39,799 nt of DNA from a bacterium. Its GTDB lineage: Bacteria; Actinomycetota; UBA4738; HRBIN12. The notes beneath the pieces were generated by a model, which did no database searches, was not told the DNA's origin, and saw only the letters and a program-made list of their open reading frames with translations. The position numbers and the translations under genes were made by a program. This document shows positions 1-39,799 of this stretch, piece by piece. Numbering within the stretch: position 1 is the first letter of the stretch; every line of letters begins with the position of its first letter. The stretch is taken from the NCBI GenBank assembly GCA_023251895.1, contig JAHEXX010000005.1, positions 1 to 39,799 of the forward strand, given 5' to 3'.

Positions 1-180
1 ACCCAGCACCTGCCGGATCCGGGCCCCCAGCCCGTCGACCCTTCCCCCGGTGAGGCGGGGTCTATCCGCGCCGCCGGGGGTCGAGGCGCGACGGGCGCCG
101 CTTCGGCGGGACCGGACGATCAGGGACGCCGCCACCGCGACGGCCAGCACGACGAAGACGGTGATCAGCAGGTACGGCAC
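1..180 (-). CDS. ftsY: Probable FtsY (signal recognition particle receptor), N-terminal part only
   Basis: The reading frame starts at a GTG (178-180), 9 bases after the smc stop codon, and runs open for 60 codons off the left edge. What can be seen is a membrane-spanning segment (about residues 3-22), then a basic stretch rich in Arg and a short Gly/Arg linker ending in an amphipathic start. The GTPase domain lies outside the window, so the call rests on two things. Actinobacterial FtsY proteins begin with exactly this kind of membrane anchor, and ftsY commonly follows smc. The product would receive ribosomes carrying SRP at the inner membrane. Any membrane-anchored protein could look like this, so the call is moderate. 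Confidence 0.6.
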   Translation of the reverse strand, partial: MPYLLITVFVVLAVAVAASLIVRSRRSGARRASTPGGADRPRLTGGRVDGLGARIRQVLG

Positions 181-189
181 CCCGGAAGG

Positions 190-3100
190 CTAGCCGACCG
201 CCTCGGGCTCCGGCACGGTCACGGGTGCCGCCTTGGCGGGCTTCCCCCCGTTCCCGTTATGCGGATGCTCCAGGCGCTGGCAGACCACCCTCGATGTCCC
301 GTCCTTGCTCATCGAGACGCCGTACATCATCTCGGCGACCTCCATGGTTCGCTTCTGGTGGGTCACGATGATGACCTGGGATTCGGTCGCGAACGTCTGG
401 ATAAGCCGCAGGAACCGGGCCAGGTTCACGTCGTCGAGGGCCGGCTCCACCTCGTCCATCAGGTAGAACGGGCTGGGGCGGGCCTTGAAGATAGCGAACA
501 GGAACGCCATCGCGGTCAGGGCACGCTCGCCGCCCGAGAGCAACGAGATCCGCTTCACGCGCTTGCGGCCGGGGCGGGCCTCGATCTCGATCCCTGATTC
601 CAGGGGCTCCGCTGGATCCGTCAAGACCACGCGACCCTCGCCGCCGGGGAACAGGTCTGCGATCAGCGCCTCGAACTCCCGGGCCACGTCGCGGAAGGCG
701 GCGTCGAACGCGGTGGTGATCTCCTCCTCGACCCGGTGGATCACTTCCAGCAGGTCGCGGCGAGCCTTCTTCACGTCATCCAGCTCGCGGGCCAGGAAGT
801 CGTGCCGCTCCTGGAGGGACTCGAACTCGCCGCCGGCCAGCAGGTTCACCCGGCCCAGGAGACCCAGGCGCTTCTGGACGAGCTCGGCCTTGCGTTCCAG
901 GGCGCGGACCGTGTCTTCCTCGCCGAGCTGGGCGAGAGCCTCATCAGGGTCTCGGCCGTGTCCCTCTCGGAGCAAGCGGCGGGCCTCGTCGATCCGCCGC
1001 TCTAGGTCACCCCGAAGGCGGTCCTCCTCCTCGTAGACCTCCCGGAGCCGATCCAGTTCCGTGGAGGCCTCCCGCCACGCCCGGTTGACCTCGGCCTCTG
1101 CCTCGGCGGCGGTGCGTTCCGACGCCGCGGCCGCGTTCCGCGCGGTCGAGGCGGCGTCCAGTTCGTCACCTGCTGCCCGCAGGCGTCCCTCCGCCCCGGC
1201 CCTGCGGGCCTCCGCTTCGGCCACCGCCGCCCGCAGCTCCGCGGGGTCGATGGCGGCCAACCGATCCCGCTCTGCGCGCAGCCGCTCCATGTGTGCCTCG
1301 GTCGCCCCCCGGTCCCGGCGGAGAGACTCCACCGCGACCCGGGCCGAGATGGGCGGCTCCGGCAACGGGGGGAGCGGGGGGAGCTCGTGCGTCACCGGGC
1401 CCGCGGCCGCGAGCGCGTCGCGCCACGCGGCCGCGGCTTCGTCCAGCCCCGCCAGGCGCTGGGCGAAGATCTCCTCCTCCTTGCCGGTCGAGGCCAGATC
1501 GGTGCCCAGGCGGGTCATCGCCTCCGCCGCCGCCGTGATCTCGGCGTCGAGGGCTTCCAGTTCCTCGGTGATCTGTGCGAGCTCAGCGCCGATGGCCTCC
1601 ATCCGTTCCCGCTTGGGGCGCAACGCGGTCCGGGCGGCAGACAGATCGTGGGCGATGACCGACAGCTCGTCCCGGATCTCGCGAGCCCGAACATCGGCCT
1701 CCCGAGCCGTGTGGATCACGGCCTGGCCGACCAACACGCCCTCCGGGGTGACGAACGAAGCCTTGGGGTTGCTGCGATGCTTCTCGGCGGCCTCGGCGAT
1801 GTCGGCGGCGAGGTAGATGTCGCGCAGGACCGTGCTGACCAGGCCACGGGCGGGCGGGTCCGCGGCGACGGTGGACAGCAGGCTGCGCTCGCCCGGCAGC
1901 ATGAACGCAACCGGTCCGCCGTTGGCGATCGCGATGATGGCGCCGTCACCCGCGGAAGCGTCTGCGATCGCGGTTTCCTCGTCCGCGTAGACGACGGCAT
2001 CGGCCAGGGGTCCCAGGGCCGCGACGAGGGCTCGCTCCAGGCCTGGCTTCGCGTGCACAAGATCGCGAAGGAGTCCGAAGGCCCGGCCCCTGTGCGTCTG
2101 CACGAACCGCGAGCCTGGTGTTTCCTCGATGTCACGGAGGCGGGCCTCCAGGAGTTCCTTGCGGGATCCGTGGCGGCGGATGGCCTCCTCCAGCTCGGCC
2201 ACCCTGTCGGCCGATGCGTGCCGTTCCCGTTCCAGGGCGGAGCGCCGTTCGGCCGGGGGGTTCGTGGCGGCGTCCAGGCGTTCGATCTCGAGCTCGAGCG
2301 CTGCCCGCTCATCCCCCGAGGCGGCGCGCTTCTCGCGGACCAACTGCAGGCTCTCCTCCAGTCGCTCTCGCTCCCGCTCGTGCGATTCGAGGGAACGGCG
2401 TAGCGTCTGCATCTCGGCTCGGTGGGCTGCGGCCTCTTCACCGATGCGGCGGCGTTCCTCCTCCACTTCCCGGCGGGCCTCCTGGGCGGCTAGGAAGCCG
2501 CGCTCGGCCACCTCGAGCTCGCGTTCCGTCGCGGCCAGAGCCTCCCCCGTCTCGCGAAGACCCGTCTCGGCTCGCTCGATCTCCTCCCGGACGGCGTCCA
2601 TCCGGGCAGCCCGGGCTCCCTCCGCTGCGAGAGCCTCCTTCGCCGCCGACTCGCGCTCGACCGTCTCGCGGAGCCCCAACTCGGTAGTCGACTTCTCCGT
2701 CTGGGCCGCCTGCAGCGCGGCCTCGGCTTCCTGCAATGCCCAAACCGCGCGGGCGCGCTCGTCGGCGACCAAGCCCACCCGCTCGTCCAGCTCGTCCAGC
2801 CGCACGCGGGCCTGCCTCCTGAGCTCCAGACCCTCGTCCCACCCGGACCGGTGGCGGGCCTTCATCTCCAGGAGATCCCGGAGTCGGGCAGCGGCCAGCC
2901 GCGCGGCCCCCCGCTCTGCTTCGGCCGAGAGCTCCTCGTGGCGCTGGGCCATGTCCGCCTGCTGCCTTAGCGGCTTGAGCTGCCGGCGGAGCTCGGCCAG
3001 CACGTCCTGCAGTCGCAGGAGGTCCTGATCGAGGCCTGCGAGCTTGCGCTCCGAACGCTCCTTTCGCTTGCGGTGCTTGGCGATGCCCGCAGCCTCCTCG

Positions 3101-3582
3101 ATGTACTGCCGCCGCTCCTCGGGTCGCGCAGAGAGCACATCCTCGAGTTGCCCCTGGCCCACCACCGTGTGCAGGGCCCGGCCGATGCCGGTCTCCGACA
3201 GCAACTCCTGCACGTCCATCAGCCGGCACACCTGGCCGCCGATGCGGTACTCGCTCTCGCCGGAGCGGAAGATGGTTCGGCTCACCTCGATCTCGGTCAT
3301 CGGCACCGGGATGAGCCCGGCGGTGTTGTCGATCACGAGCTTCACTTCGGCCATGCCGAGAGCCGGCCGGCCCGGGCTGCCGGCGAAGATGACGTCGGCC
3401 ATCTGCCCGCCCCGGAGGGCCCGCGGGCCCTGCTCGCCCAGTACCCACGAGATGGCGTCGACCAGGTTGGACTTCCCCGACCCATTGGGCCCCACGATGA
3501 CCGAGATGCCAGGGGCGAAGTCGAGGACCGTCTTGTCCGCGAACGACTTGAAGCCGCGGATGGTGAGGGAACGGAGGAACAT
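190..3582 (-). CDS. smc: Chromosome segregation ATPase SMC
   Basis: Full-length SMC of 1130 residues, the core of the condensin-like complex that compacts and separates chromosomes. The N-terminal ATPase half has the Walker A motif GPNGSGKS at residues 31-38. A long Glu/Arg/Ala-rich coiled coil follows. A globular hinge lies at about 490-640, then the returning coiled coil. The C-terminal half carries the ABC signature LSGGERALTA and the Walker B motif YLMDEVEPALDD. The start is the ATG at 3580-3582. It has no ribosome binding site but lies 9 bases after a TAGCAT box, as for several other genes here. The gene sits between acyP and ftsY on the same strand. The partner subunits ScpA and ScpB are not in this window. 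Confidence 0.98.
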   Translation of the reverse strand: MFLRSLTIRGFKSFADKTVLDFAPGISVIVGPNGSGKSNLVDAISWVLGEQGPRALRGGQMADVIFAGSPGRPALGMAEVKLVIDNTAGLIPVPMTEIEVSRTIFRSGESEYRIGGQVCRLMDVQELLSETGIGRALHTVVGQGQLEDVLSARPEERRQYIEEAAGIAKHRKRKERSERKLAGLDQDLLRLQDVLAELRRQLKPLRQQADMAQRHEELSAEAERGAARLAAARLRDLLEMKARHRSGWDEGLELRRQARVRLDELDERVGLVADERARAVWALQEAEAALQAAQTEKSTTELGLRETVERESAAKEALAAEGARAARMDAVREEIERAETGLRETGEALAATERELEVAERGFLAAQEARREVEEERRRIGEEAAAHRAEMQTLRRSLESHERERERLEESLQLVREKRAASGDERAALELEIERLDAATNPPAERRSALERERHASADRVAELEEAIRRHGSRKELLEARLRDIEETPGSRFVQTHRGRAFGLLRDLVHAKPGLERALVAALGPLADAVVYADEETAIADASAGDGAIIAIANGGPVAFMLPGERSLLSTVAADPPARGLVSTVLRDIYLAADIAEAAEKHRSNPKASFVTPEGVLVGQAVIHTAREADVRAREIRDELSVIAHDLSAARTALRPKRERMEAIGAELAQITEELEALDAEITAAAEAMTRLGTDLASTGKEEEIFAQRLAGLDEAAAAWRDALAAAGPVTHELPPLPPLPEPPISARVAVESLRRDRGATEAHMERLRAERDRLAAIDPAELRAAVAEAEARRAGAEGRLRAAGDELDAASTARNAAAASERTAAEAEAEVNRAWREASTELDRLREVYEEEDRLRGDLERRIDEARRLLREGHGRDPDEALAQLGEEDTVRALERKAELVQKRLGLLGRVNLLAGGEFESLQERHDFLARELDDVKKARRDLLEVIHRVEEEITTAFDAAFRDVAREFEALIADLFPGGEGRVVLTDPAEPLESGIEIEARPGRKRVKRISLLSGGERALTAMAFLFAIFKARPSPFYLMDEVEPALDDVNLARFLRLIQTFATESQVIIVTHQKRTMEVAEMMYGVSMSKDGTSRVVCQRLEHPHNGNGGKPAKAAPVTVPEPEAVG

Positions 3583-3591
3583 TCGGAGCCG

Positions 3592-3597
3592 ATGCTA
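3592..3597 (-). promoter_or_regulatory. -10 box for smc, leaderless type
   Basis: TAGCAT on the minus strand, followed by exactly 9 bases and then the smc ATG. There is no Shine-Dalgarno sequence between the box and the start. A transcript starting about 6-7 bases after the box would begin at or within 3 bases of the start codon. Confidence 0.55.
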
Positions 3598-3638
3598 GCA
3601 ATCGCCCTTCGGCGAATCCGGGGTTTCGCTTGCGAAGT

Positions 3639-3917
3639 TCACCGAGTGACCCGGAACTCCCTCTCGCCGAGAGGTGTCTCCTCGCTGACTTCCACGGACT
3701 CGACGTCCGACCATGGAGTCCCCGCCCGACACCACGCCACCATGGCCTCCACCGGCGCATCGTCCCCTTCGAAGGCCGCCTCCACACGGCCGTCAGCGAG
3801 ATTGCGGACCCACCCTGCCACCCCGAGTTCCCGGGCCCGCTGCGTGCAGTAGGCACGGTAGAAGACGCCCTGCACCTGCCCCGAGACCAACACCCGAACC
3901 CGCCTCACGATGCTCAT
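3639..3917 (-). CDS. acyP: Acylphosphatase
   Basis: A 92-residue protein matching the usual length and fold of acylphosphatases, small enzymes that hydrolyse the carboxyl-phosphate bond of acyl phosphates such as acetyl phosphate or 1,3-bisphosphoglycerate. The substrate-binding loop reads GQVQGVFYR, with the catalytic Arg. The catalytic Asn is in GWVRN, and the later LADGRVEAAFEG stretch is also typical. It sits 56 bases upstream of smc on the same strand and is divergent from the nicotinamidase gene, with only 31 bases between the two start codons. An acylphosphatase next to smc is a recurrent arrangement in actinobacterial genomes. Its cellular substrate cannot be deduced. Confidence 0.95.
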   Translation of the reverse strand: MSIVRRVRVLVSGQVQGVFYRAYCTQRARELGVAGWVRNLADGRVEAAFEGDDAPVEAMVAWCRAGTPWSDVESVEVSEETPLGEREFRVTR

Positions 3918-3933
3918 CGTAGGAGCACGGAGC

Positions 3934-3939
3934 TACCCT
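3934..3939 (+). promoter_or_regulatory. -10 box for the nicotinamidase gene, leaderless type
   Basis: TACCCT followed by 9 bases and the ATG at 3949. No ribosome binding site lies between them. The spacing equals that seen for smc, rpmB, recG, icd and the RTX gene, and this decides the choice of start codon for the gene. Confidence 0.5.
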
Positions 3940-3948
3940 GATCCCGAG

Positions 3949-4536
3949 ATGGTGGACTACGACCCGAAGACCGCGCTCGTTGTCGTCGACGTGCAGAACG
4001 ACTTCGCCGACCCGGCCGGGAGCCTGTACGTGAGGGGCGGCGAGGAGATCGTCCCGATCGTCAACGGGGAGATCGAGCGGGCTCTCGCCGCCGACGCCGT
4101 CGTCGTCTACACACAGGACTGGCACCCCGAGGTAACCCCTCACTTCCGCAAGGACGGCGGCATCTGGCCGGTCCATTGCGTGCAGGAGACCTGGGGGGCG
4201 CGGTTCCACCCCGACCTCAACGTCGAAGGACCCCCCATCCACAAGGGGTCCGGCGGCGAGGACGGGTACTCCGGGTTCTCCATGCGCGACCCCAGGACCG
4301 GGGATCGGACCCCGACGTCGCTCCAGGAGGTACTGACTACCCGAGGGATCGGCAAGGTGGTCGTGGCCGGGCTGGCAACCGACTACTGCGTGGTGGAAAC
4401 AGTCGTCGATGCCAGGGCGCTCGGGTACGACACGGCCGTTCTGTCGGAGGCCATCCGGGCGGTAGAACTGCAGCCTGGTGACGGCGATCGCGCCATCGCG
4501 CGCATGCGCGAGGCGGGCGCAATCGTCGAGCGATGA
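3949..4536 (+). CDS. pncA: Nicotinamidase (pyrazinamidase-like, isochorismatase fold)
   Basis: A 195-residue cysteine hydrolase that converts nicotinamide to nicotinate for NAD salvage. The catalytic triad is complete: Asp14 in VVVDVQNDF, Lys99 in HKG, and Cys147 in GLATDYCV. The metal ligands Asp57, His59 and His65 are present in the DWHP and HF segments. WPVHC, FHPDL and YSGF are hallmarks of PncA rather than of isochorismatase. An earlier in-frame ATG at 3910 exists but would overlap the divergent acyP start. The ATG at 3949 is preferred because the protein then begins one short strand before the catalytic Asp and lies 9 bases after a TACCCT box. It is the only plus-strand gene within the smc-rnc block. 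Confidence 0.93.
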   Translation: MVDYDPKTALVVVDVQNDFADPAGSLYVRGGEEIVPIVNGEIERALAADAVVVYTQDWHPEVTPHFRKDGGIWPVHCVQETWGARFHPDLNVEGPPIHKGSGGEDGYSGFSMRDPRTGDRTPTSLQEVLTTRGIGKVVVAGLATDYCVVETVVDARALGYDTAVLSEAIRAVELQPGDGDRAIARMREAGAIVER

Positions 4537-4543
4537 GCGAGGC

Positions 4544-4566
4544 GGCGGGGCCCTGCGGCCCCCGCC
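4544..4566. terminator. Stem-loop between convergent pncA and mutM
   Basis: A GGCGGGGCC arm and a GGCCCCCGCC arm are separated by a four-base loop, with one bulged base. It begins 7 bases after the pncA stop codon. It lacks a clear T-run, so it may be a weak or Rho-assisted terminator. It lies between two converging genes and could act on both strands. Confidence 0.45.
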
Positions 4567-4656
4567 CTTCGCCACTAGTGTGGTTTGGACTAGCCGCCTC
4601 CGCCCGGCGCCGGCATCAGACCCAGCTGTGACGGGAATGGTCGCAGCGCAACCGGG

Positions 4657-5499
4657 TCAGGACTGGCACTGGGGGCAGAGGTAAGCGCTCCTGCCGGAGA
4701 GCTTGACCATCACGATGGGGCTCCGGCACCGGCGGCACGGTTGGCCGGTCCGGCCGTAGACCTTCAGCTCGTTCTGATACTCGCCTGGCTTGCCGAACAG
4801 GTCGACGTAGGCCTCGTCATCGAGCGTGGTTCCCCGGAACCGGATGGCGTCCTGCAGGGTCTCCTGGATGGCCCGGTACAGCCTGCGGACCTCCTGCGAC
4901 GAGAGGGAGTCCGACATCCGGTCGTACCTGAGCCCTGCGTGGAACAGCACCTCGTCCGAGTAGATGTTGCCGAGGCCCGAGATGAACTTCTGGTCCATGA
5001 GGAGCGGCTTCAGCTTGGTGGCGTGCTCGGCCAGCGTGTTGCCGAACGCCTGCCACGTGAACACGTGGTCCAGGGGGTCGATCGCGAGGTGCTGGAGCTC
5101 CTTGACCTTGCCCAGCTCGTCGGAGGCCGTGACGAACATCTCGCCGAACGTCCGGGGGTCGACGAACCGGAGGTCCCCACCCTGGTTGAAGGTCAACACC
5201 ACTTGAGTGTGGGCCGGGAGCGCCGTCCGCTTGTTCCCCCGGAGGAACTGCCCGCTCATGCCGAAGTGCACGACCAGCACGTCGCCGGAATCCAGGGAGA
5301 GGAGGACGTACTTGCCGCGGCGGTCGGTCTTCGAGATCTTGTGGCCCGCCAGGCGCGAGGTGAAGTCCTTGCGCTTGTCGTGGCGGCGGATGGTCCGCAT
5401 GGCGTTCTTGGATGGCCTGACTTCGGCCGTAGCGATCTTGCGCCCGACGACGTCCCTGTCAAGGTCGCGACGCATCACCTCGACCTCGGGAAGCTCCAC
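4657..5499 (-). CDS. mutM: Formamidopyrimidine-DNA glycosylase (Fpg/MutM family) without the N-terminal proline
   Basis: A 280-residue member of the Fpg/Nei family that removes oxidised bases such as 8-oxoguanine. Recognisable parts are the ELPEVEV start, Lys63 in RRGKY, the helix-two-turn-helix signature with GLGNIYSDE, and a C-terminal zinc finger (PCRRC...LCPQC) with the DNA-contacting Arg in GRSAY. The start is odd. It is a GTG directly abutting the rnc stop codon (TAG then GTG), so no upstream in-frame extension is possible. The protein therefore begins Met-Glu-Leu-Pro, whereas classical MutM begins Met-Pro-Glu-Leu-Pro and uses that proline as the catalytic amine. Family membership is certain; activity and substrate are open. 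It is probably translationally coupled to rnc. Confidence 0.93.
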   Translation of the reverse strand: MELPEVEVMRRDLDRDVVGRKIATAEVRPSKNAMRTIRRHDKRKDFTSRLAGHKISKTDRRGKYVLLSLDSGDVLVVHFGMSGQFLRGNKRTALPAHTQVVLTFNQGGDLRFVDPRTFGEMFVTASDELGKVKELQHLAIDPLDHVFTWQAFGNTLAEHATKLKPLLMDQKFISGLGNIYSDEVLFHAGLRYDRMSDSLSSQEVRRLYRAIQETLQDAIRFRGTTLDDEAYVDLFGKPGEYQNELKVYGRTGQPCRRCRSPIVMVKLSGRSAYLCPQCQS

Positions 5500-6234
5500 C
5501 TAGGCTCCCCTCGCTACCGTCTCCGACGACAGCTTGTGGTAGGCCTCTCGGGCGGCCTGCTGCTCGGCCTCCTTCTTGGACCTGCCCACACCACGACCGA
5601 GCTCCCGCCCGCCCAGGAACACCGTCGCCGTGAACTCCTTCTGGTGGTCTGGGCCGCGTTCCTGGATGCGGTACTCGGGGAGGGCCCGAAGGTCCTGAGA
5701 GGCGAGCTCCTGGAGGATCGTCTTGTAGTCGCGCTCCCCCTCCCCCCGGGCGTACGCGGAGATGCGGGGCCAGAACAGCCGCTCGATCAGGGCACGGGCC
5801 GCGTCCAGTCCCCTGTCCAGATACACGGCGCCCAGCACGGCCTCGAGCCCGTCGGCCAGGATGCTGGCCTTCTCGCGTCCCCCGCTCGACTCTTCGCCCT
5901 TGCCCAACCGCACGAAGTCCCCCAACTTCAGCTCCCGGGCCACTTCGGCGAGCGAAGTCATGTTCACGATGGCCGCCCGGAGCTTGGCCAGCTCACCTTC
6001 GGCGAGATCCGGGAACTGCGTGAAGGCCAGGTCGGTCACGATCAGCCCGAGCACGGCATCTCCCAGGAACTCCAGACGCTCGTTGTTGACTGGCAGGCCC
6101 TGCTCGAACGCGTAGGAGCGGTGAGTGAGAGCGGCTTCCCGCAGCGCGGGATCCCCGAACCGAACGCCGAGCGAGGCGTCGAGCGACGCGGGCGTCGTGG
6201 CGCCCTCCGCGCCCGCGGCCGTTCCCTCGGTCAC
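5500..6234 (-). CDS. rnc: Ribonuclease III
   Basis: A 244-residue double-strand-specific endoribonuclease that processes rRNA precursors and structured mRNAs. The N-terminal catalytic domain has the signature NERLEFLGDAVLGL with the metal-binding acidic residues, and a second acidic cluster at LADGLEAVLGAVYLD. The C-terminal dsRNA-binding domain includes KKEAEQQAAREAYHKL. The start is taken as the GTG at 6232-6234, 4 bases after the rpmF stop. An open frame continues further upstream, but it only reads through rpmF in another frame and matches nothing in the family. The order rpmF-rnc-mutM-smc-ftsY is characteristic of Actinomycetota. The stop codon directly touches the mutM start. Confidence 0.97.
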   Translation of the reverse strand: MTEGTAAGAEGATTPASLDASLGVRFGDPALREAALTHRSYAFEQGLPVNNERLEFLGDAVLGLIVTDLAFTQFPDLAEGELAKLRAAIVNMTSLAEVARELKLGDFVRLGKGEESSGGREKASILADGLEAVLGAVYLDRGLDAARALIERLFWPRISAYARGEGERDYKTILQELASQDLRALPEYRIQERGPDHQKEFTATVFLGGRELGRGVGRSKKEAEQQAAREAYHKLSSETVARGA

Positions 6235-6238
6235 GCCG

Positions 6239-6415
6239 TCACTCGACCTCGACGGCCTGCCGGCCCGCGTAGTACCCGCAGTTCCCGCACACCCGATGGG
6301 GCAGTTTGGGCTGGTGGCACTGGGGGCATTCCGCGTAAGTGGGCGGCGTGGCCTTCCAGTTAGCCTTGCGCTTCGCGCCTCTGGCCTTGGTCTGTCTGCG
6401 CTTGGGAACGGCCAT
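6239..6415 (-). CDS. rpmF: 50S ribosomal protein L32 (zinc-ribbon form)
   Basis: A 58-residue ribosomal protein beginning MAVPKRRQTKARG, the invariant L32 start. Two CxxC pairs (CPQC and CGNC) make this the zinc-binding form. The start has a strong AGGAGG ribosome binding site directly after the yceD stop codon, 17 bases upstream. The pairing of yceD with rpmF is conserved widely in bacteria. The product is part of the large ribosomal subunit near the peptidyl transferase side. Confidence 0.98.
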   Translation of the reverse strand: MAVPKRRQTKARGAKRKANWKATPPTYAECPQCHQPKLPHRVCGNCGYYAGRQAVEVE

Positions 6416-6431
6416 GGGTCTGTCCTTCCTC

Positions 6432-6929
6432 CTAGTCCATCAGGCCTTCGAGCGCGGCCCACCGGTGGTCGGCCGGGCGCTCCGGGCACGTACACTCGCC
6501 GAGGTTGCGATCGCCGCCACACCGCTCGCACAGACCCAGGCAGTTGGGCTGGCACAGCGGCGAGAACGGCATCGTCAGCAGAACGGCATCCCGGACCATC
6601 TGTTCGGGATCCAGCGATCCTTCCGGCTCGAGGGCGTACTCGTCGCCCTCGGGGTCCGGGCCGGCGGCGAACAGCTCGCTAACCTCCACGTCGAAGTCGC
6701 GGTCGAACTCCTTGAGGCACCGGGCGCAGGACAGCCGCATGTGGCCGGCGATTACGCCCGAGACCAGGATCCCCTCCGTCAGGCCCTCGAGCCGCAGCTC
6801 CCCCTTCACGGGCGTGTCCTCGGGTACGTCGGCCAGTCCGAGGTGCAGGCCGGGGACCGGCTCGTCGACCGCCACGGTCTTGCCCGCGCCGGGGTTCCCC
6901 ATCAGATCGCGGACATCGATGGCGCGCAT
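6432..6929 (-). CDS. yceD: YceD / DUF177 family protein
   Basis: A 165-residue acidic protein of the YceD (DUF177) family, whose gene almost always precedes rpmF. In other bacteria the family has been linked to 23S rRNA accumulation. The sequence has the family's central CxxC (LSCARCLKEF) and a C-terminal segment with clustered cysteines (LCQPNCLGLCERCGG) that suggests metal binding. The start is the ATG at 6927-6929, which shares its A with the TGA stop of the upstream sepIVA-like gene (TGATG), so translation is probably coupled. A TTG one codon earlier is less likely. Confidence 0.92.
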   Translation of the reverse strand: MRAIDVRDLMGNPGAGKTVAVDEPVPGLHLGLADVPEDTPVKGELRLEGLTEGILVSGVIAGHMRLSCARCLKEFDRDFDVEVSELFAAGPDPEGDEYALEPEGSLDPEQMVRDAVLLTMPFSPLCQPNCLGLCERCGGDRNLGECTCPERPADHRWAALEGLMD

Positions 6930-7486
6930 CAACCCGCCCCCTCCGCGTCGAAGGGCGGCTCGGGCTCCGGGGGAGGACCGAGCTCCTCGGCGACCTGCTG
7001 GGCGGTTCCGCGCAGGCGTTGGCGACCCAGGTCGACCTGCTCGTTGGTGCGGGCCAGTGCGCCGGTCGTGGCTCGCAGCTCCTCGTCGATCCGCCGCAGT
7101 GCCATCTGGAACGCCGCGAGCTTGGAATCGGCGTAATCCTCGGCCTCCAGCCGAAGTTTGCGGGCCTCCTCCGCGGCCTCGGTGAGGACGCGTTCGGCCT
7201 CCGCCTCCGCCCGATTGACCACTTCCAGCTGGGAGGCCATCTCCAGCTGCTCCCGACGAGCTTTCTCCACGATCGCCTCCGCGTCGTGCCGCGCCTTGGC
7301 CAGCAGTTCCTCGCGATCCTTCACGATCCAGCGGGCTTGCTTGATCTCCTCGGGGAGCGTCTCCTGCATCTCCTTGACCAGCTCCAGCAGCTCCTCCCGA
7401 TTGAGGAGCGCGGACGAGGACAGCGGCATCGATTTGGCCTCCCGGACCATCTCCTCGAGCTGCTGCAGTCGAGCGGCGAGATCCAC
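6929..7486 (-). CDS. sepIVA: SepIVA-like coiled-coil protein (DivIVA-related)
   Basis: A 185-residue, almost entirely helical protein. An N-terminal region with LNREELLELVKEMQETLP is followed by a long Ala/Glu/Arg heptad region and a Pro/Glu-rich tail. The pattern and the position directly upstream of yceD and rnc match mycobacterial SepIVA (Rv2927c), a septum and pole protein involved in cell-wall placement. The start is the GTG at 7484-7486, preceded by GGGAGGGG. The frame stays open further upstream only through the end of coaD in a different frame. It overlaps yceD by one base. Other coiled-coil proteins (DivIVA, ATP synthase b-like) look similar, but the neighbourhood supports SepIVA. 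Confidence 0.8.
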   Translation of the reverse strand: MDLAARLQQLEEMVREAKSMPLSSSALLNREELLELVKEMQETLPEEIKQARWIVKDREELLAKARHDAEAIVEKARREQLEMASQLEVVNRAEAEAERVLTEAAEEARKLRLEAEDYADSKLAAFQMALRRIDEELRATTGALARTNEQVDLGRQRLRGTAQQVAEELGPPPEPEPPFDAEGAG

Positions 7487-7488
7487 GC

Positions 7489-7971
7489 TCAGCCCCTCCC
7501 CAGTTTCTCCATCATCCGCTGCCGGACGTGGGTGGGCACGAGCCCATCCACGTCTCCCCCGTAGAGAACGACCTCCTTCGCCAGCGACGAAGAAAGGAAC
7601 GACCATTCGGGGCTGGTCGTCATGAAGAACGTCTCCACGCCGGCCAGGCGGTGGTTCATCTGGGCCATCTGAAGCTCGTATTCGAAGTCGGACACGGCTC
7701 GAAGGCCCTTCACGATCACGCCGACCCCGCGCCGCGTTGCGTATTCCACGAGCAATCCAGTGAATGAATCGATCTCGACGTTGGGGAGGTCGACGAGGGC
7801 CTCCTTCAGCATCGACACCCGTTCATCCACGGAGAACAGCGGTTGTTTGGCGGGGTTCCCCAACACGGCCACGATCAGCGCGTCGAAGCGCCCGCTGGCC
7901 CGTTCGATGATGTCGAGATGGCCGTTGGTCACGGGGTCGAACGTCCCCGGACACAGGGCGGTCGGACCCAT
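7489..7971 (-). CDS. coaD: Phosphopantetheine adenylyltransferase
   Basis: A 160-residue enzyme of the fourth step of CoA synthesis, joining AMP from ATP to 4'-phosphopantetheine. The nucleotidyltransferase motif GTFDPVTNGHLDI is at residues 9-21, with Thr10 and His18. The C-terminal phosphate-binding segment WSFLSSSLAKEV is also present, and the length is typical. The ATG start overlaps the rsmD stop (TGATG at 7969-7973), so the two are translationally coupled. The rsmD-coaD pair is widely conserved. Confidence 0.97.
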   Translation of the reverse strand: MGPTALCPGTFDPVTNGHLDIIERASGRFDALIVAVLGNPAKQPLFSVDERVSMLKEALVDLPNVEIDSFTGLLVEYATRRGVGVIVKGLRAVSDFEYELQMAQMNHRLAGVETFFMTTSPEWSFLSSSLAKEVVLYGGDVDGLVPTHVRQRMMEKLGRG

Positions 7972-8525
7972 CAGACCTCCCGGTACAGGAAGACGAGGGT
8001 ATCGCCGTACTCCAGGCGCCTCGCGGCGAGCCAGTCTACTGGAATGACAGGTGTGTAACCCCGTTTGGCCCTGGTCAGCACTACCGTCCAGCCCTTCTCC
8101 GGGAGCCAGCGGGCGGCGAGCTCGGCCAGGGCCGCGTCCACCTCGGCCGCCCGGACCTTGTAGGGAGGGTCCACGAAGACCAGGTCCGGGCGCTCCCCAA
8201 CGTTTCTATTTCTCCTGAGAAAAGCCAACACGTCGGAGGACACCACCTCCGCCCGGCCCGAAAGGCCGGTGCGATCCAGGTTGGTCCGGATGGCCCGAAG
8301 CGCAGCCCCGTTCCGCTCCACGAAGACCCCGCCCTCGGCCCCCCGCGACAGCGCCTCGATGCCGAGGGCGCCGGTCCCCGCGTACAGGTCCAGGACCCGT
8401 GCGCCGGGAACGCGGCGGGCAACGCTTGCGAACAGGCCCTCCCGAGCCATGTCCGACACCGGCCGCACGCCCCTGGGCACCGGGGCCAGGCGGGTCCCCT
8501 TGGCGGTTCCCGCGATCACGCGCAC
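7971..8525 (-). CDS. rsmD: 16S rRNA (guanine966-N2)-methyltransferase
   Basis: A 184-residue SAM-dependent methyltransferase of the RsmD family, which methylates G966 of 16S rRNA during small-subunit assembly. It starts with the family's MRVIAGTAKGTRL (GTG start). The SAM-binding loop is LDLYAGTGALGIEALSRGA, and the catalytic motif IV is VFVDPPY. It is coupled to coaD downstream. In many actinobacteria rsmD follows recG directly; here a histidine kinase gene lies between them. Confidence 0.96.
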   Translation of the reverse strand: MRVIAGTAKGTRLAPVPRGVRPVSDMAREGLFASVARRVPGARVLDLYAGTGALGIEALSRGAEGGVFVERNGAALRAIRTNLDRTGLSGRAEVVSSDVLAFLRRNRNVGERPDLVFVDPPYKVRAAEVDAALAELAARWLPEKGWTVVLTRAKRGYTPVIPVDWLAARRLEYGDTLVFLYREV

Positions 8526-8555
8526 GGCGGCACTGTACCGGTGGCAGGGCCGCCC

Positions 8556-10040
8556 TCAGGCGGCGGGGACCCAGAACTCGACGACCGTCCCCCGGCCGGG
8601 TCGGGCTTCCAGCCGCCACCAGCCTCCGGCCATCTCCGCCCGCTCCCGCATCGAGGACAGCCCCAGGTGCCCCGGTTCCTCGGGTCCGGAGGGAGCGAAC
8701 CCCCGACCATCGTCGCGCACCCGCACGAGGTAACCCCCCGCCTGGGGCTCGAGCAGGACCTCGGCGCGCGATGCGTGCGCGTGTTTGCGAACGTTCACCA
8801 GGGCCTCCTGGGCGATCCGGTACAGGACGGTCCTGGTGTGCGGCGGCGGCTCGTCCACCAGCCGGTTGTTCAGGACGCACTCCATCTCGACCTGTTGCGA
8901 CAGTTGGTCGAGGTAGGCCTGCAGAGCCGCGGCAAGGCCCTCCTCGTCGAGGGCCCGGGGACGGAGGTCGAACAGCAGGTGCCGGAGCCGCCCGATCGCC
9001 GAGCTGACGGTCTTGTCGAGCGTGGCCAGCGCGGCCAGGTCCTCCGGGTCCGAGAGACGGTGGCGGAACGCCTGCAGCCGCAACCCCGCGGCGGTCATGG
9101 CCTGGATCGAGTCGTCGTGGATGTCGCCGGCGATCCGAGCCCGTTCTTCCTCCTGTGCCTCGACCAGCCGGGCCAGGAGGCGCCGGACCTCTTCCTCGCT
9201 CCGGCGGAGGGCCTCCTCGGCCTGCTTCTGCCGGGTGACGTCGTACATGAGGCCCCGGAGCAACGCCGGCCGCTCCCCCTCTCCCGGAACGACCTCCGCC
9301 TCGTCCCGGATCCAGGTCACCCGGCCGTCCTTCGACAGCATGCGGTACTCGGTGACGAAGATGTCGCCCGTATCCCGGCTCTGGTTCTCCTCTCCCATCA
9401 CGCGGTCGACATCGTCGGGGTGGATCTGTCGATACCAGATCTCGGGATCCGCGGTCCACTCCTCCGGGGTGAACCCCAAGATCTTCTCCACCCGGGGGCT
9501 CACGTACGGCCATGGCGAGGCGATCCCGAACTCGGCCAGATAGACGATGGCGGGGAGGCGTTCGATCAAGGACCGGTAGCGATCTTCGGCGACCCGCAGC
9601 GCCTCCTGCGCCCGGCGCCGTTCGGAGACGTCCAGCATCACCCCCTGGACCAGCGCGATCCGGCCGGCTGGGTCGTGGATCACGGTCGATCGCTCGTCGA
9701 TCCAGACCGTGCGCCCGTCGGGGGTCACGATCCGGTACTCCAGGCTGAACGGAACACCCGCGGCTACCCCCGCGTGGAACTGGCCGACGGCCCGGTCCCG
9801 GTCCTCCGGGTGCAACAGCCGCCGCCAGACGTAGGTGTCGGCGAGCCACTCCTCGGGCGAGACGCCGAACACCGACCGGACCTGAGGACTGACGTACACG
9901 GGAACGAAGCTCCCGTCGTCCACATAGGTCACGGCGGGGATCTGCTCGACCAGCGACCGATAGCGCTGATCCGCTTCGACCGCCGCTCCGGGAGCATCGA
10001 CCGAACCCACCCGCCCATTATCGGTTCGAACCCTGCCCAT
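8556..10040 (-). CDS. Two-PAS sensor histidine kinase (NarL/DegS type), no adjacent response regulator
   Basis: A 494-residue predicted cytoplasmic kinase without membrane segments. PAS/PAC domain 1 spans about residues 24-145 and PAS/PAC domain 2 about 152-275. Each has the fold's WxxxxHPDD-like and YR...DG..W patterns (LLHPEDRDR and QIHPDDVDR). A coiled linker leads to the dimerisation domain of the HisKA_3 class, with the phosphoacceptor His308 in GDIHDD. The ATPase domain has ALVNVRKHAHA (N box) and DDGRGF (G1). Such kinases normally partner LuxR-type regulators, and none is present in this window. It sits 14 bases downstream of recG with no separate promoter visible, so it may be read from the recG transcript. 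The signal it senses is unknown. Confidence 0.9.
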   Translation of the reverse strand: MGRVRTDNGRVGSVDAPGAAVEADQRYRSLVEQIPAVTYVDDGSFVPVYVSPQVRSVFGVSPEEWLADTYVWRRLLHPEDRDRAVGQFHAGVAAGVPFSLEYRIVTPDGRTVWIDERSTVIHDPAGRIALVQGVMLDVSERRRAQEALRVAEDRYRSLIERLPAIVYLAEFGIASPWPYVSPRVEKILGFTPEEWTADPEIWYRQIHPDDVDRVMGEENQSRDTGDIFVTEYRMLSKDGRVTWIRDEAEVVPGEGERPALLRGLMYDVTRQKQAEEALRRSEEEVRRLLARLVEAQEEERARIAGDIHDDSIQAMTAAGLRLQAFRHRLSDPEDLAALATLDKTVSSAIGRLRHLLFDLRPRALDEEGLAAALQAYLDQLSQQVEMECVLNNRLVDEPPPHTRTVLYRIAQEALVNVRKHAHASRAEVLLEPQAGGYLVRVRDDGRGFAPSGPEEPGHLGLSSMRERAEMAGGWWRLEARPGRGTVVEFWVPAA

Positions 10041-10054
10041 CCCGAGGAGCGTCT

Positions 10055-12274
10055 CTAGGAATGGAACAGCCAGTCGATGGACCGCTCGAAGCGCGACCGG
10101 AGCTCGTCGAGGAGCGTCGCCTGGCGTTCCAGCTCGGGATCCTCGCCGATCACCGCGAACGCGCGGGCCCTGGCCCGCTTCACGAGGTCGATGTCCTCGG
10201 CCAGCCGGGCCAGCTTCAGGTCCGGCATCCCGGACTGGCGGACGTCGAACAGTGTTCCCTCGCCTCGGAGGCGGAGGTCCTCGTCGGCCAGCTCGAACCC
10301 GTCCATGGTACGGACCATCGCGTCGAGCCGCGCCCGGGCCTCCAGGTTGTCCCGCTTGCTCTCGTCGAACAGGATGCAGAACGAGCGGTGCTCACCGCGC
10401 CCGATCCGGCCCCTGAGCTGGTGGAGCTGGGCCAGGCCGAACCGCTCCGCGTTCTCCACCAGCATCACGGTCGCGTTGGGCACATCCACCCCCACCTCGA
10501 TGACCGTGGTCGAGATCAGCAGATGCGATCGGCCGCTGCGGAACTCTTGCATACGGCGTTCCTTCTCCGCCGGCCGCATCCTCCCGTGGAGCACGTCCAC
10601 AGACAGATCGGGGAACACCTCAGCGGCTAGCCGCTCCGCCTCCGCCTCCGCGGCCTTCACCTCGGACCTGTTCGCTTCGTCGATCGCCGCGCAGACCACG
10701 AAGGCCTGGCGTCCCGCCCCGACCTCAGCGCGGATCAGCTCGTAGGCGCGACGCCTTTCGCCCGCGGTCCGGGCTATGCGGGTCTCGATGGGCTGGCGGC
10801 CCTGGGGCATCTCGTCGAGGACCACGACGTCGAGGTCCCCGTAGTAGGTGAGGGCGAGTGTCCGGGGGATCGGCGTGGCCGTCATGATCAGCACGTCCGG
10901 CGAGCCCCCCTTGCCCTTCAGGGCCATGCGCTGGTGCACCCCGAACCGGTGCTGCTCGTCGATCACCGCGAGCGAGAGATCCCGGAACTCCACCCCTTCC
11001 TGCACCAGGGCGTGGGTCCCGACCACGAGGTCGACCGCGCCGTCTGCGACGCCCGCCAAGATGCGAGCCCGGTCCTTGCCGGTAACCGCGGCGGCGAGCA
11101 GTGCGTAGGTCACCGCGGGTCGGTCGCCATCATCGGGATCAGGTTCCGACAACGCGTCGAGCAGTGTCCCTTGGCCCGGCGCCACCACGCCGGCCTTCGC
11201 CATCTCCAGGAACGGCACCGCTGCGAACGGGCCGAGCAGCGCGGCCATCGACTGGAAGTGCTGTCCCGCAAGGACTTCGGTCGGTGCCATGATGGCGGCC
11301 TGGTGCCCGGACTGGATCGCGACGAGGGCGGCATGGAGGGCGACCACGGTCTTGCCGGAGCCCACGTCGCCCTGGAGCAACGCATTCATGGGCCGGGGTC
11401 GGGCCATGGCCTCGCCGATCTCGCGGATCGCCCGGCGCTGGGCGTCGGTCGGCTCGAACGGCAGCGTGGCCAGCAGCCGGGCCACCAGCGGCCCCTCCGG
11501 GGAGTGCTCCACCCCGACCTCGGCGGCCTCCACCCGATGCTTGCGGAAGGCCACCCCGAGTTCCAGCGTGAACAGCTCGTCGAACTTCAGCCGTTCCCGG
11601 GCCGCGGCCAGCTCCTCCTGCGATTGCGGGAAGTGGATCTTCCGGACGGCCTCGTCGTAGGAGGTCAGGTGCTCGGCCTTCACGATGGCCGCCGGCAACG
11701 GGTCGGGGATCCGCGGCAGCCCCGACAGCGCACGGAACACCAGCTCCCGGAGGGTGCGCGTCGTGATGCCTTCCGTAGCCGGGTGTACCGGCGTGATGCG
11801 GCCGGTGTGGACGGTCTCCGCGTCCTCACCGCGGAGCAGCTCCACCTCCTGGTTCGCCAACTGCAGGCGCCCCCTGTAAAGGGTCGCCACCCCCGACACG
11901 GCGAGCTCCGACCCCTCCTTGTAGAGCGAGGCCGCCCACGGCTGATTGAAGAACGCGAGGTCCAGGTACCCGGATCCGTCGTACAGGGTGACCGTTACCA
12001 TGCTCTGGCGGCGCCGGGTCAGCCGCTTGGTCACCCGCTTCACCCGCGCGATGACGGTCGCGGACTGGCCGACCCGGAGGTCGTGGATCGTGGCCACCTG
12101 CGACCGGTCGATCCACCGGCGGGGATAGTGGTGGAGCAGGTCGCGGACCGTGCGGATCTCCAGCGACCCCGCCAGCACCTCGTGGGCCAGCGGCCCCTTG
12201 GTTCGCATGCCGACCCGGCGGTTGGCGATCTGCCGGTCGACGGCCGCGATCGGCGAATCCATCGAGAGGGTCAT
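10055..12274 (-). CDS. recG: ATP-dependent DNA helicase RecG
   Basis: A 739-residue branched-DNA helicase that remodels stalled replication forks and recombination intermediates. The N-terminal OB-fold wedge domain includes LLHHYPRRW. The helicase core has Walker A GDVGSGKT, the DExH box as DEQHRFG, and MTATPIPRTL (motif III). The C-terminal part has the family segments ISTTVIEVGVDVPNA and QLRGRIGRG. The start is the ATG at 12272-12274, 9 bases after a TACTGT box and without a ribosome binding site. The gene thus has its own promoter in the 40-base gap after the cyclase gene. Confidence 0.97.
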   Translation of the reverse strand: MTLSMDSPIAAVDRQIANRRVGMRTKGPLAHEVLAGSLEIRTVRDLLHHYPRRWIDRSQVATIHDLRVGQSATVIARVKRVTKRLTRRRQSMVTVTLYDGSGYLDLAFFNQPWAASLYKEGSELAVSGVATLYRGRLQLANQEVELLRGEDAETVHTGRITPVHPATEGITTRTLRELVFRALSGLPRIPDPLPAAIVKAEHLTSYDEAVRKIHFPQSQEELAAARERLKFDELFTLELGVAFRKHRVEAAEVGVEHSPEGPLVARLLATLPFEPTDAQRRAIREIGEAMARPRPMNALLQGDVGSGKTVVALHAALVAIQSGHQAAIMAPTEVLAGQHFQSMAALLGPFAAVPFLEMAKAGVVAPGQGTLLDALSEPDPDDGDRPAVTYALLAAAVTGKDRARILAGVADGAVDLVVGTHALVQEGVEFRDLSLAVIDEQHRFGVHQRMALKGKGGSPDVLIMTATPIPRTLALTYYGDLDVVVLDEMPQGRQPIETRIARTAGERRRAYELIRAEVGAGRQAFVVCAAIDEANRSEVKAAEAEAERLAAEVFPDLSVDVLHGRMRPAEKERRMQEFRSGRSHLLISTTVIEVGVDVPNATVMLVENAERFGLAQLHQLRGRIGRGEHRSFCILFDESKRDNLEARARLDAMVRTMDGFELADEDLRLRGEGTLFDVRQSGMPDLKLARLAEDIDLVKRARARAFAVIGEDPELERQATLLDELRSRFERSIDWLFHS

Positions 12275-12283
12275 CCGGGCCGA

Positions 12284-12289
12284 ACAGTA
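12284..12289 (-). promoter_or_regulatory. -10 box for recG, leaderless type
   Basis: TACTGT on the minus strand, 9 bases before the recG ATG, with no Shine-Dalgarno sequence. It indicates that recG is transcribed independently of the upstream cyclase gene. Confidence 0.5.
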
Positions 12290-12314
12290 CCTCCGCCAGA
12301 TCCGGACGTAGGGC

Positions 12315-15300
12315 TCATCCGCCGAGCGTGGGAGCGAGCGAGCGCCTCGTGGCGGCCGGCGTCTTCAGGGCATCGAGGATCCGCAGTGCCCGCCGGTCGG
12401 CGCCGGCCGCACGCCGGCCATCTCCGGCTCGCCGCAACGCCTCGGCCTGGAGGCCCAGTGCGCGGGCCAGCCAGACGGTTTTCCCGTGCCCCTCCCACAG
12501 TTCGACCGCCTCCGCGAACCGGGTGGCCGCCTTACCGTGATCCCCGGCCCGGGCCGCCCGGATGCCCCGGTTCTCACGGTCGATGGCCCCCCGTTCCGGC
12601 TCGGACGGCCTGCCGGCGGCGCCGGGCGGCCCGCCGTCTCCTGCGAGAAGCGAAGCCTGCGACCGGAGCGATCGCGCCAGGGCGAGCGTTCCGGTGGCGC
12701 CGGCCGAGTCTGCCAAGCGGGCCGCCGCGCTCAGCTCGCGGAGGGCGGCGCGGAACCGCCCCTCTCCGAGCAGGGCCCGGCCTCGGTAGAGAGGGGGCAG
12801 GCACTCCCACAGGCTCCAGCCGTTCCGGTGGATCATCCCCGGCACGCCCCGGAGCGCCTCCCTGGTCGGCCCCCACAGCCCACGATCGAGGTTCATCGCC
12901 GCCTCGGCCAGCCGGAGCTCCGGTACGAGGACCCGGATGACCTGCCCCTCGAACACCGCCCTGGCCGAGCGGAGCCGTCGTGTCCCCAGGTCAGGCCGGC
13001 CCATCCGCACGGCAGCGCGTGCCCCGATGAGCAGCGCCGAACCGTGCACGCGGCCGGATTCCAGTTCGCGAGCGAGGGCGAGCCCCTCGGCGGCCAGCCG
13101 CTCGGCTTCCTGCGGGTCGCCGGCCTCGATCGCAGACAGCCCGGCCTGCAGCACCGCATCGGCCTCCGCGTACCGGTCGCCTGCCTGGACAGCCATCGGC
13201 CTCGCCTCTCGCATGACGCGGAGAGCTTCGGCGTACTCGCCTCGGTAGTGGCTCACGTACCCCCACGTCCGCAGCAGCGACGCCTTGGATCGCAGGTCGC
13301 CCTCGTTGTTCGCCAGGCTTCGGGCCTCCTCGTACCAGCGCTGGAACTCCGGCCCACCCGTCGTCGAGAACAGGTAGGCGAGATCGAGCGCGGCCACGGT
13401 GCGGCCCCACTGTTCCCGGGAACGAACGAACAGGCGGTGGGCCTCGCGGAGATCGTCGAGCTCCCGCCGGTAGTCGGACCGACCCCAGGTCTCCGAGAGC
13501 CGGTGCGCGACCCACCCCTGCCCCCGCACGTCGCCCTGGGATTCGAACAGCGACCTCGCCTCCTCCAGGATGACGCGAGCACCGCGCATCCGGCCGAGGT
13601 CGCTCTCGCACCGGCCCAGGGACAACAGCGCACGCGCCTCCAGCGTCCGGTCCCCCAGCCCATCCGCAAGGGACCGGGCCCGCGCCGCCTCCTGCCCCGC
13701 CTCCCGATGCCGCCCCATCTCGATCAGGCACTCCGCCCGCCCGATCAGCGCGGCGGCGGTCTCGGCGGGATCGACCGCCAAGCCGGATCCGTCGGCAACC
13801 CGCACGGCTCGCGCGTAGAGCCCCTCCGCGGCCCGGGCCTGATAGGCGAACGTCTGGTCGGCCCACCGCCGAAGGTACGAGACGGCGCGGGCCGCCGTCT
13901 CGGCGGGCGGCGGTGGGCCTGTTCGGGACAGCCCCAGGCGCCACGCCTGCTCGTAGTGGTGAGCGATCAGGGCGACCGGCTCGGATCGGCGCGCGGGGGC
14001 CTGCGCTCTCAGCCATTCGGCGATCTGCAGGTGCCGGCCGGCCCGCTCGGCGCGCGGGAGCGACTGGTAGGCCACATCGCAGATGAGCACATGCTTGAAC
14101 TCGTACTCGATGGCGCCGGGGATCAAACTGCCTCGGCGCCGACGCAGCAGGCCGCGGGACTCCAGTGATCGGAGCGTCGCCCGCGGATCCGTGAGTTCGG
14201 ACAGGAGTTCGATCAGCCGATCCCAGACCGCCTCGCCGCACACCGAGGCGTCCTGCAGCACGTGCTTCTCGTCCGGCGGAAGGCCATCCAGCCGGGCCGC
14301 GATGAGGAGGCGGATCGAGGAAGGAACTGCGCGCAGGCGCTCGGCGTCGGCGACCGACCACCGTCCCTCCTCGGCTCGAAGGACTCCGGCTTCGATCAGC
14401 ATGCCGAGGCTCTCCTCCAGGAACAACGGGTTCCCCCCGGCCCGCTCGATCGGCGTGGAAAGCACCTGCTCGGGGACGCCCCGACCCAAGACGGAACCGG
14501 CAAGGGTCCGCATGGCCCCGTCGTCGAGCGCCGACAGCGGCAGCTTCGGCAGCCCCCGAACCACCGGCTCGGGCCGCGAGAGGCCTAGGAACAGAACCGG
14601 ACGGTTCCACGGCGCACGCTGCACGCTATCGAGCAGACCGAGGAGATCCGGGTCGGCCCAGTGCAGGTCGTCCAGGACGATGGCCACGGGCCGGTCCTGC
14701 GCGAGGCCCTCCACGACGGTACGGGCAGCGCGGACCGCATCGTGGACCGACCCCCTCGACTGGCCGGTCGGGACGTGACCCGTCCCCAGCAGGAGGTGCA
14801 GATCCCGGGCCAGGTTCCCAGCCCGCGCCCGGCCGATGCCGGTCACCAGTTTGCGGACGGCGGCGTCGGCCTCCTGCTTGGAGGCACCAGGCGTCACACC
14901 CGCGACGCCGCCGACGGCCTCGGCGAGGGCGTGAAGGGGAAACCGCTGCCCGAAGGGAACGCATCGCCCCGTCAGCACCGATCCCCGGCGCAGCCGTCGG
15001 CCGAACTCGTCGGCCAGGCGGGACTTTCCCATTCCCGGCTCCCCGGTGAGCACCAGCACCCGCGACCGCTCGGCCCGCTCGGCCTCCCTGAGCTCCTCCT
15101 GGAGGCGTTCCAGCACCTCGTCCCGGTTCACGAAACCGGGAGTCCGGGCACGACCCACCCTCGACGCGGGGACCGGCGATCGGGCGCCGAGCGCCTCGTA
15201 GGTCGCGAGCGGGAGGGCCTTGCCCTTGGCCCGCCGCTCCACCTTCGACCCGTAGCGGATGGCCCCGATCGTCCGGCACTTGGTCTGCTCGTCGACCAGC

Positions 15301-15761
15301 ACGTGGCGACCGCGTGCCAGATCGGCCAGCCGGGAAGCGGTGTTCACGGTGTCACCCACCACCGCGAACCCGGCCTGCTCGCCCGAGGGGCCCACCATGA
15401 CCTCGCCGGAGTTCACCCCCGCGTGGACCTCCGGGAACGGCAGACCCTCCCGACCCCTGTTCAACTCCCGGACGTGATCGCGAACAGCCAGGGCGGCGCG
15501 GACGGCCCGCTCGGCGTCGTCCTCGTGCGCCACCGGCACGCCGAAGACCGCCATGAAGCCGTCGCCCATGACCTGGGGGACCGTCCCACCGAACTCCTCC
15601 ACGACACGTTGGAGCGAGGCCATGGTCGGCCGAAGGAACCGGTAGACCTCCTCCGGGTCCAGCGAAGCGGCCAGCGCGGTGTAGCCGGTCAGATCGGCGA
15701 ACACGATCGTGACCAGCTTGCGCTCGCCCCGGGCGGCGACGGGTTCCCGCCGGGCGGTCAT
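12315..15761 (-). CDS. Class III nucleotide cyclase fused to AAA/NACHT-like ATPase and helical repeats
   Basis: A 1148-residue multidomain protein. Residues 15-190 form a class III cyclase domain. The metal Asp residues are present (Asp23 in FADLTGYT, Asp67 in GDGFMAVFG), as are the transition-state Asn140 and Arg144 in VNTASRL. An ATPase domain with Walker A GEPGMGKS (240-247) and IVLDDLHWAD as Walker B follows. From about residue 600 the rest is TPR-like helical repeats. This is the layout of actinobacterial cyclase/STAND regulators that sense a ligand through the repeats. The residues that usually select the purine are not standard: the usual Lys is Gln63 and the usual Asp or Thr is Ala133. 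There is no DNA-binding domain at the C-terminus. It follows the tandem-domain gene at 15787 after 25 bases. Nucleotide specificity is unknown. Confidence 0.9.
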   Translation of the reverse strand: MTARREPVAARGERKLVTIVFADLTGYTALAASLDPEEVYRFLRPTMASLQRVVEEFGGTVPQVMGDGFMAVFGVPVAHEDDAERAVRAALAVRDHVRELNRGREGLPFPEVHAGVNSGEVMVGPSGEQAGFAVVGDTVNTASRLADLARGRHVLVDEQTKCRTIGAIRYGSKVERRAKGKALPLATYEALGARSPVPASRVGRARTPGFVNRDEVLERLQEELREAERAERSRVLVLTGEPGMGKSRLADEFGRRLRRGSVLTGRCVPFGQRFPLHALAEAVGGVAGVTPGASKQEADAAVRKLVTGIGRARAGNLARDLHLLLGTGHVPTGQSRGSVHDAVRAARTVVEGLAQDRPVAIVLDDLHWADPDLLGLLDSVQRAPWNRPVLFLGLSRPEPVVRGLPKLPLSALDDGAMRTLAGSVLGRGVPEQVLSTPIERAGGNPLFLEESLGMLIEAGVLRAEEGRWSVADAERLRAVPSSIRLLIAARLDGLPPDEKHVLQDASVCGEAVWDRLIELLSELTDPRATLRSLESRGLLRRRRGSLIPGAIEYEFKHVLICDVAYQSLPRAERAGRHLQIAEWLRAQAPARRSEPVALIAHHYEQAWRLGLSRTGPPPPAETAARAVSYLRRWADQTFAYQARAAEGLYARAVRVADGSGLAVDPAETAAALIGRAECLIEMGRHREAGQEAARARSLADGLGDRTLEARALLSLGRCESDLGRMRGARVILEEARSLFESQGDVRGQGWVAHRLSETWGRSDYRRELDDLREAHRLFVRSREQWGRTVAALDLAYLFSTTGGPEFQRWYEEARSLANNEGDLRSKASLLRTWGYVSHYRGEYAEALRVMREARPMAVQAGDRYAEADAVLQAGLSAIEAGDPQEAERLAAEGLALARELESGRVHGSALLIGARAAVRMGRPDLGTRRLRSARAVFEGQVIRVLVPELRLAEAAMNLDRGLWGPTREALRGVPGMIHRNGWSLWECLPPLYRGRALLGEGRFRAALRELSAAARLADSAGATGTLALARSLRSQASLLAGDGGPPGAAGRPSEPERGAIDRENRGIRAARAGDHGKAATRFAEAVELWEGHGKTVWLARALGLQAEALRRAGDGRRAAGADRRALRILDALKTPAATRRSLAPTLGG

Positions 15762-15786
15762 CCGATGACGCTCGCCTCGCTCGGTC

Positions 15787-16341
15787 CTACGGCAACTCGT
15801 TGTCCGGCAGGAAGGCGAACGCGGAGTCCGTGGATGCGATCCCCTCCCGCGGACGAAGCTCCTCCAGGATCAGGCGATACAGCTCGTCCAGGCTGGTCGA
15901 ACCGAACTCCACCAACAGGCCGAAGCCCAGGCCGTTCACGACGGCCGAGGCGTATCGGAACTCCTCGCTGTTGGGAGGGAGGCGCGGATCCAAGTAGGCG
16001 TCGATGGAGTCCAGCACCTCTCGCGGATCGCCCACCGTGTCCGCTCGCACCAGGGCGCAATACGGGGGACTGCCTCGCTTGGGGGCGGCGCGGACGCCAG
16101 CCTTCACCACCACCGACCACTCGCACCGCACCCCCGCCTTCCAGGCGCCACCCGCCGTCAGCCGGTGCAGTTGCCCCAGATCGGCCACCTCGACCGCGCC
16201 GAACGCGATGAACGACCCCACGAACTGCGCCGCGTACCGCACCCCTTCCAGCGCCACGAACTGGCGCAGCACCTCCCGCGGCTCGGCGCCCGCCAGCTCG
16301 TGGATGAAGACGTAGGCCTCGAGCTTCCTCTCCTCCGCCAT
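15787..16341 (-). CDS. Uncharacterised protein resembling two AsnC/Lrp ligand-binding (RAM) domains in tandem
   Basis: A 184-residue protein with no clear family match. By eye it has two copies of a strand-helix-strand-strand-helix pattern. The first runs from AYVFIHELAG to QLHRLTAG and the second from YCALVRADTVGD to LYRLILEELRP. Both resemble the AsnC-type domain of the small protein at 22464-22697 (AYILIQTEVG...DELGKL). No DNA-binding helix-turn-helix is present. The start is taken as the ATG at 16339-16341 after GGGGGAG. A GTG at 16405-16407 is possible but would add a low-complexity Gly/Pro stretch. The gene heads the cyclase operon, 25 bases upstream of the cyclase, suggesting it regulates or feeds a ligand signal to it. 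The domain assignment is inference. Confidence 0.6.
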   Translation of the reverse strand: MAEERKLEAYVFIHELAGAEPREVLRQFVALEGVRYAAQFVGSFIAFGAVEVADLGQLHRLTAGGAWKAGVRCEWSVVVKAGVRAAPKRGSPPYCALVRADTVGDPREVLDSIDAYLDPRLPPNSEEFRYASAVVNGLGFGLLVEFGSTSLDELYRLILEELRPREGIASTDSAFAFLPDNELP

Positions 16342-16386
16342 GGCTCCCCCTGGTTCGCCGTTGGCGAAACTCTGCTCCCCGCCCGC

Positions 16387-16404
16387 CCCGGGCGCAAGCC
16401 CGGG
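16387..16404. other. GNRA-type stem-loop in the leader of the cyclase operon
   Basis: A CCCGGGC arm, a four-base GCAA loop and a GCCCGGG arm: seven perfect GC pairs closed by a GNRA-type tetraloop when read on the plus strand. On the minus strand it would lie in the 5' leader of the gene at 15787-16341. It is not followed by T residues and no gene ends here, so it is unlikely to be a terminator. Confidence 0.4.
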
Positions 16405-16406
16405 CA

Positions 16407-16434
16407 CGACCAGGGGTGTTTGCTACCCTGGTCG
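16407..16434. promoter_or_regulatory. Perfect 9-bp inverted repeat around the rpmB promoter
   Basis: CGACCAGGG (16407-16415) and CCCTGGTCG (16426-16434) are exact inverted copies separated by 10 bases. The -10 box of rpmB (TACCCT, 16424-16429) overlaps the right arm, and a minus-strand -10-like TAGCAA lies in the centre. The position fits an operator for a dimeric repressor acting on the divergent rpmB and cyclase-operon promoters. Confidence 0.5.
16424..16429 (+). promoter_or_regulatory. -10 box for rpmB, leaderless type
   Basis: TACCCT followed by 9 bases and the rpmB ATG at 16439. No convincing ribosome binding site lies between them. It is inside the inverted repeat described at 16407-16434. 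Confidence 0.5.
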
Positions 16435-16438
16435 AGCC

Positions 16439-16630
16439 ATGGCAGCCGTGTGCGACATCTGCGGGAAGAAGCCGTTCTTCGGCAAGCAGGTTTCCCACTC
16501 CCACCGCCGTACCAACCGCCGGTGGAACCCCAACGTGCAGCGCGTCCGCGCCCTGGTGAACGGGACCCCCAAGCGTGTGAACGCCTGCACCAGCTGCATC
16601 AAAGCCGGCAAGGTCCAGCGGGCCGGCTAG
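16439..16630 (+). CDS. rpmB: 50S ribosomal protein L28 (zinc-binding form)
   Basis: A 63-residue ribosomal protein with MAAVCDICGKKPFFG at the start, SHSHRRTNRRW in the middle and CTSCIKAGKV at the end. The CxxC pairs make it the zinc-binding form of L28. The open frame extends upstream to 16340, but only the ATG at 16439 gives the family N-terminus. In actinobacteria rpmB is usually divergent from a dihydroxyacetone-kinase-like gene followed by recG. Here the cyclase operon takes that place. Confidence 0.97.
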   Translation: MAAVCDICGKKPFFGKQVSHSHRRTNRRWNPNVQRVRALVNGTPKRVNACTSCIKAGKVQRAG

Positions 16631-16642
16631 CCAACGGAAGAG

Positions 16643-17173
16643 GTGCCCGGCATCCGTCGATTCGCGGTCGTCCTGCTGGTGCTCGCCGCGGTCGTCGTCT
16701 CAGCCTTTCCCGCCCAGGCCGGGGCGATCGATCCCAACGACACGCCGGGGCCGCTCGACATCAGCGGCGGCACGTTCAGCCGGAGCGTCTCGGGGGGCAT
16801 CACCTACCTCGACCTCCATACGTACGGGAACTGGACCCCCGCCCTCCTCGCTCACCACACACGGAACCGGATCTTCGTGTTGTTCGATGTCGACAACGAC
16901 GGCGCGCAGGACTTCCGGGGGACGGTCCAGTCGTTCGGCGGGCGCCTGTCCATCTCGATCCACGGCTTGGGCCAATCGTTCGACCCGATCCGGGCCCGCC
17001 ACCCAGCCGGCAACTGGCTCCAAGTGATTCTGTCCGGAGACAGCCCGCCGAACCCGCTCAGCTCGTGGCAGGTCGCGTTCCGCAGCCAGCGCATCTCCGC
17101 GACCGGCGCCTGCACCAGCCCCTGTCGCGACCGCGCGCCGGACATGGGGTGGTGGACCGTCCCAGCCGCGTAG
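16643..17173 (+). CDS. Secreted protein of unknown function
   Basis: A 176-residue protein with a clear signal peptide: basic MPGIRR, a hydrophobic core of about 15 residues, and a likely cleavage after AQA near residue 26. The mature part is strand-rich, with DNDGAQDFRG resembling a short calcium-binding or propeller-type Asp loop. Two cysteines near the C-terminus (ACTSPC) could form a disulfide. The start is the GTG at 16643, 12 bases after rpmB, preceded by GGAAGAG, so it may share the rpmB transcript. I recognise no family. It could be a cell-surface or periplasmic-type domain related to esterase or lyase accessory modules. Confidence 0.65.
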   Translation: MPGIRRFAVVLLVLAAVVVSAFPAQAGAIDPNDTPGPLDISGGTFSRSVSGGITYLDLHTYGNWTPALLAHHTRNRIFVLFDVDNDGAQDFRGTVQSFGGRLSISIHGLGQSFDPIRARHPAGNWLQVILSGDSPPNPLSSWQVAFRSQRISATGACTSPCRDRAPDMGWWTVPAA

Positions 17174-17188
17174 CCGGACGCATCGCGA

Positions 17189-18001
17189 TCAGCCCGGCGG
17201 GATGGCCCACAGCTGGTCGACCGGGCCGATGCCCCCGCCGATCGCGAGCGCATGCCGGATCGCCTCGGTGACGAAGACCTTGCCCAGGTGCACGGCTTGG
17301 AGGAGCTCCTCCCCCCGCGCCAGGTAGCTCGCGACCGCCGCCGAGAGGGTGCACCCGGTGCCGTGCGTGTGTGGCGTATCGATCCGCCGGCCGCCGATCC
17401 ACTCCAGGCGTTCGCCGTCGAAGAACAGGTCATCGGCCCCCTGGCCCTCCAGGTGACCCCCTTTCACCAGGACGGCCCTGGGGCCCATGGCCACGACGGC
17501 CTCTGCGGCATCCTCCATGAGGTCCCGCGAATCGACCCGGAAGCCCACCAGGCCGCTTGCCTCGTGAAGGTTCGGCGTGACCAGCGTGGCGAGGGGGAGG
17601 ATCCGGGTCCTCAGCGCGTCCACCGCGTCGTCGGCCAGCAGGGAGTGGCCGTGCTTCGACATGAACACCGGATCGACCACGAGGTTCGGGATGCCGGTCT
17701 CGCGAACGGCGTCGGCCACGGCCTCGACGATCGGCCCCGACGCCAGCATCCCGGTCTTCGCTGCGTCGACCCCGATGTCGGTCGCCACGGAACGGATCTG
17801 ATCCCCCACCGTCTGCGGCGACAGCTCCTCGTAGCCGCTCACGCCCTTGGTGTTCTGCACCGTGACCGCGGTGATGGCGGTCATCCCGTACACGCCGAGC
17901 GCGCTGAAGGTCTTGAGGTCGGCCTGGATGCCGGCCCCCCCGCCGGAATCGCTGCCGGCGATGGTCAGCGCTCGGGGCCTGGGCGACTCAGTTCCGGTCA
18001 A
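17189..18001 (-). CDS. thiD: Hydroxymethylpyrimidine/phosphomethylpyrimidine kinase
   Basis: A 270-residue ribokinase-fold enzyme that phosphorylates HMP and HMP-phosphate for thiamine synthesis. The start motif [19 protein letters not shown] and the anion hole/catalytic segment [12 protein letters not shown] (catalytic Cys) are clear. The frame is open to 18049, but the family N-terminus begins a few residues before the IAGSDS motif. The TTG at 17999-18001 is therefore the best start. It lies 14 bases inside the end of thiL, preceded by a GGGATGGGA stretch. Together with thiL it forms a two-gene thiamine pyrophosphate unit. Confidence 0.94.
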
Positions 18002-18992
18002 AGTGATCCCATCCCTTCGGTTCCAACCGGCGCTCGTGGCCGTCCTCACCGACCTCCACCAGCCCCTCCTGGATGATCTCGCCCACGACGGTCAGCCCGA
18101 CGCCGAACCGTACGTCGAGCTCCCGCCGGGCCCCTTCGACGGCTCCGGCATCGAGGGTCGCCAACAGTTCGTAGTCTTCGCCGCCGGACAAGACAAGCTG
18201 GAGCGGATCGGCGCCGAGTAGCGCGGCGGCCTCCCTCACGCCCTCGGCGACCGGGAGGGTGCCCACTCGAACCCTGGCTCCCACATCGCTCTCCGAGCAG
18301 AGTCGCGACAGGTCCAGGGCCAGCCCGTCCGAGATGTCCATCATCGCCGTGGCGCCGGCCTGGGCAAGGGTCTGCCCCTCGCCCACCCGCGCCACGGGGC
18401 GGAAGTGGGCCCGCAGGAGCCCGTGCGCCCAGGCCTCCCCCAGAGCCGACGCCACGCGGGGCGGTTCAGCCCGGGCCAACAGCAACCCCGCCGCGGCGGC
18501 GCCCAGCGCGCCGGTCACGACGATCGCGTCGCCCACACGGGCGCCGCCGCGCCGCACCTCCATGTGCGAGGCGACCTCGCCAGTCACGGCCACCGCGACG
18601 ACGACCCGATCCGCTCGTGACAGGTCTCCGCCTACCAACGACAGCGCGTACTCGGCGCTCGCTTCCAGCATCCCGCCGTACAGCTCCACCACCCACGCCG
18701 AGTCGACGGCCTCGGACAGCGCGAGCGAAGCCATCGCGTACCGGGGGCTCGCCGCCATCGCGGCGACGTCGGACACGTTCACGGCGATCGACTTGTATCC
18801 GAGGTCGCGCGCCGACGTGATGGAACGATCGAAGTGCACGCCCTCCACCAGCATGTCGGTGGTCAGCACCAGGTTCCCCGCACCTGACTCCACGACGGCC
18901 GCGTCGTCGCCGGGACCGACGAGCACGCGGGGGTCCCGGCCGGACAGCACCCGGCGGAGCGTGGCGACGAGCTCGTCTTCGGTGAGGTCCAT
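17988..18992 (-). CDS. thiL: Thiamine-monophosphate kinase
   Basis: A 334-residue enzyme of the PurM-like fold that makes thiamine pyrophosphate from thiamine monophosphate. The family segments [55 protein letters not shown] and [10 protein letters not shown] are all present in order, with the metal-binding Asp residues intact. The start is the ATG at 18990-18992. It is the first gene of the thiL-thiD pair and is divergent from pckA. Confidence 0.96.
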
Positions 18993-19040
18993 CCGTCCCG
19001 CCCAGTCCGGCCGGCGCGTTCCCGCAGCGTGGCGGCCGGG

Positions 19041-19063
19041 TATCTAGTCCGGTTCGGTAGGAT
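19041..19063. promoter_or_regulatory. Divergent promoter region between thiL and pckA
   Basis: A minus-strand TAGATA (19041-19046) and a plus-strand TAGGAT (19058-19063) lie back to back in the 140-base gap. Either could be a -10 box. The plus one would give pckA a leader of about 63 bases with GAGGAG ahead of its ATG. No good -35 box is visible for either. Confidence 0.35.
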
Positions 19064-19132
19064 AGGACGTTCTCGACGCCGGGGGCCGTCCCCGTCCCGA
19101 CCATCGACGACGACCGAGGAGCACAACAACCG

Positions 19133-20641
19133 ATGAACCTCGAAGCCCGTGTGGTGCACGCCAACCCGACCCCGGAGGAACTGCGGACGTTCACCGAACA
19201 GATGCCGCAGTGCCGGGTCACCGAGTTCGACAACGTCAACGTGCAGACGAGAGTGACCTCGCGGAGCGCCGGCAGCACCTACGTGGTGGCCGAGGCCTCC
19301 AGCGGCAATACCATGACCCGCGAGGAGTACGAGCAGATCGCCCGCATGCAAGTCGAGTACCTGCGAGACAGAGACGTCATCGTCATCGACGGATACATCG
19401 GCAACGACCCCGACTTCCGCACTCCTGCCCGGCTCACGATCGAGAAGGCCAACGCCAACATCGCCGGGATGCAGCAGAAGCTCTACTTCCCGCGCGACGG
19501 CGGCGACCCCGAGGTCCACGTCGTCTACACACCGAACCTGACCGCTCCCGACTACCCGAACGACCGCGTCATCGCGGTCGACCTCGAGAACGGCATCACC
19601 CGCGTCCTCAACTCGGACTACTTCGGCGAGTCGAAGAAGGGCGGCCTGCGGATGTGGAACAGGATCGTCTACGACCGGGGCGGCCTGTCCCTGCATGCCG
19701 GCCTGAAGGTGATCCCTACCGCCGACGGCGAGAAGGTGATCATGATCATCGGCCTGTCGGGCACTGGGAAGACGACGACCACGTTCACCACCCAGAACGA
19801 TTCCCTGCCGGTCCAAGACGACTTCGTCGCGCTGATGCCGGGTGGCCATGCCCACGGCACCGAGAACGGCTGCTTCGCCAAGACGTTCTCGCTGGACCCC
19901 GACTTCGAGCCGAACATCTACGGGGCGGTCGTGAAGCCCACCGCCTATCTGGAGAACGTCTACCAGGACGACCAGGGCAGGGTGAACTTCTTCGAGGAAA
20001 GCTACACGCAGAACGGCCGCGCGGTGTTCCGCATGGACGACCTGGGCCGCTACCGGGACGCGCGCGAGGTCGGACGGGTCGACTACCTGCTGATCCTCAA
20101 CCGCAACGAGAACATCATCCCCGCGGTGACCAAGCTGAACCAGGAGCAGGCCGCGGCCTTCTTCATGCTGGGCGAGACGACCGGCACCTCCGCCGGGGGA
20201 GCCGCCGAGGCCGGCAGGTTCCTTCGGGTCCCGGGGACGAACCCCTTCTTCCCGCTCCCCCACGGCTTGCAGGGCAACCGCATCCTTGAGCTCCTGGCCA
20301 CGCACCCCATCGAGACGTTCCTGCTCAACACGGGCCGCGTGGGCGGCCAGGACGCCGACGACCGATCGAAGAAGGTCAAGATCCCGCACACGTCGGCCTG
20401 CGTGAAGGGCATCGCCGAGGGCACGATCGACTGGGATGGGGACGAAGACTTCGGCTACCTGGTCGCCGTATCGGTGCCCGGGTTCGACGATATCGAGCTC
20501 CTCCAGCCCCGGCGCCTGTACGAGCGCCAGGGCCGGATCCAGGAGTACGAGGCCCTGGTCGAGCGGCTGAAGGCAGAACGGGTGGCCCGCCTCCAGGAGT
20601 TCCCGGAGCTCTCCGAGGAGATCGTGAAGGCCGCCGGCTAG
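19133..20641 (+). CDS. pckA: Phosphoenolpyruvate carboxykinase (ATP type)
   Basis: A 502-residue enzyme converting oxaloacetate and ATP to PEP, CO2 and ADP, the entry to gluconeogenesis. The ATP-type kinase loop GLSGTGKTTTT is clear. Further matches are YFGESKKGGLRMWN (substrate site), ENGCFAKTFSL and the metal-binding QDDF. It is shorter than the E. coli enzyme (540) and diverges from it, but the motifs are complete. A GAGGAG ribosome binding site lies 11 bases before the ATG. Most well-studied actinobacteria use the unrelated GTP-type enzyme, so the ATP type here is informative about lineage or ancient transfer. The next gene starts directly after its stop codon. Confidence 0.95.
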   Translation: MNLEARVVHANPTPEELRTFTEQMPQCRVTEFDNVNVQTRVTSRSAGSTYVVAEASSGNTMTREEYEQIARMQVEYLRDRDVIVIDGYIGNDPDFRTPARLTIEKANANIAGMQQKLYFPRDGGDPEVHVVYTPNLTAPDYPNDRVIAVDLENGITRVLNSDYFGESKKGGLRMWNRIVYDRGGLSLHAGLKVIPTADGEKVIMIIGLSGTGKTTTTFTTQNDSLPVQDDFVALMPGGHAHGTENGCFAKTFSLDPDFEPNIYGAVVKPTAYLENVYQDDQGRVNFFEESYTQNGRAVFRMDDLGRYRDAREVGRVDYLLILNRNENIIPAVTKLNQEQAAAFFMLGETTGTSAGGAAEAGRFLRVPGTNPFFPLPHGLQGNRILELLATHPIETFLLNTGRVGGQDADDRSKKVKIPHTSACVKGIAEGTIDWDGDEDFGYLVAVSVPGFDDIELLQPRRLYERQGRIQEYEALVERLKAERVARLQEFPELSEEIVKAAG

Positions 20642-21247
20642 ATGCAGGCGTTCCTGCTCGCCCGCCACGCGGAGAGCGAGTACAACCGAAGCGGCCTCAT
20701 CAACGCCGACCCCCGCATCGCCTGCCCGCTCACCGCCGAGGGACGGCGGCAAGCCGAGCGGCTCGGCCAACAGCTCGCCGCCGAGCCGCTCGATCTGTGT
20801 GCGACGAGCGAGGCCCCGCGGGCGATCGAGACTGCCGATGTCGCGCTCCGCGGCCGGTCGGTCCCGCGGCTCGTGCTGGCGGATCTGAACACGCCCCGCG
20901 CGGGCCGTCTGGAGGGCGAGTCCGTTCCCGCCTACCTTTCGTTCCTCGACCTACACGGTCCCTCGGCGCCGAATCCGGGCGGAGGGGAAAGCCAGCTCGA
21001 GGGGCTCCGGCGCTACGTTCGCGCGTTCCGCCTGCTGCTCGGCCGCCCGGAGCAACGAGTTCTGGTCGTGTCGCACGATCTGCCCATCCTGTGGCTGCGA
21101 GAGGCATCGGCCGTCGCCGACGGGCGGTACGACGATCTGCGGGTGGACTTCCGAGATCCCCGGGTCGACTTCGCCGTCCCTCACCGGCTGACCGCGGATG
21201 ATGTCCGTCGGTCGCTCCGGGTGCTCGACCGGGAACTCGGGCGCTAG
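20642..21247 (+). CDS. Histidine phosphatase superfamily protein
   Basis: A 201-residue protein of the phosphoglycerate-mutase-like branch. The catalytic histidine is in LARHAESEYN, with Ala in place of Gly of the classical RHG. The second catalytic histidine is in VVSHDLPI. The central acidic region LNTPRAGRLEGES fits the family. The ATG directly follows the pckA TAG with no gap, so translation is likely coupled and the protein may act in the same carbon-flow context. The substrate is unknown. Its end overlaps the convergent membrane-protein gene by four bases. Confidence 0.85.
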   Translation: MQAFLLARHAESEYNRSGLINADPRIACPLTAEGRRQAERLGQQLAAEPLDLCATSEAPRAIETADVALRGRSVPRLVLADLNTPRAGRLEGESVPAYLSFLDLHGPSAPNPGGGESQLEGLRRYVRAFRLLLGRPEQRVLVVSHDLPILWLREASAVADGRYDDLRVDFRDPRVDFAVPHRLTADDVRRSLRVLDRELGR

Positions 21248-21564
21248 TCGGGAGAGCGCCGGCCCAGCACGAACCCCGACACCACTTGGAGGGCGGCCAG
21301 GCCGACCAGCACCACCAGGTACCAGTTGAACCGCCGCGCCTCGTCGACGAAGGGCCGCCCCGTGGCGCCGATCGACGCGTAGATCAGGAACAGACCGGCG
21401 AACGCCAGCCACAACCCCACCCGGCCCACCACGAACAACGCGAACCAGGCGTGGTCGGCGGCCGATGTTCCCTCAAGGGGCGCCCGCGACCACTTGCGGA
21501 AAGACCGAGCCCCTCCGTACAGGAACGCGGCGGCGATCAGAAGCTCGAACCCACGAAGGATCAC
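21244..21564 (-). CDS. Small membrane protein of unknown function
   Basis: A 106-residue protein with three hydrophobic segments: around residues 6-20, 38-66 (long, possibly containing two passes), and 83-103. It ends with a basic LGRRSPD. The start is a GTG (21562-21564) that overlaps the TGA of the phosphoribosyltransferase gene (GTGA), so the two are translationally coupled. I recognise no family. The topology suggests three or four passes with the polar FVDEARRFNW loop outside or inside. Its function may relate to the phosphoribosyltransferase operon. Confidence 0.7.
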   Translation of the reverse strand: MILRGFELLIAAAFLYGGARSFRKWSRAPLEGTSAADHAWFALFVVGRVGLWLAFAGLFLIYASIGATGRPFVDEARRFNWYLVVLVGLAALQVVSGFVLGRRSPD

Positions 21565-22199
21565 GAGCCGCCCTCGGCCGCCCTCGCCAGCGCGTCCACC
21601 ACCTCCCGGTCGCTGTTCTGGTCGAAGTGCCGATACCACTGGCCGACCGCGTAGAAGGGCTCCGGCGTCTCCAGCACCACCAGCTCGTCTGCCTCCTTGG
21701 ACATGCGCGGCAACGCGGCCGGGGGCGCAACCGGCACGGCCAAGATCACCCGGGCGGCGCCGGCGGCCCGGGCCCACCGGAGCGCCGCCGCCATGGTCCC
21801 ACCGGTCGCGATGCCGTCGTCCACCACCACGGCCGTCCTGCCCCGCACGTCCACGGGCGGGTGGTCGCCGCGGTAGGCCAGCTGCCGCCGCTCGATCTCC
21901 GCCTCCTCGGCCTCTATCTCCTGTTCCAGGTACTCCCGGCTCACACCAAGCATCTGGACCAGGCGGTCGTCCAAGACCCTGACCCCCGGCGCTATGGCAC
22001 CCAGCCCGAGCTCGGGGTTGTCGGGGGCCCGGATCTTCCGGGGGATCACGACGTCGAGCGCCAGCCCCAGCTCGCGGGCCACGACCTCCCCCACGACCAC
22101 CCCACCCCGGGGGATCGCCAGGACCACCGCGTCGGCGCCCACTCGGTCCCGCAGCGCCTCCGCGAGCTCCCGGCCCGCCTCCGCGCGATCGGTGAACAC
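21561..22199 (-). CDS. Phosphoribosyltransferase family protein
   Basis: A 212-residue type I phosphoribosyltransferase-fold protein. The PRPP-binding loop reads VVVDDGIATGGT at about residues 126-137. The N-terminal part has AIPRGGVVVGEVVA, and a helical insertion (REYLEQEIEAEEAEIERR) separates the two, as in the ComF-distant family often found in stress loci. The start is a GTG sharing one base with the TAG of the upstream 51-residue gene (TAGTG), and its own stop overlaps the membrane-protein start. The substrate base is unknown; many relatives are annotated only as predicted phosphoribosyltransferases. Confidence 0.88.
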   Translation of the reverse strand: MFTDRAEAGRELAEALRDRVGADAVVLAIPRGGVVVGEVVARELGLALDVVIPRKIRAPDNPELGLGAIAPGVRVLDDRLVQMLGVSREYLEQEIEAEEAEIERRQLAYRGDHPPVDVRGRTAVVVDDGIATGGTMAAALRWARAAGAARVILAVPVAPPAALPRMSKEADELVVLETPEPFYAVGQWYRHFDQNSDREVVDALARAAEGGS

Positions 22200-22354
22200 T
22201 AGCGATCGTCCCGAAGCTCTCGTTGGGCCTCCTCCTCCCCGATCTCCCGTCGCTTGTCCGGGATCACCTTCTCGGGCGGGGGCATCTTCCTCCTGATCCT
22301 GCGATAGGCCTCGAGGGGGTCGTAGGTCTTCCTGGCCTTCTTCCGGCGGGCCAT
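22199..22354 (-). CDS. 51-residue highly charged protein, first gene of a three-gene operon
   Basis: Starts MARRKKARKTYDPLEAYRR and ends with an acidic-then-mixed helix (REIGEEEAQREL). Nearly half the residues are charged. It looks like a single basic N-terminal tail plus helix, such as a nucleic-acid- or ribosome-associated peptide. The frame is supported by a near-consensus GATAAT box 6 bases before the ATG and by a TAGTG overlap with the phosphoribosyltransferase start. No family is recognised. Confidence 0.7.
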   Translation of the reverse strand: MARRKKARKTYDPLEAYRRIRRKMPPPEKVIPDKRREIGEEEAQRELRDDR

Positions 22355-22360
22355 TCGGGG

Positions 22361-22366
22361 ATTATC
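22361..22366 (-). promoter_or_regulatory. -10 box for the 51-residue gene / phosphoribosyltransferase operon
   Basis: GATAAT on the minus strand, the closest match to the TATAAT consensus in the window, followed by 6 bases and the ATG. This places the expected transcription start on the A of the start codon, a leaderless transcript. Confidence 0.6.
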
Positions 22367-22432
22367 CCTCCGGCGGCAGGGGGCGACCTACCACCGGCTC
22401 CGTTCCGTTTGCCGCGGTCGCTCGGGCGCGGA

Positions 22433-22458
22433 TAGCATGGCGTCCCGAACACAGGAGG
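22433..22458 (+). promoter_or_regulatory. -10 box and ribosome binding site that fix the start of the AsnC-type gene
   Basis: TAGCAT (22433-22438) is followed by AGGAGG (22453-22458), 5 bases before the GTG at 22464. An earlier ATG at 22437 lies inside the -10 box and cannot be on the transcript, so the GTG is the start. Confidence 0.65.
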
Positions 22459-22463
22459 TGACC

Positions 22464-22697
22464 GTGGTTCAGGCCTACATCCTCATCCAGACCGAGGTCG
22501 GGAAGGCCGCGCAGGTGGCCAAGGAGGTCCGGGACATCAGCGGCGTGACCGAGGCGGAGGACGTCACCGGACCCTACGACGTGATCGTTCGTGCCGAGGC
22601 CAAGAACGTCGACGAGCTGGGCAAGCTGGTGGTGGCCCGGATCCAGGCCGTGGAGGGCATCACCCGGACCCTGACCTGCCCCGTGGTGCACCTCTAG
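22464..22697 (+). CDS. Stand-alone AsnC/Lrp-type ligand-binding domain protein
   Basis: A 77-residue protein consisting of one RAM/AsnC effector-binding domain: AYILIQTEVGKAAQVAKEV, then ISGVTEAEDVTGPYDVIVR and a final helix and strand. It has no helix-turn-helix. Single-domain members oligomerise as rings and bind small ligands such as amino acids, and may modulate other Lrp-type regulators. The GTG start is set by a strong AGGAGG. It resembles each half of the protein at 15787-16341. Confidence 0.88.
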   Translation: MVQAYILIQTEVGKAAQVAKEVRDISGVTEAEDVTGPYDVIVRAEAKNVDELGKLVVARIQAVEGITRTLTCPVVHL

Positions 22698-22717
22698 TCC
22701 GTAAATCCCGGAGGCCG

Positions 22718-22723
22718 TATCCT
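22718..22723 (+). promoter_or_regulatory. -10 box for the RTX-propeller gene, leaderless type
   Basis: TATCCT followed by 9 bases and the ATG at 22733, with no ribosome binding site. It favours this ATG over the GTG one codon upstream. Confidence 0.5.
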
Positions 22724-22732
22724 GTTCCGGTG

Positions 22733-24238
22733 ATGCGCACGCGAACCCCCCCCCGCACTCTGCGTGTGTTGTCTACCCTGCTCTTGGTGGCCGGCTCCCT
22801 GGCCACCGCCCACCCCGCTGCGGCGGGCGCGTGCACGATCACCGGCACCTCCGGCGACGACACGCTGACCGGCACCTCCGGCGACGACGTGTTCTGCAAC
22901 CTGGGCGGTGGCAGCGACGCGATCCATGGCGATGGCGGCATCGATACGCTCGACCTTTCAGGCGACGGGGGCCCGGCGACCGTCGACCTTGCCACCGGAT
23001 CGGGCAGCTACGCCGGCGGCACGATCTCCATGAGTGGCATAGAGAACGTGACCGGGACCGCCTCCGACGACGTGATCACCTCCGTGGCGCCGGCCAACGG
23101 ACGGGTGGCCTTCGACCGTGGACCGGTGGGGAACAGCGAGATCTACACGATGAAGAGCAACGGAACCGGCTTGACCCGGGTCACCAACAACACCGGGGAC
23201 GATTACGACCCGGCGTGGGCGCCGGGCGGAAAGCGCATCGCCTTCTCCAGCAACAAGGCCGGCAACTACGACATCTGGGCGATCGACCCCAACGGTGCCA
23301 ACCGGACCCGGCTCACGACCGCCGGGGCCTTCGACGGGATGCCCGCCTACTCCCCGGACGGGACCCGCATCGCCTTCGTCTCCTCCCGCAGCTCAAGCAA
23401 CGCCGACATCTGGGTGATGAACGCCGACGGCACCGGGGCCAAGCGATTGACAACCGCCCCCCACCGCGACTGGTTCCCCACCTGGTCACCGGACGGGACC
23501 CGGATCGCCTTCCAATCCGAGCGGAGCGGCGATTTCGAGATCTTCACGATGAACGCCAACGGGACGGGCCAGGGCCCCCTGACCACGAACACCGCCCCGG
23601 ACATCGAGCCCCACTGGTCCCCGGACGCAAGCAAGATCGTGTTCCAGCGCAAGGTGGCCAACGACTACGAGATCTTCTCCATGAACTTCGACGGCACCAG
23701 CCAGGGCCAGCTGACCTACAACGGCTCCGACGACTACGACCCGTCGTGGTCGCCGGACGGGACCAAGATCGTGTTCACCTCCTTCCGATCGCCGGACTAC
23801 GAGCTCTTCTGGATGAATGCCAACGGGACCGGCCAGACCCAGCTCACTAGCAACAACGTCACCGACGAGTACCCGGACTGGCAACCGGCATGCACGGCCT
23901 TCACGGGCGGACCGGCCAACTGCGGCCCGATCGTCAACAACGTGATCGACGGCGGGCGTGGGAGGGACATCATCTTCCTCGGGCCCGGAAACGACGTCGG
24001 CATCGGCGGCGATGGCAACGACGTGATCGTGGGCGGCGGCGGGAACGACACGCTGCAGGGCGGCGCTGGGAACGACCGTCTGGTGGGCCGCCCGGGGAGC
24101 GGCAACGACGCCCTCCACGGAGGGGACGGGAACGACCGGCTGGACACCCAGGACGGCGCCGGGGGCGACACCGTCGACGGCGGGCTTGGCGTCGACAACT
24201 GCCGCAAGGATACCGGCGACCCCGCCGTGTCCTGCTAA
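22733..24238 (+). CDS. Secreted protein: six-bladed PD40/TolB-like propeller flanked by RTX calcium-binding repeats
   Basis: A 501-residue exported protein. It has a signal peptide (residues about 1-31, ending AAAG). A first RTX block follows with GTSGDDTLTG, GTSGDDVFCN and GGGSDAIHGDGG, then NVTGTASDDVI. The central domain (about 115-385) has six TolB/PD40 blades, each with an IxxMNxNGTG strand-turn, then SPDGT(R/K)I(A/V)F. A second RTX block after residue 395 has GGDGNDVIVGGGGNDTL and related nonapeptides. Four cysteines (two at the domain edges, two at the C-terminus) may form disulfides. The arrangement looks like a propeller inserted into an RTX beta-roll. RTX repeats bind calcium and fold outside the cell, so this is likely a surface or matrix protein. 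No transporter is adjacent; the Sec signal suggests Sec export. Confidence 0.9.
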   Translation: MRTRTPPRTLRVLSTLLLVAGSLATAHPAAAGACTITGTSGDDTLTGTSGDDVFCNLGGGSDAIHGDGGIDTLDLSGDGGPATVDLATGSGSYAGGTISMSGIENVTGTASDDVITSVAPANGRVAFDRGPVGNSEIYTMKSNGTGLTRVTNNTGDDYDPAWAPGGKRIAFSSNKAGNYDIWAIDPNGANRTRLTTAGAFDGMPAYSPDGTRIAFVSSRSSSNADIWVMNADGTGAKRLTTAPHRDWFPTWSPDGTRIAFQSERSGDFEIFTMNANGTGQGPLTTNTAPDIEPHWSPDASKIVFQRKVANDYEIFSMNFDGTSQGQLTYNGSDDYDPSWSPDGTKIVFTSFRSPDYELFWMNANGTGQTQLTSNNVTDEYPDWQPACTAFTGGPANCGPIVNNVIDGGRGRDIIFLGPGNDVGIGGDGNDVIVGGGGNDTLQGGAGNDRLVGRPGSGNDALHGGDGNDRLDTQDGAGGDTVDGGLGVDNCRKDTGDPAVSC

Positions 24239-24256
24239 GGACGAGCCCCGCTTCCC

Positions 24257-25354
24257 CTAGATCCCGGTTCCGCGCTTGCGTTCGCGCTCGTGGCGTTCCA
24301 CCGCGAGATCGACGAGCCGCTCGATTAGCTCCGGGTAGGAGATCCCCGAGGCCTCCCACAGCTTGGGGTACATCGAGATCTGCGTGAACCCGGGAATCGT
24401 GTTGATCTCGTTCACGAACAGCTCGTCGCCGCGCAGGAAGAAGTCGACCCGTGCCATTCCCGAGCAGTCGATCGCCAGGAACGCTGCCACAGCCATCCGC
24501 TGGATCTCCTCCAGCTGCGCCTGCGTGAGGTCGGCCGGGACGATCAGCCGCGCGCCGTGCTCGTCGAGGTACTTCGCCTCGTAGTCGTAGAACTCGTGCG
24601 ACGGCACGATCTCGCCGGCGATCGACGCCACCGGATCGTCGTTGCCGAGCACCGCGCATTCGATCTCGCGGGCCCCCTCCACGCTCCGCTCCAGCAGGAC
24701 CTTCCGGCCGTAACGCAACGCCTCCTCGACGGCGGCCTCCAGCTGCCCCGGCCCCCGCACCTTGGTGACCCCCACCGAGGAACCGAGGGTGGCCGGCTTC
24801 GCGAACAGCGGGAACCCCAGATGGGCGGCGCGGGCCTCCACGCCTTCCCGATCCTCCTCCCATCCCCGTTCGTGCACCACCTCGTGGGGCACGACCGTCA
24901 GCCCGGCCGCGGCGAACAGGACCTTCTGGACGGCCTTGTCAAGGCCGATCGCCGAGCCGAGCACCCCCGCGCCCACGTACGGGATGCCGGCGAGCTCCAA
25001 CATCCCCTGCACCGCCCCGTCCTCCCCGTAGGGCCCGTGGAGCACCGGGAACACGACGTCGATCTCCTCCCTCGACCCACCCTCGGTGACGAGCGAGTGG
25101 GAACCGGGTTCCTGATCCAGAACCACGTCCCGCCCGGCGGTCTCCGTGACCGAAGGCAGCCCCTTGGTCCCGGCGGGGAGGGCAGGCGGACCCGACGACA
25201 GCAACCGCCATGTCCCCTCCTTCGTGATGCCGATCGGCACGGCCTCGAACCGCTCGGGGTCGAGGGCGTCGATCACGGAACGGGCGGAGATGCACGAGAT
25301 CTCGTGCTCGGCGGACCGGCCCCCGAACAGGATCGCCACCCGCCGCCGGGTCAC
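24257..25354 (-). CDS. ddl: D-alanine--D-alanine ligase
   Basis: A 365-residue ATP-grasp enzyme that makes the D-Ala-D-Ala end of the peptidoglycan precursor. The N-terminal FGGRSAEHEIS, the substrate-binding PVLHGPYGEDGAVQG, the ATP-binding FAKPATLGSSVGV and the C-terminal NEINTIPGFT are all conserved. The start is the GTG at 25352-25354, overlapping the TGA of the upstream metB-like gene (GTGA). An open frame further upstream reads through that gene in another frame and is not part of ddl. The length is typical. Coupling to a sulfur amino acid gene is uncommon. Confidence 0.96.
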   Translation of the reverse strand: MTRRRVAILFGGRSAEHEISCISARSVIDALDPERFEAVPIGITKEGTWRLLSSGPPALPAGTKGLPSVTETAGRDVVLDQEPGSHSLVTEGGSREEIDVVFPVLHGPYGEDGAVQGMLELAGIPYVGAGVLGSAIGLDKAVQKVLFAAAGLTVVPHEVVHERGWEEDREGVEARAAHLGFPLFAKPATLGSSVGVTKVRGPGQLEAAVEEALRYGRKVLLERSVEGAREIECAVLGNDDPVASIAGEIVPSHEFYDYEAKYLDEHGARLIVPADLTQAQLEEIQRMAVAAFLAIDCSGMARVDFFLRGDELFVNEINTIPGFTQISMYPKLWEASGISYPELIERLVDLAVERHERERKRGTGI

Positions 25355-26529
25355 GCTTTCTCCAGGGCCTGGGCGAAGTCCTCGATCAGGTCTTCGGGGT
25401 CCTCCAGTCCCACGCTCAGGCGGATCAGGCCGTCGCCGATCCCGGCTGCGCGCCGGGCCTCGGGGTCCATCTGCCGGTGAGTGGTCGATGCCGCGTGGGC
25501 GACTAGCGTCAGCGTGCCGCCCAGGCTGCCGCCCACCCAGGCCAGCTTCAGCGAGTCGCACGTCCGGCTGCCCGCGTCGACGCCGCCCGCAACGTCGAAC
25601 GCCAGCATCCCGCCGAAGCCTCGGAGCTCCCGCTTGGCCACGTCGTGCTGCGGATGCGAAGGCAGTCCCGGATAGTGCACTTGCTCCACCTTGGAGTGGC
25701 CGTCCAGGAACTCGGCCAGGCGCCGGGCGTTCGCGCTGTGCCGGTCCATCCGAAGCGAGAGGGTGGCCAGCCCCCGCATCGACAGCCACGCTTCAAGGGG
25801 GGCCATCGTCCCGCCGGTCTCGATCACTGTCGAGCGGAGCTCCGCCACGCGCTCCTCACTCCCGGACACGACCCCGCCGATCAGGTCGCTGTGGCCGCCG
25901 ATGTACTTCGTGGCCGAGTGGATCACGTAGTCGAAACCGAACCGGGCCGGATCGCACAGGTATGGCGACGCGAAGGTGTTGTCCACGGCTGCCGGGACGC
26001 CGGCCGCCCGGCACAGCGCGCCCAGGGCCTCCAGGTCGGCCACCGTGACGTTGGGGTTCGCGATGGTCTCGACGTAGAAGAGCTTCGCGCCGGGGAGCGC
26101 CTCCGCGACCGCGTCCGGGTCGTGGGGGCTGACGAAGGAAACCTCGATCCCGTACCGGGGGAGCACCTTCGTGAACAGCGAGTATGTTCCCCCGTACAGC
26201 TCGTTGCTGGCCACGACGCGGTCGCCGGCGGCCGCGGTCGTGGTGAGCACGGTGTGGATGGCCGCCATCCCGGAGGCGAACGAGAACGCCGACTCCGTTC
26301 CCTCGAGGCCGGCCATCAATGACTCGAACGCCTGCAATGTGGGATTCCCGTAACCCCGCGTGTAGGTGAACCCGGGCCGCCGGAAGCCGATCGTCTCCGC
26401 GAAATCCTGGGAGGTCTCGAACCGGAATGTGGCGGTCTGGTAGATCGGGACGCTCGGGGTCTCCTGCTCGACCGGAGGTGTGCGCGCTCCATGGATGGCT
26501 CGAGTGGAGAACCCGTGCTTTCGCTCCAT
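25351..26529 (-). CDS. metB: Trans-sulfuration PLP enzyme (cystathionine gamma-synthase/lyase family)
   Basis: A 392-residue PLP enzyme of the Cys/Met metabolism family. The PLP lysine is in HSATKYIGGHSD, the cofactor-binding tyrosine/arginine pair in YTRGYGNPT, and the phosphate-binding SGMAAIHTVL and the VDNTFASPY motif are present. The family contains cystathionine gamma-synthase, gamma-lyase and methionine gamma-lyase, which cannot be told apart safely from sequence alone. The symbol metB is the best guess. The ATG is 6 bases after a TACGCT box, and the gene lies 18 bases after plsC and overlaps ddl. The metB-ddl coupling suggests shared expression. Confidence 0.88.
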   Translation of the reverse strand: MERKHGFSTRAIHGARTPPVEQETPSVPIYQTATFRFETSQDFAETIGFRRPGFTYTRGYGNPTLQAFESLMAGLEGTESAFSFASGMAAIHTVLTTTAAAGDRVVASNELYGGTYSLFTKVLPRYGIEVSFVSPHDPDAVAEALPGAKLFYVETIANPNVTVADLEALGALCRAAGVPAAVDNTFASPYLCDPARFGFDYVIHSATKYIGGHSDLIGGVVSGSEERVAELRSTVIETGGTMAPLEAWLSMRGLATLSLRMDRHSANARRLAEFLDGHSKVEQVHYPGLPSHPQHDVAKRELRGFGGMLAFDVAGGVDAGSRTCDSLKLAWVGGSLGGTLTLVAHAASTTHRQMDPEARRAAGIGDGLIRLSVGLEDPEDLIEDFAQALEKA

Positions 26530-26535
26530 CGGTTC

Positions 26536-26541
26536 AGCGTA
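26536..26541 (-). promoter_or_regulatory. -10 box for metB-ddl, leaderless type
   Basis: TACGCT on the minus strand with 6 bases to the metB-like ATG, in the short gap after plsC. It suggests that metB-ddl can be transcribed independently of plsC. Confidence 0.4.
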
Positions 26542-26547
26542 CCTCGG

Positions 26548-27216
26548 TCAGCCCCAACGCTTGGGGTAGCGGGACCGGAGGTCTTCGACCAACCCCGCGA
26601 GCTCTCCCATCACCAAGGCGGTGAGCCGCCGCAACAGGTCCAGGTTCACGTCCGCCCCGCCGGCCTCGGCCGGGATGTCCAGGGCCGGGCCGGCCTTCAA
26701 CCAGACGGGCCGCCCGAAGGCCAAACTGCCCGGTCCGGACTTCTGCCAGACGTGCTGCGAACCCCACACGGCCAGGGGAACCACCGGGGCGGCCGTCGAG
26801 AGGGCCAGCCTGACCAGGCCCGTCTTGGCCTGCATGGGGGAGAAGTCCGGGTTCCGGGTGACGGTTCCCTCCGGGTAGATCAGGAGCGCCTCGCCGCGCT
26901 CCAGCGCGCGAGCGGCGTCCTCCAGCGGGGTCCGATCCCCGGTCCCCCGGCGCACGGGGATCTGCCCGGCTCCCCGCAGGGCCCACCCGGTGAAGCGGTT
27001 GTCGAACAGCTCGGCCTTGCCCAGGAATCGGGGCCGCCGGCCGGCCCTCACCACGAAGTACCCGTGGGCGAACGGATCGAGGTACGAGATGTGGTTGAGG
27101 GCCACGATCACGGGGCCGTCCGCCGGGATCAGTTCGAGTCCCTCGAGGCGCCAGTTGAACCACAGCTTCACCGGAGGGAGCAGGGCGGACTTCAGGACGT
27201 GGTACCACGGCTCCAC
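26548..27216 (-). CDS. plsC: 1-acyl-sn-glycerol-3-phosphate acyltransferase (PlsC family)
   Basis: A 222-residue membrane-associated acyltransferase that adds the second acyl chain in phosphatidic acid synthesis. The catalytic block NHISYLD (NHx4D) and the substrate-binding block YPEGT are present with the usual spacing. FLGKAELF and GQIPVRRG are further family blocks. The start is a GTG with GAGGAGG 4-5 bases upstream. It is located between bioY and the metB-like gene on the same strand. Actinobacteria often have several paralogues, so the precise lipid role is uncertain. Confidence 0.92.
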   Translation of the reverse strand: MEPWYHVLKSALLPPVKLWFNWRLEGLELIPADGPVIVALNHISYLDPFAHGYFVVRAGRRPRFLGKAELFDNRFTGWALRGAGQIPVRRGTGDRTPLEDAARALERGEALLIYPEGTVTRNPDFSPMQAKTGLVRLALSTAAPVVPLAVWGSQHVWQKSGPGSLAFGRPVWLKAGPALDIPAEAGGADVNLDLLRRLTALVMGELAGLVEDLRSRYPKRWG

Positions 27217-27241
27217 CGGGCCTCCTCTCGGCCGGGCGATT

Positions 27242-27841
27242 CTAGCTCGGCGGTCCGCCCCGCCCGACCACCTTCCACGCGGCGGGCAGCAGCCCGGCGG
27301 CCACGAACAGCTTGACCGTGTCGCCGATCACGAACGGATACAGCCCGAACTCCAGCCCCTTCTGCAGCGGCAGGTGCGCCGCGGCCATCAGCCAGGGCAC
27401 CCCGATCGCGTACACCACGACCTCGCCGATCAGGAACACACCGATCGCGCTGCGGAGCGACCGGTCCCACCCCAGGCGGGCCAGCCACCCCACCATGGCG
27501 GCGGCGAGCACGAACCCCCACAGGTAGCCACCGGTGGCCGACGCGAACCGCAGCAGATCCATCCCGCTCGAATGCTCGGCGAAGAACGGAAGTCCGACCG
27601 CTCCCTCCAGGAGATACAGGCCGAGCGACAGCGCACCGAGCCCCGGCCCGAGGGACGCACCGACCAAAAGGATGCCGAGGGTCTGACCGGTGATCGGCAC
27701 CGGGGTGAACGGCAGCTTGATCGACAGCTGGGCCAGCCCGGCGACCAGCAAGCTTCCGCCGACCACGCAGGCCGCCTGGTACGCCAGACGGGCCTGCGAG
27801 CGCTCGCGGGGCGGGGCCAGGGCAACGGCGAGGGTCGACAT
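27242..27841 (-). CDS. bioY: Biotin transporter BioY (ECF transporter S component)
   Basis: A 199-residue membrane protein with about six transmembrane segments. The family signature LPFTPVPITGQTLGILL and the later GYLWGFVLAA and FVIGDTVKLFVAAGL segments identify BioY. It captures biotin at the membrane. Some BioY proteins work alone, others with the BioM/BioN energising units, which are not in this window. The ATG has a strong AAGGAGG 5 bases upstream. It is divergent from cofC. Confidence 0.95.
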   Translation of the reverse strand: MSTLAVALAPPRERSQARLAYQAACVVGGSLLVAGLAQLSIKLPFTPVPITGQTLGILLVGASLGPGLGALSLGLYLLEGAVGLPFFAEHSSGMDLLRFASATGGYLWGFVLAAAMVGWLARLGWDRSLRSAIGVFLIGEVVVYAIGVPWLMAAAHLPLQKGLEFGLYPFVIGDTVKLFVAAGLLPAAWKVVGRGGPPS

Positions 27842-27878
27842 CGGTGCCTCCTTCGGACGGAACGGGTTTCGACTGCCA

Positions 27879-27884
27879 AGCCTA
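27879..27884 (-). promoter_or_regulatory. Possible -10 box for bioY
   Basis: TAGGCT on the minus strand, about 37 bases before the bioY ATG. Unlike its neighbours bioY then has a true leader with a strong ribosome binding site (27847-27853). No obvious BirA or BioR operator was recognised. Confidence 0.35.
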
Positions 27885-27928
27885 TCCCGCGGTTACCCGT
27901 GGCGGGGGGCGGTGGCCTCCCCGTCCGC

Positions 27929-27934
27929 TACCCT
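27929..27934 (+). promoter_or_regulatory. -10 box for cofC, leaderless type
   Basis: TACCCT, 10 bases before the cofC ATG, with no ribosome binding site between. Confidence 0.45.
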
Positions 27935-27944
27935 TGCGTGACCG

Positions 27945-28589
27945 ATGCGGATCATCGCGCTCCCCGTCAAGTCGCTCGCACGGTCAAAGTCGCGACTGTC
28001 GGGACCGCTGTCGCCGATGGAACGCGGCGCGCTCACGCTGGCGATGCTGGAGGACGTCCTGGACGCGGCCCTCGCCGTTCCCTCCTGGGAGACGTGGGTC
28101 ATCTCCCCCGACGAGGCCGTTCTCGAGATCGCCGTCCGTCGCGGCGCCCGGCCGGTGCCCGAGGTCAAACCGCCGCTGTCGGAGGCCGTCCGCCAGGTGG
28201 AACGGGAGGCCCGGGACCGTCAGGCCGACGCCCTCGGCGTCCTGCTCGCCGACGTCGTCCTGGTGACCGCCGATGCCCTCTCGGCTGCGATGCACACCCT
28301 CGGACCCGTAGTGCTGGCCAAGTCCGAGGACGACGGGGGGACCAACCTGCTGCTGCGGCGGCCGCCCCGGGCGGTCGCGGCCCGGTTCGGGCCCGAGTCG
28401 TTCCGCCGGCATCTGGAGGCCGCGACGGCCCGGGGCCTCCCGGCGGCCGTGGTCCGCCGGCCGGAGCTGGCCTTCGACCTGGACGATTCGGACGATATCC
28501 TCACGCTGCTGCGGTCGGGGAAGCCCGGCCGCACCCGGGACGTCTGCCTGGACATGGACATCCCGAATCGACTCAAGGTCAGGGCCTAG
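27945..28589 (+). CDS. cofC: 2-phospho-L-lactate (or phosphoenolpyruvate) guanylyltransferase CofC/FbiD
   Basis: A 214-residue nucleotidyltransferase of coenzyme F420 biosynthesis. It begins with the family's PVKSLARSKSRLS nucleotide-binding loop. LLADVVLVTAD corresponds to the metal-binding strand, although the usual LPxD is altered to LLAD. SEDDGGTNLLLRRP and FDLDDSDD are the classical CofC motifs. In mycobacteria the orthologue FbiD uses PEP instead of phospholactate. The gene supports an F420-producing actinobacterium. A small cold-shock-like gene follows after 10 bases. Confidence 0.92.
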   Translation: MRIIALPVKSLARSKSRLSGPLSPMERGALTLAMLEDVLDAALAVPSWETWVISPDEAVLEIAVRRGARPVPEVKPPLSEAVRQVEREARDRQADALGVLLADVVLVTADALSAAMHTLGPVVLAKSEDDGGTNLLLRRPPRAVAARFGPESFRRHLEAATARGLPAAVVRRPELAFDLDDSDDILTLLRSGKPGRTRDVCLDMDIPNRLKVRA

Positions 28590-28599
28590 GGGGACCGCC

Positions 28600-28809
28600 A
28601 TGCCGCAGGGGACGATCAAGGAGTTCGACGACGAGACCCGCACCGGGGTGCTGCTGCAGGAGGACCGGACCGAGGTCCACATCGATGCCACCTCCATCGA
28701 GGGCGCCGGGATCCGAACCCTGCGGATCGGTCAGCGCGTGAAGTTCGAGGTCGTCGAGGAGAGCGGCCTGAAACGGGCGCGGGCCCTCCGCTTGGTCACG
28801 ATCGACTAG
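28600..28809 (+). CDS. Divergent cold-shock-domain-like protein
   Basis: A 69-residue protein with the length and strand pattern of a CspA-type OB fold: GTIKEFD at the start, IGQRVKFEVVEE in the middle and KRARALRLV at the end. The RNA-binding motifs are degenerate. The RNP1 KGFGFI is replaced by RTGVLL and RNP2 VFVH by EVHID, so the surface aromatic residues are missing. It has its own GGGGGA site and lies 10 bases after cofC, suggesting a shared transcript. It may bind protein or nucleic acid differently from CspA. Confidence 0.75.
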   Translation: MPQGTIKEFDDETRTGVLLQEDRTEVHIDATSIEGAGIRTLRIGQRVKFEVVEESGLKRARALRLVTID

Positions 28810-29112
28810 CTAGCGCCTCTTCGCGGTCGGGCGGCGCTTGGCCACCAGCTTCAGGAACTCGTCGCCCGGGTTGAAGGAAGGCACGTCCCGGGCGGGGACG
28901 GGGATCGAGATGTGCGGCTTCCGAGGGTTGCGAGCGAGCCGTTTGTTCCGGTGTTTCCGCTCGAACGTGCCGAAGCCGACCAGGGCAACTCGCTCGCCCT
29001 TGGCCACGCTCTCGCGGATGACGGCCATGGTGGCCTCCAGCGCCCGCCGGACATCGGCCTTGCTGGCCCCCGTTCGCTTGGAGACCTCTGCGACCAACCC
29101 ACCCTTGTTCAT
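28810..29112 (-). CDS. hup: DNA-binding protein HU
   Basis: A 100-residue HU/IHF family protein: MNKGGLVAEVSKRTG at the start, GFGTFERKHR, the DNA-inserting arm NPRKPHISIPV and PSFNPGDEFL, then a short basic tail (RRPTAKRR). The ATG at 29110-29112 gives the family start and follows GGAAGGGTGG. A minus-strand TACGGT about 39 bases upstream may be the -10 box. The tail-to-tail junction with the preceding gene is CTAGCTAG, both stop codons back to back. It lacks the long Lys/Ala tail of mycobacterial HupB. Confidence 0.96.
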   Translation of the reverse strand: MNKGGLVAEVSKRTGASKADVRRALEATMAVIRESVAKGERVALVGFGTFERKHRNKRLARNPRKPHISIPVPARDVPSFNPGDEFLKLVAKRRPTAKRR

Positions 29113-29211
29113 CTGCACCACCCTTCCGCGACCATGCGGCGCTTCCCCGACAACCGTAGCCGCATCGGGATGCGGTGGTCAACGCGACGCCCCGGCGTGA
29201 CAATGGGTGCC

Positions 29212-29856
29212 ATGCGGCGGATCCTCGGGGCGCTCGCGGCGGTGGCCCTCGCTGCGTCAGCGTGCGGCGGGAACCAGGGTGCGAAGACCTCGGTCCTCAC
29301 CACCTACTACGAGGGGACCGGCTTGTTCAACGTGGGCGTCCCCCACGGCAACCTGACCCAGCCGATGCAGACCCAGACGGTAGCCTCGATCGTTCCAGCG
29401 TCCTTCGACAGTACGCAGATCCTGGGTGGCGTGATCACCGCCCCGGCGCCTCAGCAGCAGAGCCAGCAGTTGCTCGGGGCGAACCTTGGGGCCCAGGCCG
29501 CGCCGCAGGGACCCACCTACGGCATCCTGGCGGTGGACGGGAGCGGGTTCGCCACCCTCGACGACATGGTCGTGTTCTTCGCTACCGGCGACCCCAACAC
29601 CGACGTGAAGACCGACCAGCCGATGCCGGTGGGGGACGCCCAGGGCCGTCTGGTCGTCAGCGACAACCGATCGGCCGGCACCACGTCGGCGGCCGCCTTA
29701 CGGCTGGATGGCAACACGGGTTACCTCATCCTGGGCATATTCCCGTTGGGCGGATGGGATGCGCACCAGGAGGAGTTCATCCGCATCGCCACGTCGTTCC
29801 GAGCCGGAGCCCCGCCGCTGGCCGAAACGTTTCCGTTCCGCGCTCCGGTTCCCTGA
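29212..29856 (+). CDS. Lipoprotein of unknown function
   Basis: A 214-residue protein with a lipoprotein signal: basic MRR, a hydrophobic core and the lipobox ASAC at residues 15-18 followed by GGN. The mature part is Gln/Thr/Ala-rich in the first third (PAPQQQSQQ) and then strand-rich, with two FFATGDPNTDV-like stretches. No family is recognised. The ATG at 29212 is preferred over earlier in-frame starts because it gives the signal peptide. A GACAAT box lies 7 bases upstream, consistent with a leaderless transcript. It would be anchored on the outer face of the membrane. Confidence 0.75.
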   Translation: MRRILGALAAVALAASACGGNQGAKTSVLTTYYEGTGLFNVGVPHGNLTQPMQTQTVASIVPASFDSTQILGGVITAPAPQQQSQQLLGANLGAQAAPQGPTYGILAVDGSGFATLDDMVVFFATGDPNTDVKTDQPMPVGDAQGRLVVSDNRSAGTTSAAALRLDGNTGYLILGIFPLGGWDAHQEEFIRIATSFRAGAPPLAETFPFRAPVP

Positions 29857-29872
29857 TGAGGTGTCCTGTCCG

Positions 29873-29900
29873 CGATCGGGCGCCGATCGACGTCGATCGG
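29873..29900. terminator. Overlapping inverted repeats between lipoprotein and tRNA-Gln genes
   Basis: Two stem-loops share sequence. CGATCGG and CCGATCG with a three-base loop occupy 29873-29889. A perfect 18-base palindrome centred on ACGT occupies 29883-29900. They cannot form together. The position between converging genes fits a two-way terminator, though no T-run follows. Confidence 0.4.
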
Positions 29901-29934
29901 GACGGCTCCTTTGCCCTGGCGGATCGACGATCAG

Positions 29935-30005
29935 CTGCCGGACTAGGACTCGAACCTAGACTACCTGGGCCAGAACCAGGCGGGCTGCCATTACCCCATC
30001 CGGCA
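29935..30005 (-). tRNA. tRNA-Gln (anticodon CTG)
   Basis: Seven-base acceptor stem TGCCGGA/TCCGGCA and discriminator G. The D arm is present. The anticodon stem CCTGG/CCAGG has the loop TTCTGGC (anticodon CTG), and the T arm is CTAGG-TTCGAGT-CCTAG. It is 71 bases long without an encoded CCA. A TAGGCT box lies 8 bases upstream on the minus strand. Confidence 0.95.
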
Positions 30006-30072
30006 CCGGGCACTCAGCCTACCAGTGGTGCAAACCCCAGCAGCGCAGGTCAGTAACGACCGTCGATCCTGA

Positions 30073-30312
30073 TCAGGTTCCGTACGCCCGCACACAGTGG
30101 CAGTTGGGGCAGACGACATCGCACTTCGCGATCTCCGAGGCAGTCGGCGCACGGTCGGTCCCTCGCTCCTCGGATGCAGCATTCCGCGCGTAGTGCCGCT
30201 TCATGTACTGCCGGTGGCGCATAGCGCAGTACGACTGCACACCGTCACTGCGACATCTGTTCCTCGGGAACTCGGATGGCGGTTTCGTTACGCAGCATTT
30301 CGGACTCTTCAA
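30073..30312 (-). pseudogene. Decayed or shortened HNH-endonuclease-like gene
   Basis: A 79-residue reading frame (TTG start). Its ends resemble a common small HNH-type protein: a front with KPPSEFPRNRCRSDGVQSYC and a tail with EIAKCDVVCPNCHCVRA. In those proteins about 40-60 residues, including the HNH core, lie between the two parts; here they are missing. The zinc-finger pairs are also broken (KCC instead of CxxC, CAMR instead of CxxC). A TAGCAT box lies 8 bases before the TTG, so it may still be transcribed. It is either a decayed gene or a shortened zinc-binding peptide next to tRNA-Gln. Confidence 0.5.
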
Positions 30313-30320
30313 CGGGCAGG

Positions 30321-30326
30321 ATGCTA
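30321..30326 (-). promoter_or_regulatory. -10 box for the HNH-like remnant
   Basis: TAGCAT on the minus strand, identical to the smc box, 8 bases before the TTG at 30312. Confidence 0.35.
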
Positions 30327-30455
30327 GCCCGGGGTTCTGACATCGACCCCATCAGCCTCCGCCCCGGCGGTCGCAGCCGATCCGAGGCTCTGGCTCTCGT
30401 CATCCGATCAACCTGCAAGGGCTTCGCGTGACGGTCGGCCGCAGTTGACTCCCGG

Positions 30456-30461
30456 TATCCT
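30456..30461 (+). promoter_or_regulatory. -10 box for icd, leaderless type
   Basis: TATCCT with 9 bases to the ATG. A weak GGTGAG lies in between and could serve as a ribosome binding site if transcription starts earlier. Confidence 0.5.
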
Positions 30462-30470
30462 GGTGAGCCG

Positions 30471-31934
30471 ATGGACGCCGATGTAGCCCGCAGCGACACG
30501 ACGCTGATCACCGTCATCCCCGGCGACGGGATCGGCCCCGAGGTCGTCACTTCCGCCCAGCGCATCGTCGAAGCATCCGGGGCCGCCATCAAGTGGGAGG
30601 AGTGCGAGGCCGGAGCTGAGGTCTTCAAGAAAGGCCTCCCCTCGGGGGTTCCCACCGAGACCATCGAATCCATCTCCAGGACCCGGATCGTGCTCAAGGG
30701 CCCTCTGGAGACGCCGGTCGGGTTCGGCGAGAAGAGCGCCAACGTCACGCTCCGCAAGCTGTTCGAGACCTACGCCAACATCCGCCCGGCCCGGGAGCTC
30801 CCCGGCGTCACGACGCCGTATTCCGGGCGAGGCATCGACCTGGTCGTGGTCCGGGAGAACGTGGAGGACCTGTACGCGGGGATCGAGTACATGCAGACCC
30901 CCGGCGTCGCCCAGGCATTGAAGATCATCTCCCGCAAAGGCTGCGAGAAGATCGTGCGCACGGCGTTCGAGCTGGCCCTCGCCGAAGGCCGCGAGAAAGT
31001 CCACTGCGCCACGAAGGCCAACATCATGAAGTTCACCGAGGGGATGCTGAAGCGCGTGTTCGAGGAAGTGGCTCGCGAGTACCCCGACATCGAGGCCAAC
31101 CACATCATCGTTGACAACTGTGCCCACCAGCTCGTCAAGCGCCCGGAGCAGTTCGACGTGATCGTCACGACGAACATGAACGGCGACATCCTGTCGGACG
31201 AGTCGTCGGCGCTGGTCGGGGGCCTGGGGTTCGCGCCCAGCGCCAACATCGGGAACGAGGTCGCGATCTTCGAGGCCGTGCACGGCTCGGCCCCCAAGTA
31301 CGCCGGTAAAGACGTGATCAATCCGACCGCGCTGATCCTGACCGCCGTGATGATGCTCCGGCACATCGGCGAGTTCGATGCCGCCGCCGACGTCGAGCAC
31401 GCCGTGCTGGTCACCCTCGAATCAGGCGTCCGCACCGGCGACATCGCCGGCTACGACAAGGGCGCCGCCACGACCGCGTACACCGACGCCATCATCGGGA
31501 ACCTCGGGAAGCGCTCGGAGAAGTGGAAGGTCCGCGACTACAAGCCCCTCCGGCTGCCCCACCTGGGCACCGACATCGACTTCGTGAAACCGAAGACCCG
31601 GGCGGTGGTGGGGCTCGACGTGTTCGTGGAGTCGCCGCTGCCACCGGCGGAGCTGGGCGCCTCGCTGATGGATCTGACCCGCGATAGCAGGCTCTCCCTC
31701 AAGATGATCGGGAACCGCGGCACCAAGGTGTTCCCGCCGACCGGCGCCATCACCGACGTCGCGGACCACTACCGATGCCGGTTCGTGATCCGGGAGAAGC
31801 CCGGCGACCTCTCCGACGACGAGGTCCACGAGCTGCTGCAGCGTATCTCCCTGCAGCACCGCTGGATGCACATCGAGAAGCTCCTGGAGTTCGACGATGA
31901 GCTCGGCTTCACCCGGGACCAGGGGGAGAACTAG
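30471..31934 (+). CDS. icd: Isocitrate dehydrogenase with C-terminal extension (Thermus-type)
   Basis: A 487-residue isocitrate/isopropylmalate dehydrogenase family enzyme. The N-terminal VIPGDGIGPEV, the substrate-binding SANVTLRK and NIRPARE, the VVRENVEDLYAGIEY loop, the MNGDILSDESSALVGG metal site and AVHGSAPKYAGKDVINP are present. After about residue 340 it carries an extra domain of about 140 residues, including HRCRF-like and LLQRISLQHRWMHIEKL segments. This is the layout of the Thermus thermophilus and Rickettsia enzymes, not of the monomeric or E. coli types. It converts isocitrate to 2-oxoglutarate in the TCA cycle. Coenzyme preference was not deduced. Confidence 0.92.
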   Translation: MDADVARSDTTLITVIPGDGIGPEVVTSAQRIVEASGAAIKWEECEAGAEVFKKGLPSGVPTETIESISRTRIVLKGPLETPVGFGEKSANVTLRKLFETYANIRPARELPGVTTPYSGRGIDLVVVRENVEDLYAGIEYMQTPGVAQALKIISRKGCEKIVRTAFELALAEGREKVHCATKANIMKFTEGMLKRVFEEVAREYPDIEANHIIVDNCAHQLVKRPEQFDVIVTTNMNGDILSDESSALVGGLGFAPSANIGNEVAIFEAVHGSAPKYAGKDVINPTALILTAVMMLRHIGEFDAAADVEHAVLVTLESGVRTGDIAGYDKGAATTAYTDAIIGNLGKRSEKWKVRDYKPLRLPHLGTDIDFVKPKTRAVVGLDVFVESPLPPAELGASLMDLTRDSRLSLKMIGNRGTKVFPPTGAITDVADHYRCRFVIREKPGDLSDDEVHELLQRISLQHRWMHIEKLLEFDDELGFTRDQGEN

Positions 31935-31939
31935 GAGCC

Positions 31940-32455
31940 GTGAATCCGGTCTTCCGGCCGATGCGGGAGGACGAGTTCGAACCGTGGTTCAAGTGGGCCG
32001 TCGAGGAGTACGCGCGCGATGAGGCGCGCAGTCACGCCATCCAGCTTAAGTCCGCCCGCGAGCAGACGCGCGACGAGCTCCATCGTCTGCTCCCCGACGG
32101 CCTTGCCACGGAGGGGCACGGGCTCCTGATCGCGCAGGACGCGTCGACGGGGGAGCGGGTCGGCTACCTGTGGTTCGCACCCCGGGAGACCGAGGCGGGC
32201 GCCGTTCTTTGGCTCTACGACATCTACGTGGACGAGCCAGCCCGGGGCCGCGGCTTCGGGAAGGCGCTCATGCGTCACCTCGAAGAGGAGGCCCATGCCC
32301 TTGGTCTGTGCCGGATCGAGCTGAACGTGGACGGCAACAACGAGTGGGCGCAACGTATGTACTCATCGCTGGGGTACCGAGAGATGGCCCGTCAGATGTT
32401 CAAGACGCTGGATCCCCCGGAGGAGACGGTCCCTCAGACATCCAGCGACGACTGA
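31940..32455 (+). CDS. GNAT family N-acetyltransferase
   Basis: A 171-residue acetyltransferase of the GNAT fold. The acetyl-CoA loop reads DEPARGRGFGKALMRHLEEEA (about residues 98-117), preceded by the strand LWLYDIYV. The downstream strand IELNVDGNNEWAQRMYSSLGY is the typical motif B. The start is a GTG 5 bases after the icd stop, preceded by a short GGAG. It may share the icd transcript. The end overlaps the convergent DUF488 gene by 22 bases. The substrate is unknown. Confidence 0.9.
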   Translation: MNPVFRPMREDEFEPWFKWAVEEYARDEARSHAIQLKSAREQTRDELHRLLPDGLATEGHGLLIAQDASTGERVGYLWFAPRETEAGAVLWLYDIYVDEPARGRGFGKALMRHLEEEAHALGLCRIELNVDGNNEWAQRMYSSLGYREMARQMFKTLDPPEETVPQTSSDD

Positions 32456-32958
32456 GTCCCGACGTCGTACACGGGCCGGCCGCCCTCGATCCGCGCCGCT
32501 GGGTGCAGCGTGTGCGGCTGCGGCCCGGCATCGAGGAGGTGCACCACGTCGCAGCCTGCGGCGACGAGCGCGTCGGCGATCAGCTGACGGTGGCACCGCC
32601 ACCACACTGACTCGGCGCACATCACGGCCGTCGGTGTGTCTCGCGAGGTCTCGATCAGCCGGGCCAGGGCGTCGCGGAACCCGTCGGTATCCATATGATC
32701 GGCGTAGCCGCGGAACGCGGTGAGTGCGGTGTGGGGCGACTCCGGCATTGCCTCCCGGAACCCGCCGAGCTCCTCCCCCATCCACACGTATGGGATGTCG
32801 GCGGCTTGCAGGGAAGCGGTCAGAGCTTCCCGGGCGAACTGGGGGTTCCGCTTCGAGCCCGGGAATCTCCGGACGTCGACCAGCCGTCGTACGTGGGCCG
32901 CCCCTAGGAGTTCGAGGAACGCCTCGATGGGTCGGGTACCGTGCCCAATCGTGTGCAG
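32434..32958 (-). CDS. DUF488 family protein with no standard start codon
   Basis: Clear DUF488 sequence: HTIGHGTRPIEAFLELL at the front, VDVRRFPGSKRNPQF, YVWMGEELGG, and the C-terminal MCAESVWWRCHRQLIADAL. The first conserved residue is encoded 14-15 codons after an in-frame TAG (33001-33003). Those codons include no ATG, GTG or TTG. The only plausible initiator at the right place is CTG (32956-32958), giving 174 residues, a normal family length. The first standard start (GTG at 32785-32787) would cut off about a third of the domain. Either a CTG is used or the gene lost its start. Function in this family is unknown. Confidence 0.7.
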   Translation of the reverse strand: MHTIGHGTRPIEAFLELLGAAHVRRLVDVRRFPGSKRNPQFAREALTASLQAADIPYVWMGEELGGFREAMPESPHTALTAFRGYADHMDTDGFRDALARLIETSRDTPTAVMCAESVWWRCHRQLIADALVAAGCDVVHLLDAGPQPHTLHPAARIEGGRPVYDVGTQSSLDV

Positions 32959-33001
32959 GAGGGGCTTCGCGGACGTCGGATTCTCCCTATGAGCGGCTTG
33001 C

Positions 33002-33007
33002 TAGACT
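33002..33007 (+). promoter_or_regulatory. Possible -10 box for tRNA-Glu
   Basis: TAGACT about 27 bases before the mature tRNA 5' end, leaving room for a short precursor leader. Confidence 0.35.
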
Positions 33008-33033
33008 CTCCGGCGGCCCGACCGTGGCTCTCC

Positions 33034-33106
33034 GGTCCCATCGTCTAGAGGCCTAGGACACCACCCTCTCAAGGTGGAGACACGGGTTCAAATCCCGTTG
33101 GGACTA
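33034..33106 (+). tRNA. tRNA-Glu (anticodon CTC)
   Basis: Acceptor stem GGTCCCA/TGGGACT with a G1-U72 wobble and discriminator A. Further parts are the D arm TCGTCTAG...AGGAC, the anticodon stem CCACC/GGTGG with the loop CTCTCAA, and the T arm ACGGG-TTCAAAT-CCCGT. CCA is not encoded (ACCC follows). Confidence 0.96.
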
Positions 33107-33155
33107 CCCACGCCAGCTCATCCCTTCTTCCGACGGGTTTCCGGGAGTGTGATCC

Positions 33156-33203
33156 CTCTCTTACCTCCCTGGCCCCGGTCTCTTATGACCGCGGCCCTAG
33201 CAT
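33156..33203 (+). promoter_or_regulatory. Activator-type promoter of the secreted peptide gene, with two CTCTTA boxes
   Basis: CTCTTA occurs at 33158-33163 and again 22 bases later at 33180-33185. The second copy ends 12 bases before the -10 box TAGCAT (33198-33203), where a -35 box would be expected. No normal -35 box is present. The same box, -10 spacing and helical phasing occur upstream of the response regulator gene (35780-35813). This suggests that the OmpR-type regulator encoded nearby activates this promoter. Confidence 0.5.
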
Positions 33204-33235
33204 GAAGTTGCACTCCTCTAGAGGGAGGTGAACAC

Positions 33236-33610
33236 ATGAGGAAGAAACTACTGGCGGGGATAGTCGTTCCCCTGGTCGCCGTCCTCGGTCTCTGGTTCGG
33301 GTTCGGAGGGAGCGCGACGGCTCACGCTCCGAGGAAGGCAACGCACGTGTCGGGGATGTCCGTGGTCTCGACCGTACATCGGACGAGTCCGCACATCCGG
33401 GCGGTGCACCTGAAGCGGGCGAACGCGGTTCGCGCTGCGGACGTCGCAGCCGGCTCGGAGTCGGGGGCCGGTTCGGAATCCGAGACCACCACCGAATCGG
33501 AATCCGAGACCGGTACCGAGTCTGACGGGATCGACTGTCAGCAGGAGGGTAACTTCGAAGGCGTGAACGCGGCCGGCACTGGTCCGGGCTGCACGGGCGC
33601 CGGGGTGTGA
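33236..33610 (+). CDS. Small secreted Ser/Glu-rich protein
   Basis: A 124-residue protein with a signal peptide: MRKK, a hydrophobic core to about residue 24, and a likely cleavage after ATA near residue 29. Then comes a basic stretch (HLKRANAVRAAD), a low-complexity acidic block of repeated SES/TES units (about 72-97), and a C-terminal tail with two cysteines (DCQQEGN...GPGC) that may close a loop. A strong GGGAGG site, partly in the palindrome CCTCTAGAGG (33215-33224), lies before the ATG. No family is recognised. It converges on the two-component genes and shares their promoter boxes, so it is a likely target, and perhaps the signal, of that system. Confidence 0.7.
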   Translation: MRKKLLAGIVVPLVAVLGLWFGFGGSATAHAPRKATHVSGMSVVSTVHRTSPHIRAVHLKRANAVRAADVAAGSESGAGSESETTTESESETGTESDGIDCQQEGNFEGVNAAGTGPGCTGAGV

Positions 33611-33641
33611 GGCATCGTCCTGCTCCCCGTCGAGACGAAGA

Positions 33642-33696
33642 GATGATGCGGGGGCCGACCCGGGATCGATCTCGGGGAGATCGGCCCCGCATCATC
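33642..33696. terminator. Long stem-loop between the secreted peptide gene and the kinase gene
   Basis: GATGATGCGGGG plus GCCGA (33642-33658) pairs with TCGGCCCCGCATCATC (33681-33696), with one bulged base. The loop holds a further CCCG/CGGG stem. It lies exactly between two convergent genes, a good place for a two-way terminator. There is no T-run. Confidence 0.65.
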
Positions 33697-33723
33697 CATG
33701 CAGGCGAGCGGGCTGATCGAGCC

Positions 33724-35091
33724 TCAAGTCTTGATGGCCAGTGTGACCCGGGCCCCACCTTGGGGGCGGTTCTCCGCGAGCGCGGTCCCACCGTGCGCCT
33801 CGGCCACCGCTCGCACGATCGCCAGGCCGAGTCCAGCGCCGCCCCAACTGCCATCCTCCGTAGGACCGCGCGCGAAAGGCTCGAACGCTCGGTCCAGGAA
33901 CCCGGGCGGGAACCCCTGCCCGTCGTCCTCGACCACGATGCGCACGATGCCGTCGGCGCGGTCGGCCCGAAGCACGATCTCGCCTCCATCGCCGGTGTGT
34001 CGAAGGGCGTTGTCCAGGAGGTTCTCCACGGCTTGCCGGATCCGGATGGGATCGATCGAGGCCGTCTCATCCGGTCCCTCGACCTCGATCCGGACGCCCG
34101 ACTCCCGGGCCTGGCCCTCGTATAGGGTGCGGGTCTGCAGGAGCAACTCGTGGATCGACACCGACTCGCGATGAAGCGGCAGCTGGCCTTCGGTCGTACG
34201 GGCGAGGACCAGGAGGTCTTCGGCAAGGCGAACCACGCGGTCCGTTTCCTCCAGAGCGTCGCGGAGGGCGCTCTGGAGTTCCCCGGCACTCCGGGAACGG
34301 CTGAGGGCCAGCTCGAGCTGCACCTTCAAGGCGCCCAGGGGCGTACGGAGTTCGTGGCTCGCATCATCGACGAACCGGCGCTCTCGCTCGAAGGCTCTCT
34401 GGAGCCGATCGAGCATCGAGTTCAGGGTCGTGCCCAGGCGCGCCAGCTCGTCATTCGTCGAGGGCACGGGCAAGCGCCGATCTGGTTCGGAGACGGAGAC
34501 GGCGGCGGCCTCGCGTCGCATCCGTTCGACCGGGCGCAGGGCCGCCCCGGCGAGAACCCAGCCTCCGACCGACGTGAGGGCCAGGACCACCGGGCCCCCG
34601 AGAGCCAGAAGGAGCAGGAGTCGGTGCAAGGCCCCGTCGCGGCTGAGTAGGGCCGCTCCGACGATCACGTAGAGGGGGTTGCCGGACTCGCGCACCGGCA
34701 AGGCGAGCAGGCGCACGCGACCCGCGAACCCCCGGATGTTCCGGTCGATGAACATCGGACGTCGGACGGACGCCAAGGATCCCGCGGGCAGCAGGGGGGC
34801 ATCGACCACAGCCGAGCTCGCTTCGACGATCGCCCCCGACGGGTCCAGGACCTGGGCGAAGGCCTCTCTCGGATCGACGAGCGCCCCGGGGGCATCGCCG
34901 AAGTTCAGCCCCCCTTGGCCGATGCCGGCCGCGAGGACCTCAGCCCTCGAGCGAAGTCCCGTGTCGATCTGTTGGTCAAGCTCTGCCCCAAGCCGCGTGT
35001 AGAGGAACGCGCCCAGCCCACCGAGGACGAGGGCCATCCCCACCGCGAAGACCAGGGTGAGGCGAACCCTAAGAGGAAGTCGCATCCGCAC
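33724..35091 (-). CDS. Membrane sensor histidine kinase (OmpR-type partner)
   Basis: A 455-residue classical kinase. TM1 lies at about residues 11-31, then an extracytoplasmic domain (32-155), TM2 at about 157-184, and a HAMP linker (185-235). The HisKA domain has the phosphoacceptor His246 in DDASHELRTPL. The ATPase domain has ENLLDNALRHT (N box), DDGQGF (G1) and GLGLAIV (G2). The start is the GTG at 35091 or the ATG two codons later; both overlap the response regulator end by about 20 bases. The extracytoplasmic domain has no recognised fold but would face the same compartment as the secreted peptide. Confidence 0.95.
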   Translation of the reverse strand: MRMRLPLRVRLTLVFAVGMALVLGGLGAFLYTRLGAELDQQIDTGLRSRAEVLAAGIGQGGLNFGDAPGALVDPREAFAQVLDPSGAIVEASSAVVDAPLLPAGSLASVRRPMFIDRNIRGFAGRVRLLALPVRESGNPLYVIVGAALLSRDGALHRLLLLLALGGPVVLALTSVGGWVLAGAALRPVERMRREAAAVSVSEPDRRLPVPSTNDELARLGTTLNSMLDRLQRAFERERRFVDDASHELRTPLGALKVQLELALSRSRSAGELQSALRDALEETDRVVRLAEDLLVLARTTEGQLPLHRESVSIHELLLQTRTLYEGQARESGVRIEVEGPDETASIDPIRIRQAVENLLDNALRHTGDGGEIVLRADRADGIVRIVVEDDGQGFPPGFLDRAFEPFARGPTEDGSWGGAGLGLAIVRAVAEAHGGTALAENRPQGGARVTLAIKT

Positions 35092-35761
35092 CGTCGACCG
35101 CCAGGCGGTAGCCGACCCCGCGGATGGTCTGCAGCGTGCGCAGGCCGAAGGGCCGGTCGATCTTCTCCCTCAGGTAGCCGATGTAGACATTGACGACGTT
35201 GGAGTCCCCCTCGTACGCGAAGTCCCAAACGTGCTCCAGGAGCTTGGTACGGGAGAGCACTTCCCCCGCGTGGCGCATGAAGTACTCGAGGAGCGCGAAC
35301 TCCGTGGGGGTGAGGTCGATGGGGATGGTGCCCCGATGCGCGCTGTGGGCCCCGGGGTCGAGCCTCAGATCCCCCACGATGAGCGCGGGAGGGCGTTCCT
35401 CGGATGGGCGCCGGACCAGGGCCCGGAGGCGAGCAAGCAGCTCGGCGAAGGAGAAGGGCTTGATCAGGTAGTCGTCGGCCCCCAGATCGAGACCGCGGAC
35501 CCGATCCTCGACCGCGTCTCGGGCGGTGAGCATCAGGACCGGTTGCGACCGGCCGCTCCCCCGGATCCTGCGGAGCACTTCGAAACCGTCGAGATCGGGG
35601 AGCATCACGTCGAGCACGATCGCGTCGTACTCGGTCTCGGAGGCCAGCCAGACCCCCTCTTGCCCCGTCGAGGCGAGGTCCACGGCATACCCCTCCTCCT
35701 TCAGGCCCTGCCGTACGAGTTTGGCCATCCTTGGGTAGTCCTCGACCACGAGAACACGCAT
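35069..35761 (-). CDS. OmpR/PhoB-family response regulator
   Basis: A 230-residue regulator. The receiver domain has the acidic pair in VVEDY, the phosphoacceptor Asp51 in VLDVMLPD, a Thr/Ser switch in LMLTARDA and the Lys in DDYLIKPFSF. The C-terminal winged helix has LTPTEFALLEYFMRH, LSRTKLLEHVWD and RTLQTIRGVGYRL. The ATG at 35759-35761 follows GGGAGGATGG. An open frame further upstream is only leader sequence. It is translationally coupled to the kinase gene. CTCTCA/CTCTTA direct repeats 11 bases apart upstream suggest autoregulation. Confidence 0.96.
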   Translation of the reverse strand: MRVLVVEDYPRMAKLVRQGLKEEGYAVDLASTGQEGVWLASETEYDAIVLDVMLPDLDGFEVLRRIRGSGRSQPVLMLTARDAVEDRVRGLDLGADDYLIKPFSFAELLARLRALVRRPSEERPPALIVGDLRLDPGAHSAHRGTIPIDLTPTEFALLEYFMRHAGEVLSRTKLLEHVWDFAYEGDSNVVNVYIGYLREKIDRPFGLRTLQTIRGVGYRLAVDGADATSS

Positions 35762-35779
35762 CGTCCATCCTCCCGGTTC

Positions 35780-35813
35780 ATGGTAAGGAACCCACATAAG
35801 AGAGTTGTGAGAG
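35780..35813 (-). promoter_or_regulatory. Activator-type promoter of the two-component operon
   Basis: On the minus strand, CTCTCA (35808-35813) and CTCTTA (35797-35802) are direct repeats 11 bases apart, the usual phasing for an OmpR/PhoB dimer. CTCTTA ends 11 bases before the -10 box TACCAT (35780-35785). The nine bases CATAAGAGA at 35795-35803 recur exactly, inverted, at 33179-33187 in front of the secreted peptide gene. Confidence 0.5.
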
Positions 35814-35827
35814 CCGATCCCTCTCAC

Positions 35828-36061
35828 TGCGGTACGGGGCGAAGTCGGCTGCGAACAGAACGATCTGTAGGTGTCCCGCACCCTCCTCAGAGGATCATCG
35901 AACTTTCTGATCTGCGGTTCCTATCTACCGGTCGTTCGGCTCATCCATCCAACTCGCACACGGCTTACCGAACCGTCCCTGTTTCACACCTTGTTCGCAA
36001 CGTCGATAGCGTTCTGCGCGGTGAACGTGGTCGAGGGACCCATCACGGTGAATCTGAGCCC
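35828..36061. other. Intergenic stretch with no supported gene
   Basis: With the promoter at 35762-35827 this makes 300 bases between the regulator start and the peptide gene end. Visibly lower GC than its surroundings. I see no RNA gene and no frame with both a start signal and coding character. A 19-20 codon minus-strand frame (start near 36040) has no ribosome binding site. Confidence 0.4.
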
Positions 36062-36304
36062 TCAGACAAGCCAATCGATGCTGGTGGGCGCGGGATCGCC
36101 CTGCATGAGGACCCCGGTCGCCCCGCCCCGGGACAAGGGTGATGCGGCCCCGCACCCCGAGGCGGGGTCACAGGAGGAGGAGAGAGACTCGAGCTCCTGG
36201 TCGGTCGTCTCCGATATCTGCTCCCGAACCGCAAACCGATCACTAAGCGCATCCTGATAGAGGAACGAGATCGAATCCTCCGGGTCTTTGGTCAGGCTGG
36301 TCAC
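36062..36304 (-). CDS. 80-residue peptide with a leader-like N-terminus and Cys/Ser/Gly-rich tail (RiPP-like)
   Basis: The GTG start has a good AGAGGAG ribosome binding site 6 bases upstream, better than most genes in the window. The first part (to about residue 41) is acidic and helical, with a DQELESL segment like those at the end of RiPP leader peptides. It is followed by SSSCDPASGCGAAS and a Gly/Ala/Pro-rich tail ending in a hydrophobic residue. There is no signal peptide. It lies upstream of the two-component genes on the same strand, but about 300 bases away. No modification enzyme is in the window. It may instead be a small regulatory or zinc-binding protein. Existence is moderately supported; function is unknown. 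Confidence 0.5.
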   Translation of the reverse strand: MTSLTKDPEDSISFLYQDALSDRFAVREQISETTDQELESLSSSCDPASGCGAASPLSRGGATGVLMQGDPAPTSIDWLV

Positions 36305-36611
36305 GAACGCTCCTCTGGGGCTCCAAGGCCCTGGGGAACGATCGGCGTGAACTCCAGGCGGGTCGAAGCCGTTGCCAGATCGACTGGCGACCCCAAAAGG
36401 GGGTTGTCCCAGTCGATCGGAAGGGTTTCATGGGTGCGGGCGCGACCACCCGACGCTGTTTTTTCTTCGCGGTGGGCCTCCCGCCCGCTTCATCGCACTC
36501 ATGTTGTTCTCACGCCCGTTGGGCTAGTCTCCGGGAGCCGCCGGCCCCGTTCGATCGGCACGCGGGGCAAGGCTCGAACGCGTCGACAGGAACGAAGGTG
36601 AGGCCCGAACC
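36305..36611. other. Intergenic region between divergent genes, containing a long stem-loop
   Basis: About 307 bases without a supported gene. It holds the stem-loop at 36378-36418 and a possible TAGTCT -10 box for the propeller gene near 36523, with GAAGGTGAGG before its TTG. The open frames here (for example 36347-36601) lack start signals. Confidence 0.45.
36378..36418. other. Strong stem-loop in the divergent intergenic region
   Basis: An outer stem GATCGACTGG (36378-36387) pairs perfectly with CCAGTCGATC (36409-36418). Inside it CGACCCC (36388-36394) pairs with GGGGTTG (36400-36406), leaving an A-rich loop and a two-base bulge. The whole has about 17 pairs in 41 bases. No gene ends here, so it is probably not a terminator. 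It lies 74 bases before the start of the 80-residue peptide gene and could be part of its leader, an operator, or a small RNA. Confidence 0.55.
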
Positions 36612-37793
36612 TTGCGAGGGCAGGACAGGCACGAGTCGCGCGACAGGATCCGCTTTGGGGTGGCCGTCCTCACCCTCGTCCTGGCCAGCGGCGTCGTGTG
36701 GGGGGCGAGGGCCGCCGACCACCGCGATCCGGTCACGGCCCCGCATCATCGGCAGCGGTCCGTCACGACGAGTCCGCACGCCGAGCAATCGACGCCTCCC
36801 CACACGCGGCCGAACGTGTACGCGGCCATCGCTGCCGGCGGCTTCAGCCCCGCCGTTGCCGGGGTCCCCGAGCGCGTCTACGTCCCGAACGGCGTGCCCG
36901 GGACCGTGGAGGTCATCGATCCGAAGACCTTCCGGGTCATCCGGCGAATGCACGTGGGGAGCTTCCCCGAGCACGTCACGCCGTCGTGGGACCTGCGGCG
37001 CCTCTACGTCGACGCGTCGCACTCCAGTTCCCTGGCGGTCATCGACCCCCGAACCGGGAGGGTGGTCAGGACCATCCGGGGCATCGACCACCCCTACAAC
37101 CTGTACTTCACCGTCGACGGGAAGAAGGCCATCGTGGTGGCCGAGTACCACGATGAGCTCGATTTCCGCGACCCCCGAACCTGGCGTCTGATCAAGCGGG
37201 TGCCCATCCCGGGGAACGGGCCCGACCACGCCGACTTCTCCGCCGACGGCCGATATCTGCTCATCAGCACCGAGTTCGACGGGAACGTATTCAAGGTCAG
37301 CACGGGCCCCATGCGCGTGCTCGGCCGGGTCCACGTGGGTGGTCTGCCGGTCGACGTGAAGCTCGCTCCCAACGGCTCGGCGTTCTACGTCGCCAACCAG
37401 GGGCTGAGTGGGGTGTCCGTGATCGATCCGGTCCGCATGCGCCAGATCGGGTTCATCCACACGGGAGCGGGCGCCCACGGGATGGCGGTCAGCCGGGACG
37501 CGAGGTTCTTGTACGTGAGCAACCGGCTGGCGGGAACGATCTCGGTGATCCGCTTCGCGACGCGGCGGGTGGCGCGAACGTGGCGGATCGGCGGGAGCCC
37601 GGACATGCTCCAGGTCTCTCCGGACGGGAGCCAACTGTGGGTGTCGAACCGGTTCGGCGACACGGTGACCGTGCTGAGCACCAGGAACGGCAGGATCCTG
37701 CACCAGATCGTGGTCGGTCCCGATCCTCACGGGCTCACGTACTTCCCCCAGCCTGGCCGCTTCAGCCTGGGGCACAACGGTGTCTACCGGTAG
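36612..37793 (+). CDS. Secreted YncE/YVTN-type beta-propeller protein
   Basis: A 393-residue exported protein. It has a signal peptide or membrane anchor at about residues 12-34, then a Pro/His-rich linker. Seven or so blades follow, of the type VxVIDPxTxRVxRxIxVG....HxxxxSPDGxxLYV. They include YVPNGVPGTVEVIDP, YVDASHSSSLAVIDP, YVANQGLSGVSVIDP, YVSNRLAGTISVIR and WVSNRFGDTVTVLS. The start is a TTG after GAAGGTGAGG; no ATG or GTG in frame gives a better signal peptide. YncE-type propellers bind DNA or metals or act as scaffolds; the role here is unknown. The next gene overlaps its end by 14 bases. Confidence 0.85.
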   Translation: MRGQDRHESRDRIRFGVAVLTLVLASGVVWGARAADHRDPVTAPHHRQRSVTTSPHAEQSTPPHTRPNVYAAIAAGGFSPAVAGVPERVYVPNGVPGTVEVIDPKTFRVIRRMHVGSFPEHVTPSWDLRRLYVDASHSSSLAVIDPRTGRVVRTIRGIDHPYNLYFTVDGKKAIVVAEYHDELDFRDPRTWRLIKRVPIPGNGPDHADFSADGRYLLISTEFDGNVFKVSTGPMRVLGRVHVGGLPVDVKLAPNGSAFYVANQGLSGVSVIDPVRMRQIGFIHTGAGAHGMAVSRDARFLYVSNRLAGTISVIRFATRRVARTWRIGGSPDMLQVSPDGSQLWVSNRFGDTVTVLSTRNGRILHQIVVGPDPHGLTYFPQPGRFSLGHNGVYR

Positions 37794-38727
37794 GCGCGCC
37801 GCCATCGCGTGCCTCGTTCTTCTCGCGTTCTCGACATCTGCCCCCGTCCCGCCTCGGGCCGCAGCCGCCCCACGGCGGGTCGCCGATGTCGGGCCGGTTC
37901 CCCAACCCGCCGTCGCCGTCTTCGGTCCAACCCACATCGTGGTCATCGTGATGGAGAACAAGGAGTACGGCAGCATCATCGGTTCGCGCTCCGCCCCGTA
38001 CATCAATTCCCTCGCCGGAAGCTATGTGCTCCTCACCCGCGCGTACGCGGTCTCCCACCCGTCGCTCCCGAACTACCTCGCGTTGACCTCAGGATCCACC
38101 CACGGGCTCAGGTCCAATTGCACGACCTGCTACAAGAACGGGAGAAACATCGTCGATCAGCTGGCCGCCCACCACATGGGGTGGAAGGCGTACATGCAGT
38201 CGATGCCGAGGGCCTGCTTCACGGGCTCCTCGGCCGGCAGAGGGTCGCAGCAATACGCGAAGAGACACAACCCGTTCATGTACTACAACGACGTCAGGAC
38301 CAACGCGGCTCGGTGTCACAGGGTCGTCCCGTTCACCCGGTTCCCGGGGGATCTCCGGCGCGGTCTGCCGCGGTTCGCGTGGATCACGCCGAATCTGTGC
38401 AACGACATGCACTCGTGCAGCGTCGCGACGGGGGATGCGTTCCTCCGTGCGTGGATCCCCAGGATCCTCCCCAAACTCGGACCTCGCGGCATCCTGATCC
38501 TGGCGTTCGACGAGGGCTTCACGCATGCGGGGTGCTGCGGGGTGCGCTCAGGTGGTGGACACGTGGCCGCGGTCATCGCCGGGCCCGGCGCGAAGCAAGG
38601 CGTGCAGCTAGCCAGGTCGGTCAACCACTACTCGATCCTGCGTCTCATCGAGCGCGCGTGGGGGTTCGCCGCCTTGGGCCACGCCCGAGCCCGCAGGACC
38701 CCGTCGATCATCGGCTGGAGCCGCTGA
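37780..38727 (+). CDS. Secreted phosphoesterase (acid phosphatase / phospholipase C superfamily)
   Basis: A 315-residue exported protein with a signal peptide (about residues 1-30, cleavage near AAAA). The front motif IVVIVMENKEYGSIIG is typical of the family that includes AcpA acid phosphatases and bacterial phospholipases C. Further motifs are SHPSLPNYLALTSG and FAWITPNLCNDMHS, and the late metal-site region ILAFDEGFTH and GGGHVAAVIAG. Eight cysteines suggest disulfides. The GTG start lies inside the propeller gene, with GGGG 7-8 bases upstream, so the two secreted proteins are co-translated and probably act together at the cell surface. The substrate is unknown. Confidence 0.88.
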   Translation: MSTGRRAAIACLVLLAFSTSAPVPPRAAAAPRRVADVGPVPQPAVAVFGPTHIVVIVMENKEYGSIIGSRSAPYINSLAGSYVLLTRAYAVSHPSLPNYLALTSGSTHGLRSNCTTCYKNGRNIVDQLAAHHMGWKAYMQSMPRACFTGSSAGRGSQQYAKRHNPFMYYNDVRTNAARCHRVVPFTRFPGDLRRGLPRFAWITPNLCNDMHSCSVATGDAFLRAWIPRILPKLGPRGILILAFDEGFTHAGCCGVRSGGGHVAAVIAGPGAKQGVQLARSVNHYSILRLIERAWGFAALGHARARRTPSIIGWSR

Positions 38728-38749
38728 CCCCCCGGATCCCATCTCCTCG

Positions 38750-38755
38750 TACCCT
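38750..38755 (+). promoter_or_regulatory. -10 box for galT, leaderless type
   Basis: TACCCT with 7 bases to the ATG at 38763 and no ribosome binding site. Confidence 0.45.
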
Positions 38756-38762
38756 TCTACCC

Positions 38763-39764
38763 ATGTCCACCCTGCGGCAGGATCCAACGACCCGGCAGTG
38801 GGTGATCCTCGCGCCCAAGCGGGCCGACCGGCCTCATGTCCCCGTGTGGGACGCCCGTCCACCCCTTCCCGAGTACGACCCCTCGTGCCCCTTCTGTCCC
38901 GATCACGAGGACCAGACCCCACCGGAGGTCCTTCGCGTTCCTGCGGAGGGCGACTGGACGATCCGGGTCGTCCCCAACCTCTACGCGGCATTGGGGGCCA
39001 GCGGCCCAGCGGATCGGGCCGAGACCGGGTGGTTCCGGGAGGCGCAGGGGGTCGGCGCTCACGAGGTCGTGATCGAGTCCCGGCGCCACGACGCGCGCCT
39101 GGACGAGATGACCCCCGACGAGGTGGGGGGCGTGCTCCGCGTGTGGCGCGACCGGTACCGGCAGCTCCGGGCCCGCCCCGGGGTGCGGGATGCGGTGCTG
39201 TTCAAGAACTTCGGGCGCCTGGCCGGGACCTCCCTCCTGCATCCCCACTCGCAGATCGTGGCCACCCCCGTGCTGCTCCCCCGGCTGCAACGGCGCTTGG
39301 GCGTCGCGACCCGGTACTTCGAGGACACCGGCCACTGCGTGTACGACGACATGGTCTCCGCCGAGCGGGATGCCGGCGTGCGGATCGTCCACGACGAAGG
39401 CCCGTTCGTCGCGTTCGAACGCTTCGCCAGCCAGGACCCCTTCGAGACCATGATCGTCCCCACCCTGACCCAGTCGTCCTTCGGACAGACAGACGACGAA
39501 CTCCTGCCCAGCCTGGGCCGAACGTTGATCAAGGCCCTGGGCGCGATCCGGGGAGCCTGCTCGGACCCCGACTTCAACCTCATCGTGTTCTCGGGCCCGG
39601 CCAACCGGGAGACCGAGGAGGTCTTTCGTTGGCACGTCCGCATCCTCCCGAAGCTCTCGACGCCTGCCGGCTTCGAACTCGGCTCCGGCACCAGCATCAA
39701 CACCGTCCCCCCTGAGGACGCAGCCCTGATGCTCCGGGAGGCACTGCGGACCGTGGCGTCTTGA
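38763..39764 (+). CDS. galT: Galactose-1-phosphate uridylyltransferase family protein
   Basis: A 333-residue protein of the GalT/HIT superfamily. The active site reads LLHPHSQ with His160 and His162 (HPHGQ in E. coli). The zinc cysteines are in CPFC (42 and 45). Other matches are VVPNLYAAL, GAHEVVIES and the second-half segments FERFASQDPFETMIVP and FRWHVRILPKL. It would transfer UMP between UDP-glucose and a hexose-1-phosphate. Some actinobacterial relatives of this length act on other nucleotides, so the exact substrate is moderately certain. The ATG lies 7 bases after a TACCCT box. Confidence 0.9.
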   Translation: MSTLRQDPTTRQWVILAPKRADRPHVPVWDARPPLPEYDPSCPFCPDHEDQTPPEVLRVPAEGDWTIRVVPNLYAALGASGPADRAETGWFREAQGVGAHEVVIESRRHDARLDEMTPDEVGGVLRVWRDRYRQLRARPGVRDAVLFKNFGRLAGTSLLHPHSQIVATPVLLPRLQRRLGVATRYFEDTGHCVYDDMVSAERDAGVRIVHDEGPFVAFERFASQDPFETMIVPTLTQSSFGQTDDELLPSLGRTLIKALGAIRGACSDPDFNLIVFSGPANRETEEVFRWHVRILPKLSTPAGFELGSGTSINTVPPEDAALMLREALRTVAS

Positions 39765-39799
39765 AAGGCCCTACCGAGGCCGTCCGGTACCATGCGGCG
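39765..39799. other. Right end of window; possible start of the next gene
   Basis: An ATG (39792-39794) begins at the extreme end. The product cannot be judged from these few bases. Confidence 0.2.

Follow-up and report, generated by a model that had tools for sequence, protein, structure and literature searches.

The mutM gene of the window (by which is meant the whole stretch of DNA that was analyzed, 39,799 nucleotides) encodes a genuine MutM/Fpg ortholog from which the N-terminal proline is missing, and this absence runs through the order to which the window belongs. Probably, the deletion of one codon placed the retained Met1 in the register of Pro1, and the primary amine of this methionine is the Schiff-base nucleophile; for the order as a whole, we lean towards the view that an unprocessed initiator methionine, free of methionine excision, is the covalent catalytic residue of the main 8-oxoguanine repair enzyme. 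In classical Fpg/MutM the amine of a proline, exposed by the removal of methionine, attacks the damaged base, and this proline is held to be the defining catalytic residue; the canonical protein loses Met1 and matures to P1-E2-L3-P4-E5, in which the catalytic glutamate is residue 2.

The gene lies on the minus strand (4657..5499; 280 amino acids plus stop) and starts with a GTG (5497..5499) that encodes Met1 and occupies the position of the proline in mature Fpg, giving the N-terminus MELPEVE. Read along this strand, the TAG of rnc, the RNase III gene (5502-5500; the coding region as used here is 5500..6240, minus strand, with an approximate upstream boundary), is followed at once by the mutM GTG (5499-5497) and then by GAG CTT CCC GAG GTC GAG, that is, ELPEVE (5496-5479), a motif which is invariant across all the rows of the alignment. 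A Shine-Dalgarno-like AGGGGAG (5505..5511, minus strand) stands 5 nt upstream of the GTG, within the 3′ end of rnc, the 20 nt upstream of the start being CGGTAGCGAGGGGAGCCTAG. An earlier, sequence-only reading had remarked on this absence of Pro2; neither the window gene nor any of the 26 distinct genes of the order has this proline. On the opposite strand (3910-4536, plus), between mutM and the acylphosphatase/smc genes, there is a nicotinamidase/isochorismatase-like gene whose called reading frame shares 8 bases with the beginning of the acylphosphatase gene, so that it may really start further inside.

The identity of the protein is given by its matches to the NCBIfam Fpg equivalogs TIGR00577 (280.5 bits, cut-off 203.3) and NF002211 (290.2 bits, cut-off 212), and by its domains PF01149, H2TH, and zf-FPG_IleRS, the last with its four-cysteine zinc finger present. 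Both equivalog matches begin at profile position 3, which is position 2 of the window protein, and therefore the residue that has been lost is the proline of M-P-E; in the same register, Glu2 aligns with the catalytic glutamate of mature Fpg, which is E3 in the Geobacillus MutM reading frame. The other elements that the sequence-only reading had listed are retained in the alignment, all on the minus strand: the codon of the catalytic lysine, Lys63 (5311..5313), aligned with K60 of Geobacillus MutM; the GLGN motif with Asn178 (4966..4977), placed by the active-site alignment; and the zinc finger C-X2-C ... Arg270 ... C-X2-C-Q with its arginine (4663..4737), placed by domain match and alignment. 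An AlphaFold2 model of the protein, made from a 75-row alignment, reached a pLDDT of 95.0 (96 over the first ten residues) and a pTM of 0.90, and its best PDB matches are MutM-DNA complexes, with 1r2y at the top (E 4e-33, TM 0.89/0.91); as modeled, the window protein has the MutM fold.

A degenerate pattern scan for the Pro-less start covered 397 genomes of the window's phylum, 27 in its order and 370 others, and recovered such a start in 26 of the 27 and in 3 of the 370. Two of these three matches outside the order (L089, L090) proved to be unrelated proteins, and the third (L091) is a degenerate homolog. In a search with PF01149, the best Fpg match of every genome in the window's family and order, G017 excepted, begins at profile position 3, while in the other families of the phylum it begins mostly at position 1 or 2; read as DNA, the former have ATG or GTG followed directly by ELPEVE, whereas the latter have ATG, GTG, or TTG, then CCN, and then ELPEVE. 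Two Fpg/Nei genes were read in G017, a genome that is 83% complete: one is Nei-type, and the other is a Pro-bearing paralog that belongs to a different type. Named GTDB contigs provided 15 loci at 70–82% identity without the proline, all of them from MAGs (Centralia_MAG_23, AC_69, AC_66, UBA5176, and others), and 41 loci of no more than 65% identity in which the proline is present.

As regards the start itself, 20 of the 26 distinct Pro-less genes have GTG before Glu2 and the other 6 have ATG; a stop codon directly precedes the start in 6 of the 26, and in 25 no other in-frame ATG, GTG, or TTG is found back to the upstream stop, a single ortholog (L021) having in-frame GTG codons upstream. The DNA upstream of the start diverges among the orthologs. 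In contrast, CCN directly follows the start codon in 49 of the 49 distinct Pro-type orthologs from other lineages, and the other Fpg/Nei paralogs in the genomes of the order begin with GTG or ATG and then CCN, so that the absence of proline is specific to the mutM ortholog. The Pro-less genes form one clade (support 98/99 for the 26 order members, and an SH-aLRT of 100 when the trait residue is excluded), and rnc precedes mutM in 26/26 Pro-less loci and in most of the Pro-type loci examined. A single deletion of one codon in the stem of the order accounts for this distribution. Thus the close relatives also lack the proline, the ELPEVE starts without it group together as had been proposed for checking, and the suggestion that a whole lineage carries its own subfamily is borne out. 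No natural Pro-less bacterial Fpg was found in the literature searched, a body whose subscription papers were mostly out of reach.

The conservation of the active site was counted over the same 26 Pro-less and 49 Pro-type orthologs. Glu2, Glu5, Lys63, His78, Met81, Arg116, Asn178, Arg270, and the four zinc cysteines are unchanged in 26/26 Pro-less genes, and the void-filling Phe118 is phenylalanine in 24 and leucine in 2; the equivalents of Lys63 and of the asparagine of GLGN are also lysine and asparagine, respectively, in all 49 Pro-type genes. The dN/dS ratio is 0.03–0.06 in the six closest Pro-less pairs, with similar values in close Pro-type pairs, and Pro-less mutM is under strong purifying selection. 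Some changes are fixed or nearly fixed in the order, namely Phe79 (leucine in most others), Phe85, Ser174, Val184, Ala230, and Glu244, and none of them stands out as a gained catalytic residue.

A MutM without these constraints can be seen in another family of the phylum, f12, where the degenerate homolog mentioned above is conserved in 33 of 35 genomes and where, in one of them (G126), the gene follows the rnc match at a distance of 146 nt, which is the usual mutM slot. The 12 copies read (L119-L130) have GTG, a leucine codon, and then glutamate (GTG-CTN-GAR), that is, a change of proline to leucine, and L091 (1501-2340) no longer has the residues equivalent to Lys63, His78, Met81, Arg116, Phe118, Asn178, and Arg270, with serine in place of the lysine and proline in place of the asparagine. 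Judging by these residues, it is likely that the f12 protein is a pseudoenzyme, an apparently non-catalytic MutM homolog. A tree with the f12 and order losses of proline in one clade is not rejected (p-AU 0.61); f12 sits on a long branch, and what happened there is a substitution (Met-Leu-Glu) and not a deletion, so the two losses are treated as separate. At the level of sequence, the f12 protein shows how a MutM looks once released from catalysis, and the window protein does not resemble it; this lineage-wide pseudo-MutM is thus a natural control for the Pro-less enzyme.

The course of events that we propose would have been the following: (i) the proline codon after the mutM start would have been deleted in the stem of the order; (ii) with glutamate now the second residue, methionine aminopeptidase would leave the start methionine in place; (iii) after deformylation, Met1 would be the mature N-terminus, M1-E2-L3-P4-E5; (iv) its free primary α-amine would be located where the Pro1 amine is, with Glu2 in register; (v) this amine would attack C1′ of 8-oxoguanine and Fapy nucleotides to form a Schiff base; (vi) and finally, the strand would be cut by β/δ elimination, with Glu2, Lys63, Asn178, and the zinc-finger Arg270 in their customary supporting roles. 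Methionine aminopeptidase removes methionine only before non-bulky uncharged residues (PMC3154147), and therefore it should stay before glutamate, in agreement with what the sequence-only reading had expected; the retention of the methionine and catalysis through it are what we infer.

Several known cases indicate that the chemistry is within reach of a primary N-terminal amine: the P2G mutant of hNEIL1 retains some activity and has been observed in covalent linkage with C1′ (PMC10164570), for E. coli Fpg P2G and P2T an activity on Fapy-dG of 10% of the wild-type value is reported (PMC10164570), and NEIL3 naturally uses a valine once Met1 has been removed (PMC11323726). However, such an amine is not automatically good enough, as these NEIL1 and Fpg mutants are much weakened, and mycobacterial Nei2 P2A loses its AP lyase while keeping its 5-hydroxyuracil glycosylase (PMC11323726). 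NEIL3 with its methionine left on is poorly active (PMC6523847); this is not a close parallel, since there the methionine is an extra residue and not a replacement. Against catalysis by Met1 it also counts that the long side chain of methionine has to fit the pocket. The sequence-only reading had offered a choice between another nucleophile and a damage-binding protein; the loss of the proline on which that choice was founded stands, but what now appears likelier is the same kind of nucleophile, an N-terminal α-amine that Met1 provides with the register unchanged.

An alternative, which we consider unlikely, is that the protein still removes bases but is not an N-terminal Schiff-base lyase, with water or Lys63 making the attack and Glu2 acting as the acid, so that the enzyme would be monofunctional or Lys-dependent. 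Nei2 P2A, a glycosylase that has lost its lyase, speaks for this, as does the invariance of Lys63 and Glu2; however, both the N-terminus and Glu2 have stayed exactly in register, a constraint that an enzyme relying on water or on the lysine could do without, and the changes specific to the order include no conspicuous gain of a catalytic residue.

That the protein has become a non-catalytic damage-binding or regulatory factor seems to us more doubtful still. The textbook nucleophile is indeed absent, and the f12 protein, conserved in spite of having lost its catalytic residues, indicates that such a fate occurs; but a binder would not need Glu2, Lys63, Asn178, and Arg270, all at 100% in the 26 genes, and it is this strict conservation of the catalytic set, together with the contrast with f12, that disfavors the idea. 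In addition, in G021 and G024 (89% complete) this protein is the sole Fpg-type besides a weak Nei-type, with no OGG1-core match there.

The repair background of the order bears on the same question. Of the 27 genomes, 22 have MutY-like matches that score 142 bits or more, and none of these matches reaches the cut-off of the MutY equivalog. The possibility that the window's genome hides a Pro-type mutM at another locus was discarded: its other two Fpg/Nei proteins have the proline, belong to other subfamilies, and are below the Fpg equivalog cut-off. One of them, the Pro-bearing Fpg-like paralog C108, represents a type that 8 of the 27 genomes carry. A second Fpg-like paralog (L002, 728-1519, minus strand; L105-L111), present in 8 of 27 genomes of the order, has Pro2 and NMR(K/R)LGG replacing DPRTFG, and it is likewise below the Fpg cut-off. 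No OGG_N domain was found in 22 genomes of the order. Many f1 genomes, as well as G023 and G025, have an OGG1-like HhH protein, which in family f1 scores 43–66 bits against TIGR00588 when the HhH core is covered by the match; it was not found in G019, G020, and G021, and is also present in genomes of other families (G032, G042, G050). In two of the loci (L131, 5-1114, plus strand; L132, 491-1414, minus strand) it matches TIGR00588 and human OGG1 weakly; its motif LPGVGPYAAAH has the OGG1 catalytic lysine replaced and an aspartate kept, and from its sequence it could possibly be a monofunctional 8-oxoguanine or alkyl-base glycosylase. As a replacement for MutM, an OGG1-type enzyme was rejected, because this protein is without OGG_N and is patchy and present outside the order too, and thus does not track the loss of the proline. 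Such backups exist in some genomes and not in all, so that the argument for an active Pro-less MutM is weakened by them, not removed.

It is very improbable that an unusual peptidase removes Met1 and that the amine of the new N-terminal glutamate is used: a type I methionine aminopeptidase is encoded (above cut-off in 23 of the 27 genomes) and the sequence is compatible, but its specificity, given above, speaks against it, and the register would be shifted by one, placing leucine where the catalytic glutamate should be, and yet glutamate is invariant at position 2. An artefact, whether a sequencing error at 5495-5503, a wrongly assigned start, or an upstream start that would yield Pro2, can practically be discarded, although the Pro-less gene was first seen in one MAG contig and L021 has its upstream GTG codons, as 26 of 27 genomes from separate assemblies share the structure, 6 distinct genes have a stop directly upstream and 25 of 26 no other start, and the Pro-type relatives all have CCN immediately after theirs.

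Catalysis by Met1 can be set beside the known members of the family. With bacterial Fpg/MutM (TIGR00577, NF002211; Geobacillus 1r2y/1l1t, T. thermophilus 1ee8, E. coli 1k82) the Pro-less protein has in common the fold, the length, the H2TH and zinc-finger domains, the glutamate, lysine, asparagine, arginine, and void-filling residues, and also the rnc-mutM order of the phylum; it differs at the N-terminus, where they have proline and it has its start methionine, predicted to be retained. The vertebrate NEIL3 uses a primary amine, that of valine, and not the secondary amine of proline, which is the type of amine proposed here, but in NEIL3 Met1 is removed to expose the valine, whereas here Met1 itself would be the nucleophile. 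A NEIL3-type valine after a removable methionine is absent, since glutamate follows methionine in 26/26 Pro-less genes, and the alignment register fits a non-proline amine in the place of the proline provided that Met1 is retained. The f12 protein is alike in phylum, in locus (after rnc in G126), and in the absence of proline, and differs in that its proline became leucine and its other catalytic residues were lost. Finally, Fpg2 of M. tuberculosis (Rv0944) is a truncation that lacks the N-terminal part of a second Fpg homolog (PMC2734929); it too is actinobacterial and without the catalytic N-terminus, but the Pro-less MutM represents the loss of one residue in the mutM ortholog of a whole order.

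In summary, the old and lineage-wide loss of the proline, with the rest of the enzyme intact, constitutes a mutagenesis experiment carried out by evolution, and it suggests that, for the N-terminal amine, location counts for more than which amino acid provides it. It also makes a clear-cut question testable: whether the primary amine of a methionine can do all the chemistry of Fpg at useful rates, and whether the changes specific to the order, such as Phe79, Phe85, Ser174, Val184, and Glu244, are those that make the chemistry of Met1 work.
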